NCBI GenBank assembly: GCA_000525675.1
Contig: CP002190.1
Location: 2,108,001-2,172,000, forward strand
Direction: 5' to 3'
Length of the DNA: 64,000 nucleotides
Source of the DNA: Bdellovibrio bacteriovorus W
GTDB lineage: Bacteria > Bdellovibrionota > Bdellovibrionia > Bdellovibrionales > Bdellovibrionaceae
The notes under the pieces were generated by a model. It did not search any database, was not told the DNA's origin, and was given only the letters and a program-made list of their open reading frames with translations. A program made the translations under genes and the position numbers. Of the stretch, positions 1-64,000 are shown in pieces (the stretch's first letter is position 1; each line of letters starts with the position of its first letter).

Positions 1-653
1 AGCCAGCTCCAGCGCAAAGCATGGACTCCCCTTCTGAGGACTCTGTGCACGCATTGCAGACGGAAGAAATCGACAATGTTTTTGCAATTCCTGAATCCCA
101 TGATGAAATCTTAGACATTCCTTCAGATGAAGAGTTCGCCGCAGTTCCACTTACAGAGCCACGCGATGAGTTCCAAGACGAGGCGGATGAAGGCGGATGG
201 GCCCATCAAGATCTGACAAAATTTAAAATTCAACTTCCTGAAGAGGAAGAAAATGATTTTGCTTCTAAGTTCGTAATTCCACAGGATGATGAGCTTTCTA
301 ACGTTCAGATTGAAGTCGCAGGCGACTTTGAAGAGATCAGTTTTGTAAAGCAAGAACCTGTCACAAAAACGAGTGGCTTTATGGAGCGCGTGGAGCGTTC
401 TGTGAAAGATCAGATGCTTGAGACCTTACACAAAAAGCCTCAAACGACTGCTAATCCAGAGACTGTGTCTAATGCTAAGCCCAATACACAATCCAAGATA
501 GACTTAAACAGCAATATGATGGAAAACGTAGTTCGAGAAGAAGCTCGCGCTGTGATTGAAGCCATCTGCTGGAAGGTAATCCCTGAGATTGCCGAAAGAG
601 TGATTCGCGAAGAAATCAGCAAAATTATGCGCGAGACTGAAAAATCCATTTAG
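1..653 (+). CDS. C-terminal part of a response-regulator-like protein (5' partial)
   Basis: The frame is open from base 3 through to the stop at 651-653, so the gene very probably begins before the window; the ATG at 21 is not a convincing start and has no Shine-Dalgarno. The visible part is acidic and low in complexity (many Glu/Asp). It ends in an amphipathic helical stretch with VVREEARAVIEAICWKVIPE and AERVIREEISKIM (about residues 170-205). That tail pattern is known from C-termini of deltaproteobacterial single-domain response regulators, where it follows the receiver domain and a linker. No receiver domain is visible here, so the assignment is an inference from the tail alone. nadC follows after 49 bases on the same strand. 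Confidence 0.55.
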   Translation, partial: PAPAQSMDSPSEDSVHALQTEEIDNVFAIPESHDEILDIPSDEEFAAVPLTEPRDEFQDEADEGGWAHQDLTKFKIQLPEEEENDFASKFVIPQDDELSNVQIEVAGDFEEISFVKQEPVTKTSGFMERVERSVKDQMLETLHKKPQTTANPETVSNAKPNTQSKIDLNSNMMENVVREEARAVIEAICWKVIPEIAERVIREEISKIMRETEKSI

Positions 654-702
654 TACGGTCTTCCAGATTCCGTGCTAACGGAATAACGAGGAAGGTCGAC
701 TG

Positions 703-1527
703 ATGGAATTACTTGAACTCATCCGCGCTGCTATCAAAGAAGACATGCCCCAAGGCGACGTCACTACAGAATCTTTAGCCTTAAAACCTCGAATAGGTCG
801 CGCCCGCCTCAAAGCCAAGGAAGACATTATCCTTTCTGGCGCAATGGCCTTTGAGCAATCCCTGCAAGTTCTCGAGCCAACTGCAAAAGTAAAATGGCAC
901 TTTGAAGAGGGCGATAAAATCCTCAATGGTCAAATCATCTGCACGATCGAAGGCGATCTTGTGCAAATTCTTAAAGCTGAGCGCGTGGCACTTAACTTTT
1001 TAGGCCACCTTTCTGGAATTGCGACTCACACTCGCCGATTCGTCGATGCTATTGCTGGAACGAATACGAAAATCTTAGATACTCGTAAAACGACTCCTGC
1101 GTTTCGCTCTTTAGAAAAGAAAGCCGTCATTCACGGTGGTGGAGTGAATCATCGCTTGAACCTAAGCACTGCGATTTTAATTAAAGACAATCACATCTCT
1201 GTGATGGGTGGAATCAAAAACGCGATCGAGCGCGTGCGCGAACATAGCGATCTGCCGATTGAAATCGAAGCCAGAAACCTCGACGAAGTTAAAGAGGCCG
1301 TCAGCTTGAATGCTCAAAGACTGCTTCTTGATAATATGGATAATGAGACTTTGAAAAAAGCTCTGGAACTTATCCCTGCTGGTATCGAAACAGAAGCCAG
1401 TGGCAATATGAACCTTGAGCGCGTGCGCTCGGTGGCGGAAATCGGTGTGAACTTTATTTCTGTCGGTGCTCTGACTCACTCCGCGCCATGCGCTGACGTC
1501 AGTCTTGTTTTCCAGTGGGAGGAGTAA
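703..1527 (+). CDS. nadC: nicotinate-nucleotide pyrophosphorylase (quinolinate phosphoribosyltransferase)
   Basis: This enzyme makes nicotinate mononucleotide from quinolinate and PRPP in cytoplasmic de novo NAD synthesis. At 274 aa it has the usual family length. The N-terminus has the EDMPQGDVTTE motif, and the barrel core shows the hallmark DTRKTTPAFRSLEKKAV followed by GGGVNHRLNL and LIKDNHI, which carry the substrate-binding Arg, Lys and His residues. The C-terminal SVGALTHSAP with LDNM upstream completes the type II PRTase pattern. A GAGGAAGG ribosome site precedes the ATG by 8 bases. The stop is directly followed by the GTG of birA (TAAGTG), so the two are translated together. Confidence 0.96.
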   Translation: MELLELIRAAIKEDMPQGDVTTESLALKPRIGRARLKAKEDIILSGAMAFEQSLQVLEPTAKVKWHFEEGDKILNGQIICTIEGDLVQILKAERVALNFLGHLSGIATHTRRFVDAIAGTNTKILDTRKTTPAFRSLEKKAVIHGGGVNHRLNLSTAILIKDNHISVMGGIKNAIERVREHSDLPIEIEARNLDEVKEAVSLNAQRLLLDNMDNETLKKALELIPAGIETEASGNMNLERVRSVAEIGVNFISVGALTHSAPCADVSLVFQWEE

Positions 1528-2277
1528 GTGTCAGATTCTCCTCTTAACGATATTCGCATAGGACAAGTCACTTCGCAGTGGGCGGAAAATCATCAGATTT
1601 TCACTCAATACAAGGCGGAACTTAAAAGTACCAACAGCCTCGCTAAAGACGAGGCCTTTGAAGAGAATCTTTTGCAAGAGTCCTTCTGTCTTTACGTAAC
1701 CGACTTACAAACAGCAGGTAGAGGTCGTGGCAATAAGACCTGGGTCACCGAGTCCTCTGGTGGCGCCCTTTTATCCTCATGGTCCTTCATGATGGATGAG
1801 AATCCTCTACCAACGACAACTTGCCTCATTGGGTTAGCCCTTTATCGCGCCTGTGTAACAACGTGGCCTTTTTTGGATTGGAACTTAAAAGCTCCAAATG
1901 ACATTTACATTGGCAATAAAAAGATCGCAGGTATCTTACTTGAAACGGTGATTCAAGGAGACGACATCCGCATGATCGCGGGGATCGGCATGAATATCAC
2001 ACAGACTCCTGATTTAGATATCGCCACAAGTGTCGTTGCCTCATTGCCTCAGGGGATTCCTCTGTTAGGCCAAGACTACATGGCTTTCTTAGATCGCCTT
2101 TTATTTGAAATTATGGATTCTGTCGCGCGCGCTTCAGAACCACTGACAAAGACCGATCAACTTGCATTGCTTCTGGCTTTGAATAAGCATCCCCTGCTTA
2201 AAGAAAAATACACAGGGATGTCAAAAGACGGAAGCCTGATGATGGGTGAAAAAACAATTCATTGGATGGACTTATAG
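1528..2277 (+). CDS. birA: biotin--[acetyl-CoA-carboxylase] ligase, class I (no DNA-binding domain)
   Basis: It activates biotin with ATP and attaches it to the biotin carrier lysine of carboxylases. The catalytic core shows QTAGRGRGNKTW (biotinyl-AMP binding loop, near residue 62), the LKAPNDIYIGNKKIAGIL segment with the catalytic Lys, and GIGMNI. At 249 aa there is no N-terminal winged helix, so it is not expected to act as a biotin repressor. The start is GTG, preceded by GGGAGGAG and touching the nadC stop. The thioredoxin-like gene starts 9 bases after its stop. Confidence in function is high; the first 30 residues are less conserved. Confidence 0.92.
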   Translation: MSDSPLNDIRIGQVTSQWAENHQIFTQYKAELKSTNSLAKDEAFEENLLQESFCLYVTDLQTAGRGRGNKTWVTESSGGALLSSWSFMMDENPLPTTTCLIGLALYRACVTTWPFLDWNLKAPNDIYIGNKKIAGILLETVIQGDDIRMIAGIGMNITQTPDLDIATSVVASLPQGIPLLGQDYMAFLDRLLFEIMDSVARASEPLTKTDQLALLLALNKHPLLKEKYTGMSKDGSLMMGEKTIHWMDL

Positions 2278-2286
2278 GAGGTCAGA

Positions 2287-2835
2287 ATGGCTTTAACATT
2301 TACACCTTTTCCAGACATAGGAAATAAATTGCCAGAGTTTTCATTGCCAGCAGTAGATGGCAAAACTTACTCTTCAAAGGACCTTCCCAAAGATACTCCT
2401 GTTGTTGTGATGTTCATCTGTAACCATTGCCCTTACGTACAAGCTATCGAAGAACGTTTGATTACTTTGGGTAGAGATTTAAAAGCCCAAGGAATTCCTG
2501 TTTTAGGAATTTGTTCAAATGACGAAGTCTCTCATCCGGAAGATTCATTTGCGAACCTCAAAAAACGCAGTGAAGAAATGAATTATACATTTCCTTATCT
2601 TCACGATAAATCCCAATCAGTAGCGCATCAATTTGGTGCAGTCTGCACTCCAGATTTTTTCGTGTATGATAAGAATCACAAGCTCGCGTATCGCGGCCGC
2701 CTTGATGATTCTTGGAAAGACGCTTCTAAAGTCACTCGCCGAGAGCTTTTTGAAGCCGTGATCGAACTTGCTAACAACAAACCAATTTCAACTGAACAAA
2801 CCGCATCCATGGGATGCTCAATTAAATGGATCTAA
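2287..2835 (+). CDS. thioredoxin-fold protein of the AhpC/TSA (peroxiredoxin-like) family
   Basis: A 182-aa cytoplasmic protein, without signal peptide, with a thioredoxin fold. Near residue 45 it has VVMFICNHCPYVQA, a CxxC redox pair (CNHC) of the type found in the thioredoxin family proteins annotated as AhpC/TSA-like. GAVCTPDFFVYD carries the cis-Pro loop (TP) and a further Cys. Substrate is unknown; a thiol-disulfide or peroxide reductase role is inferred from the fold. An AGGAGG ribosome site sits just before the ATG. The next gene follows after 4 bases, suggesting one transcript from nadC to the terminator at 3441. Confidence 0.85.
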   Translation: MALTFTPFPDIGNKLPEFSLPAVDGKTYSSKDLPKDTPVVVMFICNHCPYVQAIEERLITLGRDLKAQGIPVLGICSNDEVSHPEDSFANLKKRSEEMNYTFPYLHDKSQSVAHQFGAVCTPDFFVYDKNHKLAYRGRLDDSWKDASKVTRRELFEAVIELANNKPISTEQTASMGCSIKWI

Positions 2836-2839
2836 TAAA

Positions 2840-3418
2840 ATGAAATATATTTTAGTATTTGTCGGAGTCATGCTTGTTTCTTTTGGTCTTTTCTTAGCAA
2901 ACTACCTAGGAGCATTTCAAGGTGTAGAAATCACAGACGTCGAACAACCGGCTTTGAAAACAGTTTACGTTAATAACGTAGGCCCTTATCACAAAGTAAA
3001 TAAAGTGATCGAAAAAGTTGAGAAGTATATGGCTTCTGAAGGAATGCCGTGCACTCGCACATTTGGCGAATATCCGGATGATCCTCGCAAAATGGAAGAA
3101 GCTCGTTTACGCTCTAAGGTTGGCTGCGTGGTTACAGATGTTCCTGCTAACTTAGCAGAAGATTACTTCGTCGGTGAAATCCCGGCTCATCATTACGTGA
3201 AAGCGATCTTTAAGGGATCTCCAGGAATTGGGCCGTTGAAGGTTTATCCAAGAGTCAGTGACTATCGTGAACAGAAGGGTCTTAAAGAAGATGGCGCTGT
3301 CATTGAGATTTACGAGATTCACTCTATCACAGAGAACAACGCGATGACGACGACTTACCTTTTCCCAGTAGCTAAAGCAGATACAAACTCTGCAGAGACT
3401 GACGGAAGTCAGCAGTAA
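2840..3418 (+). CDS. membrane-anchored GyrI-like (effector-binding fold) protein
   Basis: The reading frame is open further upstream, but the ATG at 2840 is preferred because it directly follows the upstream stop and begins with a clean hydrophobic segment (MKYILVFVGVMLVSFGLFLANYLG) that would anchor the protein in the inner membrane. The rest resembles the GyrI-like small-molecule-binding domain: YVNNVGPYHKV at the start, then the FGEYPDDP and KVGCVVTD segments, and a C-terminal AVIEIYEIH strand. This fold binds hydrophobic small molecules in BmrR/SOUL-related proteins; the ligand here is unknown. It is the last gene before a strong terminator. Confidence 0.75.
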   Translation: MKYILVFVGVMLVSFGLFLANYLGAFQGVEITDVEQPALKTVYVNNVGPYHKVNKVIEKVEKYMASEGMPCTRTFGEYPDDPRKMEEARLRSKVGCVVTDVPANLAEDYFVGEIPAHHYVKAIFKGSPGIGPLKVYPRVSDYREQKGLKEDGAVIEIYEIHSITENNAMTTTYLFPVAKADTNSAETDGSQQ

Positions 3419-3440
3419 TATAAAAAAATTCATCACTTAA

Positions 3441-3474
3441 GGTGACTGTTGCACTCGCACAGTCACCTTTTTTT
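3441..3474 (+). terminator. rho-independent terminator after the nadC operon
   Basis: A perfect 9-bp stem (GGTGACTGT at 3441-3449 and ACAGTCACC at 3459-3467) with a 9-base loop is followed by seven T residues. It ends the plus-strand operon and lies directly between convergent genes, 3 bases before the 3' end of hmuV. Confidence 0.92.
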
Positions 3475-3476
3475 AT

Positions 3477-4271
3477 TTAAATCACTAAAGGTCGATTTTC
3501 TGACGGATGGTCGATCACTTGGACCGGGTACCTAAAGGCATCTGTAAGCACACTTGCCGTCAAAACATCTTTAGGACTGCCTGACGCTAGGATCTTCCCG
3601 TCTGAAAGCACGAGAACTTTATCCGCGTACTGAGCCGCCAAATTTAGATCATGCAAGACTGCCAAAACTCCCACACCTTGATGACTCAAATTTTTGACAA
3701 CATCGAGAACCTGATGTTGATGAGCAATATCAAGACTGCTCGTAGGTTCATCAAGAAATAATAATCTTTCGTCAGATAAAGAACTCGACTCCACAGAAGG
3801 AACCAACTGCGCTAAAGCTCTGGATAGATGTACGCGCTGCTGCTCGCCTCCAGACAGAGTTAAGTAATCTCGCATCTCGTAGTTTTGCAACCCCACTCTT
3901 TTCAAACAATCTTTTGCAATCTGATAGTCTTCATCGCTCTCTTTTTGCAAACTCTGATGAGGGATTCTTCCAAGCAAAACCACTTCTAAGACTTTATAGG
4001 AAAAACTGAGCTGAGTGGACTGAGGTAAAACGGCTCTTCTTTTCGCAAGATCGCGCGTTTTGTGATCTTTCAAATCCTTCGAGAAGAGCTCGATGCGGCC
4101 TTCTTTAAGAGTCATCTCGCCAGTGAGATGCTTTAAGAGCGTGCTTTTACCCGCGCCATTTCTTCCCACGATGACGAGAAACTCTTTTGCCTGTAAAGAA
4201 AAAGAGATGTTTTCTAAAAGAATCTTTTTACCAACCGCACAGGAAAGATTTTGAACATTTATAAGACTCAT
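3477..4271 (-). CDS. hmuV: haem ABC transporter ATP-binding protein
   Basis: ATPase subunit of an inner-membrane importer of the haem/B12/ferric-siderophore class. It shows Walker A GRNGAGKSTLLKHL (near residue 37), the signature LSGGEQQRVHLSRAL, Walker B RLLFLDEPTSSLD and the switch His in AVLHDLNLAAQYAD. At 264 aa it has the usual length for HmuV/BtuD-type ATPases. Its ATG overlaps the stop of the permease gene by 4 bases (ATGA). Haem is preferred over other substrates because the partner binding protein looks like HmuT; a siderophore or cobalamin cannot be excluded. Confidence 0.92.
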   Translation of the reverse strand: MSLINVQNLSCAVGKKILLENISFSLQAKEFLVIVGRNGAGKSTLLKHLTGEMTLKEGRIELFSKDLKDHKTRDLAKRRAVLPQSTQLSFSYKVLEVVLLGRIPHQSLQKESDEDYQIAKDCLKRVGLQNYEMRDYLTLSGGEQQRVHLSRALAQLVPSVESSSLSDERLLFLDEPTSSLDIAHQHQVLDVVKNLSHQGVGVLAVLHDLNLAAQYADKVLVLSDGKILASGSPKDVLTASVLTDAFRYPVQVIDHPSENRPLVI

Positions 4272-5308
4272 AACCTGCCCTTCTTCTTTGCTTGAAGTAA
4301 AAGATATAAAAAGAACGGTCCACCAATCATAGATGTTAAAATTCCAATGGGTAACTCTGCCGGAGAAACAATGGTTCGAGATATCAAATCAGCCCACAAG
4401 AGCAACAAGGCGCCAGCGATCGCAGACAGAGGCAAAACTGCGCGATGATTCGAACCTACAAAAAGTCGAATCACATGGGGAATTACCAGGCCCACAAATC
4501 CAATTCTTCCTGCCACAGCAACGCCGGCTCCTACTCCTAAACCGATCAGGGCGACAATCACCCACTTCACTTTTTCTACAGAGACACCAAGATGACGTGC
4601 ATTACTTTCCCCAAGTAAAAGTGCATTCAGGGCACTTGCAAGAAAAGGCATTCCCAAAACTGAGAGCGAAATTAAAGGAGCCGCACTTCCTAAAGAACTC
4701 CAAGAGGCTCCTCCTAAAGATCCCATTTGCCAAAATGTGATGGTGCGAAGTTGCTCATCAGTTGAAAGGTAAGTAAATAATCCAGTCCCCGCTTCACAGA
4801 GTGCGTTGATTGCAATTCCTGCTAAAAGCATGGTCGCTATATTTGTCTTTCGATCGTGCTGAGCTAATGAATAAATCAAAATGATCGCAAGCACACTTCC
4901 GGTAAACGCAGCAATAGGCAGTGTCCAAATTCCAGCAAAAGAAATATTAGCTATAATGGCGAGTCCTACAAAAAAAGAAGCTCCACTAGAGATCCCTAAT
5001 AGACCTGGATCTGCCAAGGGGTTTCTAAACAACCCCTGCATCGCGGCTCCAGAAACAGCAAGCCCCGCTCCGATAAAGAGTCCCATCAACACTCGAGGCA
5101 AACGCAACGCTATAAACACGGCCTCTTGCTGCTCAGTGAATGGCACTCCAATGTTCAATCCAAACTGACTCGCAAGAATGGAAAGAACTTGCAGTGGAGC
5201 TATCTCTACGGCTCCTAACCCAGAGGACAGAACCACTGTGAAAATCAAAACTCCTAAGAGAATTATAAATGCTAGGCCCGTGGCCTTGCCACGCATGATC
5301 GGACTCAT
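4268..5308 (-). CDS. hmuU: haem ABC transporter permease (FecCD/BtuC family)
   Basis: A polytopic protein of 346 aa, the normal length for the FecCD family, with about ten hydrophobic segments. Family landmarks are visible: LRLPRVLMGLFIGAGLAVSG near residue 70, GLFRNPLADPGLLGISSGA near residue 92, and AVAGRIGFVGLVIPHVIRL near residue 265, which contacts the ATPase. It lies between the binding protein (16 bases upstream) and the ATPase (4-base overlap), so the three form one minus-strand operon. The first ATG (5308) is used; a second in-frame ATG 12 bases on is also possible. Confidence 0.93.
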   Translation of the reverse strand: MSPIMRGKATGLAFIILLGVLIFTVVLSSGLGAVEIAPLQVLSILASQFGLNIGVPFTEQQEAVFIALRLPRVLMGLFIGAGLAVSGAAMQGLFRNPLADPGLLGISSGASFFVGLAIIANISFAGIWTLPIAAFTGSVLAIILIYSLAQHDRKTNIATMLLAGIAINALCEAGTGLFTYLSTDEQLRTITFWQMGSLGGASWSSLGSAAPLISLSVLGMPFLASALNALLLGESNARHLGVSVEKVKWVIVALIGLGVGAGVAVAGRIGFVGLVIPHVIRLFVGSNHRAVLPLSAIAGALLLLWADLISRTIVSPAELPIGILTSMIGGPFFLYLLLQAKKKGRL

Positions 5309-5324
5309 TTTATCTCAACCCTTC

Positions 5325-6203
5325 TTAAAGAGTCTTTTTCATTTCTTGCAAAAGTTCTTTGGCAAATCCAGGAAAGCGCGGGCCAATCCAACGAATGCTA
5401 TCATCCACTTGTAAAATCGCTTTGTTCTTTCCAGCCGGTGTTAATGAAACTCCAGAAAGCTTTAGCGCCCCCTCCACTCCACCGACGGCTTTTAATCCAC
5501 GACCTAGCATAATGATCACATCAGGTGAGGCCTGAACCATCGCTTCAGCCGTCAAAGGCTTCGTCCCAGTTGTAAAGTCGGCGGAATTTTTACCACCCAC
5601 AGCTTCAATTAAATAATGGGAACCCGTTGCTTGCCCGTAGATAAAAGCGGTTCCGGGGCCATGAGCATAGAGAAAGAAAATCTTCGGTGTTTTTTTAAGA
5701 GACTTTATTTCAACTTGAAGAGCCGCAACGTCAGCCTCAATTTCTTTATTGAGTTCTAAGGCTTTTTCTTTGGCTTCTAAGACATCACCCAGAAGGGTCA
5801 CTCGACGCTTCAAACCTTCTAGGCCGTCTTTGGCAGAATTTTCTAAAACTAGAACTTGAATCTTAGCGCTACGAATTTGTTCCGCCGTAGCTGCTGGCAT
5901 ATTCTCTTCGTTAGCGATAACAAGATCTGGCTTAAGGCTGATGACACCTTCAGCTCCTGGGCGATAAGGATGACCAAGATTCTGAGCTTTCTTCGTCACC
6001 TCTTCAGGGAACTGAGAGCCCGCATCAACGCCAACAATCTTCTCTCCTTTACCAAGAGCAGAAATAATTTCGACGCTCGAACTATTAATAACCACGAGTC
6101 TTTGTGGATTGCTAACAACGACCTTCTTCCCATCAACACCTGTAAATGTTGCTGCGAATAGCGGTGAGGAAATAAAAATGCTCAGTGCAAAAATAATTTT
6201 CAT
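5325..6203 (-). CDS. hmuT: periplasmic haem-binding protein
   Basis: Substrate-binding subunit of the haem importer. It has a signal peptide (MKIIFALSIFISSPLFAA) and the class III binding-protein layout. Motifs typical of HmuT are VVINSSSVEIISALG, EGVISLKPDLVIANEE, and near the C-terminus GLKAVGGVEGALKLSG followed by LTPAGK. At 292 aa it is of normal length. It is first in the minus-strand operon, divergent from the TonB receptor at 6429 with 225 bases between, so both sides are likely regulated by iron together. Confidence 0.9.
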   Translation of the reverse strand: MKIIFALSIFISSPLFAATFTGVDGKKVVVSNPQRLVVINSSSVEIISALGKGEKIVGVDAGSQFPEEVTKKAQNLGHPYRPGAEGVISLKPDLVIANEENMPAATAEQIRSAKIQVLVLENSAKDGLEGLKRRVTLLGDVLEAKEKALELNKEIEADVAALQVEIKSLKKTPKIFFLYAHGPGTAFIYGQATGSHYLIEAVGGKNSADFTTGTKPLTAEAMVQASPDVIIMLGRGLKAVGGVEGALKLSGVSLTPAGKNKAILQVDDSIRWIGPRFPGFAKELLQEMKKTL

Positions 6204-6299
6204 ATGGGCTCCGAAGCTTGTGAGAGGTTCATCAACTTATCGGGACCCTATTCTAGAAAAACACAAAACACTAATTTTATCGTTTGAGTTTTCATCGCA

Positions 6300-6324
6300 C
6301 TTTCATTTGATCGGTTAATGAAAG
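6300..6324. promoter_or_regulatory. inverted repeat in the divergent hmuT/TonB-receptor intergenic region
   Basis: An 8-bp perfect inverted repeat, CTTTCATT and AATGAAAG, separated by 9 bases, lies midway between the divergent haem genes. An operator for an iron-responsive regulator would be expected here, but the sequence is not a clear Fur box, so the function is inferred from position only. Confidence 0.35.
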
Positions 6325-6428
6325 ACAGATGAAAATACATCGGAACTTTTCTCGGACTCGCTTGCATTTGATTTGCATCGAGTGTTTGAGAATTGCACAT
6401 TCTATAGTTTTCCCTCTATAGATGCTTC

Positions 6429-8327
6429 ATGAAGAAAAATTTATTTTTTAAAAAAATCCCATTCTTATCTTTGATACTGACTTCGCAGTTTTCTTTCGCA
6501 CAAGTAGAAACTTCAACTTCACAACTCTCGTCCATTATTGTCTCTTCGGCGAGTCAAAGAGAACAAAGTATCGCAGAAGCTCCGGCCAGCATCACCGTGG
6601 TTACACAGGAAGATATTCAAAGACAACCCGTCCATAATATCACAGACGTCCTAAAGTATTCTGAGGGGGTAATGACCTCGAGCTCAAATGATAAAGGGAT
6701 CAGCCTGCGAGGGCTTGATTCAAGCTACACTCTTATCTTAGTCAATGGCAAACGTGTCAGCTCACGCTCTCTTTCAGTTCGCCACAATGCCGATGCTGAC
6801 CTTTCGTGGATTTCTCCAGATGACATTGAACGCATAGAAATTATCCGTGGCCCCATGGCTACTCTTTATGGAGCGGAAGCCATCGGTGGTGTCGTCAATA
6901 TTATCACTAAAAAGATTTCAGCTTCTTGGAAGGCTCACGCCAGTTCTCAACTTATGCGTTTTGAAGATTCCGATGAAAAAGCCCAGAATCAATATCAAGT
7001 GAGCGTCTCAGGCCCCATTATCGCGCAAAAGTTGCAGACTAAGCTCAATGCCTCGTTCTCGCAACAAGATCGCCCTGAAGTCGCCAGCACTGATAGTCGC
7101 CAATATGCCGGGCACAAAGATAGCAAAGTGCGCGGAGAGCTTGAATATCTTATTAATGAAAAACAGAAAGTTCAGGCCAACGTTAGCAAAAGCACTGAAA
7201 AACAAACCAAACAGTTTAATAATTCTGAAACTTTCACTGACGTCGATAGAACTCACTATGAGGTTTCCCATAGCTATGTCGGAAACAATCTCAGTCATGA
7301 GATCACTTTTTTCCAAGATGGCTACGAGTATGACGACAATGGCAAAGATGCCCAACTCACCCATCAAACGGCGCAAGGGAACATTAAGGGGCAATTCAAT
7401 AACCATGGTCTTGTCGCGGGTTTTGAGTTGCAAAAATATAAGCTAGAAAATTCTTATCAGCTCACTTCTGGAGAAACAGATTCTCAACAAAACGCTCTGT
7501 TCCTGGAAGACAACTACTCTTTCTTAGAGAAGAACACTCTTACTGTGGGAGTCCGTCAAACACAGCACAGTGATTTCGGTCCTCATCTTTCACCGCGAGC
7601 CTATCTTGTACATCAGGCAAACGAAAACTTAACTTGGAAAGGCGGCGTTGGAACTGGATTCAAAACACCGACACTTTTACAACTCTCCAAAGACTTTCAC
7701 CTTCCGAGTTGTAAGGGCGCTTGCACAATGATTGGAAACCCTTATTTAAAACCAGAACATAGTGTTAGTTATGAAATAGGTTTTACATACACGCATGAAA
7801 ATCTATTTTTAAACTCTTCTATTTTTTATTCAGAACTTTCTGACATGATCACTACTTACTTTGAAACCATCAACGGCCAAAGATATCGTTTACTTAAAAA
7901 CGTCGACAAAGCCCGCACTCAAGGTATTGAATTTGGCAGCCGCTGGGTGATGAACCCAAATTGGCATTTAGGTTTTAACTTCACGTTGAGCGAAGGACGT
8001 AATGTCACCCAAGATACGCCTCTTTTAAATCTTCCGACAGCCGTTGCTAACCTGAAGCTCGACTGGTTTATGACTGATCGATTGTCTTCCTATTCGATTC
8101 TTAGTCATATCGGCCATCGCCAGTTTGAAGACTCCACAGGTGCGCGCTCAGCCCCTGGGTATGAAACCTTAAGCCTTGGGATGCATTATAATCTAGGTAA
8201 TAAGAAAACACGCTGGCGCCTTGGTGGTGGCGTAGAGAATGCCATGGACGTTCGTTTAGATGATCGCTATGGATTTGGCGAACTCGGAAGACGCTACTTT
8301 GTCAGCCTCGGAGTGGATACGATTTAA
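6429..8327 (+). CDS. TonB-dependent outer-membrane receptor, probably for haem
   Basis: A 632-aa ligand-gated outer-membrane channel. It has a signal peptide ending at QFSFAQ, then the plug domain with ASITVVTQEDIQRQPVHNI, ISLRGLDSSYTLILVNGKRV, and the plug-end motif IERIEIIRGPMATLYGAEAIGGVVNIITKK near residues 135-165. The rest is a beta barrel with the YLKPEHSVSYEIG segment and the terminal aromatic strand. The sequence class is CirA/FepA/BtuB-like; haem is inferred from the divergent hmuTUV operon. A TATAGA -10-like box at 6417-6422 lies only 6 bases before the ATG and there is no ribosome site, so the mRNA may be leaderless. Confidence 0.9.
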   Translation: MKKNLFFKKIPFLSLILTSQFSFAQVETSTSQLSSIIVSSASQREQSIAEAPASITVVTQEDIQRQPVHNITDVLKYSEGVMTSSSNDKGISLRGLDSSYTLILVNGKRVSSRSLSVRHNADADLSWISPDDIERIEIIRGPMATLYGAEAIGGVVNIITKKISASWKAHASSQLMRFEDSDEKAQNQYQVSVSGPIIAQKLQTKLNASFSQQDRPEVASTDSRQYAGHKDSKVRGELEYLINEKQKVQANVSKSTEKQTKQFNNSETFTDVDRTHYEVSHSYVGNNLSHEITFFQDGYEYDDNGKDAQLTHQTAQGNIKGQFNNHGLVAGFELQKYKLENSYQLTSGETDSQQNALFLEDNYSFLEKNTLTVGVRQTQHSDFGPHLSPRAYLVHQANENLTWKGGVGTGFKTPTLLQLSKDFHLPSCKGACTMIGNPYLKPEHSVSYEIGFTYTHENLFLNSSIFYSELSDMITTYFETINGQRYRLLKNVDKARTQGIEFGSRWVMNPNWHLGFNFTLSEGRNVTQDTPLLNLPTAVANLKLDWFMTDRLSSYSILSHIGHRQFEDSTGARSAPGYETLSLGMHYNLGNKKTRWRLGGGVENAMDVRLDDRYGFGELGRRYFVSLGVDTI

Positions 8328-8353
8328 AAGTCCCTTTTGAAATCAAAATAAAA

Positions 8354-8387
8354 ACGGCGGTCTGCTTCAGACCGCCGTATTGTTTTT
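8354..8387 (+). terminator. rho-independent terminator after the TonB receptor gene
   Basis: A perfect 11-bp GC-rich stem (ACGGCGGTCTG at 8354-8364, CAGACCGCCGT at 8369-8379 within a base) with a 3-4 base loop is followed by a T-rich tail. It also faces the convergent SIMPL gene with an A-rich run on the other side, so it may work in both directions. Confidence 0.9.
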
Positions 8388-8430
8388 AATATATTTTAAG
8401 AATCTCTTTTTTTGTTTCAAGGCTCAAACC

Positions 8431-9147
8431 TTAGATCTCGTACTCAGCAACAACTTCAACACGTACCTTGATCTGCCCTGCTGGAAGTTCCGTCGAAGCG
8501 GAGTCCATAGCCATCCCCTTCATCATCGACATATTTCTAAACACCGGGACAGGTCCAGAGCCTTGTGATGAGTGGGAGATTCTATACACACCTTTGATTT
8601 TTACACCTGCTGCCTTAGCAATCTCATCGGCTTTTACACGTGCTGCTTTCACCGCATCCGCTAAAGCACTTCCTTCCACCTCGCTACGTCTATCAGAATC
8701 CCAAGCAATTGAATTTACATTCACGCCTGTCTCCGTGCTCTTTTTTTCATCCTTTGTTAAAGAGTCAATAAATGCACCGACGTCCTCAACCTTTCTCAAA
8801 ACAACATTTAGAGAATGTGAAACTCTAAAACCAGTGATTTTATTCTGGCGAGTCTTTTGATCATATTCATAGTCAGGAGAAAGATTGTAATTTTCAGTTC
8901 TGACGTCTTCCTTTCGAATACCCTGCTTGTCAGTGGCTTGCTTAAAAATTTTAAAACTATTTGCAGCCATCTGTTGGGCCTGCTTTGCTGTCGTACCACG
9001 ACTCCACACTTCTAAAGTCAAGGTGACCATATTGGGATCCAAGGACTTTTCTCCTATACCATTGACTGCGATCACCTTGGTTTCGTTGGCTAAAGCTGTG
9101 CTGACCATCATGCCGGATGCTAAAATTAATGCTAGAAACTTTTTCAT
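8431..9147 (-). CDS. SIMPL-domain (DUF541) periplasmic protein
   Basis: The start at 9147 (MKKFLALILASGMMVSTALA) gives a clean signal peptide and follows an AGGTG ribosome site; the longer frame to 9165 does not. The mature part (about 215 aa) has the SIMPL/DUF541 pattern: VIAVNGIGEKSLDPNMVTLTLEV, then DVRTENYNLSPDYEYD, GFRVSHSLNVVLRKVEDVG, and the C-terminal KVRVEVVAEYEI strand. Members are periplasmic or outer-membrane proteins of poorly known function, some linked to oxidative stress (E. coli YggE). It is a single gene, convergent with the TonB receptor. Confidence 0.88.
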   Translation of the reverse strand: MKKFLALILASGMMVSTALANETKVIAVNGIGEKSLDPNMVTLTLEVWSRGTTAKQAQQMAANSFKIFKQATDKQGIRKEDVRTENYNLSPDYEYDQKTRQNKITGFRVSHSLNVVLRKVEDVGAFIDSLTKDEKKSTETGVNVNSIAWDSDRRSEVEGSALADAVKAARVKADEIAKAAGVKIKGVYRISHSSQGSGPVPVFRNMSMMKGMAMDSASTELPAGQIKVRVEVVAEYEI

Positions 9148-9366
9148 AATGCACCTACCTCGCACCCTAGATTAAAGTATCTACGCACTATCGTAAACCT
9201 CTGCATTCAATATTCCGCGTCCAGTACAGAAATATAATTTACCCTCTGGACTGTGAAATAAGTTAATGCCATGATTTTAGCAATTAACGAAAAGGCATCG
9301 CCCATTGTGAGGAACAGTGATCCTGCGTTGTCTCGTTTTTACACACACGAATTTGAAGGAGTCCAT

Positions 9367-10011
9367 GTGAAAAAGTTGGTCTTAATCGGAACAGCTGCCA
9401 CTTTGTTAGCAACAGGCTGCGCTACAACACAAGAAAATCCAAACACTGCAAAAGGCGCAGGTATTGGAGCCGCTGCGGGTGCCGTTCTGGGCGCTGTTGT
9501 GGGTCACCAAACAGGTCGTCGTAATGAAGGTGCATTGATTGGTGCTGCTCTAGGTGCTGGTATCGGTGGAGTTGCTGGTCAACGCATGGACAAACAAGCA
9601 AAAGAACTTGAAAAAATTGCGGAGACAAAACGCACGGAGCAAGGTCTTATCACAAAGCTTAAAAGTGACATCCTCTTCGACACTGGCAAAGCAGATTTGA
9701 AGCCAATGGCTGTGAACAATATTGCTGAGCTTGGAACTATCATGAAGAAGTATCCTGAAAATATCATCACGGTAAAAGGTTACACGGATGACACAGGTTC
9801 TGCGATGGTTAACAATCCGCTTTCACAAAACCGCGCTGATGCTGTTCGCCGTCAACTTGTAGCCTCTGGCATTCCTGCAAACACGGTGACTGCGATTGGT
9901 ATGGGAGCGATGAATCCGGTAGATCCAGCGAAAACAAAAGAAGCACGCGCGAAAAATCGCCGTGTGGAACTTGAGATCACAGTGGATCAAACTAAAGTTC
10001 CTAAAAAATAG
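9367..10011 (+). CDS. OmpA-family lipoprotein with glycine-zipper domain
   Basis: The GTG at 9367 is chosen because it follows a GAAGGAG ribosome site and gives a lipoprotein signal (KKLVLIGTAATLLATGC, lipobox LATGC); the open frame to 9271 would bury this signal. After the lipidated Cys comes a glycine-zipper region (GAGIGAAAGAVLGAVVG, then GALIGAALGAGIGG) that may sit in a membrane. The C-terminal half is an OmpA domain, with FDTGKADLKP, GYTDDTGSAMVNNPLSQNRA and the peptidoglycan-contact Arg in AKNRRVEL. It probably links the outer membrane to peptidoglycan. It is similar in plan to E. coli YiaD. Confidence 0.92.
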   Translation: MKKLVLIGTAATLLATGCATTQENPNTAKGAGIGAAAGAVLGAVVGHQTGRRNEGALIGAALGAGIGGVAGQRMDKQAKELEKIAETKRTEQGLITKLKSDILFDTGKADLKPMAVNNIAELGTIMKKYPENIITVKGYTDDTGSAMVNNPLSQNRADAVRRQLVASGIPANTVTAIGMGAMNPVDPAKTKEARAKNRRVELEITVDQTKVPKK

Positions 10012-10032
10012 TTAAATCCATTTTAACGAAAT

Positions 10033-10066
10033 AAAAAACCCACTCTTTTGAAGTGGGTTTTTTATT
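10033..10066. terminator. rho-independent terminator between convergent genes
   Basis: An A-run, a stem built of AACCCACT and AGTGGGTT with a short loop, and a T-run follow the OmpA lipoprotein gene. The symmetric A and T flanks make it usable by the convergent HD-domain gene as well. Confidence 0.88.
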
Positions 10067-10067
10067 T

Positions 10068-10646
10068 TTATTTATTCATTAGCTTTCGAGCAATTTCTAA
10101 GAAGCGCGCTTCTGTCACTTCTGGTGGCCACGGAATAATCGGAAACTCAAAAGGCTCATCTGGGCCAATCCCCCAAGAAGCGATATCCTTCGTAATGAGA
10201 TCTCGAACTTCTGTCGCTAACAATCGTCTATCGATTTGTTTCACAACTTTTGGAAGCGGATACTCTAGTCCGATCTTTTTTGAAATCGCCCAATGAATTC
10301 TAGACTCAATCACTTCAAAGTCAGGCAAAAGAGCTTTCACCGGAGACACAAGGTCTCCAACATACGCTTCGGTCGCATCATGAAAGAGCATGTGAAGAGC
10401 AATCTCTTTTGTCGGAGAAACCTCAGCCCCTAAGCATGAGTGCTGTCCAACGCTGTAGAAGAAGCGTGTGTGCCCATTAAAGCGTGCTTGTCGCGCCAAT
10501 GCGCAGGCAATGTCTTCTATACGGACTGCTTCAGGATCTGGTTTTAAAATATTAAAACGTGTTCCTGACAGGGTGATCACCCATGATTTTTCAATAACTT
10601 CTGGGCGATTGAGCTTCTCTGTAAGTTCTGGCATTTCGATATTCAT
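10068..10646 (-). CDS. HD-domain hydrolase (YfbR/HD phosphohydrolase-like)
   Basis: A cytoplasmic 192-aa protein. It carries the HD-superfamily metal motif: H in SVGQHSCLGAE, the HD pair in LFHDATEAYVGDL, and a downstream Asp in KQIDRRLLATEV. The N-terminal ITLSGTRFNILKPDPEAVRIEDIACALARQARFNGHT segment matches HD proteins often annotated as phosphohydrolases with 5'-nucleotidase or dNMP-like activity. The exact substrate cannot be read from the sequence. It is a single gene between a terminator and the divergent hydrolase at 10776. Confidence 0.82.
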   Translation of the reverse strand: MNIEMPELTEKLNRPEVIEKSWVITLSGTRFNILKPDPEAVRIEDIACALARQARFNGHTRFFYSVGQHSCLGAEVSPTKEIALHMLFHDATEAYVGDLVSPVKALLPDFEVIESRIHWAISKKIGLEYPLPKVVKQIDRRLLATEVRDLITKDIASWGIGPDEPFEFPIIPWPPEVTEARFLEIARKLMNK

Positions 10647-10775
10647 GCCCCCTGCTTACCGAATACCGGAACGAGTTTCACCCCTTTTTACCCCTAACCA
10701 CCCGTGTCATGTATTATTTTGATACTGTCCGCAAATTTTGCTCAAGATCGTCCCTCAAATCTCGATAGGTCAAAT

Positions 10776-12014
10776 ATGAAGTGGACCTTATTTCTCCTAG
10801 GACTTACAGCGAGTGTATCAGCAGCAGCCAATGGCAAGGCTTATCTTAATATGGAAGATGGCAAGGTCGTTTCTGTCTTTAATCAGCCCGGAAAAAACTG
10901 GAAAAATTGCACAGAGCAAAGTGGCTGTGCTGCCGTGGCTTGGCCTACCAATGCCGCTGAAATAGAGGTCCTCTCTTCATCTCCGCGTACAATTAAAGTG
11001 GCTGATCCCACCTCTGGTAAAATGCAGGACGAAAAATACGTTGAGATTAAATACAAATACTTCCAGACCGTGAATGGGCAGAGAACCCTTCGCGAAGGAA
11101 CTGGCTGGGTTGACTCTGCATACGTCACTCAACAGCGCCGTCAAAGCTCCTACTCTGCAAGTGCCTCACGCGGAGGCAAAACACCGGCATCAGCTGCTGA
11201 AGAATGCGCACCAACGGCGTCGAAAGCTCCTGCTTCAGGCGGAGCTTCCGCCGTAAGAAATACGGTTTCTCCACTTACTGCAGCCCTCGAGCGTAGCACT
11301 TTGGACGACGCCACTAAAAAGCTTGAATCCGAAATTGGCAAATGTGTGATCAATCCATCACGTCCTCCGACAAACTATGCAGCGGGCCTACCATTTGATA
11401 GTTACGTCATGCCACATCTTCGCAGAGCTACAGTTCCAAGAATCATGAAAGAAAATGGCCAAGCCATGACCCGCCAAGATCTTATCGATATTGATGCGCT
11501 TGCCAGAACACTCTATGCGGAGATGGCAAGCTGCTACAAACACGGGTTGCACTATCCAATGACAGTTGCAAAAATTGCCGTGAATCGCGCCAATGAGTCT
11601 TCTCGTCATGGAGAGTTTATCAAAGGAAGTCATGCCGACGATAAAGGCGCACTTGCAAAAGTGACAACCTCACCGTCACAATTCTCATTATGGTTAAAAA
11701 AAATCAACGGAAAGAATAACGGAAGTTTGCCTCAAGCTCTGTGTCCGCCATCGAACAAAAACCAAGCATTCTGGACCGGAAATAATCCTCCCCCCTATGA
11801 AACTGACATCTGGGAGAGCACACTAAAAATTGCCACAGAAGCCGTGCTTTTTCCGAATCAGTTTGAACGCCGCACCGGCCAGGTTCGTCAGTTCTTTTAC
11901 ACCTCTGGCATGAGTGGCTTCTATAAAATGCGCCAAGTCCACCCATCCGTAGGAAATCAAAAAGTGGATAGAAACTCCTGCGTTCAAGTCTGGGATGATA
12001 CGAAAAAGTCTTAA
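10776..12014 (+). CDS. secreted cell-wall hydrolase, SleB/Hydrolase_2-like
   Basis: The ATG at 10776 gives a signal peptide (MKWTLFLLGLTASVSAAA); the upstream extension of the frame lacks one. The N-terminal 120 residues resemble an SH3-like wall-binding region (YLNMEDGKVVSVFNQPGKNWKNC). A Ser/Ala-rich linker follows. The C-terminal half has ALARTLYAEMASCY, TVAKIAVNRANES and SPSQFSLWL, the pattern of the SleB/CwlJ hydrolase family, which cleaves peptidoglycan (lytic transglycosylase-like). In a predator such an enzyme might act on host or own wall; this is inference. It is monocistronic. Confidence 0.75.
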   Translation: MKWTLFLLGLTASVSAAANGKAYLNMEDGKVVSVFNQPGKNWKNCTEQSGCAAVAWPTNAAEIEVLSSSPRTIKVADPTSGKMQDEKYVEIKYKYFQTVNGQRTLREGTGWVDSAYVTQQRRQSSYSASASRGGKTPASAAEECAPTASKAPASGGASAVRNTVSPLTAALERSTLDDATKKLESEIGKCVINPSRPPTNYAAGLPFDSYVMPHLRRATVPRIMKENGQAMTRQDLIDIDALARTLYAEMASCYKHGLHYPMTVAKIAVNRANESSRHGEFIKGSHADDKGALAKVTTSPSQFSLWLKKINGKNNGSLPQALCPPSNKNQAFWTGNNPPPYETDIWESTLKIATEAVLFPNQFERRTGQVRQFFYTSGMSGFYKMRQVHPSVGNQKVDRNSCVQVWDDTKKS

Positions 12015-12029
12015 TTGCTTGGTCCCACA

Positions 12030-12053
12030 AGGATGATTCTATAGAATCATCCT
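12030..12053. promoter_or_regulatory. 24-bp perfect palindrome ending at a start codon
   Basis: The half-site AGGATGATTCTA (12030-12041) is repeated exactly in inverse up to base 12053, and the ATG of the next gene starts at 12054. The centre holds a TATAGA -10-like box (12040-12045). It may be an operator or a hairpin; no ribosome site lies between it and the ATG, so the transcript may start at or next to the ATG. Confidence 0.5.
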
Positions 12054-12554
12054 ATGAGCAAAGAACATGGTAACTACGTTTTTCTAATGGTTTGTAATGA
12101 CTTCACAGAAGCAAGAGTCATTAAATCTTACCTTGAATCTCTAAATCTAAATCCGCGTATTAAAGATGAAAACACACGCGGCATTGCCCCCCACTTTGAA
12201 AATCTTTTAGGTAAATTAGTCGTGGAGATTCCCGAGTATCAATTTATGGATGCCTCTTTAGCTCTTGAAGAAAAAGAGAAACCTACATTGAAAGTTTCAA
12301 ACGACGAAACTCAGCTTCAAGAAACTCAAAGCCTTGCCAAGAAATCTCTTTTGAATGCCATCTTAGGCTGTGTTTTTATTCCAGTTATCTGTAACTTTAT
12401 CTCCATGTCTATGGGATATCGTGTTTTAAAAAATGAAAAACCACTTTCTGCTATCAGTCGCAACAGACTGCTGTGGGCAATTCTTTTTAACTCGATCGCT
12501 TTTTTTGCATGGCTAACTTATGGACCGCAAATACTAAAAAAATTCGGCCTTTAA
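12054..12554 (+). CDS. DUF2007-like protein with two C-terminal membrane segments
   Basis: A 166-aa protein. The first 70 residues (LMVCNDFTEARVIKSYLESLNLNPRI, then HFENLLGKLVVEIPEYQ) resemble the DUF2007 'putative signal-transducing' fold, a small ferredoxin-like domain. The C-terminal half has two hydrophobic helices (near 103-122 and 141-160), so it is predicted to be anchored in the inner membrane with the domain in the cytoplasm. Function unknown. It converges with the gene at 12551, overlapping its end by 4 bases. The start follows a perfect palindrome directly. Confidence 0.65.
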   Translation: MSKEHGNYVFLMVCNDFTEARVIKSYLESLNLNPRIKDENTRGIAPHFENLLGKLVVEIPEYQFMDASLALEEKEKPTLKVSNDETQLQETQSLAKKSLLNAILGCVFIPVICNFISMSMGYRVLKNEKPLSAISRNRLLWAILFNSIAFFAWLTYGPQILKKFGL

Positions 12555-13090
12555 TTAAAGTGATAGCGGATTGAAAAGCCCGACGAAATATAATACTGCA
12601 AATCCTTACGAACATTATTGTATAGGGCAATAAGGCCCGTATCCAAGATTCGAATATGATAAGTTGCCGACAATGAGTAACGAGGGAAGTAAATAGAGTT
12701 ACTCACCTCAAATCCCCAGCGTAAAGCAGTCTCATCATAATAACTGTCGTAAGGATATTTTGAAGGTGACTCAAGAAAGTACTTTTTAGAATCTAAGCTA
12801 TACGTGGCAAAAATACCTACTTCTAGAGGATGGAAGATCTGCTCCTTAAACGTGACGACTTCCCAAGGGGCGTAACGATAAACTAAGTTTGCCTGAGCAT
12901 AGGTAATGCTTTCATGATTATAGGTTCCGAATGAAAGTTCTCCTTCGTGCTGCCCTTCTGAATAAGCAACGCCGGCTGAATAGCGACCAAAGAAACCATT
13001 GGCCCCAAGAGTTCCCAACCACGCCGCAGAACTTGTGCATGACCAAAAAAGTATTAAGCCAATGCTCACTAATTTTTGAGCGTAAGCCAT
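12551..13090 (-). CDS. predicted outer-membrane beta-barrel protein, unknown family
   Basis: A 179-aa protein with a signal peptide (MAYAQKLVSIGLILFWSCTSSAA). The mature part is rich in aromatic residues that alternate with polar ones (YRYAPWEVVTF, YSLSATYHIRI) and ends with an aromatic strand (FSIRYHFN), as outer-membrane barrels do. I do not recognise a family. Its start lies inside the end of the metallophosphoesterase gene (22-base overlap), so the two are cotranscribed. Confidence 0.6.
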   Translation of the reverse strand: MAYAQKLVSIGLILFWSCTSSAAWLGTLGANGFFGRYSAGVAYSEGQHEGELSFGTYNHESITYAQANLVYRYAPWEVVTFKEQIFHPLEVGIFATYSLDSKKYFLESPSKYPYDSYYDETALRWGFEVSNSIYFPRYSLSATYHIRILDTGLIALYNNVRKDLQYYISSGFSIRYHFN

Positions 13091-13887
13091 TCTTCTTCTC
13101 CGGTTGAAAGTTTCATCTGCAATTGATTGCCCTGAATTTCAATAAGCATCCATCCCGACTCCACTCGGGGGGCTTGAAGTAGTACAGTTCCATTATCCAT
13201 CAGCAGTCGATACACATGATTATGACCATTGAAGACAACTTGAGTCTTTGGATCCTTAATCACTTCATCAAAGTACTGAGCATCTTGACCAAAGTATCTC
13301 TCTTCATCTCTTAGTTCTACATGGGAAAATATAATCACGGGCTTGGAAGATGCACTCACCGTTTGCCTTAACCATTTTGGATCAAAGCTTTCAGGATCTT
13401 CTAAATTAGCCGTGTTAAAGAAAATAAACCTCTTTGATGGAGACTCGAAGAAGAAATTATTAAGCCCAAAAACTTTACGAAATAAAGCTGGCCCAGCACC
13501 GATAGCATCATGATTCCCTGTCACCGTGAAAGCCGGTGGCTTCAAGGTAATATAAGAGTCTAAGAATTGATCATATTCAAAATTATAACTGCTATTGGTG
13601 AAATCTCCGAGATGCACGACAAAATCAAGGTCAGGTGTTTGATTGATCTCGTAAATAACATCATCAAGAGACTTATAATTTTGATGAGAGTCGGTGATAA
13701 CTGCGAAACGAATCTTCCCATCACCTTCAATAGCACCTAGTTTTTCTAAAGCCTTCGTATTCAGGTTTCGTTCTTGTCGAAGTAAATTATCTGAGTAAGG
13801 ACTGTCACGAAACGGCGCACAGCCAAGAGTAGCTCCTACGCAAATACACACAAAACTTAAGTTCAAAATAGTTTTAATTGTATTCAC
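13069..13887 (-). CDS. metallophosphoesterase lipoprotein (calcineurin-like)
   Basis: A 272-aa envelope enzyme with a lipoprotein signal (lipobox ATLGC, Cys about residue 23). The dimetal phosphoesterase motifs appear in order: VITDSHQNYKSLDD, FVVHLGDFTN (GD motif), TVTGNHDAIG (GNHD), VIIFSHVELRD, and FNGHNHVYRL (GHxH). The first motif reads DSH, a common variant of DxH. Substrate unknown. It overlaps both neighbours, which are outer-membrane proteins, and this suggests work in the periplasm or at the outer membrane, possibly on a phosphorylated envelope component. Confidence 0.85.
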   Translation of the reverse strand: MNTIKTILNLSFVCICVGATLGCAPFRDSPYSDNLLRQERNLNTKALEKLGAIEGDGKIRFAVITDSHQNYKSLDDVIYEINQTPDLDFVVHLGDFTNSSYNFEYDQFLDSYITLKPPAFTVTGNHDAIGAGPALFRKVFGLNNFFFESPSKRFIFFNTANLEDPESFDPKWLRQTVSASSKPVIIFSHVELRDEERYFGQDAQYFDEVIKDPKTQVVFNGHNHVYRLLMDNGTVLLQAPRVESGWMLIEIQGNQLQMKLSTGEEEWLTLKN

Positions 13888-14840
13888 AGTAAAATCTCCA
13901 TCACAAATCCTCCCGTTAAATCGGGCCCGATAGTCGAACGATGTCCCTGTGGGCGAAATGCCTGCTCGCCTTCATAAAACTCTCTGCCAAAGGAGTACCC
14001 CAACGCCAAGCCATATTGAGTCTTTTGGGAAAGGGCTCTTCTGAAAGAGATATCTACATACTTGCTATTAACAAAAAATCTCTTCTCATCTTCGATGCGG
14101 TTGTGATGCAGATAAGAGCGAGTTGCAAGCCCTGCACGAAAACGCGCCGATAAAACGTCATTGATCTTATGGGAAAATTCCGTATTCAACCCTACCGGAG
14201 TCAGGGTTACTTGAGCTCTGATATAGTTTTTAATATCCATATCAACATAGAAAAACGGAAATCCCATAACAATCGCCATTTGTGGATACGGCTTATAAGA
14301 TACACCCAAAAGTGGGAGCACTTGCCCATTCCAATATCCACGATTTTGAGAAAAGTTAAATCCCGTCACCCACTGATAAGCGCCTCGAGGCTTTAGAGCA
14401 TAAAAGAGAGAGTGTTCAACCCAAGTGTCACGGGAATTCATATAGGGTTCATCGCTCGCTGAACGATAAGAACCAAAATAATTCAACCATTGTCCATCAC
14501 CAGGGTGATAGCTCATACCAAATCCTAGTGATTGAGCGCGCAAATCTGAGCCAACTCTGACGTTATCATCCCCAATTGTTATATCGGGACGACCGAGGTC
14601 ATACCCCTCCAGCTCTCCTTGAAAAGAAGCGGTCCACTTTTCCGACGCCACAATAGGCATTTTTAAATTTAGATTATAAAGGCGAACCGGGTTTTCTTTA
14701 TTCTCGTTGGGCTCAGTCCAAAGATCCGTTAAATACTCAATCTCAAGTCGCGCCGGCCCCTCTTGCACTTGTGGAATCGTCCCTAAAGGAGCCGCTTTCG
14801 CAACAGAACTCAAAAATAAAATGACAAGGTATTTAAACAT
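13884..14840 (-). CDS. predicted outer-membrane protein, unknown family
   Basis: A 318-aa protein with a signal peptide (MFKYLVILFLSSVAKAA) and many alternating polar/aromatic strands, for example WTASFQGELEGYDLG, HSLFYALKPRGAYQWVTGFNF and QYGLALGYSFG. It closes with FVMEILL. The whole looks like a 12- to 14-stranded barrel. I do not recognise a family. Its stop overlaps the start of the metallophosphoesterase gene by 4 bases (ATGA). Both it and the small barrel protein downstream may form a unit with that enzyme. Confidence 0.6.
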   Translation of the reverse strand: MFKYLVILFLSSVAKAAPLGTIPQVQEGPARLEIEYLTDLWTEPNENKENPVRLYNLNLKMPIVASEKWTASFQGELEGYDLGRPDITIGDDNVRVGSDLRAQSLGFGMSYHPGDGQWLNYFGSYRSASDEPYMNSRDTWVEHSLFYALKPRGAYQWVTGFNFSQNRGYWNGQVLPLLGVSYKPYPQMAIVMGFPFFYVDMDIKNYIRAQVTLTPVGLNTEFSHKINDVLSARFRAGLATRSYLHHNRIEDEKRFFVNSKYVDISFRRALSQKTQYGLALGYSFGREFYEGEQAFRPQGHRSTIGPDLTGGFVMEILL

Positions 14841-14894
14841 CTATTTGGGTTTATTGATTACCGCGCACTTTGTCAATAAGGCTGAAAAGTTCTT

Positions 14895-15977
14895 TTAATA
14901 CTCATACTCGCTACCGAAGATAAAACCTGAAGAAGTGGCATCTTCGTTGGAGCTATTCTGGCTGTAATACACGCCTATAGCCGATCGTAGATGCCGAGTT
15001 TTCCAGGAATACCCTACCGAAGCATTCATGCTCTGGCCAAAATAACTAACATCCGAGCCAAAACTATGCCCCACCCCGCACATCACTTGGTGCCCATCCT
15101 TAACGCCATAGCGGTAACCAAAACTTTGCAGAAAATCATAACTATTTAACTTGCCAGAATTCTCAACAAAGACAGAATCGGTCAGAAACTCGTGATTACC
15201 GAGCCTAAATCCATGACCGATGCTGAGCTTTCCCTCTTCATTGGAGACCGATGTTCTTCCTGTATCACTCTCTGTGACGATGTAATCTGTTGGCAACGGA
15301 CCATGAGTAAACGTCTTGGTAGAGCCTTCACTTTTATTGTAAAGACTTAACCCACGGGTAGAAAAGTTCACTCCCAACGTATAATACTCATATGTGAAGT
15401 GCGAGGAAACTCCGAGTGCCACGTTGAAGTTCTTAAAATCAGTTTTTACTTTCGAGACAGAAAATACATTATTCACGGGATCGGAGCTTTCTGCCACTCC
15501 GAAGCTATGCGCCTCGGAGTATCTCCCTAAGACCTGTAAAGCAAAGGGAAGAGACTTAAACGCCATTGAATATCCAGTAACGACTCTGTTGATACTAAGA
15601 TCTGCATCATAAAGTGATTCAGGACTCGCGTGACGCCAATTGAATTGCCCCTGTAAAGTACTTGCAAGAAAAAACTCGTGAACTAAGTGATTGCCTACAA
15701 TCAAATCACTCAAAAAAGTGGGTGCTAATCCCAAGGAGGACGAAAAACTTGAACTGCCATTTTTATTGGACGAAGTTCCAACGGTATTGCCATTGATACT
15801 GAAGGCATTTTCAGTGCGCTGCCGAAGCAGACTTGGATTGTAATAGGATGCTGCCGTGGAATGAGTAGTTGCGACTCCCGTGTTACCCATTAGGCCTTCA
15901 TAGAGTCCCAAGGGCATCATCTGCGCAAAGGCTTGCGTTGAGAAAAATAAACTTATATTCAAAAAAAATAATTTCAT
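14895..15977 (-). CDS. predicted outer-membrane protein, FadL/OMPP1-like layout
   Basis: The start at 15977 gives a signal peptide (MKLFFLNISLFFSTQAFAQ); the frame is open to 16034 without one. The mature N-terminus LGLYEGLMGNTGVATTHSTAASYYNPSLL recalls proteins of the OMPP1/FadL/TodX class (GxxGAxxA..NPA), with the rest a barrel of aromatic-polar strands ending in FIFGSEYEY. A fatty-acid or hydrophobic-compound channel is possible, but similarity beyond the N-terminus is not evident. It lies on the minus strand between the DUF4105 gene and the phosphoesterase cluster. Confidence 0.55.
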   Translation of the reverse strand: MKLFFLNISLFFSTQAFAQMMPLGLYEGLMGNTGVATTHSTAASYYNPSLLRQRTENAFSINGNTVGTSSNKNGSSSFSSSLGLAPTFLSDLIVGNHLVHEFFLASTLQGQFNWRHASPESLYDADLSINRVVTGYSMAFKSLPFALQVLGRYSEAHSFGVAESSDPVNNVFSVSKVKTDFKNFNVALGVSSHFTYEYYTLGVNFSTRGLSLYNKSEGSTKTFTHGPLPTDYIVTESDTGRTSVSNEEGKLSIGHGFRLGNHEFLTDSVFVENSGKLNSYDFLQSFGYRYGVKDGHQVMCGVGHSFGSDVSYFGQSMNASVGYSWKTRHLRSAIGVYYSQNSSNEDATSSGFIFGSEYEY

Positions 15978-16121
15978 AACCATAAATCTAAATAATTGTT
16001 CAAACTGATGGTTGTCTAATTCTTTAACAAACACAATATTTTTAGAAGCATGTCGTTCAAATGGTTCGATATTTTTATAGAAAAATATTTGAAAGTACCA
16101 ACCGCTCTACGTTTTGATACA

Positions 16122-17942
16122 TCAGAAAAACTCAGTCCATCCCACGGCCCAAAGGGAGTCTTGCACTCTTATAAAAGGTTGGCGATTTTTACTGAATTGA
16201 TAGCCTGCGCGAAACTCGTAAGATGTGATCCAATGCTTATTCCATACCGTGGTAATGTCGCTCACTAAGGTCCATTGTTCTCCACTCCAGCGTATAAGTC
16301 CACGCCCCCCCGGAGCCACTTCACTGGCTGCAGATCCCGTTCGTAGCGCCGTTTTAAAAGTCGGCAGAAATGCAACGGACCAAGATTCACCGTGAGTCGA
16401 AATACCATAAGCTCCAGAAATTTGAACAGCGGCACTGTCCTCACAAATCATGCAATCATTTCCTAATGAAAACTCGAAGCCCCAAGAAGGAGAAAACTCT
16501 CCATAAAAAAACTCTTCCAAAGTCAAAGCTCTTGCCAACAAAAGATTCCATTGAGCTGGTTGCGTCTCCACTGTCTGATAATTAAAGCCAAAATATTCTA
16601 TGGCAGAGATATCACGGTAAGCCCTATCCCCCGACCAAAAAGGATGAACGCCCAATCGCGCCTCAATACCTCCCATGGTCTTCTCCCCTAGTATTCCGGC
16701 TTCAAAAGAAACCCAATGAGGCTTGTGCCCGCTAAATGGTGGGGACAAATTTTCTTTGTCGCGAATCTCTTGGTTAGACATTTGAAAATGAGATCTTCCA
16801 TCAATCTTCGCAGAACGAGCAAAGGTTGCATCCATAATCTCTTGCTGATGCTTTGGCAGTGCTGCTTGCACCTGATAGTTTTCATAAAGCCAGTAGTCTA
16901 ATAACGCATCCGCCAGCGTGGCATCATCGACTGCCTGAACCGCAGCTACAGACTTCAGTGCTGCTTGAAACTGCTCCCGCTGTTGAAATGAAAGTAAGGA
17001 CTTTTTTAAAGCGAGTCGGCGTTTAACTGAAGCCCTGAATTTAGGACTCTCTGAAAGCATCTCATTATCTTCAAGCACTCGCACGGTTTCTGCAGGCAAC
17101 ACCACCAGCGAAAAATTCTCACTGAAATTAGCCTGAGGCCTCACGACCTCAAGTAACTTCAGCAAGCGATAAGAACAGTTGCGCCCAACAAAGTAGTACT
17201 CTGTCTGCGCATTAAAAGTGTATTCCCAAATAACTTGCGTTAAAAGCCCCACTTCTTCGGGTGTTAAATCCAACCGTATATCCCATAGATCACGACTTTC
17301 AGAATTATTATAAAGACCCACCTTCATATAGTAAGGCTCGATATCGTAAAATCCTGGGTACTGCCCCGTGAGGCCTTTGACCATATAGCTGATTTTTCCA
17401 TCATCAGGTGCTGGGTGAGCTGTATATCCGATCGAGTAACTGAGTAAGTCCATACCATCTCGTCCAGAACTCTCTCGGTCAGAATTTGAAATTCTTAAAA
17501 AGGTGTGCCCAAGAATTGAAGCCGCATTTCCTGAGTATGCCCCCACAAAAACAATACTGGCCTTGTCCGCGCGAATTTGCGACATCCATTCATCTAAGTC
17601 AGGACAAACACTCTCAGGGAACTTGCGGTCGAGAATTTCAGACAGAATCTTTTTACGTGCTGGAAAAGCGCAACCAGCAGGAAGCTGTAATGTTCCCCAT
17701 AATTGGGTATCGTTTTCAAAGGCCGCAATAGCTGCTTGCATTTCTTTGAGTGAATTTCTATTGCCTTCAGCTGAAAAGAAAAAGCGATCCGAATTAATAT
17801 CGCTTACATAACTATCGCCAGTTTTTCGATACTGGTAAAGACGAAGCCAGCGCGAATCTACGCTGGCTTTGTCGAAAGAACCTAAAGCTGAATTCAAAGC
17901 TCCGGTTATTAAGAAAAAAACTAAAAGATTAACCCACACCAA
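16122..17942 (-). CDS. DUF4105 protein with Lnb-type N-acyltransferase domain and C-terminal barrel-like domain
   Basis: A 606-aa envelope protein. A hydrophobic signal covers residues 5-20. Residues 125-300 match DUF4105: SIVFVGAYSGNAASILGHTFLRI with His146, and TEYYFVGRNCSYRLLKLLEV with Cys256, the His/Cys pair expected for a papain-like (NlpC/P60-related) acyltransferase. In Bacteroides this domain (Lnb) N-acylates lipoproteins. The C-terminal 200 residues have aromatic strands (WVSFEAGILGEK, GFEFSLGNDCMICE) and may form a barrel. The start is TTG (17942) or GTG (17939), both inside the end of the upstream gene. The function in this organism is inferred from the family. Confidence 0.75.
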   Translation of the reverse strand: MVWVNLLVFFLITGALNSALGSFDKASVDSRWLRLYQYRKTGDSYVSDINSDRFFFSAEGNRNSLKEMQAAIAAFENDTQLWGTLQLPAGCAFPARKKILSEILDRKFPESVCPDLDEWMSQIRADKASIVFVGAYSGNAASILGHTFLRISNSDRESSGRDGMDLLSYSIGYTAHPAPDDGKISYMVKGLTGQYPGFYDIEPYYMKVGLYNNSESRDLWDIRLDLTPEEVGLLTQVIWEYTFNAQTEYYFVGRNCSYRLLKLLEVVRPQANFSENFSLVVLPAETVRVLEDNEMLSESPKFRASVKRRLALKKSLLSFQQREQFQAALKSVAAVQAVDDATLADALLDYWLYENYQVQAALPKHQQEIMDATFARSAKIDGRSHFQMSNQEIRDKENLSPPFSGHKPHWVSFEAGILGEKTMGGIEARLGVHPFWSGDRAYRDISAIEYFGFNYQTVETQPAQWNLLLARALTLEEFFYGEFSPSWGFEFSLGNDCMICEDSAAVQISGAYGISTHGESWSVAFLPTFKTALRTGSAASEVAPGGRGLIRWSGEQWTLVSDITTVWNKHWITSYEFRAGYQFSKNRQPFIRVQDSLWAVGWTEFF

Positions 17943-18432
17943 GAGAGCACTGCTGAGTCAAATCACTGTCAGAAAGAATTGCCTTATAAACTTCAGTCAA
18001 AACATTTTCTGGCTGAATTTGATTGCTTGGATAAAGCTGGTCGTAGTTAGAGCGAAGTTGCTGGTTCAAGCGCCCTTGAGCCTGCATCGGGCAACCCATT
18101 GTGTTTGCAAACGCAGAAAGATACTCGCCCTCACCTTTAACAATGGCACTTTTTAATTCAAAGTAATTCATCGTTGCGAAATGAAGACTCTCTTGCTCTT
18201 TCAAAACAATTTTATGCTTCGTGCAATTCGAAGTTCCAACCGTCATGCCAATCGTCGTTACTGGAAAAAGCACACCGTTCGTTGTTGCACGTAAAGCAGA
18301 AGAGAAAAGAGAATTATCTTTAAACACATACCAACCCGGCCCACACCCCGAACTACCATCAGCGGCCTGTGCTCCACTGTAGCCAAATAGAGACGCTACA
18401 ATTAACATCAATCCAAATTTCTTCTGAATCAT
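17929..18432 (-). CDS. DUF3015 family periplasmic protein
   Basis: The ATG at 18432 follows a GAGGGGGGAT ribosome site and gives a signal peptide (MIQKKFGLMLIVASLFGYSGAQAA); the frame is open to 18504. The mature start GSSGCGPGWYVFKDNSLFSS and the ATTNGVLFPVTTIGMTVGTSNC segment are typical of DUF3015, a proteobacterial periplasmic family of unknown function, with paired cysteines probably in disulfides. It overlaps the DUF4105 gene by 14 bases, so it heads the minus-strand run that may extend to 12551. Confidence 0.8.
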   Translation of the reverse strand: MIQKKFGLMLIVASLFGYSGAQAADGSSGCGPGWYVFKDNSLFSSALRATTNGVLFPVTTIGMTVGTSNCTKHKIVLKEQESLHFATMNYFELKSAIVKGEGEYLSAFANTMGCPMQAQGRLNQQLRSNYDQLYPSNQIQPENVLTEVYKAILSDSDLTQQCSLGVG

Positions 18433-18830
18433 TAGTAAATCCCCCCTCATTTGAGTTGCTCTCTTATTCTGACTATTTATCGCAACTAAGTCATCGAAAA
18501 ACAATGAGTCCTAAATCTCTATGGTTTAACTCTTTCTAGCTCTTACAACGTCTCGAATTTAAACAAAAAACTTATATAATTTATTCTGCAAACTGGTCCC
18601 TCTTTGTTAAAGTCTAGATGCCATAAAGTAGGTTCAACTAGACTCGTGTTTTTCGATCCATATTATTTTTTTCACATTCTTCAAGAAGCATAAAACGCCC
18701 CCACTCCTCCTTGTTATTTATCAGATGCATCGACTTAGTCTGTCCCCGCAAATAGGCTCTATTAGATAATTTTAAATAATATCTTTTTAAAACGAATCCT
18801 TGGCTTTGAACCAAAATGAAAAGGGCCTCA
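18433..18830. other. intergenic stretch without a convincing gene
   Basis: About 400 AT-rich bases upstream of the DUF3015 gene. A possible 96-codon minus-strand frame (18638-18928) has no ribosome site and no recognisable family, and it covers the remnant at 18831 on the other strand. A TATAAT-like element (near 18572) could belong to a promoter. I see nothing else that can be supported. Confidence 0.5.
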
Positions 18831-18993
18831 ATGGACAATTCACATCTTAAAATTGAAATGCAAGATAGCGGGGTCCTATTGTTCACTTGAAGGGTCCATT
18901 GCAAAAGAAGACTTTGAAAAATTATCATCGGTCGCGGATCCGTGCCTTAGGCAAGATGGGAAACTAACGAAGGGACTCTGCTGTGAGTATTAA
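18831..18993 (+). pseudogene. possible remnant of a SpoIIAA-like/STAS small protein, frameshifted
   Basis: From ATG 18831 the frame reads MDNSHLKIEMQDSGVLLFT and stops at 18888-18890. One base further on, another frame continues SLEGSIAKEDFEKLSSVADP and then a segment with QDGKLTKGL, up to a stop at 18991-18993. Joined, they resemble the first half of SpoIIAA-like proteins (strand, then EG.I.KEDFE.L, then HGK-like turn). The end overlaps the start of gap. A +1 shift would be needed in the gene, and the C-terminal half of the family is missing, so it looks like a decayed gene. The resemblance is modest. Confidence 0.35.
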
Positions 18994-19993
18994 AATAGGT
19001 ATCAATGGATTTGGCCGAATTGGCCGAGCTGTCTTTCGAATCATGGCATCGCGACCTGATGAATTCGAAGTCACACTCATCAACGACATCGCCGATGCTT
19101 CAAGTCTGGCTAATCTTCTCAAATATGATTCCACCTTTGGGCTTTTTCCAGGAACAGTGGAAGCGTCAAAAGAAGGCCTTAAGGTGAATGGAAGGATGAT
19201 CCGCCTCAGTAATGAAAAAGATCCTGAAAATATCGCATGGGAAAAAGGAAATGTGTCCGTAGTTTTAGAATCGAGCGGAAAATTTACAACTCGCGAAGGG
19301 TTAGAAAAGCATATCACAGCAGGTGCCCCTAAAGTCCTTCTCAGCGCCCCACCAAAAGGAGAAAAGCCAATGGATGCCAACATCGTCCTTGGCGTCAATG
19401 AAGCTATTCTAAAGCCATCTATGCAGATTGTTAGCAATGCTTCCTGCACATCGAACTGTGTAATTCCCATGGCAAAAATTCTGCATGATCGCTTTGAAAT
19501 AGAGTCAGGTCTCATGATCACTGCCCATGCCTATACAAGCAGTCAAGCACTGCTCGATAAGATGAGCAAAGACCCACGAAGAGGCCGAGCGGCAGCCCAA
19601 AATATTATTCCCACGACAACTGGTGCTGCAGACATGATAGGCCTCGTGATTCCCGAACTAAATGGCAAACTAACTGGGATAGCCCTTCGAGTGCCGGTCC
19701 CTTGCGGCAGCATCACAGATTTAACAGTCGCTCTTAAAGAACCTCACAGTCGCGATGAAATCAATGCTGCCTTTCGCGAAGCTGCAATGGGACAGATGAG
19801 GGGTATCTTGGAATATACTGAAGAACCCATTGTCTCCTCCGATATTATCGGGAACACTCATTCCTGTATATTTGATGGAACTTGGACTCGCGTGATGGAT
19901 AAGAATCTTGTCAAGGTGCTAGGATGGTATGACAATGAATGGGGCTACTCTTCACGGACTGTCGACGTACTTAAGCGTATGGCCTCTATATAA
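18983..19993 (+). CDS. gap: glyceraldehyde-3-phosphate dehydrogenase, type I
   Basis: It oxidises glyceraldehyde 3-phosphate with NAD in glycolysis (or runs in reverse). At 336 aa the length is normal. The Rossmann start is KIGINGFGRIGRAVFRI; the catalytic cysteine is in SNASCTSNCVIP (near residue 155), with Ser in place of the usual Thr after CT; the active-site His is in TAHAYTSSQ; the phosphate-binding NIIPTTTGAA and C-terminal WYDNEWGYSSR are intact. The NAD-site ND after strand 2 (LINDIAD) fits NAD preference. Start is GTG with AAGGGA upstream. It stands alone. Confidence 0.95.
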   Translation: MSIKIGINGFGRIGRAVFRIMASRPDEFEVTLINDIADASSLANLLKYDSTFGLFPGTVEASKEGLKVNGRMIRLSNEKDPENIAWEKGNVSVVLESSGKFTTREGLEKHITAGAPKVLLSAPPKGEKPMDANIVLGVNEAILKPSMQIVSNASCTSNCVIPMAKILHDRFEIESGLMITAHAYTSSQALLDKMSKDPRRGRAAAQNIIPTTTGAADMIGLVIPELNGKLTGIALRVPVPCGSITDLTVALKEPHSRDEINAAFREAAMGQMRGILEYTEEPIVSSDIIGNTHSCIFDGTWTRVMDKNLVKVLGWYDNEWGYSSRTVDVLKRMASI

Positions 19994-20063
19994 ACACAAG
20001 TGCCCCGTAATTTAAGAAACACGAATCTTTAGAATGGTCGAATTTAAAGGTTTATCTACTGGA

Positions 20064-20107
20064 TTCTCTTTGAGAAATTAAAAGTGAAAATAATCTCTCA
20101 AAGAGAA
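20064..20107. repeat. 12-bp inverted repeat downstream of gap
   Basis: TTCTCTTTGAGA (20064-20075) is repeated exactly in inverse at 20096-20107, with a 20-base AT-rich loop. It lies between the convergent gap gene and the STAS gene and could be a weak terminator; no clear T-run follows. Confidence 0.4.
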
Positions 20108-20121
20108 AATCATCTTTAGAT

Positions 20122-20607
20122 TTAGTAATAGATTTCTAAAAAGCGGAAGTACTGATCTTTGAAAACGTCTAGATCCATAGGATTTCCTTGAGAATCAAGA
20201 ACCTCGGGGAAATTTAAAATGACTCTTTCATTTTCTTTTCGATAGTCGAGAGACTTCGTAAAAAGAATTCTTTGTTCTTCGCCTAAAGCCTCAGAGAAAT
20301 AAGGAACAAAGAAACTTTCAATTTCCGATTTCAGAGGAATAAAGTTTTTTACAAGATTCAATTGTGTAATGAAGTTTCTGGGGCAATAGAAAAGCCGTAA
20401 ATGTGAACATCGCACTCCATTAATCCACTTGGAAAAATTTCTTACACCAAGAGAATTCAATGCGCCGAGGCCTTGCATATCGATATGCAGATCAAAGTCA
20501 GGATTTACGGTAATCGAGTCTAAAGCCGACGAGTGTTCATTTAAATCCCCACTTAGCATTAGGATTGTGCACTTGTCTTCAACTTTAAAAGCGATCTTTA
20601 AGCCCAT
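20122..20607 (-). CDS. STAS-domain-like protein
   Basis: The ATG at 20607 (MGLKIAFKVEDKC) is preferred, because the frame to 20670 would begin inside the terminator stem. The 161-aa product has a short N-terminal part like an anti-sigma-factor antagonist: TILMLSGDLNEHSS, then DLHIDMQGLGALNSLGVRNFSKWI, where the usual Ser/Thr at the helix start (DxSxxxxxGV) is NSLGV. The C-terminal 60 residues are not recognised. Proteins of this type occur in several copies in delta-type bacteria; partner and function are unknown. Confidence 0.55.
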   Translation of the reverse strand: MGLKIAFKVEDKCTILMLSGDLNEHSSALDSITVNPDFDLHIDMQGLGALNSLGVRNFSKWINGVRCSHLRLFYCPRNFITQLNLVKNFIPLKSEIESFFVPYFSEALGEEQRILFTKSLDYRKENERVILNFPEVLDSQGNPMDLDVFKDQYFRFLEIYY

Positions 20608-20666
20608 AAAATACTTTCGGTTTCGGTGTTCAAAAGATATTCTGGATAAAATTTGCTTCAAATACA

Positions 20667-20696
20667 ACAAAGCCCGCTATTTCTAGCGGGCTTTGT
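20667..20696 (-). terminator. rho-independent terminator after the aconitase gene
   Basis: A perfect 13-bp stem (ACAAAGCCCGCTA at 20667-20679 against 20684-20696) with a 4-base loop lies just after the stop of the minus-strand aconitase gene and before the STAS gene. The T-run on the minus strand is short. Confidence 0.85.
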
Positions 20697-20722
20697 CATT
20701 TAAAACTAAATTTGATTTATAT

Positions 20723-22984
20723 TTACAGACCGCGAATCAAGTTTAACGCACTTCCCGCTCTGAACCATTTCAACTGTTCCGCATTGTAAGTATGCTTCAA
20801 CTCGATGGACTCAGAAGAACCATCTTGATGCTTAATAAGCATCTTAACGTTCTTACCTGGAGCCAAATCTTTTAGGTCCACCAAAGAAACCAAATCAGCC
20901 TCTTGAATCTTATCGTAATCTTTTGGATTTACGAATGTCAGTGCAAGAACACCTTGTTTCTTTAAGTTCGTCTCATGGATACGAGCAAAAGATTTCGTGA
21001 TCACAGCTGTCGCGCCTAAGAATCTTGGAGACATAGCAGCGTGCTCACGTGAAGAACCTTCACCGTAGTTTTCATCACCGATGATCACCCAACCACGATT
21101 GGCTTTTTGGTATTGACGTGCTATTTGTGCAAACTCAATTCCTGTTTCACCAGTTAACTGATTTTTACCCTTACCAGACTCACCAGTAAACGCGTTGTCA
21201 GCACCTAGTAACATATTGTTAGAGATATTGTCCAAGTGACCACGGTAGTTCAACCACTTACCGCCCGGAGAAATATGATCCGTTGTACACTTGCCTTTTG
21301 CTTTCGCAAGAACCAAGTTATCTACGAAATCATTGCCATCCCATTTTGTAAATGGAGATAACAACTGAAGACGCTCAGAAGTTGGGCTTACTGCTACTTG
21401 TGCAGTTGCACCTTCTGGTTTTTGGTAACCTTCTGTATCAGGGATAAAGCCTTGTTCTGGAAGATCTGGAGCTTCAGGAGCTTTCAACATCACTTTGCCG
21501 TTAGGTCCTTCAAGTTCATCAGTCGCTGGATTGAAATCCAAACGTCCTGCTAAACCTAGAGCCATTACAACTTCTGGAGAACCGATGAATGCCAAAGTTT
21601 CTGGATTCGCATCGTTACGCGCACGGAAGTTACGGTTGAAAGAAGTGACGATTGTATTCTTCTCGCCTGACTTCACATCATCACGCTTCCACTGACCAAT
21701 ACAAGGCCCGCAAGCATTCGCTAAAACAGTCGCACCTACTTCGTTGAACGTCATCATTTGACCGTCACGCTCGATCGTCTTTTGGATCTGAGTAGAACCT
21801 GGAGAAACTAGGAACGGCTGATTCATCTTGACGCCGATTTCCATTGCTTGTTTAGCAACGTAAGCCGCGCGACCGATATCTTCGTAAGAAGAGTTCGTGC
21901 ATGAGCCAATAAGCGCAGAAGAAATTTTTACTGTGTAACCTTTTTCAGCGGCTTCTTTTTTCAATGCAGAGATTGGACGAGCCAAGTCTGGCGTATGAGG
22001 TCCCACAAGGTGTGGCTCAAGAGCTGAAAGATCAATTTCGTAAACTTCGTCGAAGTATTTACCTGGGTTTGCAATGACGTCAGCATCCGCAGAAAGAAGC
22101 TCAGTATGAGCATCTGCAACTTTAGCAAGTTCATCGCGACCTGTAGATTTAAGGTAAGCACCCATACGAGAATCGTAAGGGAATACAGAACATGTTGCAC
22201 CTAACTCAGCGCCCATGTTTGTGATTGTTGCTTTACCAGTACAAGAAATAGATTGAGTTCCTTCACCGAAGTACTCAACGATTTTATCTGTTCCACCTTT
22301 AACAGTTAACATTCCGCAAAGTTTTAAGATAACGTCTTTTGCAGAAGTCCAACCTTGAAGTTTACCTTTTAAGTGAACACCGATAAGTTTTGGATTCTTA
22401 ACTTCCCATGGAAGTCCAACCATAACGTCAGAAGCATCAGATCCACCAACGCCCACAGCACACATACCAAGGCCACCCGCATTTGGAGTGTGAGAATCTG
22501 TACCGATCATCAATCCACCTGGGAAAGCGTAGTTCTCTAGGATAACTTGGTGAATGATACCAGCGCCTGGTCTCCAGAAGCCGATGTTGTAACGAGAAGA
22601 AGTAGTTGCTAAGAAATCAAAAACTTCTTTATTCGTCATGTTTGATGACGCCATATCAGCATCTTTACCTTTGTACGCTTGGATCAAGTGATCACAGTGC
22701 ACAGTGGAAGGAACTGCCGCTTCATTTTTTCCAGCAAGCATGAACTGCAAAAGAGCCATTTGTGCTGTCGCATCTTGCATCGCCACGCGATCTGGACGAA
22801 GAAGTAAGAAACTCTCGCCGCGCACTAATTCCTGATTTTGTGGATCATCAAGGTGACCAAACAAAATTTTCTCTGCAAGAGTCAAAGGACGATTTAAGCG
22901 ATTGCGGACAATAGCTAATCTTTCCGCCGTCTTTTTATATACATTTTGAACCATTTCCGGTGTGGTTTCGATTTTTGAAGCCAT
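20723..22984 (-). CDS. acn: aconitate hydratase, mitochondrial type
   Basis: It isomerises citrate to isocitrate in the TCA cycle using a [4Fe-4S] cluster. The 753-aa product resembles mitochondrial aconitase more than bacterial AcnA/AcnB. Seen are HCDHLIQAYKG, GTDSHTPNAGGLGM, the first cluster Cys in ALIGSCTNSSYED, the other two in ANACGPCIGQW, the active-site NRNFRARND and the swivel-domain GDENYGEGSSREHAA. The ATG at 22984 is 8 bases after AAAGG; a second ATG 6 bases upstream is less well placed. It is monocistronic, with its terminator at 20667. Confidence 0.95.
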   Translation of the reverse strand: MASKIETTPEMVQNVYKKTAERLAIVRNRLNRPLTLAEKILFGHLDDPQNQELVRGESFLLLRPDRVAMQDATAQMALLQFMLAGKNEAAVPSTVHCDHLIQAYKGKDADMASSNMTNKEVFDFLATTSSRYNIGFWRPGAGIIHQVILENYAFPGGLMIGTDSHTPNAGGLGMCAVGVGGSDASDVMVGLPWEVKNPKLIGVHLKGKLQGWTSAKDVILKLCGMLTVKGGTDKIVEYFGEGTQSISCTGKATITNMGAELGATCSVFPYDSRMGAYLKSTGRDELAKVADAHTELLSADADVIANPGKYFDEVYEIDLSALEPHLVGPHTPDLARPISALKKEAAEKGYTVKISSALIGSCTNSSYEDIGRAAYVAKQAMEIGVKMNQPFLVSPGSTQIQKTIERDGQMMTFNEVGATVLANACGPCIGQWKRDDVKSGEKNTIVTSFNRNFRARNDANPETLAFIGSPEVVMALGLAGRLDFNPATDELEGPNGKVMLKAPEAPDLPEQGFIPDTEGYQKPEGATAQVAVSPTSERLQLLSPFTKWDGNDFVDNLVLAKAKGKCTTDHISPGGKWLNYRGHLDNISNNMLLGADNAFTGESGKGKNQLTGETGIEFAQIARQYQKANRGWVIIGDENYGEGSSREHAAMSPRFLGATAVITKSFARIHETNLKKQGVLALTFVNPKDYDKIQEADLVSLVDLKDLAPGKNVKMLIKHQDGSSESIELKHTYNAEQLKWFRAGSALNLIRGL

Positions 22985-23068
22985 TATCATTGCCTTTCTG
23001 TAAAGAACGCCCCATCCTAATGAAAATCAGTTGAAATCTCAATCATTTGCATCTGTCGCGAGGCATAA

Positions 23069-23779
23069 ATGGACTTAGGCTCATTTCAAAGAATCGTCAT
23101 CCTGACAGGCGCTGGAATCTCGGCAGAGAGCGGGATTCGCACCTTTCGAGATCAAAATGGACTTTGGGAAAATCACGCCATCGAAGATGTCGCCTCCCCC
23201 GAGGGATTTCTCCGCAATCCTGCCCTCGTTCATCGCTTCTACAATGCCCGCAGAGCACAACTTAAAGACCCCATGCTTAAACCCAATACAGCTCATCTTG
23301 CCTTGGCCCGACTTGAAAACGACTTTCATGGAGACTTTCTCTTAGTTACGCAAAACGTCGACAACCTGCATAAGCGCGCCGGCTCAAGGAATTTTCTCCA
23401 AATGCATGGCCGCTTAGACTCTTGCTTCTGCGAAATTTGTGCTGCTCAGTGGGATTGGACGGAAGATTTAAGTACCTCTCACCTCTGCCAGAGATGCAAA
23501 AGTTCGGGTTCTTTAAGACCCGACATTGTCTGGTTTGGCGAAATGCCACGGTCCATGGATGAAATCTTAATGGCCCTTCATACGTGCGACCTCTTTATTT
23601 CAATTGGAACTAGTGGGCACGTCTATCCTGCTGCGGGCTTTGCACAAATGGCACAGCGGGCATACAAAATTGAGGTGAATCTTTCTGATACAGAGATCTC
23701 TTCTGCTTTCCATGAGCGCCGCCTTGGAACAGCTACTGAGCAAGTTCCAAAGTTAGTAGAAGACATTTTGAAAACCTAA
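23069..23779 (+). CDS. cobB: NAD-dependent protein deacylase, class III sirtuin
   Basis: It removes acyl groups from lysines with NAD. Motifs in order: ILTGAGISAESGIRTFRDQNGLWEN (NAD site), QNVDNLHKRAGSRNFLQMHGRL with the catalytic His, two CxxC zinc pairs (CEIC and CQRC), RPDIVWFGE, and SIGTSGHVYPAAG. Between these, RFYNARRAQ holds the YxxR signature of class III sirtuins, so it may remove succinyl or malonyl groups as well as acetyl. At 236 aa it is normal. It is divergent from aconitase with 84 bases between. Confidence 0.93.
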   Translation: MDLGSFQRIVILTGAGISAESGIRTFRDQNGLWENHAIEDVASPEGFLRNPALVHRFYNARRAQLKDPMLKPNTAHLALARLENDFHGDFLLVTQNVDNLHKRAGSRNFLQMHGRLDSCFCEICAAQWDWTEDLSTSHLCQRCKSSGSLRPDIVWFGEMPRSMDEILMALHTCDLFISIGTSGHVYPAAGFAQMAQRAYKIEVNLSDTEISSAFHERRLGTATEQVPKLVEDILKT

Positions 23780-23836
23780 AATAAATCTCATATAATAAAC
23801 TGAAGTTCATTAACCTTTAAAGAAAGCAACCCGGGT

Positions 23837-24510
23837 ATGTTCTTTTCATTGCTTCCTCTGATCTTGAAAGCCACCACCTTGAGCCACGGAACAGAGCTTG
23901 TCGTCGGCATACCGGAAGATCAAAGTCCGCATATCTATCTCAAAATGGAGTCGATGGCGATGAAGGAATCGCATTGAACAAGGCTCTTCTCAAATCCGGC
24001 TTCCAACCGCGATACACAACCTTTCCTAGCCTTCGCGTCGTCACAAAATTTAAAAAAAAGGAAATCGATGCCACCATCAATGTGGCCGAGGCAAGCCTTC
24101 CTTCGGGCTATAAAGCAAGCTTCCGATATACTTTTCAGAATTGCGCCTTCACTCTTGAAAATCGAAAATTAAAAATCAATCGCCCCGAAGACTTTAAAGG
24201 CCTCAAGGTAGCTGCTTTTAAAAATGCCGCCATTTCACTAAAAGATGAAGCCGTTGATTTCTATGCTAAAACTTATATGGAAGTACAATCAGTTCAGGCG
24301 CGAATCCAGATGCTCAACTCTGGAAGAGTCGATGTCATTATCTCAGAAACAGGAGTGTTTTATCACTACCTCAAACTTTTTGCTTTAGGTAATCCCAAAA
24401 ACTATGAGGCTCATTGTTTTTTTGAGCCAAGCTATTATTGGCTGATGTTCAGTCACAAAAAACATCTCGATCAATTTGAAAAAGGCGACCCTAGTTCTGA
24501 CAAGAAATAG
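23837..24510 (+). pseudogene. frameshifted periplasmic solute-binding protein (SBP family 3-like)
   Basis: Two frames together make one family-3 binding-protein-like product. The first, from ATG 23837, gives a signal-like start and ELVVGIPEDQSPHIYLK, then stops at about 23975. The second resumes with NGVDGDEGIALNKALLKSGF and continues to TGVFYHYLKLF and the stop at 24508-24510. The switch is at the A-run at 23942-23945: one extra A would restore LKNGVDGDEG. The gene is therefore either disrupted or hit by a sequencing error in a homopolymer. The ligand is unknown, and no transporter genes are adjacent. The 3' end overlaps the convergent pilin gene by 20 bases. Confidence 0.7.
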
Positions 24511-25558
24511 GTCTTTTCATATTCAAGTTCGGTGAAAATACCGTTCTTCTCCTTAGGATATCCGACTTGATATCGCCGACCATTTGCCCTTTATTACGAT
24601 CTGCAAAGCGATTGGTGGCCTTTAATTTTAACTCTAAGAAAACAGTGTTCATACACTCAGCCAGTTCATCAGTCACTGCAAACAAGAAACTATCGGGCTC
24701 CACGCGCACGTTGGGGCGAGTTCCCAGATATCCTACTCGAAGAGCCTCAATCTCAAACTCTTCCATAGGATTGTGCAAAAGGATCTTTTCAGTTTGTGCG
24801 ACTTGGTCATATTTTATCAGCGCGCGGTCGGTCTTCCGTAAACATACGAAGTAAGTGTTCGCAGCATAGACTTCACTACCCGTGATAAAAACAGAGCTTT
24901 CTTTGCTGATATCTTCTCCGCGAATCCCAGGAGGATTTTTTAGAAACACACTGGCATAAGTAAAGAAAATGGGCTGTTCATAAGTATCCATCTTCGCAAC
25001 ATCGTCGTAGGGATCTAAATTCGTTTTCACACGAGGAATAAAGCTATCTACAACATAGCGCCTCAAATATCTTCGATCCGCGTCCACCAGAACCACCTCG
25101 CGTGGGGCTCGTTCCGAATTAAACAAAGCATCGGCCGTGGTGTCATGGGTAACTCTCAGTTCATCAGAGCCATTCTTCTTGCCTGAACTCACTTGTTCAG
25201 ACCATGCACGCATCAGCGTTTCAGAACGACGGCGGCGGTCTAATGAGGTATAACGAAACACTGGAGAGGTCGCATCGTTCAGACAAACACTGGGCTCTAG
25301 TCCCACTGCGACCTGACGAAGTCCTAAATACTTATCAGCGCCTTGCTCCAATGGATCCAAACGCACAATATTGCGAATATCTCCCTCTAGATCTTTGAGT
25401 GAAGCAGACATTTCAAATTGTCCAGAACTCCACACTTCAAGCGAACGATGTTCAGAAAAAAATTGAAATATTAAATACGTCGTCGCACCTACCACCAGAG
25501 TTGAAAGTCCGGCAGCTAAGAGAAGCTCCACCATTGTAAATCCGGCATTTTTTTTCAT
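24491..25558 (-). CDS. minor pilin-like protein with prepilin leader (PilW-like)
   Basis: A 355-aa protein. The start MKKNAGFTMVELLLAAGLSTLVVGA is a type III signal: a short basic leader, cleavage after G before FTMVELLL, with the Glu at mature position 5, then a hydrophobic helix. The rest is a large extracytoplasmic domain with no recognised family. The position third in a run of pilin-like genes and the size suit a PilW-type minor pilin of a type IV pilus or type II secretion system. Its ATG overlaps the upstream stop by 4 bases. Confidence 0.78.
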   Translation of the reverse strand: MKKNAGFTMVELLLAAGLSTLVVGATTYLIFQFFSEHRSLEVWSSGQFEMSASLKDLEGDIRNIVRLDPLEQGADKYLGLRQVAVGLEPSVCLNDATSPVFRYTSLDRRRRSETLMRAWSEQVSSGKKNGSDELRVTHDTTADALFNSERAPREVVLVDADRRYLRRYVVDSFIPRVKTNLDPYDDVAKMDTYEQPIFFTYASVFLKNPPGIRGEDISKESSVFITGSEVYAANTYFVCLRKTDRALIKYDQVAQTEKILLHNPMEEFEIEALRVGYLGTRPNVRVEPDSFLFAVTDELAECMNTVFLELKLKATNRFADRNKGQMVGDIKSDILRRRTVFSPNLNMKRPISCQN

Positions 25559-26049
25559 CGTTTAAACACCGTCATTTGATGTTGCAACTCACGATCTTGA
25601 GTTCCGCGACTCAAGGCTCTTACCGTCAAGGTCACCTTGCGAAGAGTATCAGATTGAGTTGGCAACTCAAGTTGCCCTTGAAACTCTGCATCTGATGTCA
25701 CTGCAATCACCGACTTCCAAATAACTTGGATTTGATCCTTAGCTGGTGCTGCAGCACTGCAAATATCGCCACTTCCAGAAACAGGGTTTTCTGAAATAAA
25801 GTCACCTCGTAAATTATAGACGCGCACGAGACAAGTCTCTGCCTGTGGGAGTTCCGTTAAACCTCTCCCCTTGACTTCGATAATATTGTTGGTGAGCACT
25901 TCTTTTAAAAGTACAGAGAAGTCCACATCTGTTTTATGCGTGCGATTACGAAATGCCATAGTCAAGAACACGCTCACAGTGGCAACAGATATCGCCAAGG
26001 CTATCATGATTTCTATAAGTGTCATCCCACGCTGTGATTTAAGCCTCAT
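25555..26049 (-). CDS. minor pilin-like protein with prepilin leader (PilV-like)
   Basis: A 164-aa protein. MRLKSQRGMTLIEIMIALAISVATVSV is a prepilin leader, with cleavage after RG and Glu5 in MTLIE. The remaining 130 residues include one pair of cysteines (ETCLVRVY, GDICSA) as seen in pilin disulfide loops. It fits PilV/FimT-type minor pilins that initiate pilus assembly. The product is processed by the prepilin peptidase PilD, not encoded in this window. It sits between the large protein at 26065 and the PilW-like gene. Confidence 0.78.
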   Translation of the reverse strand: MRLKSQRGMTLIEIMIALAISVATVSVFLTMAFRNRTHKTDVDFSVLLKEVLTNNIIEVKGRGLTELPQAETCLVRVYNLRGDFISENPVSGSGDICSAAAPAKDQIQVIWKSVIAVTSDAEFQGQLELPTQSDTLRKVTLTVRALSRGTQDRELQHQMTVFKR

Positions 26050-26064
26050 GCTGATCGTTCATCC

Positions 26065-28593
26065 TTAATGTGCCTGTGTTTCAAGAACTGGTTGCTCGAC
26101 CCCAACAAGGGAGCCGATATTTCTATAGGTATCTCCAGGAGAATCTTGGGTAAATAAATAGCGTCCGCTATTGACCATAGGGCTAAATACCCAGACATCG
26201 TAGTCTTCTCCGTCACCTTTTAATCTGAACTTCAAGTTGTCTGGGTGACAAGATGTAAGAGGTGGAGTTTCGTTATAATAGTAAGCCAAATCCCACTGTA
26301 AGTGCTTATGAGAAAGATCATAAAGCGTATGAGAGTGTTGATCTTGAGGGTAGTAGTTCAACTCACTCAAGTTACGTTTCCCAGTCGGAGTTGTAGGATC
26401 GAAGTCCACATGCACTCGCACTCCAGTCAAAGTCACCTCAGACTCTTGAACATATCCACCCATAGCTTCTTGCTGTGCAATAAAGACATCGGGATGGTAA
26501 TAGTGAGAAATGGATTGCTTAGAACCATAAAATCGCGAACCTGGAGGCGGAGCTGGCGAACCGCTAGTCCCTGCGTGGGCAGGAATTTTAGCGAAGGATG
26601 CGATACTTTCTTCAGGCACTCTCTTTTCAAAAGGAACACCGGCGAGAGATAACATACACTGATTGCGCGGCCCCTGCGATGCGGATGAATCCAAGCCAGC
26701 GCTCCAAACCCCGCGCAAGAAAAATGGATAAGAAGAATCCACTTTCGAACTCGTAATTACACTCACCCCTTCAATAGTGAATTTTCTAAAGCCAAACTTG
26801 AAACCATCCTCTTCGCTTCTCTCGGCATCACTCACAATATGATTTGTTGGTCTAATTTTACCGCCAGAAGCAGGCCATTGACTGTCAAATTGTGTACGCC
26901 CCAAAGGCTTATAGAAAGGACTTAGCAGATGAATTCTTTCCGGACTCAAAGCGACAATACTCAGTGGCGGTAGAGCGGCCCCCGCGCTCGCGTCTTTATT
27001 AAAAACAACTTCGCGAAGTTGTTTTGGAGTATTTTCTGTCGGTGAAGTCGTATTGGCTTGATAGCCTTTAAAAGCTAACATGTCTTCAGAGACAATCCAC
27101 AATGCAAGATTTCTGCGCGCCACCGGATCTGAAATACTTCCGACCATCAGGCCGCGACTGCTTGTCTGACGAATCTCAGTAGGGGTCTTTAAATAGATCA
27201 CGCGTCGCGGAAGTCTTTCCTTTAAAGACGGATCACTATAGTGGCTGGCATTAAAGTTATTCAAAGTCAGGGATTCCATGTCGATCGAAGATGTTCTCAT
27301 ACAAGTTGGAGCGGCTCCTAGCGCGTGGCTTTGCATAAAGCGCGCGTCCCAGATCTGACAATCTTCATAACTATTTTGTGGAGCACTGACCACCACTCCA
27401 CATTGTTGAGCGTCTTTTTCAAGAGCGTCTAAATTATCCCAACTCAAGCGAGGTGATGGAATCTCTTCGGCGTCCGCTGTAAAAAGAGTGCCATCAAGTC
27501 CCGCATCTCTTCTCCAAGCCTCAAATCCTTTCGGGAAGTCGCGAGAGTCCGAACATCTCTTCCCACCATTTTGCATGATACAAGTAAAATTTCCGCGCAC
27601 TCCGAAATTATTAATACCTGCGTAGCTGTATTCTAAAATACTCTGACGATCTGGATTATTAAAGTATGCTCCGGAGTCGCTCGCTTGCCATGCTAGCAAC
27701 GGCGGAGTTCCGCCAAAAAGAGCAATCGGATAAACCTCATTTGCCACAGAGCCCTTTGTATAAGGTCCCGTTGCCCCTGTGCTAACTTGCTGTAAGAGTG
27801 TTTGCGCCTTGTTATAGTCGCGAGTCATGATTAAATATCCAGCCCCGTATTGGGAATAGTGGGTCATAGGGGCTCCCCACGCTGAAGCATAAGGCCCTAA
27901 CATCCACGAAGCCGGAACTGCCGGATCATTGGCTTTATGCACGGCTACTGGAGCATAACTAATTCCACCGCCCACTTGAATGCGATCACCTTGCACAACC
28001 GTTCCAAATTCCGTTGGCCATGAAGCCGGAGATCCCGCCCAGTTCACGGCATTGGGACGATGATTGTGAGAATAAACTTGAAGAGGTCCACGAATATAAA
28101 CACGGCGATCTCTTGCTATCAACCCAGATGGAAGATGAGGATCGTAACGACGATTTAAATTTACCTGCTGCTCGCTGCCTGAAAACAATAAGTAGTCTGA
28201 AACATCTAAAACTTTAACGCGTTTTTTAAAGACAGCTCTAAGCCCGTTGTACTGACCCGAAGCCAGCATCTCGTAGTTTTTAGTTTTGAAATTATAAACC
28301 GAATCAACAGTCCATTTTAAACCATTTGCAAATTCACCCTCTGCTTTGAACTCGTTCATTCGCAGGCAATCCGGACCCAACGGTGGCTCCCACATCCTGC
28401 GCGCAAGGGCTGCTTCCATCACTGAGAAGGTCGATATCACAGCTTCGTTTAAAAGAACCTGATCAAAATCTCTGGTTTTAAATTTATAGTCGCGATTAAA
28501 AACGTCGGCACTCGACATCAAAAAAATAGACGCTATAACACTGATAATAGAAACTAGGAGCAGAGTTGCTTGCCCTTGCCGATATCGTACCAT
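26065..28593 (-). CDS. large PilX/T2SK-like protein, first gene of a minor-pilin cluster
   Basis: An 842-aa protein with an N-terminal membrane segment (QATLLLVSIISVIASIFLMSS) after a short basic start, followed by DVFNRDYKF and a long helix-like segment, as in PilX-type minor pilins. It lacks a clear G|xxxxE cleavage site. The long remainder (residues 60-842) has many aromatic and loop residues and 11 or so cysteines and is not a family I recognise. Its size is far above a normal PilX (about 200 aa). A surface adhesin carried at the pilus tip, like PilY1, is one inference. It is the first gene of the minus-strand cluster. Confidence 0.55.
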   Translation of the reverse strand: MVRYRQGQATLLLVSIISVIASIFLMSSADVFNRDYKFKTRDFDQVLLNEAVISTFSVMEAALARRMWEPPLGPDCLRMNEFKAEGEFANGLKWTVDSVYNFKTKNYEMLASGQYNGLRAVFKKRVKVLDVSDYLLFSGSEQQVNLNRRYDPHLPSGLIARDRRVYIRGPLQVYSHNHRPNAVNWAGSPASWPTEFGTVVQGDRIQVGGGISYAPVAVHKANDPAVPASWMLGPYASAWGAPMTHYSQYGAGYLIMTRDYNKAQTLLQQVSTGATGPYTKGSVANEVYPIALFGGTPPLLAWQASDSGAYFNNPDRQSILEYSYAGINNFGVRGNFTCIMQNGGKRCSDSRDFPKGFEAWRRDAGLDGTLFTADAEEIPSPRLSWDNLDALEKDAQQCGVVVSAPQNSYEDCQIWDARFMQSHALGAAPTCMRTSSIDMESLTLNNFNASHYSDPSLKERLPRRVIYLKTPTEIRQTSSRGLMVGSISDPVARRNLALWIVSEDMLAFKGYQANTTSPTENTPKQLREVVFNKDASAGAALPPLSIVALSPERIHLLSPFYKPLGRTQFDSQWPASGGKIRPTNHIVSDAERSEEDGFKFGFRKFTIEGVSVITSSKVDSSYPFFLRGVWSAGLDSSASQGPRNQCMLSLAGVPFEKRVPEESIASFAKIPAHAGTSGSPAPPPGSRFYGSKQSISHYYHPDVFIAQQEAMGGYVQESEVTLTGVRVHVDFDPTTPTGKRNLSELNYYPQDQHSHTLYDLSHKHLQWDLAYYYNETPPLTSCHPDNLKFRLKGDGEDYDVWVFSPMVNSGRYLFTQDSPGDTYRNIGSLVGVEQPVLETQAH

Positions 28594-28684
28594 GGCTAGA
28601 ATTTTAACAAGCCATAGAGGTTCTCACAAGATTTTATTCAATAGATCGCTAGACTGAAATATGTCTACTTTTGAGAAAAAGAAA

Positions 28685-28702
28685 CCCGCTCTATAGAGCG
28701 GG
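28685..28702 (-). terminator. terminator after the moxR-bat operon
   Basis: An 8-bp GC stem (CCCGCTCT and AGAGCGGG with a 2-base AT centre) is followed on the minus strand by TTTCTTTTT. It lies 28 bases beyond the stop of the BatD gene at 28730. Confidence 0.85.
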
Positions 28703-28729
28703 CTCTCTAACATGATTCATTTTAGACAA

Positions 28730-30703
28730 TTATTTAGACGTTAAATACTCAAGTATCTTCGCGCAAACAGTCTTTGCGTCTTTGACATGAGCTACGATGG
28801 TCTGAGATTGCTTTAAATTACCCAACATTTCCTCAGGGGCAAACCCCATGGTCTGGAAAACTTCAAAAGACTTTTCAATCTCAGCTCCATGGTCACGGCG
28901 TAAACTCGGTGGAATCTTCGCCATTAGTCGCACTAGTTCCTCAGAGGCTCCTCCCTCGCCGGCCACTTCTCCCAAGATGAGATAATAAAGATTCGTCATC
29001 TCCACCCCGACCTTACGGAAGTCCGCCTTCTGAGCCGCTGAATCTATCGATTTAAAGCGCTGATCGACAATCTCTTTCACACTCTTCTTACGTCTGCCCC
29101 AGCCGAATTCCTTTTGAGACTTCCAAAGAAGCGCTAAAAATCCTAGAAGATATGTGCCCATCCATAAGAAAGGATTTGCCATCTGCTGCGCAAAACTTCC
29201 TTCCGACCAAGTTGTTACAGGGTTTGGCAGAGTTAAAACCTCTGGCACTGCTTCGACTTTTTTTGCATCCGCCAAACGATGAGACTCGCCAGCCACAGCA
29301 TTTGGATTGGCAGAAACCGTCAGTGTGATTGGATCTGTTTTCTTAAGATAGTACTTTGCCGTCTTAGGATCAAAAAGTCCCACTGTTAAAGAAGGGATTT
29401 GCACTTCCCCTACCTGACGAGGAATTAGAAGGACTTCAAACTCTTTAAAGCTACGACCATTTTTAAAAAACTTAGACTCTGACTTAGAGTCGTACATTTC
29501 TAATGATCCTGGCAAATCCATTGCCGGCAAGTCGATGATCTTAGCATTGCCCGCTCCTTCAAAGCGCACCTTTAACGAAACTGGTTGATTGACAGGAACG
29601 TTTTTGTTTTCGACATTTGCCATCACCTCAAACTGACCAACAGCTCCAGTGAATTCTTTAGGTCTCCCCTCCAAAAGCAATTCTTTAACCTTGATCTCCA
29701 CCGGTACGGAGCTCTTGGTGTACTCGTAGGCTTTACCATAGAATCCACCCAATGCCTCTGATGGAGTTCTGACGCGGGATTTGATTTTGTATTCATCAAT
29801 TTCTGCTGTCCCAGCTTTAATTGGAAAAAGGGCGTGAGAGGCAAGTAAGGCTTTCTTCCACGGAAGTCCATTGACGATTTCTTCACTGAACTGAATCGAG
29901 GGAACTTCTTCAATGATCTCTTTCCAGAATCCACGTAAGTTTGGAAACTTCAAGCGATCCAAAGTCTCCATCTGTCCACGTGTGTAGATATACCAGTTTA
30001 CGGTGACTTGCTCACCTTCATAGACTTCCGTTTTATCAACTTCGACGGAAATATAAAAAGCTTCATTCGGGTTTGTTGGCAAACTGCGGAAAGCGGCTTC
30101 TGGTAGTTGATTTTGTGCTTGCTGCTGTTGCGGAAGTTGCGGGTCCCATCCACGATTCATCTGCTGCAACATTCTCTGCCTTTGTTGCAAAAGCTGATTA
30201 AAAATATCTTCTTCTGCTTGATCCATAGCCTCAAAGGGATCGTCAAAAAAACCAGGATTTCCCCCGCGAGCTGCACGCTGCTGCTGCCCACCACCTTGGG
30301 AATCACGCGAAACTTTTATCACGATAGGCTGGGTGCGATGAACCTTGCCGTCAACAACCACCTCAAACGAAGAAACACTTAAAGTGCCCGATCTCTTGGC
30401 CTGAAGAATATAGACAAAGTCTTTCTTTCTTTGTGTTTCAAACTGCATCCCTTGAGCTGTCTGCACAAGTTTTTGAGAGACTGCCGTGGATTGAGATGTG
30501 TTTAATAAATCAAAACCATCTAACTCTGGAATTCTAGGCTCTTGAATATCAACATCATCCGTAGAAATCACACTGATTGTGACTTGCACGTTATCGCCTA
30601 CACCCATTTCAACTCTATTTACAGTGGATTGCACAGTGGTTGAGGCAAAAGCCGCTGACCCCACCAGCATTAACACAGCAACCGTATTACCAATCTTTAT
30701 CAC
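28730..30703 (-). CDS. batD: BatD family protein (oxygen/stress tolerance)
   Basis: A 657-aa protein with a signal peptide (MIKIGNTVAVLMLVGSAAFA). The N-terminal half has repeated beta domains (VNRVEMGVGDNVQVTISV, YISVEVDKTEVYEGEQVTVNWYIYTRG), the typical BatD arrangement. A central Gln-rich spacer (QQRQRMLQQMN, then QQQQAQNQ) separates them. One transmembrane helix lies near residue 525 (FLWMGTYLLGFLALLW), followed by a helical cytoplasmic tail. It is the last of seven genes in the moxR operon. Bat proteins are linked to stress tolerance and envelope maintenance; the exact role is unknown. Confidence 0.9.
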   Translation of the reverse strand: MIKIGNTVAVLMLVGSAAFASTTVQSTVNRVEMGVGDNVQVTISVISTDDVDIQEPRIPELDGFDLLNTSQSTAVSQKLVQTAQGMQFETQRKKDFVYILQAKRSGTLSVSSFEVVVDGKVHRTQPIVIKVSRDSQGGGQQQRAARGGNPGFFDDPFEAMDQAEEDIFNQLLQQRQRMLQQMNRGWDPQLPQQQQAQNQLPEAAFRSLPTNPNEAFYISVEVDKTEVYEGEQVTVNWYIYTRGQMETLDRLKFPNLRGFWKEIIEEVPSIQFSEEIVNGLPWKKALLASHALFPIKAGTAEIDEYKIKSRVRTPSEALGGFYGKAYEYTKSSVPVEIKVKELLLEGRPKEFTGAVGQFEVMANVENKNVPVNQPVSLKVRFEGAGNAKIIDLPAMDLPGSLEMYDSKSESKFFKNGRSFKEFEVLLIPRQVGEVQIPSLTVGLFDPKTAKYYLKKTDPITLTVSANPNAVAGESHRLADAKKVEAVPEVLTLPNPVTTWSEGSFAQQMANPFLWMGTYLLGFLALLWKSQKEFGWGRRKKSVKEIVDQRFKSIDSAAQKADFRKVGVEMTNLYYLILGEVAGEGGASEELVRLMAKIPPSLRRDHGAEIEKSFEVFQTMGFAPEEMLGNLKQSQTIVAHVKDAKTVCAKILEYLTSK

Positions 30704-31412
30704 GTGGCTGTTCCTTAGTTTCTTTTTTGTTATACTCAGCGCGAATCTTTTCTTCTTGTTGCTTCAACTCGTCGAGAATCTTTTTTACATCAGCTTCATT
30801 GAGCTGCTCACCTTGATAAGGGCGCGGCTGATATTTCGGAGACTGTTTCTTTTGTCCTTCTTTAGGCTCATCTTCCTTCTTATCTTCACCGTCTTCATCT
30901 TGATCTTTTTGATCTTGATTCTGATCACCCTTGTCATCTTTTTTATCGTTCTTACCTTTTCCGCCCCCTTGTTGGGATTGAATCAGAAGTTCGATATTTG
31001 TCTTTGTTTCCATGGAATTAGGAATCACATCCAAAGCGGCTTGGTATGCAGCTAATGCTTCGTCCACCTTCTGCGCTTTGCCCAAAAGCTGTCCCTGATT
31101 AAATCTTGCCATGAAGACAAGCTCTGGAGCTCCCTCTTTAAGAGCCAGAGTCTCTGCCTCTTTATAGGCTTGCAGAGCTTTTTCAGCTTGCTGCAAAGTC
31201 TCTAAAGAAAGTCCTAAATTCAAATGCAAGCCGCTCACAAAGGGATCGTGGCGCAAGGCTTCGATGTACTTTTCCATCGCAGCTGCCCCAGATTGTTTTT
31301 CTAAGAACGCATTCCCCTCGCGATTGGCAGTGATAGTTCTTAAATCCAAATTCTTCTGGCAAGCAGACAGACTTAAAATACAAATTAGTAAGAGTGATAA
31401 TTTTCTAATCAT
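30687..31412 (-). CDS. TPR lipoprotein of the Bat operon (BatC/BatE-like)
   Basis: A 241-aa lipoprotein (signal MIRKLSLLLICILSLSAC, lipobox LSAC). Residues 30-150 contain TPR repeats, for example SGLHLNLGLSLETLQQAEKALQAYKEA and MARFNQGQLLGKAQKVDEALAAYQAAL. The next 50 residues are an extremely charged, low-complexity linker rich in Lys, Asp, Glu and Gln. The C-terminus is helical. This plan, TPRs followed by an acidic/basic tail, matches BatC-type proteins in MoxR operons. The next gene starts before it ends, overlapping by 17 bases with batD. Confidence 0.82.
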   Translation of the reverse strand: MIRKLSLLLICILSLSACQKNLDLRTITANREGNAFLEKQSGAAAMEKYIEALRHDPFVSGLHLNLGLSLETLQQAEKALQAYKEAETLALKEGAPELVFMARFNQGQLLGKAQKVDEALAAYQAALDVIPNSMETKTNIELLIQSQQGGGKGKNDKKDDKGDQNQDQKDQDEDGEDKKEDEPKEGQKKQSPKYQPRPYQGEQLNEADVKKILDELKQQEEKIRAEYNKKETKEQPRDKDW

Positions 31413-32473
31413 GCTGGTGGCACCTCATAACGGCCTTTCCAGAAACGGAAGCGACTGCGACGTTCACCTAAAAATATCTCTAAAATACCTAGGATAATTC
31501 CCACTAATAAAATAGCTTGAAAGCGCTCTTCGTATTGAGTCGCTACAGCGCTCTCAAACTGAGTTTTCTCAAGTTTATCGATATCTTCAACAAGGTGACG
31601 AGTCTGCTGTCCTCCGAAAGTTGCAAAATAAAAACTTCCCTTGCCAGCCTCGGCCAATGATTTTAGCGCCTCTCCTTTGACAATCGAAAGAATCGTATTG
31701 CCTTGGCGGTCTTTCTTATAACCTTTTAAAAAGCCCATTCCATCACGAACTGGAATTGCGCCACCTTTTTCTGTTCCATAAGCTAAAGTGAAAATTCGAA
31801 TGCCTTCACTGACCATCTTTTTCGCTTCATCTAAAGCACCTGGTTCATGATCTTCACCGTCCGAAGCCATCACAATGACTCGTGTGACTTTAACGACGTC
31901 ATCCGTGTCGACTCCCCCACGCTGAAAGGCTTCTTTAGAGGCCTTCAGAGCTTCTAAAAAATTAGTTCCTTGCGTGGAAACAGAGTTCGTATCTAAAGAC
32001 TCCAAATACATTTTGATCGCACCAGGGTCATTGGTCAGAGGAGATAGCAATGCCGCCGATCCGGCAAAAGCAACCACACCGATCTTATTACCAGGCATCA
32101 AATCCACTAAGCGACTCAACTCTGCCTTGGCCTGTGCTAAGCGCGAAGGCTTTACATCTTCGGCGAGCATACTCTCAGAAACGTCCACGGCAAAAATGAT
32201 CTCTACACCCTCACTGCGAATTTCTTGCTGACTTTCACCCATTTGCGGACGAGCTAAAGCCAGAATAAATAAACCCACTGTCAAAAGTTGCAGAATTTGT
32301 TTTAAACGACGTTTTTTCGGAGATACTGAACTACTTAAAAAAGGATAAAGACGACTACCAATGGCCTTGGTCATCTTCTGCAAATTCTTTCTCTGGAAAT
32401 ACCAACCGATGACAACGATCAGTGGCAAAACCCAGAGGTAATTGAATGCCGTTAAGTTTTCAAAGCGAAACAC
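31409..32473 (-). CDS. batB: BatB-like von Willebrand factor A membrane protein
   Basis: A 354-aa protein with two N-terminal membrane segments (FNYLWVLPLIVVIGWYF near residue 10, and LLTVGLFILALARP near residue 63), a VWA domain and a C-terminal membrane helix (ILLVGIILGILEIFL). The metal site (MIDAS) reads IIFAVDVSESMLAEDVKP (DxSxS), with GTNF and ASDGEDHE supplying the other residues. It is the second of two adjacent VWA proteins, the usual pair batA-batB, and overlaps the TPR gene by 4 bases. Binding partners and role are unknown; the family is proposed to be a chaperone-like complex with MoxR. Confidence 0.9.
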   Translation of the reverse strand: MFRFENLTAFNYLWVLPLIVVIGWYFQRKNLQKMTKAIGSRLYPFLSSSVSPKKRRLKQILQLLTVGLFILALARPQMGESQQEIRSEGVEIIFAVDVSESMLAEDVKPSRLAQAKAELSRLVDLMPGNKIGVVAFAGSAALLSPLTNDPGAIKMYLESLDTNSVSTQGTNFLEALKASKEAFQRGGVDTDDVVKVTRVIVMASDGEDHEPGALDEAKKMVSEGIRIFTLAYGTEKGGAIPVRDGMGFLKGYKKDRQGNTILSIVKGEALKSLAEAGKGSFYFATFGGQQTRHLVEDIDKLEKTQFESAVATQYEERFQAILLVGIILGILEIFLGERRSRFRFWKGRYEVPPA

Positions 32474-33483
32474 TATGGCACCCTCCTTAAAAAGCTCTGC
32501 CCTAGGAAGAGACCCAGTAAATACAGAAATATACCAAACACTAGATACGGAGGAAATTCTTCCGTATAGTTTGTAAACTTACTTTCATCAATTTTGGTCT
32601 TTTCAAGATTATCAATATCCGCGAAGACTTTTTGCAAAGCCCCTTCACTAGTCGCTCGATAGTATTTACCACCGGTGTCTGAAGCCATCCTCTTTAGAAG
32701 ATCCTCATTTACAGTACTTTCAAAGGGCTGATAAGTTTTAATTCTTTGACCGAATACATCGCGGGTATAAACAGGGATCTTTGTCGGTCCGTCTTTTCCG
32801 ATACCGATTGAATAGACTTTGATTCCATAGCCTTTTGCAATCTCGAGTCCCGTTTCTGGATCGATTGTGCCAGAGTTATTCTCGCCGTCCGTCATAAAGA
32901 TCATCACACGGCTTTTTGCCTGAGAGTCTTTCAACCTGCCCGCAGCGTTGGCCATCGCCACACCAAGTGCCGTACCGTCTTTAATTCTGGCACTCGAAGC
33001 ACTGCTGATTTCCTGAACTCTTTGTAAGATTAACTGGTAATCCAATGTCGGCGGAACCAATGTGAAAGATTCGCCCGCAAAGACCACAAGTCCGATGCGA
33101 TCTGAAGTTCTTCCTTCAATAAAGTCGCGGATCGTATCTTTTGCAGTCTCCAGACGATTCAATGGTTTCATGTCTTCGATCAACATACTGTCAGAGACAT
33201 CCAGACAAATAACGATATCAATACCTTCAACGTTTTTGCGAACCTTGGTATTTGAAGTCTGTGGGCGTGCCAGTGCAATGATGGCAAAAACAATTCCGAA
33301 GAATTTCAGAACTTGCGGTAAATAGGATAAACGCGAACGCAAGCTTGGCGCCATGGTTTTAAGAAGAGCCACACTGCCAATTTGCAAGGTCGGCGTTTTT
33401 TGTTTTCTTTGCCAAAGGGTCCAAATAAAAACAAAGATCAGAGGAATTAAAAGTAAAAAGGCTATCTTTGAATGAAAGCTCAC
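32473..33483 (-). CDS. batA: BatA-like von Willebrand factor A membrane protein
   Basis: A 336-aa protein: a membrane segment at the N-terminus (FLLLIPLIFVFIWTLW), a second near residue 62 (FFGIVFAIIALARP), the VWA domain with MIDAS DIVICLDVSDSMLIEDMKP, the supporting Thr in DGTALG, MTDGENNSG, and a C-terminal helix (YLVFGIFLYLLGLFLG). It is similar to the following VWA gene in layout but clearly different in sequence. It shares one base with batB (stop/start overlap) and overlaps the preceding gene by 4 bases. Confidence 0.9.
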   Translation of the reverse strand: MSFHSKIAFLLLIPLIFVFIWTLWQRKQKTPTLQIGSVALLKTMAPSLRSRLSYLPQVLKFFGIVFAIIALARPQTSNTKVRKNVEGIDIVICLDVSDSMLIEDMKPLNRLETAKDTIRDFIEGRTSDRIGLVVFAGESFTLVPPTLDYQLILQRVQEISSASSARIKDGTALGVAMANAAGRLKDSQAKSRVMIFMTDGENNSGTIDPETGLEIAKGYGIKVYSIGIGKDGPTKIPVYTRDVFGQRIKTYQPFESTVNEDLLKRMASDTGGKYYRATSEGALQKVFADIDNLEKTKIDESKFTNYTEEFPPYLVFGIFLYLLGLFLGQSFLRRVP

Positions 33484-34382
33484 TGCATAGCCTCCATCTT
33501 TTCAACAAGCTGACGTGTGCGTTTCACAATCTGCTGTGCATCGGATTCGGTCACCTTAGCAAAATCTTTTTTTGCTTTGAGATACTCCTCAAATAATGAG
33601 CCAAGCTCTTTATGAAACTCTAAGTAGAGAGCTTTGTGATGAGTTTTAAGATCCCTAAGAACGGCCTTCTCTCCCCATTCCAAGGCGGGAGTTTGATATT
33701 GGCGAGTTAAGAAAAGTTTTAAATGCTTCTCTGTCTCTGTGACCGCTTCCGTAATATTATTTTGATCAGAAGCTCCGCCAAAAAAGACTGTGTTAGCTCT
33801 CTGTAGCTTTCTAGAGTTCTGATGAAACTGAGCAATCGGAGAAAGAGCCGCATCATGTGAGCGCAGACTTTCGATCAAATTCTTTCTCTGCAGACGTCGA
33901 ATCAACCTATAGGCAATAGCACCTACAAAAAGTACAATCACCGCAGCAAGAATAATCCAGTAGAAAACCGGCACAGAAATCCCCACAGGTCCCATGGCGG
34001 GATAAGGCTGTGGCTGCTGTGCCGCCTGCTCCATTCCAGGAATAGGAGCCTCTTGCGGAGGCAACACACTTCGCACTGCAAACTGTACTTCTCCTAAGTT
34101 CACAGACTTCTCGCCATCAGAGAGCATCAACTCTTTGAAATTGCTCTCTCCGGTGCGATAAGAAGTGACTTTAAGATCTGCGGATGTTGGAGAACGTAAT
34201 TCGAAACTCAATAATTTAATTTGATGATTTTCTTCAGGCTTCAAGACAAAGTTTAATTTTTCAGAATCCAATTGATGTGGAAACTCAGTTTCACAGTGAA
34301 GAAAAAACTCTCTTCCTACGGTGAGTTCCCCACCTTTAAGTCCTTGAACTTCTGGAATATCAACGGTGCACAACTTTGCCAT
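33480..34382 (-). CDS. DUF4381-like membrane protein of the Bat operon
   Basis: A 300-aa protein that lacks a signal peptide. It has an N-terminal beta-rich region (TVGREFFLHCETEFPHQL), one transmembrane helix near residue 150 (FYWIILAAVIVLFVGAIAYRL), and a helical C-terminal half (QFHQNSRKLQRANTVFF, then EKHLKLFLTRQYQTPALEWG). Such single-pass proteins occur between DUF58 and VWA genes in MoxR operons. If the N-terminus is the outer part, the protein has no cleavable signal, unlike BatD. Function unknown. It overlaps batA by 4 bases and touches the DUF58 gene. Confidence 0.7.
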   Translation of the reverse strand: MAKLCTVDIPEVQGLKGGELTVGREFFLHCETEFPHQLDSEKLNFVLKPEENHQIKLLSFELRSPTSADLKVTSYRTGESNFKELMLSDGEKSVNLGEVQFAVRSVLPPQEAPIPGMEQAAQQPQPYPAMGPVGISVPVFYWIILAAVIVLFVGAIAYRLIRRLQRKNLIESLRSHDAALSPIAQFHQNSRKLQRANTVFFGGASDQNNITEAVTETEKHLKLFLTRQYQTPALEWGEKAVLRDLKTHHKALYLEFHKELGSLFEEYLKAKKDFAKVTESDAQQIVKRTRQLVEKMEAMQ

Positions 34383-35251
34383 TATTTTCTCTTCTTAAAG
34401 AACGCTATCAACGGATTGACGTAGTCCTCGCTCGACTTCACATCAATGCGTTCCACTTGAGCAAGTCTCAGAAGACGATCTCTTTGCTCTTTCTTTTTCA
34501 AAACTTCACTTAAATATTTTTCGCGAAACTCTTTAGAGGAGGTATCAATTGTGATCACCTCTCCGGTTTCTGCATCTTGAACATCGACTACGCCAATATC
34601 GGGAAGCTCGTACTCTGCAGCATCATTCACCACACAAGCTACGACATCATGCTTACGCCCCAAAAGACGTAAACTCTGCTCAAAACTCTCGTCTTGGAAG
34701 TCACTAAACACAAAGACCGTCGCGCGCTTTTTCAAAACCCCTTGAAGGTACGAAAACGCAGTCGCAAGTTTCGTTCTTTGACTCTTAGGTTTAAAATAAA
34801 ATAAATCACGAAGAAGTCGGTGTACGTGGCCACGCCCTTTTTTCGGCGGAACAAAGTGTTCAACTTGATCACTGAATAAGAGCAACCCTATCTGGTCATT
34901 GTTCTTCACTGCCGAAAAAGCTAGAAGTGCTGCCATATGAGTCATCACTTCACCTTTAAAATAAGGCCCTGTTCCGAAATCACTGGAACCACTGATGTCG
35001 ATCGCAAGAATGAGCGTGAGTTCACGCTCTTCTTCGAAAGTCTTAATATACGGTTTTCCGGTGCGCGCTGTGAGCGGCCAAGAAATACTGCGCACATCAT
35101 CACCAGGGACATATTCGCGGAAATCGGCAAAAGTCATCCCCTGACCTTTAAAAGCGGTGTGATACTCTCCTGCAAAAAGATTGTTCACAAGCTTTCGGGT
35201 ACTGATCTCTAAAAGTTTGACCTTTTTTAAGACCTCAGGAGGTAAACTCAC
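34382..35251 (-). CDS. DUF58 domain protein (VWA-like fold)
   Basis: A 289-aa cytoplasmic protein. The DUF58 core reads TFADFREYVPGDDVRSISWPLTARTGKPYIKTFEEERELTL, then the VWA-type Asp-Ser in LILAIDISGSSDFG, and further FVFSDFQDE and VVACVVNDAAE. Family members link MoxR ATPases to the VWA proteins in the same operon; their activity is unknown. It lies directly between moxR (one-base overlap) and the DUF4381-like gene. Confidence 0.92.
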   Translation of the reverse strand: MSLPPEVLKKVKLLEISTRKLVNNLFAGEYHTAFKGQGMTFADFREYVPGDDVRSISWPLTARTGKPYIKTFEEERELTLILAIDISGSSDFGTGPYFKGEVMTHMAALLAFSAVKNNDQIGLLLFSDQVEHFVPPKKGRGHVHRLLRDLFYFKPKSQRTKLATAFSYLQGVLKKRATVFVFSDFQDESFEQSLRLLGRKHDVVACVVNDAAEYELPDIGVVDVQDAETGEVITIDTSSKEFREKYLSEVLKKKEQRDRLLRLAQVERIDVKSSEDYVNPLIAFFKKRK

Positions 35252-36243
35252 TATGGCACCTCAACCTGACTCAAGATATCTTTGATGATATCGTCAGTGC
35301 GAATATTTTCAGCTTCTGCTTCGTAAGTTAAAATCAAACGATGACGAAGTACGTGGTAAGCAATGGCCTTCACATCTTCCACAGTCACATAACCACGACC
35401 ACGAATAAATGCATGAGCTTTAGCGGCTCTGAATAAACTGATCGTTGCACGCGGAGATCCACCCACATTGATAAGATTAGCAATGCGCCCTAATCCGTAT
35501 TCAGAAGGACTGCGAGAAGCCATGATGATATCAACGATATAGTTTTTAATCTTCGCATCAACATAGATTTGATCCGCACGCGCCGAAGCTCGCAAAAGAT
35601 CTTCTTTAGAAATCACCGATTGAACTTCTGGCTTTTCATTTGTTCCCATGCGATTGAGGATTTCTAACTCATCCCCTTTTCCTGGATAGTCCACGTTAAT
35701 TTTAAACATGAAACGGTCCATCTGAGCCTCTGGTAACGGATAGGTTCCCTCTTGCTCCAAGGGATTCTGAGTCGCCAAAACCAAGAATGGAGTTGCCAAA
35801 CGATAAGACTCTTCACCGATAGTGACTTGTTTCTCTGCCATTGCCTCAAGCAGTGCAGATTGCACTTTTGCTGGCGCACGATTGATCTCGTCGGCTAAAA
35901 CGATATTTGTGAAAATTGGCCCCTTGCGTGGCGCGAACTCTCCTGATTTTGGATTGAAGATCATCGTACCGATTAAATCGGTCGGCAATAAATCCGGCGT
36001 GAACTGAATACGCTGAAAATCCAAAGAGATGGATTTGGAAACCGTTGCAATGGTCAAAGTCTTTGCAAGACCTGGGACACCTTCCAACAGGATATGGCCG
36101 CCCGTGAGAAGCCCCATCATGATGCCTTCCACCATTTCTTTTTGACCAACAACCACCTTATTGATCTCAGCCATCATTTTTTCGATGAATTGACTTTCCT
36201 GCTTAATGGCAGCGTTTAACGCCATGATATCCACTTCACTCAC
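35251..36243 (-). CDS. moxR: MoxR family AAA+ ATPase
   Basis: A 330-aa AAA+ protein, first gene of the operon. The GTG at 36243 is chosen because AGGAGG lies 7 bases upstream; the frame is open to 36321. Walker A is HILLEGVPGLAKTLTI, Walker B VLADEINRAPAKVQSALLEAM (DE), and the sensor FLVLATQNPLEQEGTYPLPEAQMDRF; sensor 2 is near GSPRATISLFR. MoxR ATPases act as chaperones with the VWA proteins that follow. A 29-bp inverted repeat (36287-36400) lies just upstream of the ribosome site. Confidence 0.95.
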   Translation of the reverse strand: MSEVDIMALNAAIKQESQFIEKMMAEINKVVVGQKEMVEGIMMGLLTGGHILLEGVPGLAKTLTIATVSKSISLDFQRIQFTPDLLPTDLIGTMIFNPKSGEFAPRKGPIFTNIVLADEINRAPAKVQSALLEAMAEKQVTIGEESYRLATPFLVLATQNPLEQEGTYPLPEAQMDRFMFKINVDYPGKGDELEILNRMGTNEKPEVQSVISKEDLLRASARADQIYVDAKIKNYIVDIIMASRSPSEYGLGRIANLINVGGSPRATISLFRAAKAHAFIRGRGYVTVEDVKAIAYHVLRHRLILTYEAEAENIRTDDIIKDILSQVEVP

Positions 36244-36286
36244 GATGCAACCTCCTGAACTTCTCCCAATCGACCAGCCCTCGGGG

Positions 36287-36400
36287 TTGCAAAAGAATCT
36301 TAGACAGTTACAAAACCTCAAACAGTCCTCGCTTACGCTCTCCCTTCGGGAATCGCTGCTGCGGAACTCGATTTTGTAACTGTCTAAGATTCTTTTGCAA
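36287..36400. repeat. 114-bp palindromic element with perfect 29-bp inverted arms
   Basis: The left arm is 36287-36315 (starts TTGCAAAAGAATCTTAGACA) and the right arm is 36372-36400, its exact reverse complement. The 56-base centre is itself GC-rich with short repeats (CTCGCTTACG, TTCGGGAATCGCTGC). It is between the moxR start and the HtpX-like gene, and it would be transcribed as a very stable hairpin in the moxR leader. It could be a small mobile (MITE-like) element or a leader structure; no target duplication was found. Confidence 0.8.
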
Positions 36401-36519
36401 ATCCTCTAGACACTGTTCTCTATTTCACAATTTTCATAAGAACTTCGCAAGCTTAGACTTTGTAGAGCAGTGCTTCCTCTACTCTTGCCAAGGAAGAAAT
36501 ATCGTGGGACAAAAAATAT

Positions 36520-37332
36520 ATGATAAATAACACTACAAAAGTCTGGATCTTCATTCTAACGACGTCTCTTGCTTTCCTTATCTTCGGATACAAGATGGGA
36601 GATCGCTTAGGACTTCTTATTGGTTTTGCGACAGCCTTCACTCTGAATTTCTTCGTTTTCTTTTACGGTGAATCACGCATCTTAGGAAAACTCAAAGCTC
36701 ATCGCCTGAAAGGTCAAGACGCTTGGGGGTTGCACGCTATCGTTGAGCGTTTTTGCTCTCAGCTAAGAATGCCCACACCTTCTATCCATGTAGTTCACCA
36801 TGAATCAGTGAATGCTTTTTGCGTAGGGCATACTTGGAAGCGCAGTTCTTTGGGATTTACAACAGGCATGCTGGACCGTCTGTCTTCGAATGAACTAGAG
36901 GCAGTTATTGCCCATCAACTTTGCCACATCCGTCGCCTTGATACTTTTGCATTTAGCGTGAGCAGCACTCTAGCCAATGCCGTTGTTGGCGTTGGACAAT
37001 TTTTAGATAGCCTCATTCCTTACAAAACACATTTCTTCCGTTCTCTCTTTTCTCCTCTAGGATGGCTCATCATCAAAGGAGTGGTTGGCCAAAGATCTTT
37101 TTTTGAAAACGACAGAATGGCCTCAACTCTTCTTTCAGACCGCCAGCAGCTTGGCGAAGTGTTATGGCGCATTGAAGGCCTTGCTCAAACCAATCCATTG
37201 GAAGTGCCTCCTTGCACAAGTCATCTTTTCATAGTGAACCCCGAAGGCATTCAACAAAAGAATTTGTTTTTAAAATCCCATCCTTCGATTGAGAATAGAC
37301 TGCAAAGATTGATGGGGTATTATCCAATTTAA
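36520..37332 (+). CDS. HtpX/M48-like membrane protein with altered zinc motif
   Basis: A 270-aa protein with two N-terminal membrane helices (residues 10-50) like HtpX, followed by a domain with PTPSIHVVHHESVNAFCVGHTW and SLGFTTGMLDRLSSNELEAVIAHQLCHIRRLDTF. In active M48 proteases this last segment is HExxH; here the codons read CAT CAA CTT TGC CAC, giving HQLCH, so the catalytic Glu is Gln. A later Glu, in FFENDRMAS, corresponds to the third zinc ligand. The two His and this Glu could still bind zinc, but proteolysis is doubtful. It stands alone between the moxR element and the DUF1844 gene. Confidence 0.8.
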   Translation: MINNTTKVWIFILTTSLAFLIFGYKMGDRLGLLIGFATAFTLNFFVFFYGESRILGKLKAHRLKGQDAWGLHAIVERFCSQLRMPTPSIHVVHHESVNAFCVGHTWKRSSLGFTTGMLDRLSSNELEAVIAHQLCHIRRLDTFAFSVSSTLANAVVGVGQFLDSLIPYKTHFFRSLFSPLGWLIIKGVVGQRSFFENDRMASTLLSDRQQLGEVLWRIEGLAQTNPLEVPPCTSHLFIVNPEGIQQKNLFLKSHPSIENRLQRLMGYYPI

Positions 37333-37410
37333 GATTATCTGAGGCCTCTGCCTTGACTTCATTCGCAGAGCCCTCATTTTATTTTATAGTTTGTTTTTAC
37401 AGGAGAATTT

Positions 37411-37662
37411 ATGGCTGAAAAAACAATGGAAGCTTCTCTTTCCGTTCTTGTGATGTCGATTGCGTCCTCGGCCGTAATGGCTATGGGCCTTGCGCCCGAT
37501 CCTCAAACTGGAGAAATGTCTAAAGATAAGAATATGGCTCGATTTAACATCGACCTTTTGCTGGTTTTACAGCAAAAAACGAAGGGAAATCTTACCAACG
37601 ACGAATCTCAGTTTTTAGATAATCTAGTCAATGATTTACAATTGAAATTTGTTTCTATGTAG
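37411..37662 (+). CDS. DUF1844 family small protein
   Basis: An 83-aa cytoplasmic protein. It contains a short hydrophobic helix (SVLVMSIASSAVMAMGLAPDP) and the conserved RFNIDLLLVLQQKTKGNLTNDESQFLDNLVNDLQLKFV, which is diagnostic for DUF1844. Members occur in delta- and acidobacterial genomes, often near other small genes; function unknown. AGGAG precedes the ATG by 6 bases. The HtrA gene follows after 55 bases and may share the promoter. Confidence 0.9.
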   Translation: MAEKTMEASLSVLVMSIASSAVMAMGLAPDPQTGEMSKDKNMARFNIDLLLVLQQKTKGNLTNDESQFLDNLVNDLQLKFVSM

Positions 37663-37717
37663 GTAGAAAGTTGGCAAGGTTTTATTTGCCGACAATTCAG
37701 AAGATGAAGGAGCATAT

Positions 37718-39151
37718 ATGAAGAAGCTGACTCTATTTGCTGCACCCCTAGCGTTGATGATGAGTTTTCAATCATCTCTTGCAAACACCTCTTTACCTCT
37801 CCCAAAAGATCCTCCGAAGTTAAAACTTTCAGAACCTCTTCCGGCAAATCTTTTTGTGGAATTAGCAAAAGCTATCAATCCCGCTGTTGTGAATATTTCG
37901 ACAACAGCATTGCCAAAAAATATGCCTCGCCAGCGTGACCCGATGCTCGACATGCTTGAGCAACTCTATGGTTTCCGCATGCAACCCCAACAAAAGCGCC
38001 CCCAACAAATGGGCCTAGGAACTGGTTTCATCATTCGTGAAGATGGTTTGATCATCACCAACAATCACGTCATCGCTGGAGCCGACGTCATTAACGTTCA
38101 ACTGAGCGAATCCAGCAAAGATGTTTTTGAAGCCACTCTGATTGGTAGCGATGAAAGAACAGATATTGCTTTGATTAAAATCAACCCCGTCAAAGGTCAA
38201 AAGCTTCCAGTGGCCGTTTTAGGTTCTTCAACAGAACTTGAAGTCGGAGAATGGGTTGCTGCCTTTGGAAACCCTTTCGGCCACGGTCACTCGATGACTA
38301 AGGGAATTGTATCCTCTAAAGGCCGTGACATCACAGAGATCAACAAACTTCCACTGATACAAACTGATGCCAGCATCAATCCGGGGAACTCGGGTGGCCC
38401 GTTAGTAAATACCAAGGGACAAGTGGTTGGTGTGAACTCAGCTATTGACGCTCGTGCCCAAGGTATTGGCTTTGCGATTCCTATTGATGAGGTTAAAGCC
38501 ATCATCCCGATGCTTGAGAGCAAAGGACGTATCGCCAAAGGATATATCGGTGCTGGCTTAGGCGATTTAGATCCTGAAGCCGCCGAGTATCTAGGACTTG
38601 GAGAAACTCGCGGGGCTGTCATTGTGAATCTTGACCCTAAAGGGCCCGCTTCTAAAGCTGGATTCAAAATCTATGACATCATCACCGAGTTCAATGGCAA
38701 AACTATTCGTAACTCGGTGGATCTGATGGATGCCGTTGGCGATTCTGAAATCGGCAAAGCGACGACAGCTAAGGTTTTAAGAGATCGTAAAAATGTGAAT
38801 GTGAGTGTCACTGTGGCAGAACGTCAAGAGCCGAAAAGAGTGAACGTAGCGGCTTCTGAAAAACACAAAAAAGAGAAAGCTCCCTTTGATTTAGGTTTTT
38901 CTATTGCGGATGCGACTCCGGCTCTTCGCCAAGAGTGGGGGTTACCGGATGACTTAAAACAGCCCGTTGTTTTTGAAACCGAGAGAAACTCTGCAGCTAG
39001 CCGCTTTGGCTTAAGAGTCGGAGATATTATTTTAGATGTAAATAAAAAGCCCGTACAATCCGCCACGGACGTGGTGAAAAGCTTAAAGAAAGGTGCCAAT
39101 ACATTACGAGTGGCACGCAACACTCGCATCCTCATCATCAACATCAACTAG
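37718..39151 (+). CDS. degP: periplasmic serine protease, DegP/HtrA family
   Basis: A 477-aa protein: signal peptide (MKKLTLFAAPLALMMSFQSSLA), a chymotrypsin-like domain with catalytic His in GLIITNNHVIAG, Asp in DERTDIALIKI and Ser in DASINPGNSGGPLVN, and two PDZ domains (near residues 285-375 and 390-475, the second with the TERNSAASRFGLRVGDIIL loop). It degrades or refolds damaged envelope proteins. A Q/R-rich loop (GFRMQPQQKRPQQMG) lies in the LA position. It has an AAGGAG ribosome site, and ends with a terminator at 39176. Confidence 0.95.
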   Translation: MKKLTLFAAPLALMMSFQSSLANTSLPLPKDPPKLKLSEPLPANLFVELAKAINPAVVNISTTALPKNMPRQRDPMLDMLEQLYGFRMQPQQKRPQQMGLGTGFIIREDGLIITNNHVIAGADVINVQLSESSKDVFEATLIGSDERTDIALIKINPVKGQKLPVAVLGSSTELEVGEWVAAFGNPFGHGHSMTKGIVSSKGRDITEINKLPLIQTDASINPGNSGGPLVNTKGQVVGVNSAIDARAQGIGFAIPIDEVKAIIPMLESKGRIAKGYIGAGLGDLDPEAAEYLGLGETRGAVIVNLDPKGPASKAGFKIYDIITEFNGKTIRNSVDLMDAVGDSEIGKATTAKVLRDRKNVNVSVTVAERQEPKRVNVAASEKHKKEKAPFDLGFSIADATPALRQEWGLPDDLKQPVVFETERNSAASRFGLRVGDIILDVNKKPVQSATDVVKSLKKGANTLRVARNTRILIININ

Positions 39152-39175
39152 GTTCAAATTCTAATTTCATTTTCA

Positions 39176-39208
39176 AAAAGCCTGGGGCTCCACCTCAGGC
39201 TTTTTTTG
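39176..39208 (+). terminator. rho-independent terminator after degP
   Basis: AAAAGCCTGGGG and CCTCAGGCTTTT form a 12-bp stem with one G-T pair and a short loop, followed by a T-run. Confidence 0.88.
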
Positions 39209-39357
39209 TGCCCTAGCACGCTCTTATAAGGCTTCAGAGGATTGCTTAGATAATGCATTCGCAAAGATTATTTCTAACGGATTCGTAAGAAGCGTTTCAA
39301 ATCGAGACATCTTATAGTCGATTTAATACCCACTCACTTTTTCCCCGACCATTGTCT

Positions 39358-39384
39358 TAAGTTTTTACCAGTGTCGGCCGAAGA
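39358..39384 (+). promoter_or_regulatory. sigma-28 (FliA)-like promoter upstream of spoVG
   Basis: TAAGTTTT and GCCGAAGA are separated by exactly 11 bases, close to the sigma-28 consensus TAAAGTTT-N11-GCCGATAA (six of eight matches in each half). The spoVG ATG is 65 bases downstream. No other clear promoter is visible there. The match was read by eye. Confidence 0.35.
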
Positions 39385-39448
39385 AGAAATGGGACCATAG
39401 TATGGCTCCACTGATGGCAACAAGAACGGCAACAAGAAAGGTTTTGAC

Positions 39449-39772
39449 ATGAAAGTCACCGAAGTGAAAGTATTCCCCGTCAATGAGGATAGGCTCAAAG
39501 CCTATGTCTCTATCACCCTCGACGCCAGCTTCGTGGTACGAGATCTAAAAATCATTCAAGGGACCAGTGGATTGTTTGTGGCGATGCCCAGTAAGAAACG
39601 CAAAGATGGCCAGTTTCGCGATATCGCCCATCCTCTCAATCAAGAAACCCGCGCGATGATCGAGGACTTGGTTTTTGAAGCCTATGAAAATGAACTTAAA
39701 TCCATGGGTGAGACCCTGGTAAATCTGAAACGTCAGAAAGCTCCTGGGAGCGATTACGGAGATGATTACTAG
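39449..39772 (+). CDS. spoVG: SpoVG family RNA/DNA-binding regulator
   Basis: A 107-aa protein. [50 protein letters not shown] is the conserved SpoVG core, with [13 protein letters not shown] next. It binds RNA or DNA and regulates diverse processes (cell division and exopolysaccharides in Firmicutes). The C-terminal 25 residues are variable. AGAAAGG precedes the ATG. It is monocistronic with a terminator at 39835; a FliA-like promoter at 39358 might time its expression. Confidence 0.94.
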
Positions 39773-39834
39773 GAAGAGTTCCCTGCTCACACGCCAGTTG
39801 TTCTCTCGACCAACCAAAGCGGCTTTTCCCATGG

Positions 39835-39866
39835 CCCTCCCCGAATAAGGGAGGGTTTCTTATTTT
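39835..39866 (+). terminator. rho-independent terminator after spoVG
   Basis: CCCTCCC (39835-39841) pairs with GGGAGGG (39849-39855), followed by TTTCTTATTTT. Confidence 0.85.
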
Positions 39867-40004
39867 CAACCCATGAGTGATTAAAAAGAGGGCAAAGCGA
39901 GTCCAAAACTCATCGTCTGCCGCGTCAATTTCAAAAATCACCCACAAGAATTCTTGCTTTTTGGTATCAAAATCCGTAATTTAGTCATTCACAAGCGATC
40001 TTGT

Positions 40005-40080
40005 TGGGGTGTCGACAAGTTGGTAAGTCAACAGATTTTGATTCTGTCATTCGCAGGTTCGAGTCCTGCCACCCCATCCA
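40005..40080 (+). tRNA. tRNA-Gln (TTG anticodon)
   Basis: A complete cloverleaf: acceptor TGGGGTG pairs with CACCCCA, D arm TCGACAAGTTGGTAAGTCA, anticodon stem ACAGA/TCTGT with loop TTTTGAT (anticodon TTG, Gln), variable CATTC, T arm GCAGGTTCGAGTCCTGC, and CCA encoded at the 3' end (40078-40080). Discriminator base T73 is unusual but allowed. It marks the end of the core region: an ISL3 transposase gene and accessory genes follow directly. tRNA genes are common integration sites; no second copy of the 3' end is seen in the window. Confidence 0.97.
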
Positions 40081-40170
40081 ATTTTCCTTCTTAAAAAATT
40101 AGCATCGAAAAAACAAAAGTGAACGGTTCTACTCACTTCATGGTGGAACTTTATCCAAAACACACAAAAA

Positions 40171-41355
40171 TCATAAACTTAGCAAGCGAAGCCTGTAGTT
40201 TTTAAAGCTTCTAAATCCGAAAGCTCGCTTCTGCAACAGTTTTGCGAGATTATTAAAGCCTTCTGTTCTTCCGTTAGTTAAACCCGTTATAAAGTAATTT
40301 AAGATCTCTGTTTTCCATTTCATTAGCGTTTTTCGAAGTTTTTTGATCTCAGGCAACGAAGACAAAGCCATGCGATCAAGGATACCGATCAGCGCCCTGC
40401 GGGCGCGATCGACCCCGCGACAGCGGTAGAGCCCATGCAAGGCTTCTTTAAAGTGATAGAGTTCTTTGAGCTTCGGATGATGATCGAGCCATTCATGTAA
40501 AGCGCGACGCTCAAAATATTCTAATTTTTTCTTCCCGTTCATCAGCAATAGTTTTCGAACAGGATTACTGCGCTTGTCGCCCGTGATTTCTGTGCGGGCT
40601 TTGTTAATCATGGGATTTAGCAAACGAATCACATGAAAATGATCCGCAACTAAACGCGCTTGTGGGAAAAACTCTTTGGCAAACTTCTTAAACGGGTCGC
40701 TCATATCTAGAACTACGTTTTTCACGCGATCCCGCCCAGGAACATCAGCAAATGTGTATGCCAATCCATCAGCAGTTTTACCAAGAGCTATTTCAAAGAT
40801 TTTCTTCTTAGGATAATCAATTAAGATCGTAGCAAACTCGCGATTCCTAAAACCTCGTTTAAAGGAATGCTCATCAATTCCTATGGTCGTGGGCCAAGGG
40901 TTCTCCTTGCGTTCGCGCAGCTTTAACTCCAGTTGTTCGTAAAATATTTTATAAACAGTTCCTGCCGAACATCCAAAAGCCTGCTGCACACGCTTTAAAT
41001 CTTGGAAGTTCTCACAAGCCCACTTAATCCCCCGACGATAACGATGAGTTGTTCTAAAGCCTTTACGTACGCCACTAACGGGCTCTGTGAAGACTTTCTT
41101 GCATCCTGGACACCGAAACCGACGTTTTAATATGTTTAAATAAATGCCCGATCCACGAATCGGTTGGTCCTTAACCTTAACCCACCTCCGATCGTGGACA
41201 GAGTAGGACTTCGTTGCGCACTTGGGGCAGACTTCGAATTCTGACTCTTTGGCACACTTATATTGTGTTCGGAATTTATCACTTTGCCAGTGAGTTATGA
41301 TTTTTAATTCTGGCAAGAGGATGAATTTAGACGTAGATTTCCATTTGGGATCCAT
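40171..41355 (-). CDS. ISL3-family transposase
   Basis: About 395 aa from the ATG at 41355 (MDPKWKSTSK); the frame is open to 41394. N-terminal zinc motif CPKCATKSYSVHDRRW and CPGCKKVF, then the DDE domain with GIDEHSFKRGF (D), LVADHFHVIRL (D) and NGRTEGFNN (E). The length and these motifs are those of ISL3-family transposases. The IS ends could not be defined: the flanks (40081-40170 and 41356-41440) hold no good inverted repeats that I can see. It seems intact. Confidence 0.9.
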   Translation of the reverse strand: MDPKWKSTSKFILLPELKIITHWQSDKFRTQYKCAKESEFEVCPKCATKSYSVHDRRWVKVKDQPIRGSGIYLNILKRRFRCPGCKKVFTEPVSGVRKGFRTTHRYRRGIKWACENFQDLKRVQQAFGCSAGTVYKIFYEQLELKLRERKENPWPTTIGIDEHSFKRGFRNREFATILIDYPKKKIFEIALGKTADGLAYTFADVPGRDRVKNVVLDMSDPFKKFAKEFFPQARLVADHFHVIRLLNPMINKARTEITGDKRSNPVRKLLLMNGKKKLEYFERRALHEWLDHHPKLKELYHFKEALHGLYRCRGVDRARRALIGILDRMALSSLPEIKKLRKTLMKWKTEILNYFITGLTNGRTEGFNNLAKLLQKRAFGFRSFKNYRLRLLSL

Positions 41356-41462
41356 TAGTGACACCTGCTTTCTTAGATTTTGCTTCGTAACCAAATCTTA
41401 AGAAATTTGTGTAATTAACTGGATCCCTTTTTATTTCAGGTCCTAACGCCTAGCATTCCACC

Positions 41463-42245
41463 ATGAAGGGGGAAGAACCCAGTTTAGTCGGCGAGGTCAA
41501 AAGCCATATTGAGGCTTGGCTTTCGGCAAAACAGAGTCGTAGTGTCACCGCTTTGGCAAGAGCTGCCAGAGTCAGTGAATCATGCCTTCGTCGTCTTTAT
41601 AACGACGAGCGCACTCCTATGTCTGATAATCTTCTGAAAGTTTTAACAGCCATATCGGGAAAGTCCTCATTAGAGGAGCTTAAGGATCACTTTCAGTCTT
41701 CCGAGTCTATTCAAAGCTTTCTTTTAAAGAACTATTCATTCTTAGAAACAGCTACCTATGTTGATAAATGTGTTCCGCTGTTAGAGAAAGAACAATACAT
41801 CGACGACTATTTCGCATTTGTTGTTTATGCCATGTCTTCTCAGCGCAAGCAGATCACAAGAAATGAGATTATCAGACTCCTCGGTATGATGGGAGAGTTG
41901 GCACTAAATTCGCTAGTCACTAATGGATTCTTAAAAATCGAATCAGATGGTGGCATAGTGGCTCTAGTAAAAGATATTCGTCCTTCAAAAGAACTTATTA
42001 AAAAACATCTTCCTGACATAACGAAAATGTTTTTCAAAGTCGATCACGAGTTTAACGGCTATGCCTTGCTCTCTGAGTCTGTGAGTAACAAAGGATACGG
42101 CCTCGCGATGGATGTATTCGAAAAATTTCTTGCCGACATGGGGAATGTCATACAAAATCACCCAGGTGATGTGCCGCTAGTTGTGAGTGGTTTCATGGAT
42201 ACCTTGACTCTTGACCCTTACTTTAGAAAGGAAGAATCCAAATGA
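41463..42245 (+). CDS. HTH transcriptional regulator, unknown family
   Basis: A 260-aa cytoplasmic protein. Residues 10-70 contain a helix-turn-helix of XRE type (SRSVTALARAARVSESCLRRLYNDERTP), and the rest is helical with MGELALNSLVTNGFLKIESDGGIVALV, a winged-helix-like segment, and a C-terminal region like those of TIGR02147-type regulators found in fibrobacter- and bdellovibrio-like bacteria. The gene overlaps the small secreted-protein gene by 4 bases (ATGA), so the two are translated together. Confidence 0.7.
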   Translation: MKGEEPSLVGEVKSHIEAWLSAKQSRSVTALARAARVSESCLRRLYNDERTPMSDNLLKVLTAISGKSSLEELKDHFQSSESIQSFLLKNYSFLETATYVDKCVPLLEKEQYIDDYFAFVVYAMSSQRKQITRNEIIRLLGMMGELALNSLVTNGFLKIESDGGIVALVKDIRPSKELIKKHLPDITKMFFKVDHEFNGYALLSESVSNKGYGLAMDVFEKFLADMGNVIQNHPGDVPLVVSGFMDTLTLDPYFRKEESK

Positions 42246-42532
42246 GATATGCAATAGCTCTTGTTATGGCGCTTTTTCCTTTTCAATCCATCGCAGGTGT
42301 TGGTGGTGGCGGAGTGGGACCTCGTCCGACAATGACTTTTAGTAAGAATGTTGACTTGATTCGGACACTTGAAATCAATAACGATAAGGTAACTTTTCTC
42401 TATAAGCCGTTTGATGAATCTTTAGTAAGTAAACAGACAATCAACCTTAGTGAGATTAACAGACAGTTTCTTCAAGCCATTATTAACTCTCAAAAATTAG
42501 ATACTTGGTCCGCGATTTCTATTTCAGAATAG
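42242..42532 (+). CDS. small secreted protein paired with the HTH regulator
   Basis: A 96-aa protein with a signal peptide (MRYAIALVMALFPFQSIAG), then a Gly-rich start (GVGGGGVGPRP) and a polar region (FSKNVDLIRTLEINNDKVTF). No family recognised. It overlaps the preceding regulator gene by 4 bases. In predatory bacteria such pairs of a regulator and a small exported protein are frequent; any link (for example signal feedback) is inference. Confidence 0.6.
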   Translation: MRYAIALVMALFPFQSIAGVGGGGVGPRPTMTFSKNVDLIRTLEINNDKVTFLYKPFDESLVSKQTINLSEINRQFLQAIINSQKLDTWSAISISE

Positions 42533-42540
42533 TTTTACCG

Positions 42541-43491
42541 ATGAAAAACTATAGTAGTGACGAGCTGATGATCCAAGTTCGTAAGCAAGAAGAAAAAAAG
42601 AGACCTAAACCCGGAGAGCTTCTTCAAGGAATTTTCTTCTCCCTTTGGACTGCAATCGAACATTTAGAGGGAGCTAACACTTTAATAAAGGATAAAAAAC
42701 CACTCCCCGCTTTCGGGTTATTTATTGGTGCTATCGAAGAACTAGGGAAAATTAGTAAATTTGCTGATCTCATAATTAGCTGGTCTGAGCCACACAAGAT
42801 TCAAGAGTATAAAAAAAAGCAGAAAGACCATGTATGGAAACTAACATCGGCTCTGGAACTTGTTAAAAAGTTAATTCAGGATGGAAAAATAGAAATAACA
42901 ATTAAGGGTAATCTTTCGTCTTTCGAAAGCTTCGGGCAAGATCCTCTTAATTTTCTTATGAGCCTAATAGATCCCGAAGCCGCTGAACAGTACCATAAAA
43001 TGCGCTTAGATATTGCGTACTCTAATTTTGATGGACAACGCGTTTTCAGCCCCTACCACTCAATAAATAGCCTCTCACCTGAAAACTTGGAAATTGCGAT
43101 TCCCTTCCTTCAGGGCTATCTTGATACCATTTCAAAAGCTTGTGACGTTCTTCTGCCAATTTATGTCGGCCCAATTCGAGAATGTTATCTTGAGAGGGAC
43201 CTCCAAAAAATAAACACGTTAAAGAATGAAATTAATCGCCGCGTTTACCGCACTCTGCCTGCCATTCGTAAACATATTGATACTAAATTAATAAAGAATT
43301 TTGGGATTGGCTTGGATGAAATTGAGGCTGACAAAGCGGGTAATTTCTATAAAAGTGAAGATCCAATGGCTGAACTTAGAGAAGTTCTTCACTTAATCAT
43401 TAGTCACGATAAAATTGAAGAAATCTTTTTCTTTCCACCATTAAAGGAATCTGCGAAAGAATACTATAAGTCTCTTACAATTCAACAATGA
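42541..43491 (+). CDS. abiV: AbiV family abortive-infection-like protein
   Basis: A 316-aa cytoplasmic protein from the ATG at 42541. Near residues 20-60 it reads LLQGIFFSLWTAIEHLEGANTL and then AFGLFIGAIEELGKISKFADLI, the AbiV signature EELGK in a helix. Later KMRLDIAYSNFDGQRVFSP fits the conserved RxxxxY-V-D element of AbiV proteins. AbiV of Lactococcus blocks phage replication by binding a phage protein. Here the C-terminal 150 residues are extra and helical. A membrane protein gene follows 22 bases after the stop and may form a two-gene unit. Confidence 0.75.
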   Translation: MKNYSSDELMIQVRKQEEKKRPKPGELLQGIFFSLWTAIEHLEGANTLIKDKKPLPAFGLFIGAIEELGKISKFADLIISWSEPHKIQEYKKKQKDHVWKLTSALELVKKLIQDGKIEITIKGNLSSFESFGQDPLNFLMSLIDPEAAEQYHKMRLDIAYSNFDGQRVFSPYHSINSLSPENLEIAIPFLQGYLDTISKACDVLLPIYVGPIRECYLERDLQKINTLKNEINRRVYRTLPAIRKHIDTKLIKNFGIGLDEIEADKAGNFYKSEDPMAELREVLHLIISHDKIEEIFFFPPLKESAKEYYKSLTIQQ

Positions 43492-43512
43492 CATAAAAAC
43501 CAAAGAGGAAAA

Positions 43513-44244
43513 ATGTTTTCAGATAGAGCAAGGCTTCACGCCGCTAGACACTATACAAGAGAGTTTTTTGAGAAGCTCGTAAGCGATCTTGAATCGAGTG
43601 GGTTTAGCGATCAAAGCATCCTTCTATCCCATGCAGTCGTAGGACTTGAAAATGCCAAGCTTTCCGTTGAGAAGTTTTTGAAGTTGGAACGCAATTATTC
43701 CGCTATTATTTTTGTTGCCCACTCACCAGACAGAAATGAAACAATTAAGTTTCTATTCATTAATAAGAATAGCAGAGCCGTCTTTGCAGATAATACCTTT
43801 CCCAATGCCGAAAGTGAACCACCTCAAATTTACGTGCAGTCTCCCGATCCAGCAAGGGTTTATGCTTTAATGGGGTTCTTTAAAAAATATATGGAAACTC
43901 CAAGCATGACCACTGACATAGTTCAGTTCTTGCTGGCAATAGTATGTATTTTCTTTATTTCCTACCATTCATACTATTTTATCAATAAAGGCTTTAGCTT
44001 CTCTCAAGATGGTTCAATTTTCCGAATTCTGGGGATACTTATCGCTGTTGTTTTTATGTTCCGCTTCGCTGCAAAGCCAACAGGTCTATGGATTAAACCG
44101 AAAAGAGAACTTAGGTTATTTTATTTAGCTAATATGGCCCTTAAAGGAGAATATAAAGACAATCCTCTGGTTACTGTCGTCTTGGCGGTAATCGCAACAA
44201 TTACGGCCCAAGTACTTATGAAGTTTTTTGGGATACTCACTTAA
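43513..44244 (+). CDS. membrane protein of unknown family, partner of the AbiV-like gene
   Basis: A 243-aa protein. The first 130 residues are soluble and helical (RLHAARHYTREFFEKLVSDLESSGF), then come two or three membrane helices: IVQFLLAIVCIFFISYHSYYF (near 142), IFRILGILIAVVFMF (near 172) and VVLAVIATITAQVLMKFFGI at the C-terminus. It carries a good ribosome site (AGAGGAAA). No family is recognised. The close spacing to the AbiV-like gene suggests coregulation; a membrane effector in abortive infection is one possibility, unproven. It converges with the HTH gene, overlapping by 8 bases. Confidence 0.7.
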   Translation: MFSDRARLHAARHYTREFFEKLVSDLESSGFSDQSILLSHAVVGLENAKLSVEKFLKLERNYSAIIFVAHSPDRNETIKFLFINKNSRAVFADNTFPNAESEPPQIYVQSPDPARVYALMGFFKKYMETPSMTTDIVQFLLAIVCIFFISYHSYYFINKGFSFSQDGSIFRILGILIAVVFMFRFAAKPTGLWIKPKRELRLFYLANMALKGEYKDNPLVTVVLAVIATITAQVLMKFFGILT

Positions 44245-44746
44245 TCCACATAGCACCATGAGATCTTGCTTTATCAAAGTATCCAACCTTGGAAAGCAAG
44301 TTATAAATCTCGTTCAAACAGTTAAGCTCCTTTGCCATGCCGAACAGAATATAACAAGGCACAACGACTGGATTAGAAAGAGCCATAAGCTCCACTACGC
44401 TAAGTTCAACTTCTCTGCCCACTTCCTTCAATCCATTATATAGAATGCTTCTTAACTCTCTGTTTAAGCCTTCCAATGAGCCCTCCTCCGCTGGAAGTAG
44501 GGCCTTCGGTGGAGGCTCTCCAACACTGAACGCCAGCTCCTCTATTGTCACACCAAGTACCTCAGCGACTCGATAGATAGAGGCAAGCCCTTTAATTGGC
44601 GATTCACCGTAGCTCCAGCGATACAATGTCTTGATCGAAACTCCTGCCTTTATACTCAGCTCTTTAAATGACATTCCACGTAATTTCAAAAGCTTCGTTA
44701 GCTGAAGATGAAGTGTACATTTCGGCATCAACGGCAGCTCCAACAT
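44237..44746 (-). CDS. XRE-family HTH regulator
   Basis: A 169-aa protein from the ATG at 44746, with GAGAGG 6 bases upstream. The helix-turn-helix is near residues 15-70: LTKLLKLRGMSFKELSIKAGVSIKTLYRWSYGESPIKGLASIYRVAEVLGVTIEELAF. The C-terminal 90 residues are helical and not recognised; they may bind a ligand or partner. It is divergent from a second, smaller XRE gene (44852), with shared operator-like repeats between. Confidence 0.8.
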   Translation of the reverse strand: MLELPLMPKCTLHLQLTKLLKLRGMSFKELSIKAGVSIKTLYRWSYGESPIKGLASIYRVAEVLGVTIEELAFSVGEPPPKALLPAEEGSLEGLNRELRSILYNGLKEVGREVELSVVELMALSNPVVVPCYILFGMAKELNCLNEIYNLLSKVGYFDKARSHGAMWIK

Positions 44747-44764
44747 ATTTTCCTCTCTTTCGAT

Positions 44765-44830
44765 TGCGCAAGATCTTACGCACATTAGCCATAGCAAAAA
44801 GAGAAAATCAAGTGCGTAAGATCTTTTGCA
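44765..44830. promoter_or_regulatory. paired inverted operators between divergent XRE genes
   Basis: A 19-base element (44765-44783) is repeated in inverse at 44812-44830 with only two mismatches. Each copy is an imperfect palindrome around AAGATCTT, with GC outside. The two copies are 28 bases apart and flank both promoters, so one or both XRE proteins probably bind them. Confidence 0.6.
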
Positions 44831-44851
44831 GCATATTTTGGAGGTAAAGCT

Positions 44852-45109
44852 ATGGCTTTGAAGAAGGGAACCAGTTTAATTACGACTGCAGACAAAAAGG
44901 TGCTGTTAAAACTTGGACGCACAATCAAGGAAGTTCGGGAATCAAAAGGGCTCAGCGTCTATGATGTTACTGGTGAAGACATGCCAATCAAATCTCGGCA
45001 GCATTGGCAAAAGATTGAAGCTGGGCAACTAAGTTTAACGTTTGTTACTTTTCTAAAAATTACTAAAACGCTAAACCAATCCCCTTCTTCTATTTTGGAA
45101 AACTTGTAA
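44852..45109 (+). CDS. small XRE-type HTH regulator
   Basis: An 85-aa protein with almost nothing but a helix-turn-helix domain: LLKLGRTIKEVRESKGLSVYDVTGEDMPIKSRQHWQKIEAGQLSLTFVTFLKITKTL. A strong ribosome site (TTGGAGGTAAAGCT) precedes the ATG. It lies directly upstream of the split HEPN gene (49 bases), which suggests a regulator-toxin or regulator-defence arrangement. It is divergent from the larger XRE gene. Confidence 0.85.
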   Translation: MALKKGTSLITTADKKVLLKLGRTIKEVRESKGLSVYDVTGEDMPIKSRQHWQKIEAGQLSLTFVTFLKITKTLNQSPSSILENL

Positions 45110-45158
45110 AAATAAAAGCTATCTAAAGCTGAATTTAGCGAAATGGAAATTTATAAAA

Positions 45159-45749
45159 ATGATAATTTTTTGTAAAGGGTTAGCAAAAATCCAACACAAA
45201 GAAACAAATGAAGTATACGAGATTGAGGAAGATGACATCTCTTGGGAATGTATCTCTAGTGAAGAGCGCCAAATGTGCCCAGAATTTGTATACGAAGCCA
45301 TCTTAGACCACTCTGATCTTGGAGAAATACGCTGGGAAATCATTGAATACCCAGTTGGAGTCGTAAATCGACTGCACACCTCTAGCTCAGAAGACCACGC
45401 AATTTTAGAGAATTTTTCCTTTGGCCTAGAGCACGATGGAAATGAGGCAGATGAATGGCTTGACCATGAGATTGAAAGCAGTCCTTTTGAAAAATTTATG
45501 AACTCACACGAGGACTCACTTAAGTTACTCCATGTTGAAGCAGATAAATATGCACAGCCAATTTTATACAGAATGCTTCATTCTCAACAAATAACGGCTC
45601 TTGAAGCATATCTCGGTGATACTTTGATAAATAGAATAAACGAGGATCAGAAAACTCTTCAGTCTCTACTTGAAAATGATCTCGATCTAGGTAAGTTAAA
45701 ATTCAATTTACTTGAAATTAGTAGTAGTAATTCATTTGCAAAAGTGGAG
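45159..45749 (+). pseudogene. 5' part of a HEPN-domain gene split by an IS3-family element
   Basis: About 197 residues, from ATG 45159 to the IS boundary at 45749/45750, where the first TGA is given by the IS end. The first part has no known family; the last residues (RMLHSQQITALEAYLGDTLINRINEDQ) are the first helices of a HEPN-like domain. The 3' part continues at 47020 in frame: joining base 45749 to 47020 gives AKVE|GTKEK without a shift. The whole gene would be about 293 aa. Confidence 0.8.
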
Positions 45750-45773
45750 TGACCCCCGATTTATTGGACACGG

Positions 45774-46526
45774 TTAAAGGTTCACGGACTCCTTGTACTC
45801 GACTGGGCTCTTCATGCCAAGCGCTGAGTGCGGAGCAACGTGGTTATAATCGGCAAACCATTCCGGCAGTAGTTTAAGAACAGTCTCGGCACTATCGCAG
45901 TCAGCTTGGTAAACATAATCTCTTTTAATTGTTTTAACGAACGCTTCAGCCATTCCATTCGACTCTGGACTGTAGGCCCGAGTGTAGCAACACTGTAAGT
46001 TTAAATGTCGCGCTAAAGTTTTTACAGACTTCGCACGATAAATAGAACCGCGATCTGAAAGCCATTGAACTTCCCGAGGAGCGCGAAGAGAAGCTCCGAA
46101 TCTTTTCTCGACAGCTTTGACCATTAGCTCTTCAATATCATCCGCAGACAATGGCTCTGCTCTTGCGACATAAGCAAAAGCTTCACGATCACAACAGTCC
46201 AATGCAAATGCCACGAATACTTTGTCACCGTTAAAGCAACGGATCTCCATTCCATCGGAGCACCAACGAATATTCGGGAACATAGTCATTATAACACCTG
46301 TGTGTTCGCGCTTTTGATCTGGCATTGCTTGAGGCAGGGATAGACCATTCATCTGCATGATCCTCTGAACCCGCTTGCGATTGATCTTATTGCGCCCTTC
46401 ATTGCTTCGCTTTCGATTCACCATGGTTGTCACTCGCCGATAACCGTAGGTTGGTCTGATGGCGATAACAGCTTTAATCTCTTCTAAAATAATTTGATCT
46501 TCTGGTTTTTGATAATAGCGGGCCAC
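45774..46526 (-). CDS. IS3-family transposase OrfB (catalytic part)
   Basis: A 250-aa DDE domain. D1 is in NIRWCSDGMEIRC, D2 in VQWLSDRGSIYR, E in YSPESNGMAEAFVKTIKRDY, with a spacing like IS2. The domain actually reads further upstream without a stop, through ALNRYEVTQIAEVFEISRSS, into orfA by a -1 shift. The isolated ATG at 46526 is therefore probably not the main start. Intact. Confidence 0.9.
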   Translation of the reverse strand: MARYYQKPEDQIILEEIKAVIAIRPTYGYRRVTTMVNRKRSNEGRNKINRKRVQRIMQMNGLSLPQAMPDQKREHTGVIMTMFPNIRWCSDGMEIRCFNGDKVFVAFALDCCDREAFAYVARAEPLSADDIEELMVKAVEKRFGASLRAPREVQWLSDRGSIYRAKSVKTLARHLNLQCCYTRAYSPESNGMAEAFVKTIKRDYVYQADCDSAETVLKLLPEWFADYNHVAPHSALGMKSPVEYKESVNL

Positions 46527-46600
46527 TCCAGCTTCCTCCTGTAGAACTGGTTCATAGTAAAGTGAACTTCGACTGATCTCGAAGACTTCGGCTATTTGGG

Positions 46601-46978
46601 TTACTTCATACCGATTAAGCGCTTTGACTTCTTTGGCGGTTGAAGTGCTTTTAATAGAGCTTTTTTTTGAACGATCTCAAGGCCATCTTTTAAGATGTCG
46701 TTCTTGATAGCAAGATCACCAACCTTGGCTTTAAGGGTTTGGTTCTCTGTCTTGAGCTTATCGTTTTCTTCGATGAGCTTTTGAACGTACTCAAGATCTA
46801 TAGTGGATTCTTCTTTTTTATGGGTCATCTGCCTCTTCCAGTTATACAGAGTGATAGCATGAACCCCGTATTTCCTGGCAAGCACTGGAATGGATATTCC
46901 TGAAGAATAATGCTCATTGATGATTAATTGCTTCTTTACCTGTGTAAAATGTTTCCGCCTATTAGACGTATTTTCCAT
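46601..46978 (-). CDS. IS3-family transposase OrfA (HTH part)
   Basis: A 125-aa protein with an HTH (KQLIINEHYSSGISIPVLARKYGVHAITLYNWKRQM) and a leucine-zipper-like coiled coil (YVQKLIEENDKLKTENQTLKAKVGDL). Near its end, on the coding strand, an A8 run (46661-46668) is followed by GC, a typical -1 slippery site. A shift there fuses it in frame with OrfB to give the active transposase. The stop at 46601 is past the site. Confidence 0.88.
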   Translation of the reverse strand: MENTSNRRKHFTQVKKQLIINEHYSSGISIPVLARKYGVHAITLYNWKRQMTHKKEESTIDLEYVQKLIEENDKLKTENQTLKAKVGDLAIKNDILKDGLEIVQKKALLKALQPPKKSKRLIGMK

Positions 46979-47019
46979 AAAGACCCCCTAGGGTGGGTGT
47001 CCAAATCAAAAGGGGGTCA

Positions 47020-47307
47020 GGAACAAAAGAAAAAATTACGCATTACCTGAAGTCATCCGTACTCTACCATAATCTTGAAAGAGTTGAAGTTTTATATAAA
47101 AACTCATTTGGCTTTAGCCTACTCAAAGATTTCCCAGATCAAAACAAATTATTTAAAATTATCCATCTACGTCACGACTGTGTTCATCGAAATGGCTTTA
47201 ATAAAGATGGGGTGCCAATCGAGATTACAAAAAAAGATTTACGACAAACCTATAGGATAGTAAAAAAATTTGTACTTAAAGTTCAGGATATGGTTGATAA
47301 GTTATAA
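47020..47307 (+). pseudogene. 3' part of the split HEPN-domain gene
   Basis: About 95 residues that continue the 5' part at 45159. IIHLRHDCVHRNG contains RHDCVH, the R-x4-H motif of HEPN ribonucleases or scaffolds, and the end (LRQTYRIVKKFVLKVQDMVDKL) is the last HEPN helix. The apparent ATG start for this frame at 46993 lies inside the IS, so the gene is cut off from its own start. After the insertion it is unlikely to be expressed as a normal product. Confidence 0.75.
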
Positions 47308-47406
47308 TATCAATTATTTAAAATAACATACACTAAGAGTAAAAGGCGCTACCTAGGCAAGCTAAACTGGATGACCTTAAGTTAATGACACTCTAATTTA
47401 GCCTTC

Positions 47407-47430
47407 AAATTGTCTTAAAATTGTCTTAAA
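47407..47430 (+). promoter_or_regulatory. Pho-box-like tandem repeat upstream of the arsenic operon
   Basis: AAATTGTCTTA occurs twice in tandem (47407-47417, 47418-47428) followed by AAATT. The 11-base period and TTGTCTTAAAATTGTCTT resemble the PhoB consensus CTGTCATAAATCTGTCAT with a few mismatches. It lies about 50 bases upstream of the -35 region of the ars promoter. The match was read by eye. Confidence 0.35.
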
Positions 47431-47480
47431 ATTCATCTCAGCGCCAATCCATAATGATCCTGATATCTTTCACAATAATA

Positions 47481-47512
47481 TAGACTCCGTACCATGGTAC
47501 GGAGTCTATAAT
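47481..47512 (+). promoter_or_regulatory. MerR-type promoter/operator of the arsenic operon
   Basis: A 28-bp perfect palindrome (47481-47508; half-site TAGACTCCGTACCA) spans the spacer of a promoter. The -35 region is TAGACT (47481-47486), the -10 TATAAT (47507-47512), with a 20-base spacer, longer than the normal 17, as MerR-family activators require. The ATG of merR starts at 47519, six bases after the -10, so the transcript should have no leader. The regulator at 47519 is the obvious ligand. Confidence 0.85.
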
Positions 47513-47518
47513 TTCTAT

Positions 47519-47923
47519 ATGAAACAATTTACTATTGGAAAACTAGCAGCTGAGGCTTCTGTGGGTGTAGAAACCATCAGATTCTATGAACGCAAAGGCT
47601 TAATAAAAAAGCCTTCAACAAAGTCTGGCTTCAGGAAATATCCAGAAGAAGATATACAACGCATTCGATTCATCAAGCGCGCTCAAGAACTTGGATTTAC
47701 TCTTAAAGAGGTGCAAGAGCTTCTTCAATTAAACACAAACCCCAAAGCGACCTGTGGCGATATTCAAGCACTAACAGAGCTAAAGCTCAAAGAAGTAGAA
47801 GCAAAAATTAACGACTTAAAAAAAATGAAAGCCTCACTAAAAAAGCTCGATAGCGCATGCTCTAATAGCAAAGAAGCCGTCGCATGCTGCCGTATCACTG
47901 ATTGTTTTGAAGGGAAATGCTAA
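47519..47923 (+). CDS. MerR-family metal-responsive regulator
   Basis: A 134-aa protein: N-terminal HTH ([26 protein letters not shown]), the RRY-like [32 protein letters not shown], a coiled-coil dimerisation helix and a Cys-rich tail. Candidate ligands are ATCGDIQ (C79), SACSN and [12 protein letters not shown], which resemble the MerR Hg(II) Cys triplet plus extra cysteines. Hg or As(III) as inducer is plausible; the operon content points to arsenic. It is the first gene after the palindromic promoter and has no Shine-Dalgarno, so initiation is probably leaderless. Regulators of ars operons are usually ArsR, so a MerR type is unusual. Confidence 0.88.
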
Positions 47924-48987
47924 TGAAACAAAAAAGACTCTCCTTTTTAGATCGTTTTTTAACTCTTTGGATTTTTATTGCCATGTTTGTAGGGGTTGGA
48001 CTCGGATACTTTCTTCCTGAAATTGTTCCCACATTAAACAGCATGAGCATAGGCTCTACTTCTATTCCTATAGCCATTGGCTTAATCTTAATGATGTACC
48101 CACCTTTAGCTAAGGTAAAATATGAAGAGCTACGTTTTGTATTTCAGAATAAAAAGATTCTTCTTCTTTCCCTTGTTCAAAATTGGCTACTAGGACCTAT
48201 CCTTATGTTTACTCTCGCGGTTGTGTTCCTGCGAGATTACCCTGATTATATGATTGGCCTTATCCTCATTGGACTAGCTCGCTGCATTGCCATGGTTCTC
48301 GTATGGAATGATTTAGCTGATGGAAATAGAGAATACTGTGCCGGACTTGTTGCGTTTAACTCAATATTCCAAATTGTTCTTTTCCCGGTATATGCCATTT
48401 TCTTTCTTAAGATCTTACCGAGCTGGTTAGGACTTCAAGAAACCAACATTGATCTTTCTATGAGTGAGGTAGCCTCAGCAGTTTTACTGTATCTCGGCGT
48501 ACCTTTCGGGGCTGGCTACTTAACTAGGAAAATCTTACGCGGCAAAAAAGGTGATCTCTGGTATGAGAATGTTTTTCTACCTAAAATTAGTCCTATCACA
48601 ATGATTGCACTGCTGCTAACTATAGTATTAATGTTCTCACTCAAAGGTGAACAAATCATTCAATTACCGATGGATGTCATTCGCATTGCAGTCCCGCTCG
48701 GTGCCTACTTTATATTGATGTTCATATTTTCTTTCTTTATGAGTAAAAAAGCAGGGGCGGACTACAGTCAGTCCACGACCCTTTCATTTACAGCAGCATC
48801 CAATAACTTTGAATTAGCAATTGCCATCGCCATTGCCACATTTGGAATAGGTCATGGAGCTGCCTTTGCAGCTGTAATAGGTCCTCTGGTTGAAGTTCCA
48901 ATATTGATTGGGTTGGTTTCCGTTTCTCTTTGGATCAGAAAAAAATACTTTTCCATCCCTAAAGCTTCAGGAGCATTAAATGACTAA
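47923..48987 (+). CDS. acr3: arsenite efflux permease, ACR3 family
   Basis: A polytopic membrane protein of about 350 aa with ten predicted helices, using an ATG at 47923 (AAATGCTAATG gives starts at 47917 or 47923). Family landmarks are visible: [34 protein letters not shown] with the arsenite-binding Cys (ARCIAMV), [11 protein letters not shown], and [21 protein letters not shown]. It exports As(III). The merR gene ends at the start and arsH begins 8 bases before its stop, so the operon is translated in one pass. Confidence 0.93.
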
Positions 48988-49684
48988 AAAAGATCACTTT
49001 CCAGAATATCTCCGTGACGAGAATTTTATATTAAAACCTGACACTAATAATTTCTATTCTTCAAAACATCCAGCTCGAATTTTAATTCTATACGGTTCGC
49101 TGAGAAAGAAATCGTACTCTCGCCTTCTAGCTGAGGAAGCAGGAAGAATCTTAACCTCAATGGGAGCTGAGGTTCGCTTTTACGACCCCCAAGGACTACC
49201 CGTTTTTGATCAACAGTCCAACGAAGACTCAAAAGTGATCGAACTTCGTGAGCTAAGTCAGTGGTCTGAGGGCCAAGTTTGGATCTCTCCAGAAATGCAT
49301 GGAAACATTTCAGGTGTAATGAAAAATCAAATCGACTGGATTCCCCTAAGTCTAGGAGCGGTAAGACCAACTCAAGGACGTACATTAGCCGTAATGGAAG
49401 TTTCTGGCGGTTCTCAATCTTTTAATGCAGTAAACACCCTTAGAATACTAGGGCGGTGGATGAGAATGATCACAATTCCCAATCAGTCCTCAGTCGCAAA
49501 AGCCTATGATGAGTTTAATGACGATGGTACTATGAAAGCATCATCGTATAGAGAACGTGTCGTTGATGTCTTAGAGGAGTTGATGCGCTTTACCTACCTT
49601 ACACGTGATATTAGAGATTTTTTGGTTGATAGATATAGCGAAAGACAAGAACAAAGAATAAAAGTAAATCTTGATAAAATTTAA
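48980..49684 (+). CDS. arsH: ArsH flavoprotein (organoarsenical oxidase/quinone reductase)
   Basis: A 234-aa NADPH-dependent FMN reductase. The FMN-binding loop is [23 protein letters not shown], then [24 protein letters not shown] and [24 protein letters not shown], as in ArsH. It oxidises trivalent methylarsenicals and also reduces quinones. Overlaps acr3 by 8 bases and arsC follows after 16. It has the standard N-terminal extension compared with other flavodoxin-like reductases. Confidence 0.93.
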
Positions 49685-49700
49685 CTGCTAGGATGTTCTA

Positions 49701-50132
49701 GTGAAAATACTTTTTTTATGTGTAGCAAACTCAGCCCGTAGCCAACTTGCAGAAGGACTGGCAAAATCTCTACTTGGAGATAACGTAGAGATTGAAAGTG
49801 CAGGCTCCCAACCAAGCGGTCAGGTTCAACCTTACGCCATTCAAGTTCTAAAAGAGATTGGCATTGATATCTCAAGGAACTATTCAAAATCTTATGCGCA
49901 ACTTCCATCTGACTTTATGAACGATTTGGATTTCGTTATCACACTATGCGCCGAGGAAGTTTGCCCAGTTCTGACTTCGACTAAGGCTCAGAAAATTCAT
50001 TGGCCTATTAGCGACCCTGTCAGTCATTCTGAAGATCCCGATGAGCAAATTCATCGTTTCAGGAATGCTCGTAACTTGATAGAATCCCATCTTAAAGTAT
50101 TTTCTCAGGAGTTAAAAGGTGACGGAAAATAA
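49701..50132 (+). CDS. arsC: arsenate reductase, low-molecular-weight phosphatase type
   Basis: A 143-aa enzyme that reduces As(V) to As(III), which Acr3 can export. The P-loop is FLCVANSARSQLAEGLA (CxxNxxRSQ), close to the N-terminus as in this class, with a second Cys pair in TLCAEEVCPVL that would shuttle the disulfide, and DP in ISDPVSHSEDPDE. The start is GTG with a nearby weak ribosome site. Its stop overlaps the flavoprotein gene by 14 bases. Confidence 0.92.
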   Translation: MKILFLCVANSARSQLAEGLAKSLLGDNVEIESAGSQPSGQVQPYAIQVLKEIGIDISRNYSKSYAQLPSDFMNDLDFVITLCAEEVCPVLTSTKAQKIHWPISDPVSHSEDPDEQIHRFRNARNLIESHLKVFSQELKGDGK

Positions 50133-51174
50133 GGTCGATGTTGTTATTATAGGGGCTGGTCAAGCCGGACTTGCGGTTGCTTACTTTTTGAAAAGAGCCA
50201 ATATTAACTTCGTACTACTCGATCAACAACAAAATGCTGGAGGCGCATGGCAACACACTTGGGATTCGCTCAACCTCTTTTCACCAGCAACTTATAGTTC
50301 TCTTCCTGGCTGGGTTTTTCCAAAAACTTCAGGCCCTTATCCAACAAAAAGTGAAGTCGTCAATTATCTTAGAGCTTACGAGCAGCGCTATGAGTTTCCA
50401 GTACAACGACCTGTCAAAGTTGAAAGAGTAGAACAAACAGCATCTGGGCTGCGCGTAATAAGTGATACTGCCTTATGGGAGGCCAAGGCTGTTGTAAGCT
50501 GCACTGGGAATTGGTCCACCCCTTACATACCGAACTACCAAGGTCTTCCTGAATATACTGGCCGCCAAGTACATTCAGCTCATTATTCAAATCCAGATGA
50601 GTTCATAGACAAAAAAGTTTTGATTGTTGGCGGTGGAAACTCTGGCGCACAGATTTTAGCTGAAGTCTCTAAAGTTGCCACTACGACTTGGGTAACTCAG
50701 AGAGAACCCACCTTTTTGTCGGATGATGTTGACGGCAGAATCCTATTTGATATTGCCACCCAAAAGTACCAAGCTAAACAAGAAGGGCGCGTATTGGAAG
50801 CACCCCCTAGTTTGGGTGACATTGTCATGATTGATACTGTCAAAGAAGCAAGAAGCAGAAACGTTCTCAAAAGCCGACGACCTTTTATTAAATTCGATAA
50901 ATCTGGAGTTTTCTGGAATACAGAGGACTATGAATCTTTCGATGCTGCTATCTGGTGTACAGGATTTAGACCAACACTGGATCATCTTCAAAGTCTAAAT
51001 GTCATCGAGGAAAATGGAACGATTCAAGTCAATGAAACGCGCAGTGTTTTAGAGCCAAGACTTTGGCTCGTAGGATACGGAGAGTGGACAGGGTTTGGAT
51101 CAGCGACACTGATAGGCGTTCAGAGATATGCTCGTTCGACAGCAAACGAAATTTCTCAAGCTTTAAATGCCTAG
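50119..51174 (+). CDS. arsO: ArsO-type NAD(P)/FAD-dependent monooxygenase-like protein
   Basis: A 351-aa flavoprotein with two Rossmann motifs: VVIIGAGQAGLAVAYFLKR (FAD) and KVLIVGGGNSGAQILAEV (NADPH), and AIWCTGFRP near the C-terminus, typical of flavin monooxygenases of the thioredoxin-reductase-like group. In several ars operons the ArsO protein has this place, but its reaction is not settled. The GTG start lies inside the arsC 3' end. It is the last gene of the operon; no clear terminator follows. Confidence 0.85.
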   Translation: MTENKVDVVIIGAGQAGLAVAYFLKRANINFVLLDQQQNAGGAWQHTWDSLNLFSPATYSSLPGWVFPKTSGPYPTKSEVVNYLRAYEQRYEFPVQRPVKVERVEQTASGLRVISDTALWEAKAVVSCTGNWSTPYIPNYQGLPEYTGRQVHSAHYSNPDEFIDKKVLIVGGGNSGAQILAEVSKVATTTWVTQREPTFLSDDVDGRILFDIATQKYQAKQEGRVLEAPPSLGDIVMIDTVKEARSRNVLKSRRPFIKFDKSGVFWNTEDYESFDAAIWCTGFRPTLDHLQSLNVIEENGTIQVNETRSVLEPRLWLVGYGEWTGFGSATLIGVQRYARSTANEISQALNA

Positions 51175-51274
51175 CACCTTCCCTCTTGTTTCACATCTGA
51201 TTCAGAAGGAGTCTGCCCTGCAACTCGGTGTCACAAGGACTTGAGACATCGATCATTGTATTTTCCATTAATAT

Positions 51275-51520
51275 TTATTCAGAATGACTGCCACCGATCT
51301 GCTTCTCATATTTCTCATTAATATCCCAGCATTGAGACTTACGAAAACCTTTATTAAGACGACCCTTTTTCTCCGCACACTTATGGGCCTCATCATTAGT
51401 CTTAGCCTTTGGACAATCCTTCTTACAAACTGCCACAAGCTGACCCTCAGTTACTTCAGCCATAACAGACAATGGTGATAACGCAAAAATAACACCTAAT
51501 AAAAGTATACCCTTTTTCAA
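51275..51520 (-). CDS. small secreted cysteine-containing protein
   Basis: An 81-aa protein with a TTG start at 51520, well supported by AAGGAGG 6-7 bases upstream. Signal peptide KKGILLLGVIFALSPLSVMA. The mature part has four cysteines (VCKKDC, HKCAEK, SQCWD), possibly in two disulfides or binding metal. No family recognised. It is divergent from the arsR gene and shares its operator region, so it may be part of the same response. Confidence 0.7.
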   Translation of the reverse strand: MKKGILLLGVIFALSPLSVMAEVTEGQLVAVCKKDCPKAKTNDEAHKCAEKKGRLNKGFRKSQCWDINEKYEKQIGGSHSE

Positions 51521-51554
51521 AAACTCCTCCTTCGAAGTATAAAACGTCTTGCAA

Positions 51555-51586
51555 TATAATCATACTTGCATCAGTATGCAAGTATG
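51555..51586 (+). promoter_or_regulatory. ArsR-type operator and promoter
   Basis: An 11-bp inverted repeat (CATACTTGCAT at 51561-51571, ATGCAAGTATG at 51576-51586, four-base centre) lies immediately after a TATAAT -10 (51555-51560). The ATACTTGCA pattern is like ArsR/SmtB operators that contain ATA-N-TTGAA type half-sites. It overlaps the transcription start and thus would block polymerase when bound. Confidence 0.78.
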
Positions 51587-51994
51587 TATAGCGTAAAAGT
51601 TAACCCAGCAGATTTATTTCAGAGCCTTGGCGAGCCCACTCGCTTGCGAATTATTCGCCTTGCAGTCAGCCTCCCCAAGGAAGAGTTTTGTTTATGCGAT
51701 CTCAAAGATGCACTTCAAGATTTAGAGTCTAATATATCTCGACACCTTAAAGTCTTACGCCAGTGCGGGCTTTTAACTGCCGAAAAAGAAGGTAGATGGG
51801 TTTATCATCGCCTAGTACCTTCCAAAGCCATCGAGCCATTTTATACTCTTGTAAAAACCTTATCTGACCAAGACGGTGTATACGCAGAAGACCTTCTCAG
51901 AATGAAATCCGAGCTAAAAAAACGCAACTCAGACCGGTGCCGCAAAAGCATCAGTGAACAAAGCGAACAGCGCATAGAAAGAAAGAGAAGATAA
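51584..51994 (+). CDS. ArsR/SmtB-family metal-sensing repressor
   Basis: The likely start is the ATG at 51584, inside the operator (MYSVKVNPADLFQSL); the frame is open from TTG 51566. The winged helix is FQSLGEPTRLRIIRLAV, ESNISRHLKVLRQCGLLTAEKEGRWVYHRL. EEFCLCDLKDAL contains CxC (Cys-Leu-Cys), the As(III)/Sb(III) sensing site of ArsR. It is followed by the RND efflux genes with 4 bases between, so it should repress them. The basic tail (KRNSDRCRKSI, then RIERKRR) is unusual. Confidence 0.9.
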   Translation: MYSVKVNPADLFQSLGEPTRLRIIRLAVSLPKEEFCLCDLKDALQDLESNISRHLKVLRQCGLLTAEKEGRWVYHRLVPSKAIEPFYTLVKTLSDQDGVYAEDLLRMKSELKKRNSDRCRKSISEQSEQRIERKRR

Positions 51995-51998
51995 CTAA

Positions 51999-53207
51999 AT
52001 GAAACTAATCATGAGTGCATTAGTTATAGTGGGCCTCTCTACTACTGGGCAAGCAGCACAAGATCTTTGCCCCACCAAAATACAAACAGCGAACGAGTTT
52101 TATAGATGCGCTCTTTCAAAAGATCCCTCACTGACCTCACTTGAGTTTAGAAATGCTGAAAGGGAAGGCCGTGATGCCGAAGCCCGCCAAATCTCAAATC
52201 CTATTGGAGAGGCCGACTTGGGGTTTGGCTCAGAAGGAAAGCAAACTCTTTCTCTCATACAGCCTCTTCAATTAGGAGGAAAAAGGTCTGCTCGCATTCA
52301 ACTTGCAAACTCTGAAAACAAATCCTCAATAATTGAAGATCAATTAAACTCATCCGCCACGGCGACTGCTATCGCCTTAAATCTTGTTCGTCATCGTCAT
52401 ATTGAAGCGAAACGTACACTACTTGTCGAAATGCGATCCTCTCTTGAAAACATGACTTCTCGTTTAAAGAACAAAGCGGTACGCACACCCGAGGAGAGAA
52501 CTGCTTCTACGATTTTTTCTATGCAGAAGACAGTTCTTGATACTCAGGTGCTTTCCCTAACTAAAGAACTACGCGAAGTAAAAACTCAGCTAGAGTCTTC
52601 TATTGGGCGCAAGCTTGGTAGCGCTGAAATTCTTTCCTCTAAAGAAAAGAAAGATTGGCCTGCAATATCTCCAGATCAAATGAAATCCTCATTTGGCTCT
52701 CAGCTTGCCGAGGCTTCGATTGAAAAAAATCGTGCAGAAGTGAAGCTTGAAGAATCAAATGCGTGGCCTGAAATAGCTATTGGCCCCCAAGCCGAACGCC
52801 ATAGTGATGGCGAAACTTCTTGGGGTGCGAAGCTCGAATTCACGATGCCTATATTTAATTTAAATGGAGGCGCTAAACAACGAGCTCGCGCGCAGCTCTC
52901 CAGAGCAGAAGCTCTCTCAGCACTTACAAAAATTCGTGAACAAGCCGCACTTGAACAGCTTATCGAACAATATAAGATTCTTGCTGAGTTTTTCAAAAAA
53001 ACGCCGTCGCAAATGGCAGTCGTGGGATCAATATCAGAGTCTTTAAAGCTCTTTTCACGTGGACTTGTTCAGCCCTCCGCAATTATTGAAACATATCGCT
53101 CCACTCTCGAAGCGCTTGAAGCTATCCAACAAAAAGAATTAGAAATCTATGAAGCATATTGGACCATTCATTCACAAATGGGCCATTTTCCACGGGAGTT
53201 TCAATGA
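51999..53207 (+). CDS. TolC/CzcC-type outer-membrane factor of RND pump
   Basis: A 402-aa protein with a signal peptide (MKLIMSALVIVGLSTTGQAA) and the long amphipathic helices of outer-membrane efflux proteins, for example NAEREGRDAEARQISNP, then KRSARIQLANSENKSS and EQAALEQLIEQYKILAEF. LIQPLQLGGKRSARI is typical of CzcC/CusC-type proteins (QPxxxGGKR). It lets metal leave the cell through the outer membrane. The stop overlaps the start of the short adaptor gene by 4 bases. Confidence 0.86.
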   Translation: MKLIMSALVIVGLSTTGQAAQDLCPTKIQTANEFYRCALSKDPSLTSLEFRNAEREGRDAEARQISNPIGEADLGFGSEGKQTLSLIQPLQLGGKRSARIQLANSENKSSIIEDQLNSSATATAIALNLVRHRHIEAKRTLLVEMRSSLENMTSRLKNKAVRTPEERTASTIFSMQKTVLDTQVLSLTKELREVKTQLESSIGRKLGSAEILSSKEKKDWPAISPDQMKSSFGSQLAEASIEKNRAEVKLEESNAWPEIAIGPQAERHSDGETSWGAKLEFTMPIFNLNGGAKQRARAQLSRAEALSALTKIREQAALEQLIEQYKILAEFFKKTPSQMAVVGSISESLKLFSRGLVQPSAIIETYRSTLEALEAIQQKELEIYEAYWTIHSQMGHFPREFQ

Positions 53208-53629
53208 AGCACATACTCATTTCCCTTATGTTTTTAACTAGCCTTGCCTCCGCTAGTGGAGAGGCCGAGGGTGGCAAAGAACGTATAGGTCCTGGAAAAG
53301 CTGTAATAGCTGCTGACGAAAAAAGTGGCTTTAAGCTATCCGACAAAGCCATTAAAAATCTGATGCTTCAATTTATGCCAGTGACATCATCGACTCTCAC
53401 TGTCTCCTCTACATCGCTAGTTCGTTTTCAAGACTTCATAGCAATTTATCGCTACCGTGATGGCTGGTTCAGAATGGTTGAGATTGAACCTAAGTTTCAG
53501 AACGGCCTTGCAACCTTTAGCTCAAAAGAGCTACAGCCCGGAGATCAAGTTATCATTCAAAATGGTAGTCTTTTACGAGTCGTGGAATTAGACGTATTTG
53601 GCCCTGAGGCAGATGCCTGCGTAGATTAG
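53204..53629 (+). CDS. short periplasmic adaptor-like protein of the RND pump
   Basis: The ATG at 53204 gives 141 aa with a signal peptide (MKHILISLMFLTSLASASG). The mature part is FKLSDKAIKNLMLQFMPV, VRFQDFIAIYRYRDGWFRMVEIEPKF and LQPGDQVIIQNGSLLRVVELDVF. The last two segments resemble the membrane-proximal beta domain of CusB/CzcB adaptors. The lipoyl and alpha-hairpin parts that contact TolC are absent; a normal adaptor has 380-520 aa. It overlaps the factor gene upstream and the pump gene begins 9 bases after. Function as a minimal adaptor is inferred from position. Confidence 0.62.
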   Translation: MKHILISLMFLTSLASASGEAEGGKERIGPGKAVIAADEKSGFKLSDKAIKNLMLQFMPVTSSTLTVSSTSLVRFQDFIAIYRYRDGWFRMVEIEPKFQNGLATFSSKELQPGDQVIIQNGSLLRVVELDVFGPEADACVD

Positions 53630-53638
53630 GAATATCTA

Positions 53639-56600
53639 GTGAATAAGATTATCTATTTTTCTGTATACCATCGAGGCATCGTTCTCTTCCTAACAGCTCT
53701 ACTTGTGTTCTTTGGCTGGTATAGCTTCACACATCTTTCCATTGATGCCGTTCCCGACATCACCAACAACCAAGTCCAAGTTTTCGCCGAGGTCAGTGGC
53801 CTCTCTGCGGAAGAGGTGGAGAGGTCTTTAACTTTTCCTATTGAAAATTCTATGGGTGGAGTTTCAGGTGTCACACAAGTTCGCTCACTCAGTCGCTTCG
53901 GACTTTCTGTAGTGACTGTTGTGTTCGAGGACAAGGCAGATATATATCGCGCTCGGCAGTTAGTCTCAGAACGACTCCAATCAATTTCCTCTGAACTCCC
54001 TCAAGGAGTCAAACCTAAGCTTGGCCCTATTACAACGGGCCTTGGCGAGATCTTTTTCTATGCTTTGAGCTACGATCCCGACACTCGCACCGAAAATGAT
54101 AACAACCTTGAAGCACTAATGGATCTTAGGTCCGCTCAAGAGTGGCTAATTAAACCAAGGCTTCTCACCGTACCAGGTGTCGCAGAAATTAACACTATCG
54201 GTGGTTTTGAAAAGCAGTTTCACGTTATTCCAGATCCAGAGAAGCTTCGCAAATATGGCGTTAGCTTTTCGATGCTTGTTGATGCCCTCTCTCAAACTAA
54301 TCAGAACGTCGGTGGCGGCTACGTTCAACAATCTGGGGAGCAATTTGTCGTTCAAGGACAAGGATTACTCTCCGATTTAGACGATATTAGAAACACCCCA
54401 CTTCGTCCTCTAAACTCACTTACCATGTTGCAAATCAAAGATGTTGCAACGGTAAAGTTAGCTTCAGAGCTTCGTACAGGTGCTGCTCTAGTCCGAGGAA
54501 AAGAGGCAGTCCTTGGCACTGCAATGATGCTTCTGGGTGAGAACAGCCGAGATGTTAGTGATCGTGTTGCCGAAAAACTTAATGAAATTTCTAAAACACT
54601 TCCTCAAGGTATAAAAGTAGAAGTTCTTTACGATCGTTCTGATCTTGTTAATAAAACTCTGGGAACTATTGAACACAATCTTCTAACCGGAGCAGCCCTC
54701 GTCGTAGTCATTCTTTTGCTCTTACTTGGAAACTTACGAGCAGCCCTTATTACAGCAGTGGTGATTCCTTTTTCTCTTCTTCTGACTTTTATTTTAATGA
54801 AGAGATTTGGAATCTCAGGAAACCTATTAAGCTTAGGTGCTCTAGATTTCGGAATTATTGTTGATGGTGCCGTAATAGTTTTAGACCATTGTGTAAGACG
54901 CCTTCATGAAGCAGGAAAAACCCTTGGCCGTAAGCTATCTCCCGAAGAGGTAAAAAAGTTGGTCTTTGAAGCGACGGTCGAAATTCGAACGGCTGCTGGC
55001 TTTGGAGAGCTTATCGTTATTGTTGCATTTCTCCCAGTCCTTGCGTTAAGCGGCATTGAGGGGAAGATGTTCCAACCGATGGCTGCCACATTTGCCATTG
55101 CAGTGTTCTGCGCTCTTGCATTGTCGTTCACCACCGTCCCTGCACTCGCAAGTATTTTTCTCGGTGGTCGCATGAAAGAGCATGATCCGTGGCTCATGCG
55201 CAAAGCAGAGCAACTGTATAAGCCGATTTTTAATTGGGCCGTAAATTTTAAATTAGCAACCGTAAGCATTGGTGTCGTTGCGATACTTATCGGAGGATTC
55301 CTATTTAGCCGTCTCGGTGGGGAATTCCTTCCTCAAATGGATGAAGCATCAAGAGCTTTACAGTTTGTTCGCCCAGTAAACATTTCTCTCGATCAGGCTA
55401 TTATTCTTCAGGAAAAATCAGAGCAACTTATAAATGAGTTCCCACAAGTTCAGGCCGTCTTTAGCCGTATTGGGACTGCTGAAGTAGCGACTGACCCAAT
55501 GGGCGTTAATCTCTCCGACACATTCATAACTTTTAAAGAACGAAACCAGTGGCCAAAAGGGAATGGATCACCTAGGACATGGGGCGAGATCACTAAAGCT
55601 ATTGTAGATCGCCTAGAGGAGGAGATACCCGGCCAACGTGTCCTTGTGAGCCAGCCAATTCAAATGCGCTTTAATGAATTATTAGAAGGCACCCGCGCAG
55701 ACGTTTCCGTTAAAATCTTTGGCGATGACTTTGAATCTTTAGTTGAAACCTCTCAAAAAATTGCTGAGGTTATTCGCACTGTGCCGGGGGCTGGTGATGC
55801 GGAAACCGAGCTTCAAGGTACGTCTCCCGTTTTAAAAATAATACCGAACCAAGAGCTGCTCGCATCTCTGGGTATTCCTAAAAATGAAGTTCTTGAAACT
55901 GTCCGAATTGCACTAGGCGGAGAGGACGTCGGCTACATTTATGAAGGCGTAAGACGATTTCCGATTGTGGTTAGATTAGATGAGCAGCACCGCTCTGACC
56001 TTTCGTCAATCCGCGCTCTGCCTGTTGAGCTGGGCGAAAGAACACTTGCTCCTCTGAGTCAGGCAGCAACAATTGAATTTGATGAAGGCTACGGAACTAT
56101 CAATCGAGAACAGGCAAAGCGTCGCGTGGCAGTTCTTGTGAACCCTCGTGGAGTTGACACCGAGTCCTTTGTTCGAAGTGCTCAAGAGAAAGTTACACGC
56201 GAAGTAAAGCTACCAGAAGGAACTTACATAGAGTGGGGTGGAAACTTCCAAAACCTTATTCATGCGCGAGATCGTCTTCTCGTTTTTGCGCCACTAGCAA
56301 TCTTCTTAGTTCTCGCAATGGTCTACTTCGCCTTCGGAAGCGTCACTGAAACTCTCATAGTTTTCCTTGGCGTTCCTTTTGCTCTTGTTGGAGGCGTGAT
56401 AGGCCTTATGGCGAATGGGCTTCCTTTTAGTATCTCAGCAGGTGTAGGATTTATTGCGCTATCTGGGATCGCGGTTTTAAACGGAGTCGTGCTTGTTAAT
56501 TGCTTTAACGATCTTCGCAAAAAGGGATTACATGGTTTAGAACTAGTTTCAAAAGGTACACTTTTACGCTTACGTCCCGTACTTATGACGGCACTCGTAG

Positions 56601-56812
56601 CCATCTTTGGCTTCGTCCCTATGATGCTATCGACCGGAGTTGGAGCAGAAGTTCAACGCCCGCTCGCCTCGGTAATTATTGGAGGACTTATTTCTTCAAC
56701 AATACTCACACTCTTTGTGCTCCCAGTGCTTATATTGATGTTTGAAAGATTCATTGGTGTAACAAAAAGTCGAAGCTCTTTAAGTTCCTCATCAATAGAA
56801 GCCAATAGTTAG
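53639..56812 (+). CDS. heavy-metal RND efflux pump, CzcA/CusA family
   Basis: A 1057-aa inner-membrane pump with 12 helices and two large periplasmic loops. The N-terminal FLTALLVFFGWYSFTHLSIDAVPDITNNQVQVFAEVSGLSAEEVERSLTFP is the HME-RND hallmark. The proton relay in TM4 reads GALDFGIIVDGAVIVLDH: Asp-Phe-Gly, then Asp, then Asp where CzcA has Glu. Substrate may be Co/Zn/Cd or a soft metal; the ArsR-type regulator does not settle it. GTG start. It ends 12 bases before the CDF gene. Confidence 0.93.
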   Translation: MNKIIYFSVYHRGIVLFLTALLVFFGWYSFTHLSIDAVPDITNNQVQVFAEVSGLSAEEVERSLTFPIENSMGGVSGVTQVRSLSRFGLSVVTVVFEDKADIYRARQLVSERLQSISSELPQGVKPKLGPITTGLGEIFFYALSYDPDTRTENDNNLEALMDLRSAQEWLIKPRLLTVPGVAEINTIGGFEKQFHVIPDPEKLRKYGVSFSMLVDALSQTNQNVGGGYVQQSGEQFVVQGQGLLSDLDDIRNTPLRPLNSLTMLQIKDVATVKLASELRTGAALVRGKEAVLGTAMMLLGENSRDVSDRVAEKLNEISKTLPQGIKVEVLYDRSDLVNKTLGTIEHNLLTGAALVVVILLLLLGNLRAALITAVVIPFSLLLTFILMKRFGISGNLLSLGALDFGIIVDGAVIVLDHCVRRLHEAGKTLGRKLSPEEVKKLVFEATVEIRTAAGFGELIVIVAFLPVLALSGIEGKMFQPMAATFAIAVFCALALSFTTVPALASIFLGGRMKEHDPWLMRKAEQLYKPIFNWAVNFKLATVSIGVVAILIGGFLFSRLGGEFLPQMDEASRALQFVRPVNISLDQAIILQEKSEQLINEFPQVQAVFSRIGTAEVATDPMGVNLSDTFITFKERNQWPKGNGSPRTWGEITKAIVDRLEEEIPGQRVLVSQPIQMRFNELLEGTRADVSVKIFGDDFESLVETSQKIAEVIRTVPGAGDAETELQGTSPVLKIIPNQELLASLGIPKNEVLETVRIALGGEDVGYIYEGVRRFPIVVRLDEQHRSDLSSIRALPVELGERTLAPLSQAATIEFDEGYGTINREQAKRRVAVLVNPRGVDTESFVRSAQEKVTREVKLPEGTYIEWGGNFQNLIHARDRLLVFAPLAIFLVLAMVYFAFGSVTETLIVFLGVPFALVGGVIGLMANGLPFSISAGVGFIALSGIAVLNGVVLVNCFNDLRKKGLHGLELVSKGTLLRLRPVLMTALVAIFGFVPMMLSTGVGAEVQRPLASVIIGGLISSTILTLFVLPVLILMFERFIGVTKSRSSLSSSSIEANS

Positions 56813-56824
56813 TAAGGAAGAAGA

Positions 56825-57670
56825 ATGAAAAGGACAACCTTCTTCGTACCAAAAATGGATTGCCCTTCTGAAGAGCAAATGATTCGTCAAACACTTTCTG
56901 ATGAATCATCAATTAAAGGTCTTTTCTTTGATCTTCAAAGTCGCCAAGTCGAAATCTATCACTCTATGGATGACTCTACTCTTTTGACCCGTATGGAACG
57001 TCTTGGACTTGGGGCACAACATAGAGACACCGAAATAGCTGATTCTGAAGAAGTTGAGAAGAGGTTAAATTCTAGTGGCAGCACTCAAGCGCGCGATCTT
57101 TGGATTCTTTTAAGTCTTAATTTCTTAATGTTTCTCGTCGAAGTTGGCGCAGGCGTATATTCCCAATCAATGGGGCTTATTGCTGATGGGTTGGATATGT
57201 TAGCCGATGCAGCTGTGTATGGAATTAGCCTTTATGCAGTCGGAAGACTTGCGCGAACTAAAGCTAAAACTGCCCTTGTCAGTGGATTTGCACAACTCTT
57301 CCTAGCTCTGATTGCTCTTTACGAATTAACGGAACGAGTGTTTGTGGGTTCACATCCCGTTTCAGGCTACATGATGGGTTTTTCATTGCTGGCTCTTGCA
57401 GTGAACGCAGGTTGTCTTCTTCTAATATCTCGCCATCGTCACGGCGACGTTCATATGAAAGCCAGTTGGATATTTTCAGCAAACGATGTGGTTGCCAATG
57501 TTGGAGTAATCATAGCGGGTGCTTTAGTTTGGTGGCTTGATCGCTCTTGGCCTGATTTACTTATCGGTGCTATTATCGCCACGATTGTTATTCGTGGCGC
57601 TTTTAAAATCATCCGCCTGTCATTGGCGGAGTTACGCGATCTGCCTCATTCATCAAAAAAATATTCATAG
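56825..57670 (+). CDS. cation diffusion facilitator transporter with N-terminal metal-binding domain
   Basis: A 281-aa protein. Residues 1-60 resemble an HMA-like domain with one Cys in the loop (VPKMDCPSEEQMIRQTL). Then come six membrane helices of CDF type: LWILLSLNFLMFLVEVGAGVYSQSMGLIADGLDMLADAAVYGISLYAV, with the Asp residues for metal binding in TM2 (ADGLDMLADA), and ANDVVANVGVIIAGALVWW in TM5. Probably exports Zn/Co/Fe. It shares the ArsR-controlled operon with the RND pump. The C-terminal cytoplasmic domain of many CDF proteins is very short here. Confidence 0.85.
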   Translation: MKRTTFFVPKMDCPSEEQMIRQTLSDESSIKGLFFDLQSRQVEIYHSMDDSTLLTRMERLGLGAQHRDTEIADSEEVEKRLNSSGSTQARDLWILLSLNFLMFLVEVGAGVYSQSMGLIADGLDMLADAAVYGISLYAVGRLARTKAKTALVSGFAQLFLALIALYELTERVFVGSHPVSGYMMGFSLLALAVNAGCLLLISRHRHGDVHMKASWIFSANDVVANVGVIIAGALVWWLDRSWPDLLIGAIIATIVIRGAFKIIRLSLAELRDLPHSSKKYS

Positions 57671-57714
57671 ACTTCTGATTTAATAGAACTCTATGTGCTT
57701 ATAGATATTTTTCT

Positions 57715-58017
57715 TCATTTTATTAGGTCTGCATACTTTGTCTCAATCTCACCTATCTTTTGCATCACTTCTGCGTGCATCTTCATCTGCAATTTCTCAT
57801 TTCCTGGCGGCAACTGAGGCAACATATGCCCCATCGCTCCTCCCTGCATCATGCGACTACACGAACTCATCATGTCCATCATTCCCATCATATTCATGCC
57901 TTCCATTGAATGAGTGGAGACTGAGGGTTTCTTCTGACCTTGCGCTGAAGCCACACTTATGGCGCCATTGTTCAGAATAAACACAATAGCAAAAATAGCA
58001 AAAATTTTCGTTTTCAT
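57715..58017 (-). CDS. Met-rich periplasmic metal-binding protein
   Basis: A 100-aa protein with a signal peptide (MKTKIFAIFAIVFILNNGAISVASAQ). The mature part has HSMEGMNMMGMMDMMSSCSRMMQGGAMGHMLPQLP, a Met-rich block with one Cys and two His, suited for Cu(I) binding. The end is helical (KLQMKMHAEVMQKIGEIETKYADLI). It resembles small copper chaperones of Gram-negative copper loci in composition only. It converges with the CDF gene. Confidence 0.7.
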   Translation of the reverse strand: MKTKIFAIFAIVFILNNGAISVASAQGQKKPSVSTHSMEGMNMMGMMDMMSSCSRMMQGGAMGHMLPQLPPGNEKLQMKMHAEVMQKIGEIETKYADLIK

Positions 58018-58159
58018 GACAACCTCTCTATGTTGATACGATTCTACTCTTAAGCAATAACTTCAACAACAAGCCCTACCGTTGTTATTTGTCAGCTTAT
58101 CACGCTCTTAGAAAATAGCTCCGTAGTCTAAAGTCTTTGGACTTATCATATAAAGGAAC

Positions 58160-58372
58160 TCAGTTCCCTTCTTTGACATCTTTCTGACTTAATTTGCGAG
58201 AACCTTGGTCATTGTTTAAAAACTTGGGAGAACCCCAAGTCTCTGTTCGCGATTCATAGATGAGCTTTGCCTGAGCTTTCAGGATACCGCGATGGATGTC
58301 GTCAATGTGATAGGCCCCAGTCCAAACTGAAATAATCCCGACACTCCAGAAAATTAAATTCGATAAATTCAT
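58160..58372 (-). CDS. small single-pass membrane protein
   Basis: A 70-aa protein with an N-terminal membrane segment (MNLSNLIFWSVGIISVWTGAYH) and a polar tail. No family recognised. It overlaps the recombinase-domain gene by 4 bases (ATGA), which argues that it is real and translated with it. Confidence 0.5.
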   Translation of the reverse strand: MNLSNLIFWSVGIISVWTGAYHIDDIHRGILKAQAKLIYESRTETWGSPKFLNNDQGSRKLSQKDVKEGN

Positions 58373-59118
58373 TTCATTCCTCGTTTCTTTTTAGTTTTGT
58401 TATTTGGTAAAATTATTCCTTTTAAGAAGTCATCAGATAGGTGAAGTTTGCCTTGTCGAAGGACAATAGCGTCGGCTTCAAAGCGTTTGATGATGCTTTT
58501 AATAACCCCATAGCTCCATGCTTTTCCAGTTCGAGATTTCAAGCCCCGTTCCTCAAGCTTATTTAAAATGGACATTCTAGACTCATCATTGTTCCAGAGC
58601 TTATGTAGAAGCAGAAGGGTGGGATACTCTTTGGGTTCCGGCACGACTTCCCCCAAAAGAAAACAAAAGCCGTAGGGGGGACGTGCTCCAGTCCTTTTAT
58701 GACCTTTGCGCCACCTGTCGTAAGGAACTGCATTTGATACTCTGATCGGTCGCTTTTGAAGCTTTTTGGCCTTCCAAATTGTCGTCCTTTTTAAGCTTGT
58801 ATGATTAGAAATTTCGGATAAAGATAGGTTGATGTTTTCAAAAGAAGCAATTTCCTCAGAAATTCGACTTAACGAAAAACAACTAAACTCAATAATATCA
58901 TGCACTTGAGAAAAGTTGCGCATTGGGCTGGTCGGGCATCCATTTAAATCAATGCGCAATTTTCCGAACAGCAGACTCAAATCCGATCCTGTAGCCCTCA
59001 TGGGCTCCGCGGGAGGGATTTCTGCGCCCACAATCTGTAACTTAGCTACTTTTCCCACAGACTCTTTTTCAAAATGGTGGCGTTCCTGCGCTTCCGAAGT
59101 ATGAAAAAGAACCTGCAA
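58369..59118 (-). CDS. recombinase-domain protein without serine catalytic domain
   Basis: A 249-aa protein. The C-terminal 115 residues read KGHKRTGARPPYGFCFLLGEVVPEPKEYPTLLLLHKLWNNDESRMSILNKLEERGLKSRTGKAWSYGVIKSIIKRF, the Recombinase domain of large serine recombinases, which binds DNA. The N-terminal 120 residues do not contain the resolvase catalytic Ser motif; instead there is an HTH-like SLSEISNHTSLKRTTIWKAKKL. It is therefore either a DNA-binding derivative or a separate class. The gene lies inside the metal block, opposite to the CDF gene. Confidence 0.7.
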   Translation of the reverse strand: MQVLFHTSEAQERHHFEKESVGKVAKLQIVGAEIPPAEPMRATGSDLSLLFGKLRIDLNGCPTSPMRNFSQVHDIIEFSCFSLSRISEEIASFENINLSLSEISNHTSLKRTTIWKAKKLQKRPIRVSNAVPYDRWRKGHKRTGARPPYGFCFLLGEVVPEPKEYPTLLLLHKLWNNDESRMSILNKLEERGLKSRTGKAWSYGVIKSIIKRFEADAIVLRQGKLHLSDDFLKGIILPNNKTKKKRGMK

Positions 59119-59163
59119 GTTCCCTTCAGAATAACGAACTTGAGTTTCCGGCCCTGGAGGCTG

Positions 59164-59535
59164 TTATTTTGTCTTCCCAGCAAGTTGCTTCATGTAGCGG
59201 TCAAAGTTCGAGCGGCTCTCGAAATATAGAACTGCTCCACGGTCATCGGCTGCGATTGTGGCCTTGGCCTTATCAACCGGCTTTTGAGTCAGAGGATCAG
59301 TTGCTGTTCTTGAAGTCATATCCGTTTGAATCGTTGCCTTACAATTTTCACAGCATCCGAAATAAGTCTTTCCATCTGCTTTGACTGGAATTTGAGGTCG
59401 AGTAAAGTGCATATTCGTCACCATGCAGACTTCTTCGTTTGGTACGACCTTCCAAGCTGAAGCCTTCGTCGTATCGGCTGTCGCAAAGGAACCTAGGGAA
59501 ATAACTGTCATAAATGCCATCAGAATTTTTATCAT
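59164..59535 (-). CDS. TRASH/YHS-like periplasmic metal protein
   Basis: A 123-aa protein with a signal peptide (MIKILMAFMTVISLGSFATA). The mature part EEVCMVTNMHFTRPQIPVKADGKTYFGCCENCKATI has a Cys in the first strand and a CCENC knuckle, the pattern of YHS/TRASH metal domains. A role in copper handling or sensing is inferred from its place next to the multicopper oxidase gene (29 bases). The ribosome site GAGAGGAAAG precedes the ATG. Confidence 0.8.
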   Translation of the reverse strand: MIKILMAFMTVISLGSFATADTTKASAWKVVPNEEVCMVTNMHFTRPQIPVKADGKTYFGCCENCKATIQTDMTSRTATDPLTQKPVDKAKATIAADDRGAVLYFESRSNFDRYMKQLAGKTK

Positions 59536-59564
59536 TTCTTTCCTCTCTTGTTCTATTTAAACCC

Positions 59565-61886
59565 TTAGAACTGGATCTGTGCCCCAACTCCGGCACTCTT
59601 TTCTGTAAACATAAGACCTGCGGCCCAGTACCATGAAGGTCCATACATCAGGCTCACTTCAAACTCGGTATCGCGATCACCCTTCCAATCAGGACGCCAT
59701 GAGAATTCCGCATCGGAGAACACGTTTTTAGTCCACTGGAAACGCTTTTCCACATCAAAGCGAAAGTGCCCTTCGTGGTTTACAGAAACAGCCGTTTCGA
59801 TGAGCATTGGGAGTATATAACCAACACCAGCCGTACCGAATCCTTCTTTGTGATAAAGAGTTCCACCACCAAAGACGTTAAAGAAATTCGAGAACCAGCG
59901 GCGATACACGAGATCACCTTCCGTGTCCCACTTTTCACCAAAAGAAAAGTTCTTACCATCAATGTTAGCGGACTCAAGCTTGAGGTCAATTTCACCCCAT
60001 GTGTTCATCAATCGGAATTGTGCTTTCGCATGATTGCTACCCGCTTCAAGCTGAGTGTGATTGTACCAATGATCATGAAGGTGTGGATCTTGACTCGCAT
60101 TCGCTTCCATCTCAGGTGTCAGCTTGAAATCGTTGTAGCGAACGATCCGCGCCATGCCCGTCTTCATGTGATAAAGATTGTGACAGTGGAGCATCCACTG
60201 ACCAGGCTCATTTGCATAAAACTCAATCGTTCGCGTTTCGTGAGGCGGCACATCGACGGTGTGCTTGAGCGGTGATTTCTCGCCCTGAGCATTTACGACG
60301 CGGAAAAAATGTCCATGCAAGTGCATCGGGTGATGCATCATCGTATCGTTCTGAAAAATAAAGCGAACAACTTCGCCACTGTTGATTCGAAGTAAGCTAT
60401 CTTGATACATGGCCTTGCCATTGATATGCCAGATGTAACGCTCCATATCTCCGCCGAGGACGAGCTTGAGTTCGTGCACCTTAGCGTCCTTCGGTAGAGT
60501 CGTTGGTTGAAGTGCTGTTAAGGCATCGACTGTAAGCGTATCAATAGCTGGCTTTGATAATGCCGCCTTCAAATCGCGTGGACTCGCATTTTGTCTGAGC
60601 ATGGCATCTGATTGACTGCTCCAATCGATGGGTCCCTTAGCTATCGTCAATGGCATCAAGTCTGAAGGCTCAGATTTTTTGTGTGTAGCGTGACCGGTAT
60701 GCGCAGAGTGATCCACATGGGCGCTGTGATCTTCATTTGCTTTTGAGTGATCCATCTTAGAATGGTCCATCTTAGAATGATCCATTTTTTCCATTTCAGA
60801 ATGGCCACCGTGAGCACTGTGATCCATGCCCGACATTGAGCCTCCACCATGTCCGCTATGGTCCATTGAGGCATACATATCAGGGAGAGGTTTATTCGGA
60901 GCAGATACTTTTTGCGCTTCCGCCATCCCAATCCAAGTTGAACCATGTCCCGTTACATCTTGTACGGTAGCTCGAAGTTCATAATTCTTGTGCTCTGGCA
61001 GCGTTACAAGAATGTCATAAGTCTCGGCCATTCCCATGAGCAGTTCGTTAGCTTGTACGGGCTCGATATCAACACCGTCGGCGGCGATAACCGTCATCGG
61101 AATCCCCATAGAGACATAGAAGTAACTCGACGCCGCAGAGTTAATAATTCTGACCCGAATTTTTTCTCCAGGATGAGCCGTTAGAAGCTGCGAATTTCTT
61201 TTCCCGTTAATTAAAAATGCATCATAGCCCACGTCAGAAAGGTCCATACCGCCCATGCGGCTCCATTCGTTCTGAAGATGTGTCTTCAAACCACCTGCTT
61301 GTATAGCTCCAAAGTAGGATCGAACAGAATCTTTTTTGAAAAGATAGTAGTCACCGTCTTTTCTAAGATTGCGAACAATCTGATCGGAATTTTCATCAGA
61401 CCAGTCGCTTAAGACCACGACAGCATCTTTGTCGTATGGAAGGGCTTTCCTCTTCGGATGAATGATGAAAGCACCATAAACGCCTTTTTGCTCTTGAACA
61501 GCTGTGTGCGAGTGATACCAGTATGTACCGTTCTGTCTGATTTTAAATTTAAAAAGCCGCGATTGCCCAGGATGGATAGGAGGCGTATTGACGTAAGCAA
61601 CTCCATCTTCTTCCGGTGGAAGTAAAATTCCGTGCCAATGAATCGAGACCTCTTCGTTGGGGATTTCGTTTTTTACTAAGATTTCAGCATCGTCACCTTC
61701 CGTGAACTCAAGCGTTGGCGCTGGAATTCCACCGTTCACAGTGAGCGCAAAATCCACTTCCTTCTTGCCGCTTAAATTCATCTTTTCGTTCTTGACGACA
61801 AGTTCGTAACGCACGGTCTTCGCCAGCGCAGGACCACTCACAAGAGTGGTGACTAACGAAATCATCAGTAAATGAATAGCTCTCAT
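59565..61886 (-). CDS. copA: multicopper oxidase CopA (PcoA-like) fused to a CopB-like domain
   Basis: The ATG at 61886 is 6 bases after GGAG and gives a signal peptide (MRAIHLLMISLVTTLVSGPALA); the frame is open to 61898 with TTG. Cupredoxin copper motifs: VSIHWHGILLPP and GTYWYHSHTAV near the N-terminus, then HHPMHLHGHFFRV and MLHCHNLYHMKTGM at the end of the oxidase. A middle region of His/Met repeats (MDHSKMDHS) matches CopA/PcoA. The last 183 residues (59568-60116) resemble the CopB outer-membrane protein, ending GLMFTEKSAGVGAQIQF. CopA and CopB are normally separate. Oxidises Cu(I) in the periplasm. Confidence 0.9.
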   Translation of the reverse strand: MRAIHLLMISLVTTLVSGPALAKTVRYELVVKNEKMNLSGKKEVDFALTVNGGIPAPTLEFTEGDDAEILVKNEIPNEEVSIHWHGILLPPEEDGVAYVNTPPIHPGQSRLFKFKIRQNGTYWYHSHTAVQEQKGVYGAFIIHPKRKALPYDKDAVVVLSDWSDENSDQIVRNLRKDGDYYLFKKDSVRSYFGAIQAGGLKTHLQNEWSRMGGMDLSDVGYDAFLINGKRNSQLLTAHPGEKIRVRIINSAASSYFYVSMGIPMTVIAADGVDIEPVQANELLMGMAETYDILVTLPEHKNYELRATVQDVTGHGSTWIGMAEAQKVSAPNKPLPDMYASMDHSGHGGGSMSGMDHSAHGGHSEMEKMDHSKMDHSKMDHSKANEDHSAHVDHSAHTGHATHKKSEPSDLMPLTIAKGPIDWSSQSDAMLRQNASPRDLKAALSKPAIDTLTVDALTALQPTTLPKDAKVHELKLVLGGDMERYIWHINGKAMYQDSLLRINSGEVVRFIFQNDTMMHHPMHLHGHFFRVVNAQGEKSPLKHTVDVPPHETRTIEFYANEPGQWMLHCHNLYHMKTGMARIVRYNDFKLTPEMEANASQDPHLHDHWYNHTQLEAGSNHAKAQFRLMNTWGEIDLKLESANIDGKNFSFGEKWDTEGDLVYRRWFSNFFNVFGGGTLYHKEGFGTAGVGYILPMLIETAVSVNHEGHFRFDVEKRFQWTKNVFSDAEFSWRPDWKGDRDTEFEVSLMYGPSWYWAAGLMFTEKSAGVGAQIQF

Positions 61887-62012
61887 CAAAATCTCCAATA
61901 TAAGCCAATAAGCCGCAAGTTGAGGTTCTAATATCTAATAGGTCGCGATTAGCCTGTTTGTGACAATCTCGGTTAATATTACCCTACCCTCGACTCTTCC
62001 TTACTGCTCCCA

Positions 62013-62038
62013 TTAACCTTCCAAAATTGGAAGGTTAA
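62013..62038. promoter_or_regulatory. CueR-type inverted repeat (copy 1)
   Basis: Twelve-base arms TTAACCTTCCAA (62013-62024) and TTGGAAGGTTAA (62027-62038), two bases apart, match the MerR/CueR operator ACCTTCC-N-GGAAGGT. It lies between the oxidase gene (minus) and the ATPase gene (plus). No good -10 is placed as for copy 2; it could serve the oxidase. Confidence 0.7.
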
Positions 62039-62090
62039 AAGGAAACAAAATCACAGAAGCGTGTTTTGTATTAGGAATGATATTCTATTA

Positions 62091-62121
62091 TTGACCTTCC
62101 AACTATTGGAAGGTCAATAAT
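62091..62121 (+). promoter_or_regulatory. CueR-type promoter of the copper ATPase (copy 2)
   Basis: Arms TTGACCTTCCAA (62091-62102) and TTGGAAGGTCAA (62106-62117), three bases apart, overlie a promoter: -35 TTGACC (62091-62096) and -10 AATAAT (62116-62121) with a 19-base spacer, the long spacer of CueR-activated promoters. The gene starts at 62199, so it has a leader of about 70 bases. Confidence 0.85.
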
Positions 62122-62198
62122 AGATCTGTCTAGCCCATGAAGCTTGAGAGTCTCGGGCGGCTACACCGACAAGTAAGGCACAATCGGAGGATTTAAAA

Positions 62199-64000
62199 AT
62201 GAAGCATAATAGCGACCACGATCATTCCTGCTGCTCAAGTAAAAAGCCTAGGGAACAAGCTTCATCGCTGGTCAAGGACCCAGTCTGCGGGATGATGATC
62301 GATCCGAAAACCGCCAAAGGTGGAAGCTCTATCTTTAAGGACCAGACGTACTTCTTCTGTAGTCCAACGTGCAAAGCAAAGTTCGAGGCCGAGCCCCTCA
62401 AGTACCTAAAAAAACAAGAGCCTGAGCTAGTCACAGCAGCAGACAAGGAAAAAATATACACCTGCCCCATGCACCCAGAGATCCGGCAAAAAGGCCCAGG
62501 CAATTGCCCCATCTGTGGTATGGCACTTGAGCCAGAAGAGGTAAGCCTTGAGGAAGAGGAAAATCCTGAACTTATCGATTTCACAAAACGCTTGAAATTA
62601 AGCGCCGCCCTTTCAATCCCTCTCGCTCTCCTTGCGATGTCTGATCTAATTCCTGGGCAACCCGTGCAGCACGCGATGCCCGAGTGGCTTTATGCAGGTA
62701 CACAGTTCTTGCTAGCGACACCTGTCGTCTTATGGGGTGGGTTTCCTTTTTTCGAACGTGGTTGGGCTTCGATCAAAACCCGTAATCTCAATATGTTCAC
62801 CCTAATCGCGATCGGAACAGGCGTTGCCTATCTCTATAGTGTGGTCGCTACCTTCTTTCCAGGACTCTTTCCTGAGAGCGTAAGAGTCCACGGGGGGATG
62901 CTACCACTTTATTTTGAAGCGGCAGCAGTCATCACCACACTTGTTTTAGTGGGACAGGTACTTGAGCTTCGCGCTCGAAGTCAGACCGGAAATGCCATTA
63001 GAGCACTTCTCGGACTTGCACCCAAAACGGCTCGTAAAGTGAGCCCAGACGGCACTGAAGAGGACCTCCCGCTTGAGCACGTTCATGTCGGAGATCGCCT
63101 TCGCGTTCGACCTGGAGAGAAAGTTCCCGTCGATGGAAGAGTGGTTGAAGGAATGAGCTCTATTGATGAGTCAATGATCACGGGTGAGCCGATTCCGGTG
63201 GAGAAAACGGAAGGCCAATCCGTTACGGGTTCAACTGTGAATGGATCAGGAACTTTCATCATGGAAGCAACCAGAGTCGGTTCAGATACTCTTCTCTCGC
63301 AAATCGTAAAGATGGTCTCTCAAGCGCAACGAAGCCGCGCCCCGATTCAAAAACTTGCCGACCGCGTGTCGGCATACTTTGTTCCCGCCGTCATCGTGAT
63401 CGCTGTCCTCACTGCCGTGAGTTGGTTTTTTGTTGGCCCTGAACCCGCGATGACCTATGCCATCTTGAATTCAGTCGCCGTTCTTATTATAGCGTGTCCG
63501 TGCGCCTTGGGACTTGCTACACCGATGTCTATCATGGTCGGAACGGGAAAAGGCGCAACCCACGGGGTCCTCATTAAAAACGCCGAGGCCCTTGAGACGA
63601 TGGAGAAAATCACAACCCTCATTGTCGATAAAACTGGAACCCTGACAGTCGGAAAACCAAAACTTGCGGTCGTGAAGCCCTTCTCTGGGTTTTCCGAAGA
63701 TGAGATTCTAGGGCTTGCGGCATCCCTTGAGCGAGTCAGTGAACACCCGTTGGCTGAAGCGATTGTTGAGGGAGCCAAAGAGCGCGGCCTTTTGCTCGAA
63801 GACGTAAAAGATTTTGAATCCCTGACTGGGCGTGGACTCAAAGGAAAAGTCGCGGGCAAAGAGATCTTGATCGGTAACAAACGCCTGATGTCTGAATTCA
63901 ATATCGAATCTCATGAACTCGTAATTGCTGCCGAGGAACTTCAGAAAACAGGTCATGGGGCCATGTTAATTGCCATTGATCAAAAGCCGGCCGGCGTTCT
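62199..64000 (+). CDS. copA: copper-translocating P-type ATPase (3' end outside window)
   Basis: The ATG at 62199 follows GGAGG by 8 bases; the frame runs past base 64000 without a stop (about 600 residues visible). It starts with a YHS domain ([20 protein letters not shown]) and a second Cys pair ([18 protein letters not shown]) where many CopA have HMA domains. The rest is a P1B ATPase: helices, the actuator [12 protein letters not shown], the Cu site [10 protein letters not shown] (near 430) and the phosphorylation loop [10 protein letters not shown] (near 475), HP in SEHPLAEA. It exports Cu(I) to the periplasm. Confidence 0.95.

Follow-up and report, generated by a model that had tools for sequence, protein, structure and literature searches.

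The moxR-bat genes of Bdellovibrio bacteriovorus W lie within the analyzed window, a stretch of 64,000 nucleotides of contig CP002190.1 (positions 2,108,001 to 2,172,000) to which all plain coordinates below refer. The order of the genes is MoxR, a DUF58 protein, one protein without Pfam match, two proteins of the VWA/BatA type, a TPR protein and BatD, which fits the operon of seven genes that had been proposed in an earlier note on this DNA. The divergent gene beside the operon encodes an M48 peptidase. Upstream of moxR an inverted repeat was found, consisting of two 29-nt arms with 100% complementarity and a spacing of 56 nt (Table 1). The earlier note had described exactly these arms and this centre, with a distance of 44 bases to the start codon; the element is indeed located upstream of moxR, but its 3′ edge is 43 nt away from the probable GTG start. 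A scan of the whole window for inverted repeats (at least 16 nt, arms at most 250 nt apart) yielded 12 pairs, among which this one is the longest and the sole perfect pair of more than 19 nt, and thus the strongest of its kind. A 22-mer of the arm, searched with up to three mismatches, matches only two sites of the window, namely both arms (0.00 expected by chance). The RNA of the minus strand, which is the moxR strand, is predicted to fold with −63 kcal/mol (z −11.4) and that of the plus strand with −54.1 kcal/mol (z −9.9), and for either strand 0 of 200 shuffled sequences were as low. Elsewhere in the window, a spaced inverted repeat of 19 nt (89% complementary, 28 nt apart) is located at 44765-44830 upstream of an open reading frame starting at 44852, and an open reading frame resembling an ISL3-type transposase by eye (40171-41394) adjoins a tRNA gene at 40005-40077.

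Table 1. Features of the inverted repeat and of the moxR upstream region, listed in the direction of moxR transcription.
Feature	Position in the window	Strand	Remarks
Putative −35 of moxR, TTGCGA	36445..36450	−	Assigned by eye; partly conserved in the genus
Putative −10 of moxR, TGAAAT within GTGAAAT	36422..36427	−	GTGAAAT in 24/24 genomes
Hairpin 5′ arm (read on the moxR strand)	36372..36400	−	29/29 complementary to 36287-36315
Conserved tip, 5′ half, CGAGTTCCGCAGC	36358..36370	−	(Nearly) invariant in the 56-copy alignment
Variable apical hairpin P2	36333..36357	−	Length and sequence vary among copies; covaries, 5/6 pairs changed on both sides
Conserved tip, 3′ half, GCGAGGACTGTTTGAG	36317..36332	−	GCGAGG and TGT invariant in 56 copies
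Hairpin 3′ arm	36287..36315	−	Complementary to the 5′ arm
Tail CCCCGAGGGCT, immediately outside the 3′ arm	36276..36286	−	Weak motif
Shine-Dalgarno sequence AGGAGG of moxR	36251..36256	−	Outside the hairpin, left free
moxR, probable GTG start at 36243	35251..36243	−	AAA_3 and AAA_lid_2 domains

The gene moxR with its upstream DNA is present in all 24 genomes of the genus. The distance between the GTGAAAT box and the start codon is 33-38 nt in 21 of them and 61 and 64 nt in genomes G008 and G015, respectively. In the window's genome it is 185 nt, with the element lying between the box and the ribosome-binding site. The candidate promoter TTGCGA-17-TGAAAT is thus located upstream of the element; a consensus promoter scan of 36200-36560 detected none, the moxR box included. 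With the box upstream and the ribosome-binding site downstream, the element should be transcribed, probably as part of the moxR leader and beginning about 15 nt past the transcription start estimated from the box. This anatomy supports the leader hairpin on the transcript that had been considered before. In the same region (36200-36560) no terminator-like site was found on either strand, and since no U-tract follows the 3′ arm, the element is no ordinary terminator.

The inverted repeat is real, but the part that recurs is its 56-nt centre and not the arms, which the earlier note had overlooked. When the 3.0 Mb closed genome was searched with the whole element, the centre was found at four further places, whereas the arms were found only here, apart from weak partial matches (E of about 2 and above). 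The search for further copies of the arm that had been suggested there consequently misses the family. A query with the 61-base core gave 61 places in 15 of 39 genomes, all belonging to one genus. They were retrieved as 57 loci, in which a script found 60 core matches; L113 without a core match and L112 with a spurious partial match were left out, so that 59 copies remained. In 58 of these, found by their tips, the tip sits in long self-complementary arms of locus-specific sequence. Only the core served as query for this first collection, so the search itself did not create the arms. The exception is L090 in genome G006 (G006:C1:2406799), which has lost its 3′ arm relative to the orthologs L069 and L070. 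L090 is located before a prpB-like gene, its tip is enlarged, and it represents a natural one-arm deletion. L086, L089 (plus strand) and L090 contain additional hairpins in the 3′ tip half, inserted behind GCGAGGA.

With the covariance model R1, copies were detected in 23 of the 24 genomes of the genus, including 8 in the window's genome and 22 in G006, which we take to be strain HD100. In the order, 44 of 140 genomes (19 of 65 genera) carry copies, and under stricter filters 46 of 368 sampled genomes of the phylum (20 of 181 genera). The weaker matches of R1 represent longer-loop classes with spans of about 117 and 150 nt, which show the same two tip halves and paired arms, and in distant families the minimal form is arm-CGAGUUCCGCAGC-GAA-GCGAGGACUGUCUGAGC-arm. 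The exact tip pattern was found in ten stretches among 84,980 species genomes, all of them from Bdellovibrio sp. Outside the 3′ arm, a weak tail motif, CGAGRGC, was noted; among 98 arm clusters, 7 have it in their 3′ flank and 1 in its 5′ flank.

For the analysis of the structure, 56 copies were aligned with MAFFT without structural information (alignment A1), and the consensus fold was calculated by RNAalifold, resulting in one long hairpin. Both sides have changed in 23 of the 24 pairs in the arms, and in P2 this applies to 5 of 6 pairs. The covariation score of A1 is 0.545 compared to 0.174 for shuffled alignments, of which 0 of 500 reach this value. Sliding the pairing by +1 column lowers the score to 0.191 and by −1 column to 0.361, the latter because two sub-types differ by one base in register. 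With base pairs that are backed by changes on both sides, the family is a structured RNA element in this sense. The stem comprises 25-45 bp of locus-specific sequence and carries the conserved tip, with the consensus 5′ CRAGUUCCRCAGC ... GCGAGGACUGUYYGA 3′. In the consensus structure AGU(U)CC pairs with GGACU; an internal loop, GCA/GA, is conserved, and a further loop, GUYYGA, is asymmetric. Because there is little variation in the tip pairs, the covariation is no test of them. The tip pairing given by RNAfold differs in detail from the consensus of the alignment; in L165, AGU(U)CCUCAAG stands opposite CUUGAGGACU, a predicted pairing that favors the consensus register.

At positions 12-23 from the tip, 98% of the pairs over 98 arm clusters are Watson-Crick pairs. 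Together with substitutions that are mostly double, this shows that the pairing is generally maintained in the family, and it is to this extent that the perfect match of the moxR arms, taken before as a sign of recent origin or strong selection, can be read. Comparing orthologs whose arms could be aligned (18 comparisons), we counted 40 double changes from one Watson-Crick pair to another against 11 single changes of the wobble type and 14 others. Step-wise compensation should leave more intermediates, so that the excess of double changes points to arm-to-arm copying, one arm being copied from the other as a simple alternative. A chance palindrome or an assembly artefact, finally, has a negligible probability and was ruled out by the covariation and by the independent copies that 23 of the 24 genomes in the genus contain.

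The arms also give an indication of the folding strand. If a DNA cruciform were formed, both strands would fold, and a G.T on one would be an A.C on the other without a preferred side. Within 36 bp of the tip in the 98 arm clusters, wobbles read on the core strand comprise 74 G.U and 15 A.C (p 1.5e-10), with 48 clusters leaning to G.U and 9 to A.C. The ratio of G.U to A.C is 36:1 at 4-11 from the tip, 35:13 at 12-35 and 13:12 beyond 36, and amounts to 56:13 at positions 8-35. With regard to the gene on the 3′ side, it is 18:0 in sense and 22:6 in antisense copies. Folding of the gene strand was therefore rejected, as the bias is towards the core strand in antisense copies, too. A replication strand bias as the source of the excess was rejected as well, because it is seen both in copies running with replication (7:1) and in those running against it (33:5), which argues against a mutation bias. 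The excess on the core strand indicates that a single-stranded copy of this strand is what folds, and the folding molecule is most likely RNA and less likely DNA. The 18 ortholog comparisons provide counter-evidence, as the single changes there comprise 4 from Watson-Crick to G.U and 7 from Watson-Crick to A.C, and the G.U bias is not repeated.

The placement of the copies was determined for 60 of them, with genes called by our own codon-usage caller and by aragorn. Of these, 50 have distinct arms; since orthologous copies are among the counts of placement and replication, these counts are not independent. The copies are polar with respect to gene edges, as an edge lies within 20 nt of the 3′ side in 29 of 50 distinct copies, but of the 5′ side in only 2 of 50. 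In 28 of 50 copies the 3′ side lies behind stop codons or tRNAs of opposite orientation (median 8 nt), and in 22 of 50 before start codons (median 51 nt). Gene 3′ ends are found at a median distance of 8 nt on the 3′ side and 225 nt on the 5′ side (p 2e-6), gene 5′ ends at 51 and 187 nt (p 4e-5). For 9 of the 60 copies, a tRNA gene reaches with its 3′ end 6-31 nt into the 3′ arm. The same genes carry copies in several species, including thiolase-, RpoN-, PdxH-, AhcY- and L7/L12-like genes (named by eye) and tRNA-Leu; the thiolase gap, for example, contains a copy in nine genomes (L077, L080, L081, L088, L093, L105, L106, L107, and L109). These copies at the same gene often belong to different loop classes and have arms that are unrelated.

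Upstream of the copies as a whole, sigma70-like promoters are not conspicuous (mean score 7.53 versus 7.75 shuffled, with 22 of 60 above their own shuffles). The promoter-likeness is higher for sense copies, i.e., leaders, than for antisense copies (p 0.011). At the latter no promoter is evident upstream, so that RNA there would need read-through or divergent transcription.

The position behind stop codons and over tRNA ends could also be expected if the element were a 3′-end device of the gene that ends there, i.e., a terminator or stabilizing hairpin read on the gene's own strand. The loops of the long copies L176, L178, L203, and L221 even hold a terminator-like hairpin with a T-run on the gene strand; termination inside the loop, however, would leave the gene's own RNA without the second arm. 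The wobble bias lies on the opposite strand, the antisense copies included, L185, L195, and L231 already have a separate terminator-like hairpin ahead of the element, and leader copies such as that of moxR stay unexplained. We therefore consider such a device improbable. If the copies were genes for small RNAs that act in trans and share the tip, this would account for the conserved tip, the variable arms and the strand-specific structure, but it is very unlikely in view of antisense copies without upstream promoter, the little space between the flanking genes and the fixed placement at gene edges.

At moxR, the element occupies the position between box and ribosome-binding site only in this species (1 of 24 genomes). 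As it is missing at the same position in the other 23, it was gained here. In genomes G010 and G019, different copies are inserted on the upstream side of the box, 92 and 95 nt ahead of the start codon. When filled and empty sites were compared by eye, the leader proved too diverged to call any target-site duplication. In another species a copy (L196, G023:C1:1095720-1101835) lies directly behind a Bat-type VWA gene, whose product ends with ...GRYEVPPA like that of the window gene 31409-32473; the same operon has thus acquired copies more than once.

The gain at moxR is what a selfish dispersed hairpin of the MITE or REP kind would produce, moved by an enzyme with one strand as its substrate, in the form of single-stranded DNA or RNA, and with arms made or remade by copying. 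This is the main rival explanation. It is consistent with the prevalence of double over single changes between orthologs and with the direction relative to replication, since 59 of 82 places in 12 closed genomes run against it (14 places in opposed pairs set aside); the window's genome (3 with, 1 against) and G015 (6 with, 2 against) nevertheless lean the other way. In the window's genome the inner arms of L057, L058, and L060 are alike by eye (L057/L058 with a script score of 13, random best 10). Apart from a few partial matches, however, arms are unshared within a genome; the best similarity score is 14 over 34 bases (random best 10), and few copy pairs score above random. Across the genus, copies persist at the same gene ends, and the arms remain paired in 58 of 59 copies; a selfish unit would not need this once inserted. 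A protein with the Y1_Tnp domain (PF01797, RAYT type), which was found in 5 of 14 controls, is absent from the window's genome, the only one to which this search refers. On balance, a selfish element is rather unlikely. Copies in back-to-back pairs, separated by a few hundred bases and with their 5′ sides turned towards each other, were observed at G000:C1:778491-779049, at L076, L103, L104, and L089, and at L149; these pairs sit between convergent or divergent genes.

At curated thresholds, Rfam models matched only tRNAs in the window and ten further loci, and a permissive scan of five loci of the window's genome gave only sub-threshold matches (best E 0.51). In viral contigs the exact tip pattern with a loop of 2-32 nt had no match, and neither had phages and plasmids in a distant blastn search. 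The HD100 copies listed do not overlap the eight AP-specific small RNAs of this strain in Table 2 of PMC3627812. In the open-licence literature, including PMC3627812, PMC8632094, and PMC2267715, no description of the hairpin family was found; a description elsewhere is possible, but the family is apparently undescribed so far. In three species (L212, L218, and L225) a conserved stretch of about 220 nt lies between a flgI-like gene (by eye) and the element and ends in a terminator-like hairpin with a T-run, possibly a small RNA gene; L212 and L218 have no Rfam match at the gathering score.

Several known elements resemble the family in part. REP stems are conserved in sequence and associated with RAYT transposases. 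The Bdellovibrio stems, in contrast, differ from copy to copy beneath a conserved tip, do not form a conserved palindromic stem, and are also placed before start codons, and the genome of the window lacks the Y1_Tnp protein mentioned above. Stem-loop families repeated in intergenic DNA likewise share the stem sequence, which the Bdellovibrio stems do not. Long hairpins are also known from the ompA-type 5′ stem-loop stabilizers, close to mRNA 5′ ends, and from I-shaped terminators without U-tract, at the borders of transcripts; unlike the Bdellovibrio family, they are not known to have a conserved tip that is common to unrelated genes. Integron attC sites resemble the family in folding of one strand, bulges and a variable terminal loop, but keep their outer boxes, whereas here the outer arms are variable and the inner part is conserved. 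The attC boxes RYYYAAC/GTTRRRY were not seen by eye in the conserved part. MITEs, which had been suggested for the moxR repeat, are similarly short and non-coding, with inverted repeats and single-lineage gains. The gain at moxR supports this part of the suggestion, but the family has no conserved terminal repeats, and its arms are locus-specific and differ between copies. Like the REP/BIME elements of enterobacteria and Pseudomonas, the copies are dispersed, extragenic and hairpin-forming, often located just after stop codons and sometimes in divergent pairs. A likeness also exists to the repeated stem-loop families in intergenic DNA of bacterial genomes (PMC2267715), although Bdellovibrio does not appear in the main text of that study.

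The core strand, when single-stranded, can form a long stem with a conserved tip; its arms are kept paired, and wobbles are tolerated on this strand only. Common to both contexts is that RNA of the core strand heads for the 3′-side gene. If the hairpin halted, cleaved or shielded this RNA, the placement, the strand and the conservation would be accounted for. Our tentative preference, for which the odds seem somewhat less than even, is therefore that the family is a dispersed RNA hairpin acting in cis, by which transcription into a gene is gated, processed or insulated. It would act on transcripts heading to the 3′-side gene. Where the copy follows a stop codon or a tRNA end, these transcripts would be antisense, and the entry of antisense or read-through RNA into the gene would be limited by the hairpin, through an RNase III cut, pausing or termination without a U-tract. 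For a stem of 30-40 bp, RNase III is a natural candidate. Before start codons, as at moxR, the hairpin would be part of the mRNA leader, ending ahead of the Shine-Dalgarno sequence, where the 5′ end would be shielded or processed by it and expression of the moxR-bat operon could be adjusted. The tip would presumably be read by a protein or an RNase. An argument against this cis-acting hairpin is that the operon would be silenced if the moxR leader contained an unconditional terminator. The moxR copy gained in the lineage of this species shows that the family also spreads.

A broader formulation is doubtful, namely that the family represents a class of polar "gene-edge" RNA elements of the Bdellovibrionota. 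Its members would have a conserved tip and arms renewed together by copying of one from the other, which would keep the stem perfect in spite of its drifting sequence, and would gate RNA synthesis or decay at the gene edge on their 3′ side, acting against antisense RNA at gene ends and within leaders at gene starts. Since the arms change in concert, the family is a natural test of how long perfect palindromes stay perfect. The filled and empty sites at moxR, together with the one-arm deletion at the prpB-like gene, make a function testable. Should the element act in cis as RNA, then a strand-specific hairpin, absent from the annotation resources searched, recurs in predatory bacteria at the edges of housekeeping genes such as those for sigma-54, L7/L12, S-adenosylhomocysteine hydrolase, and thiolase (all named by eye), as well as tRNA-Leu.
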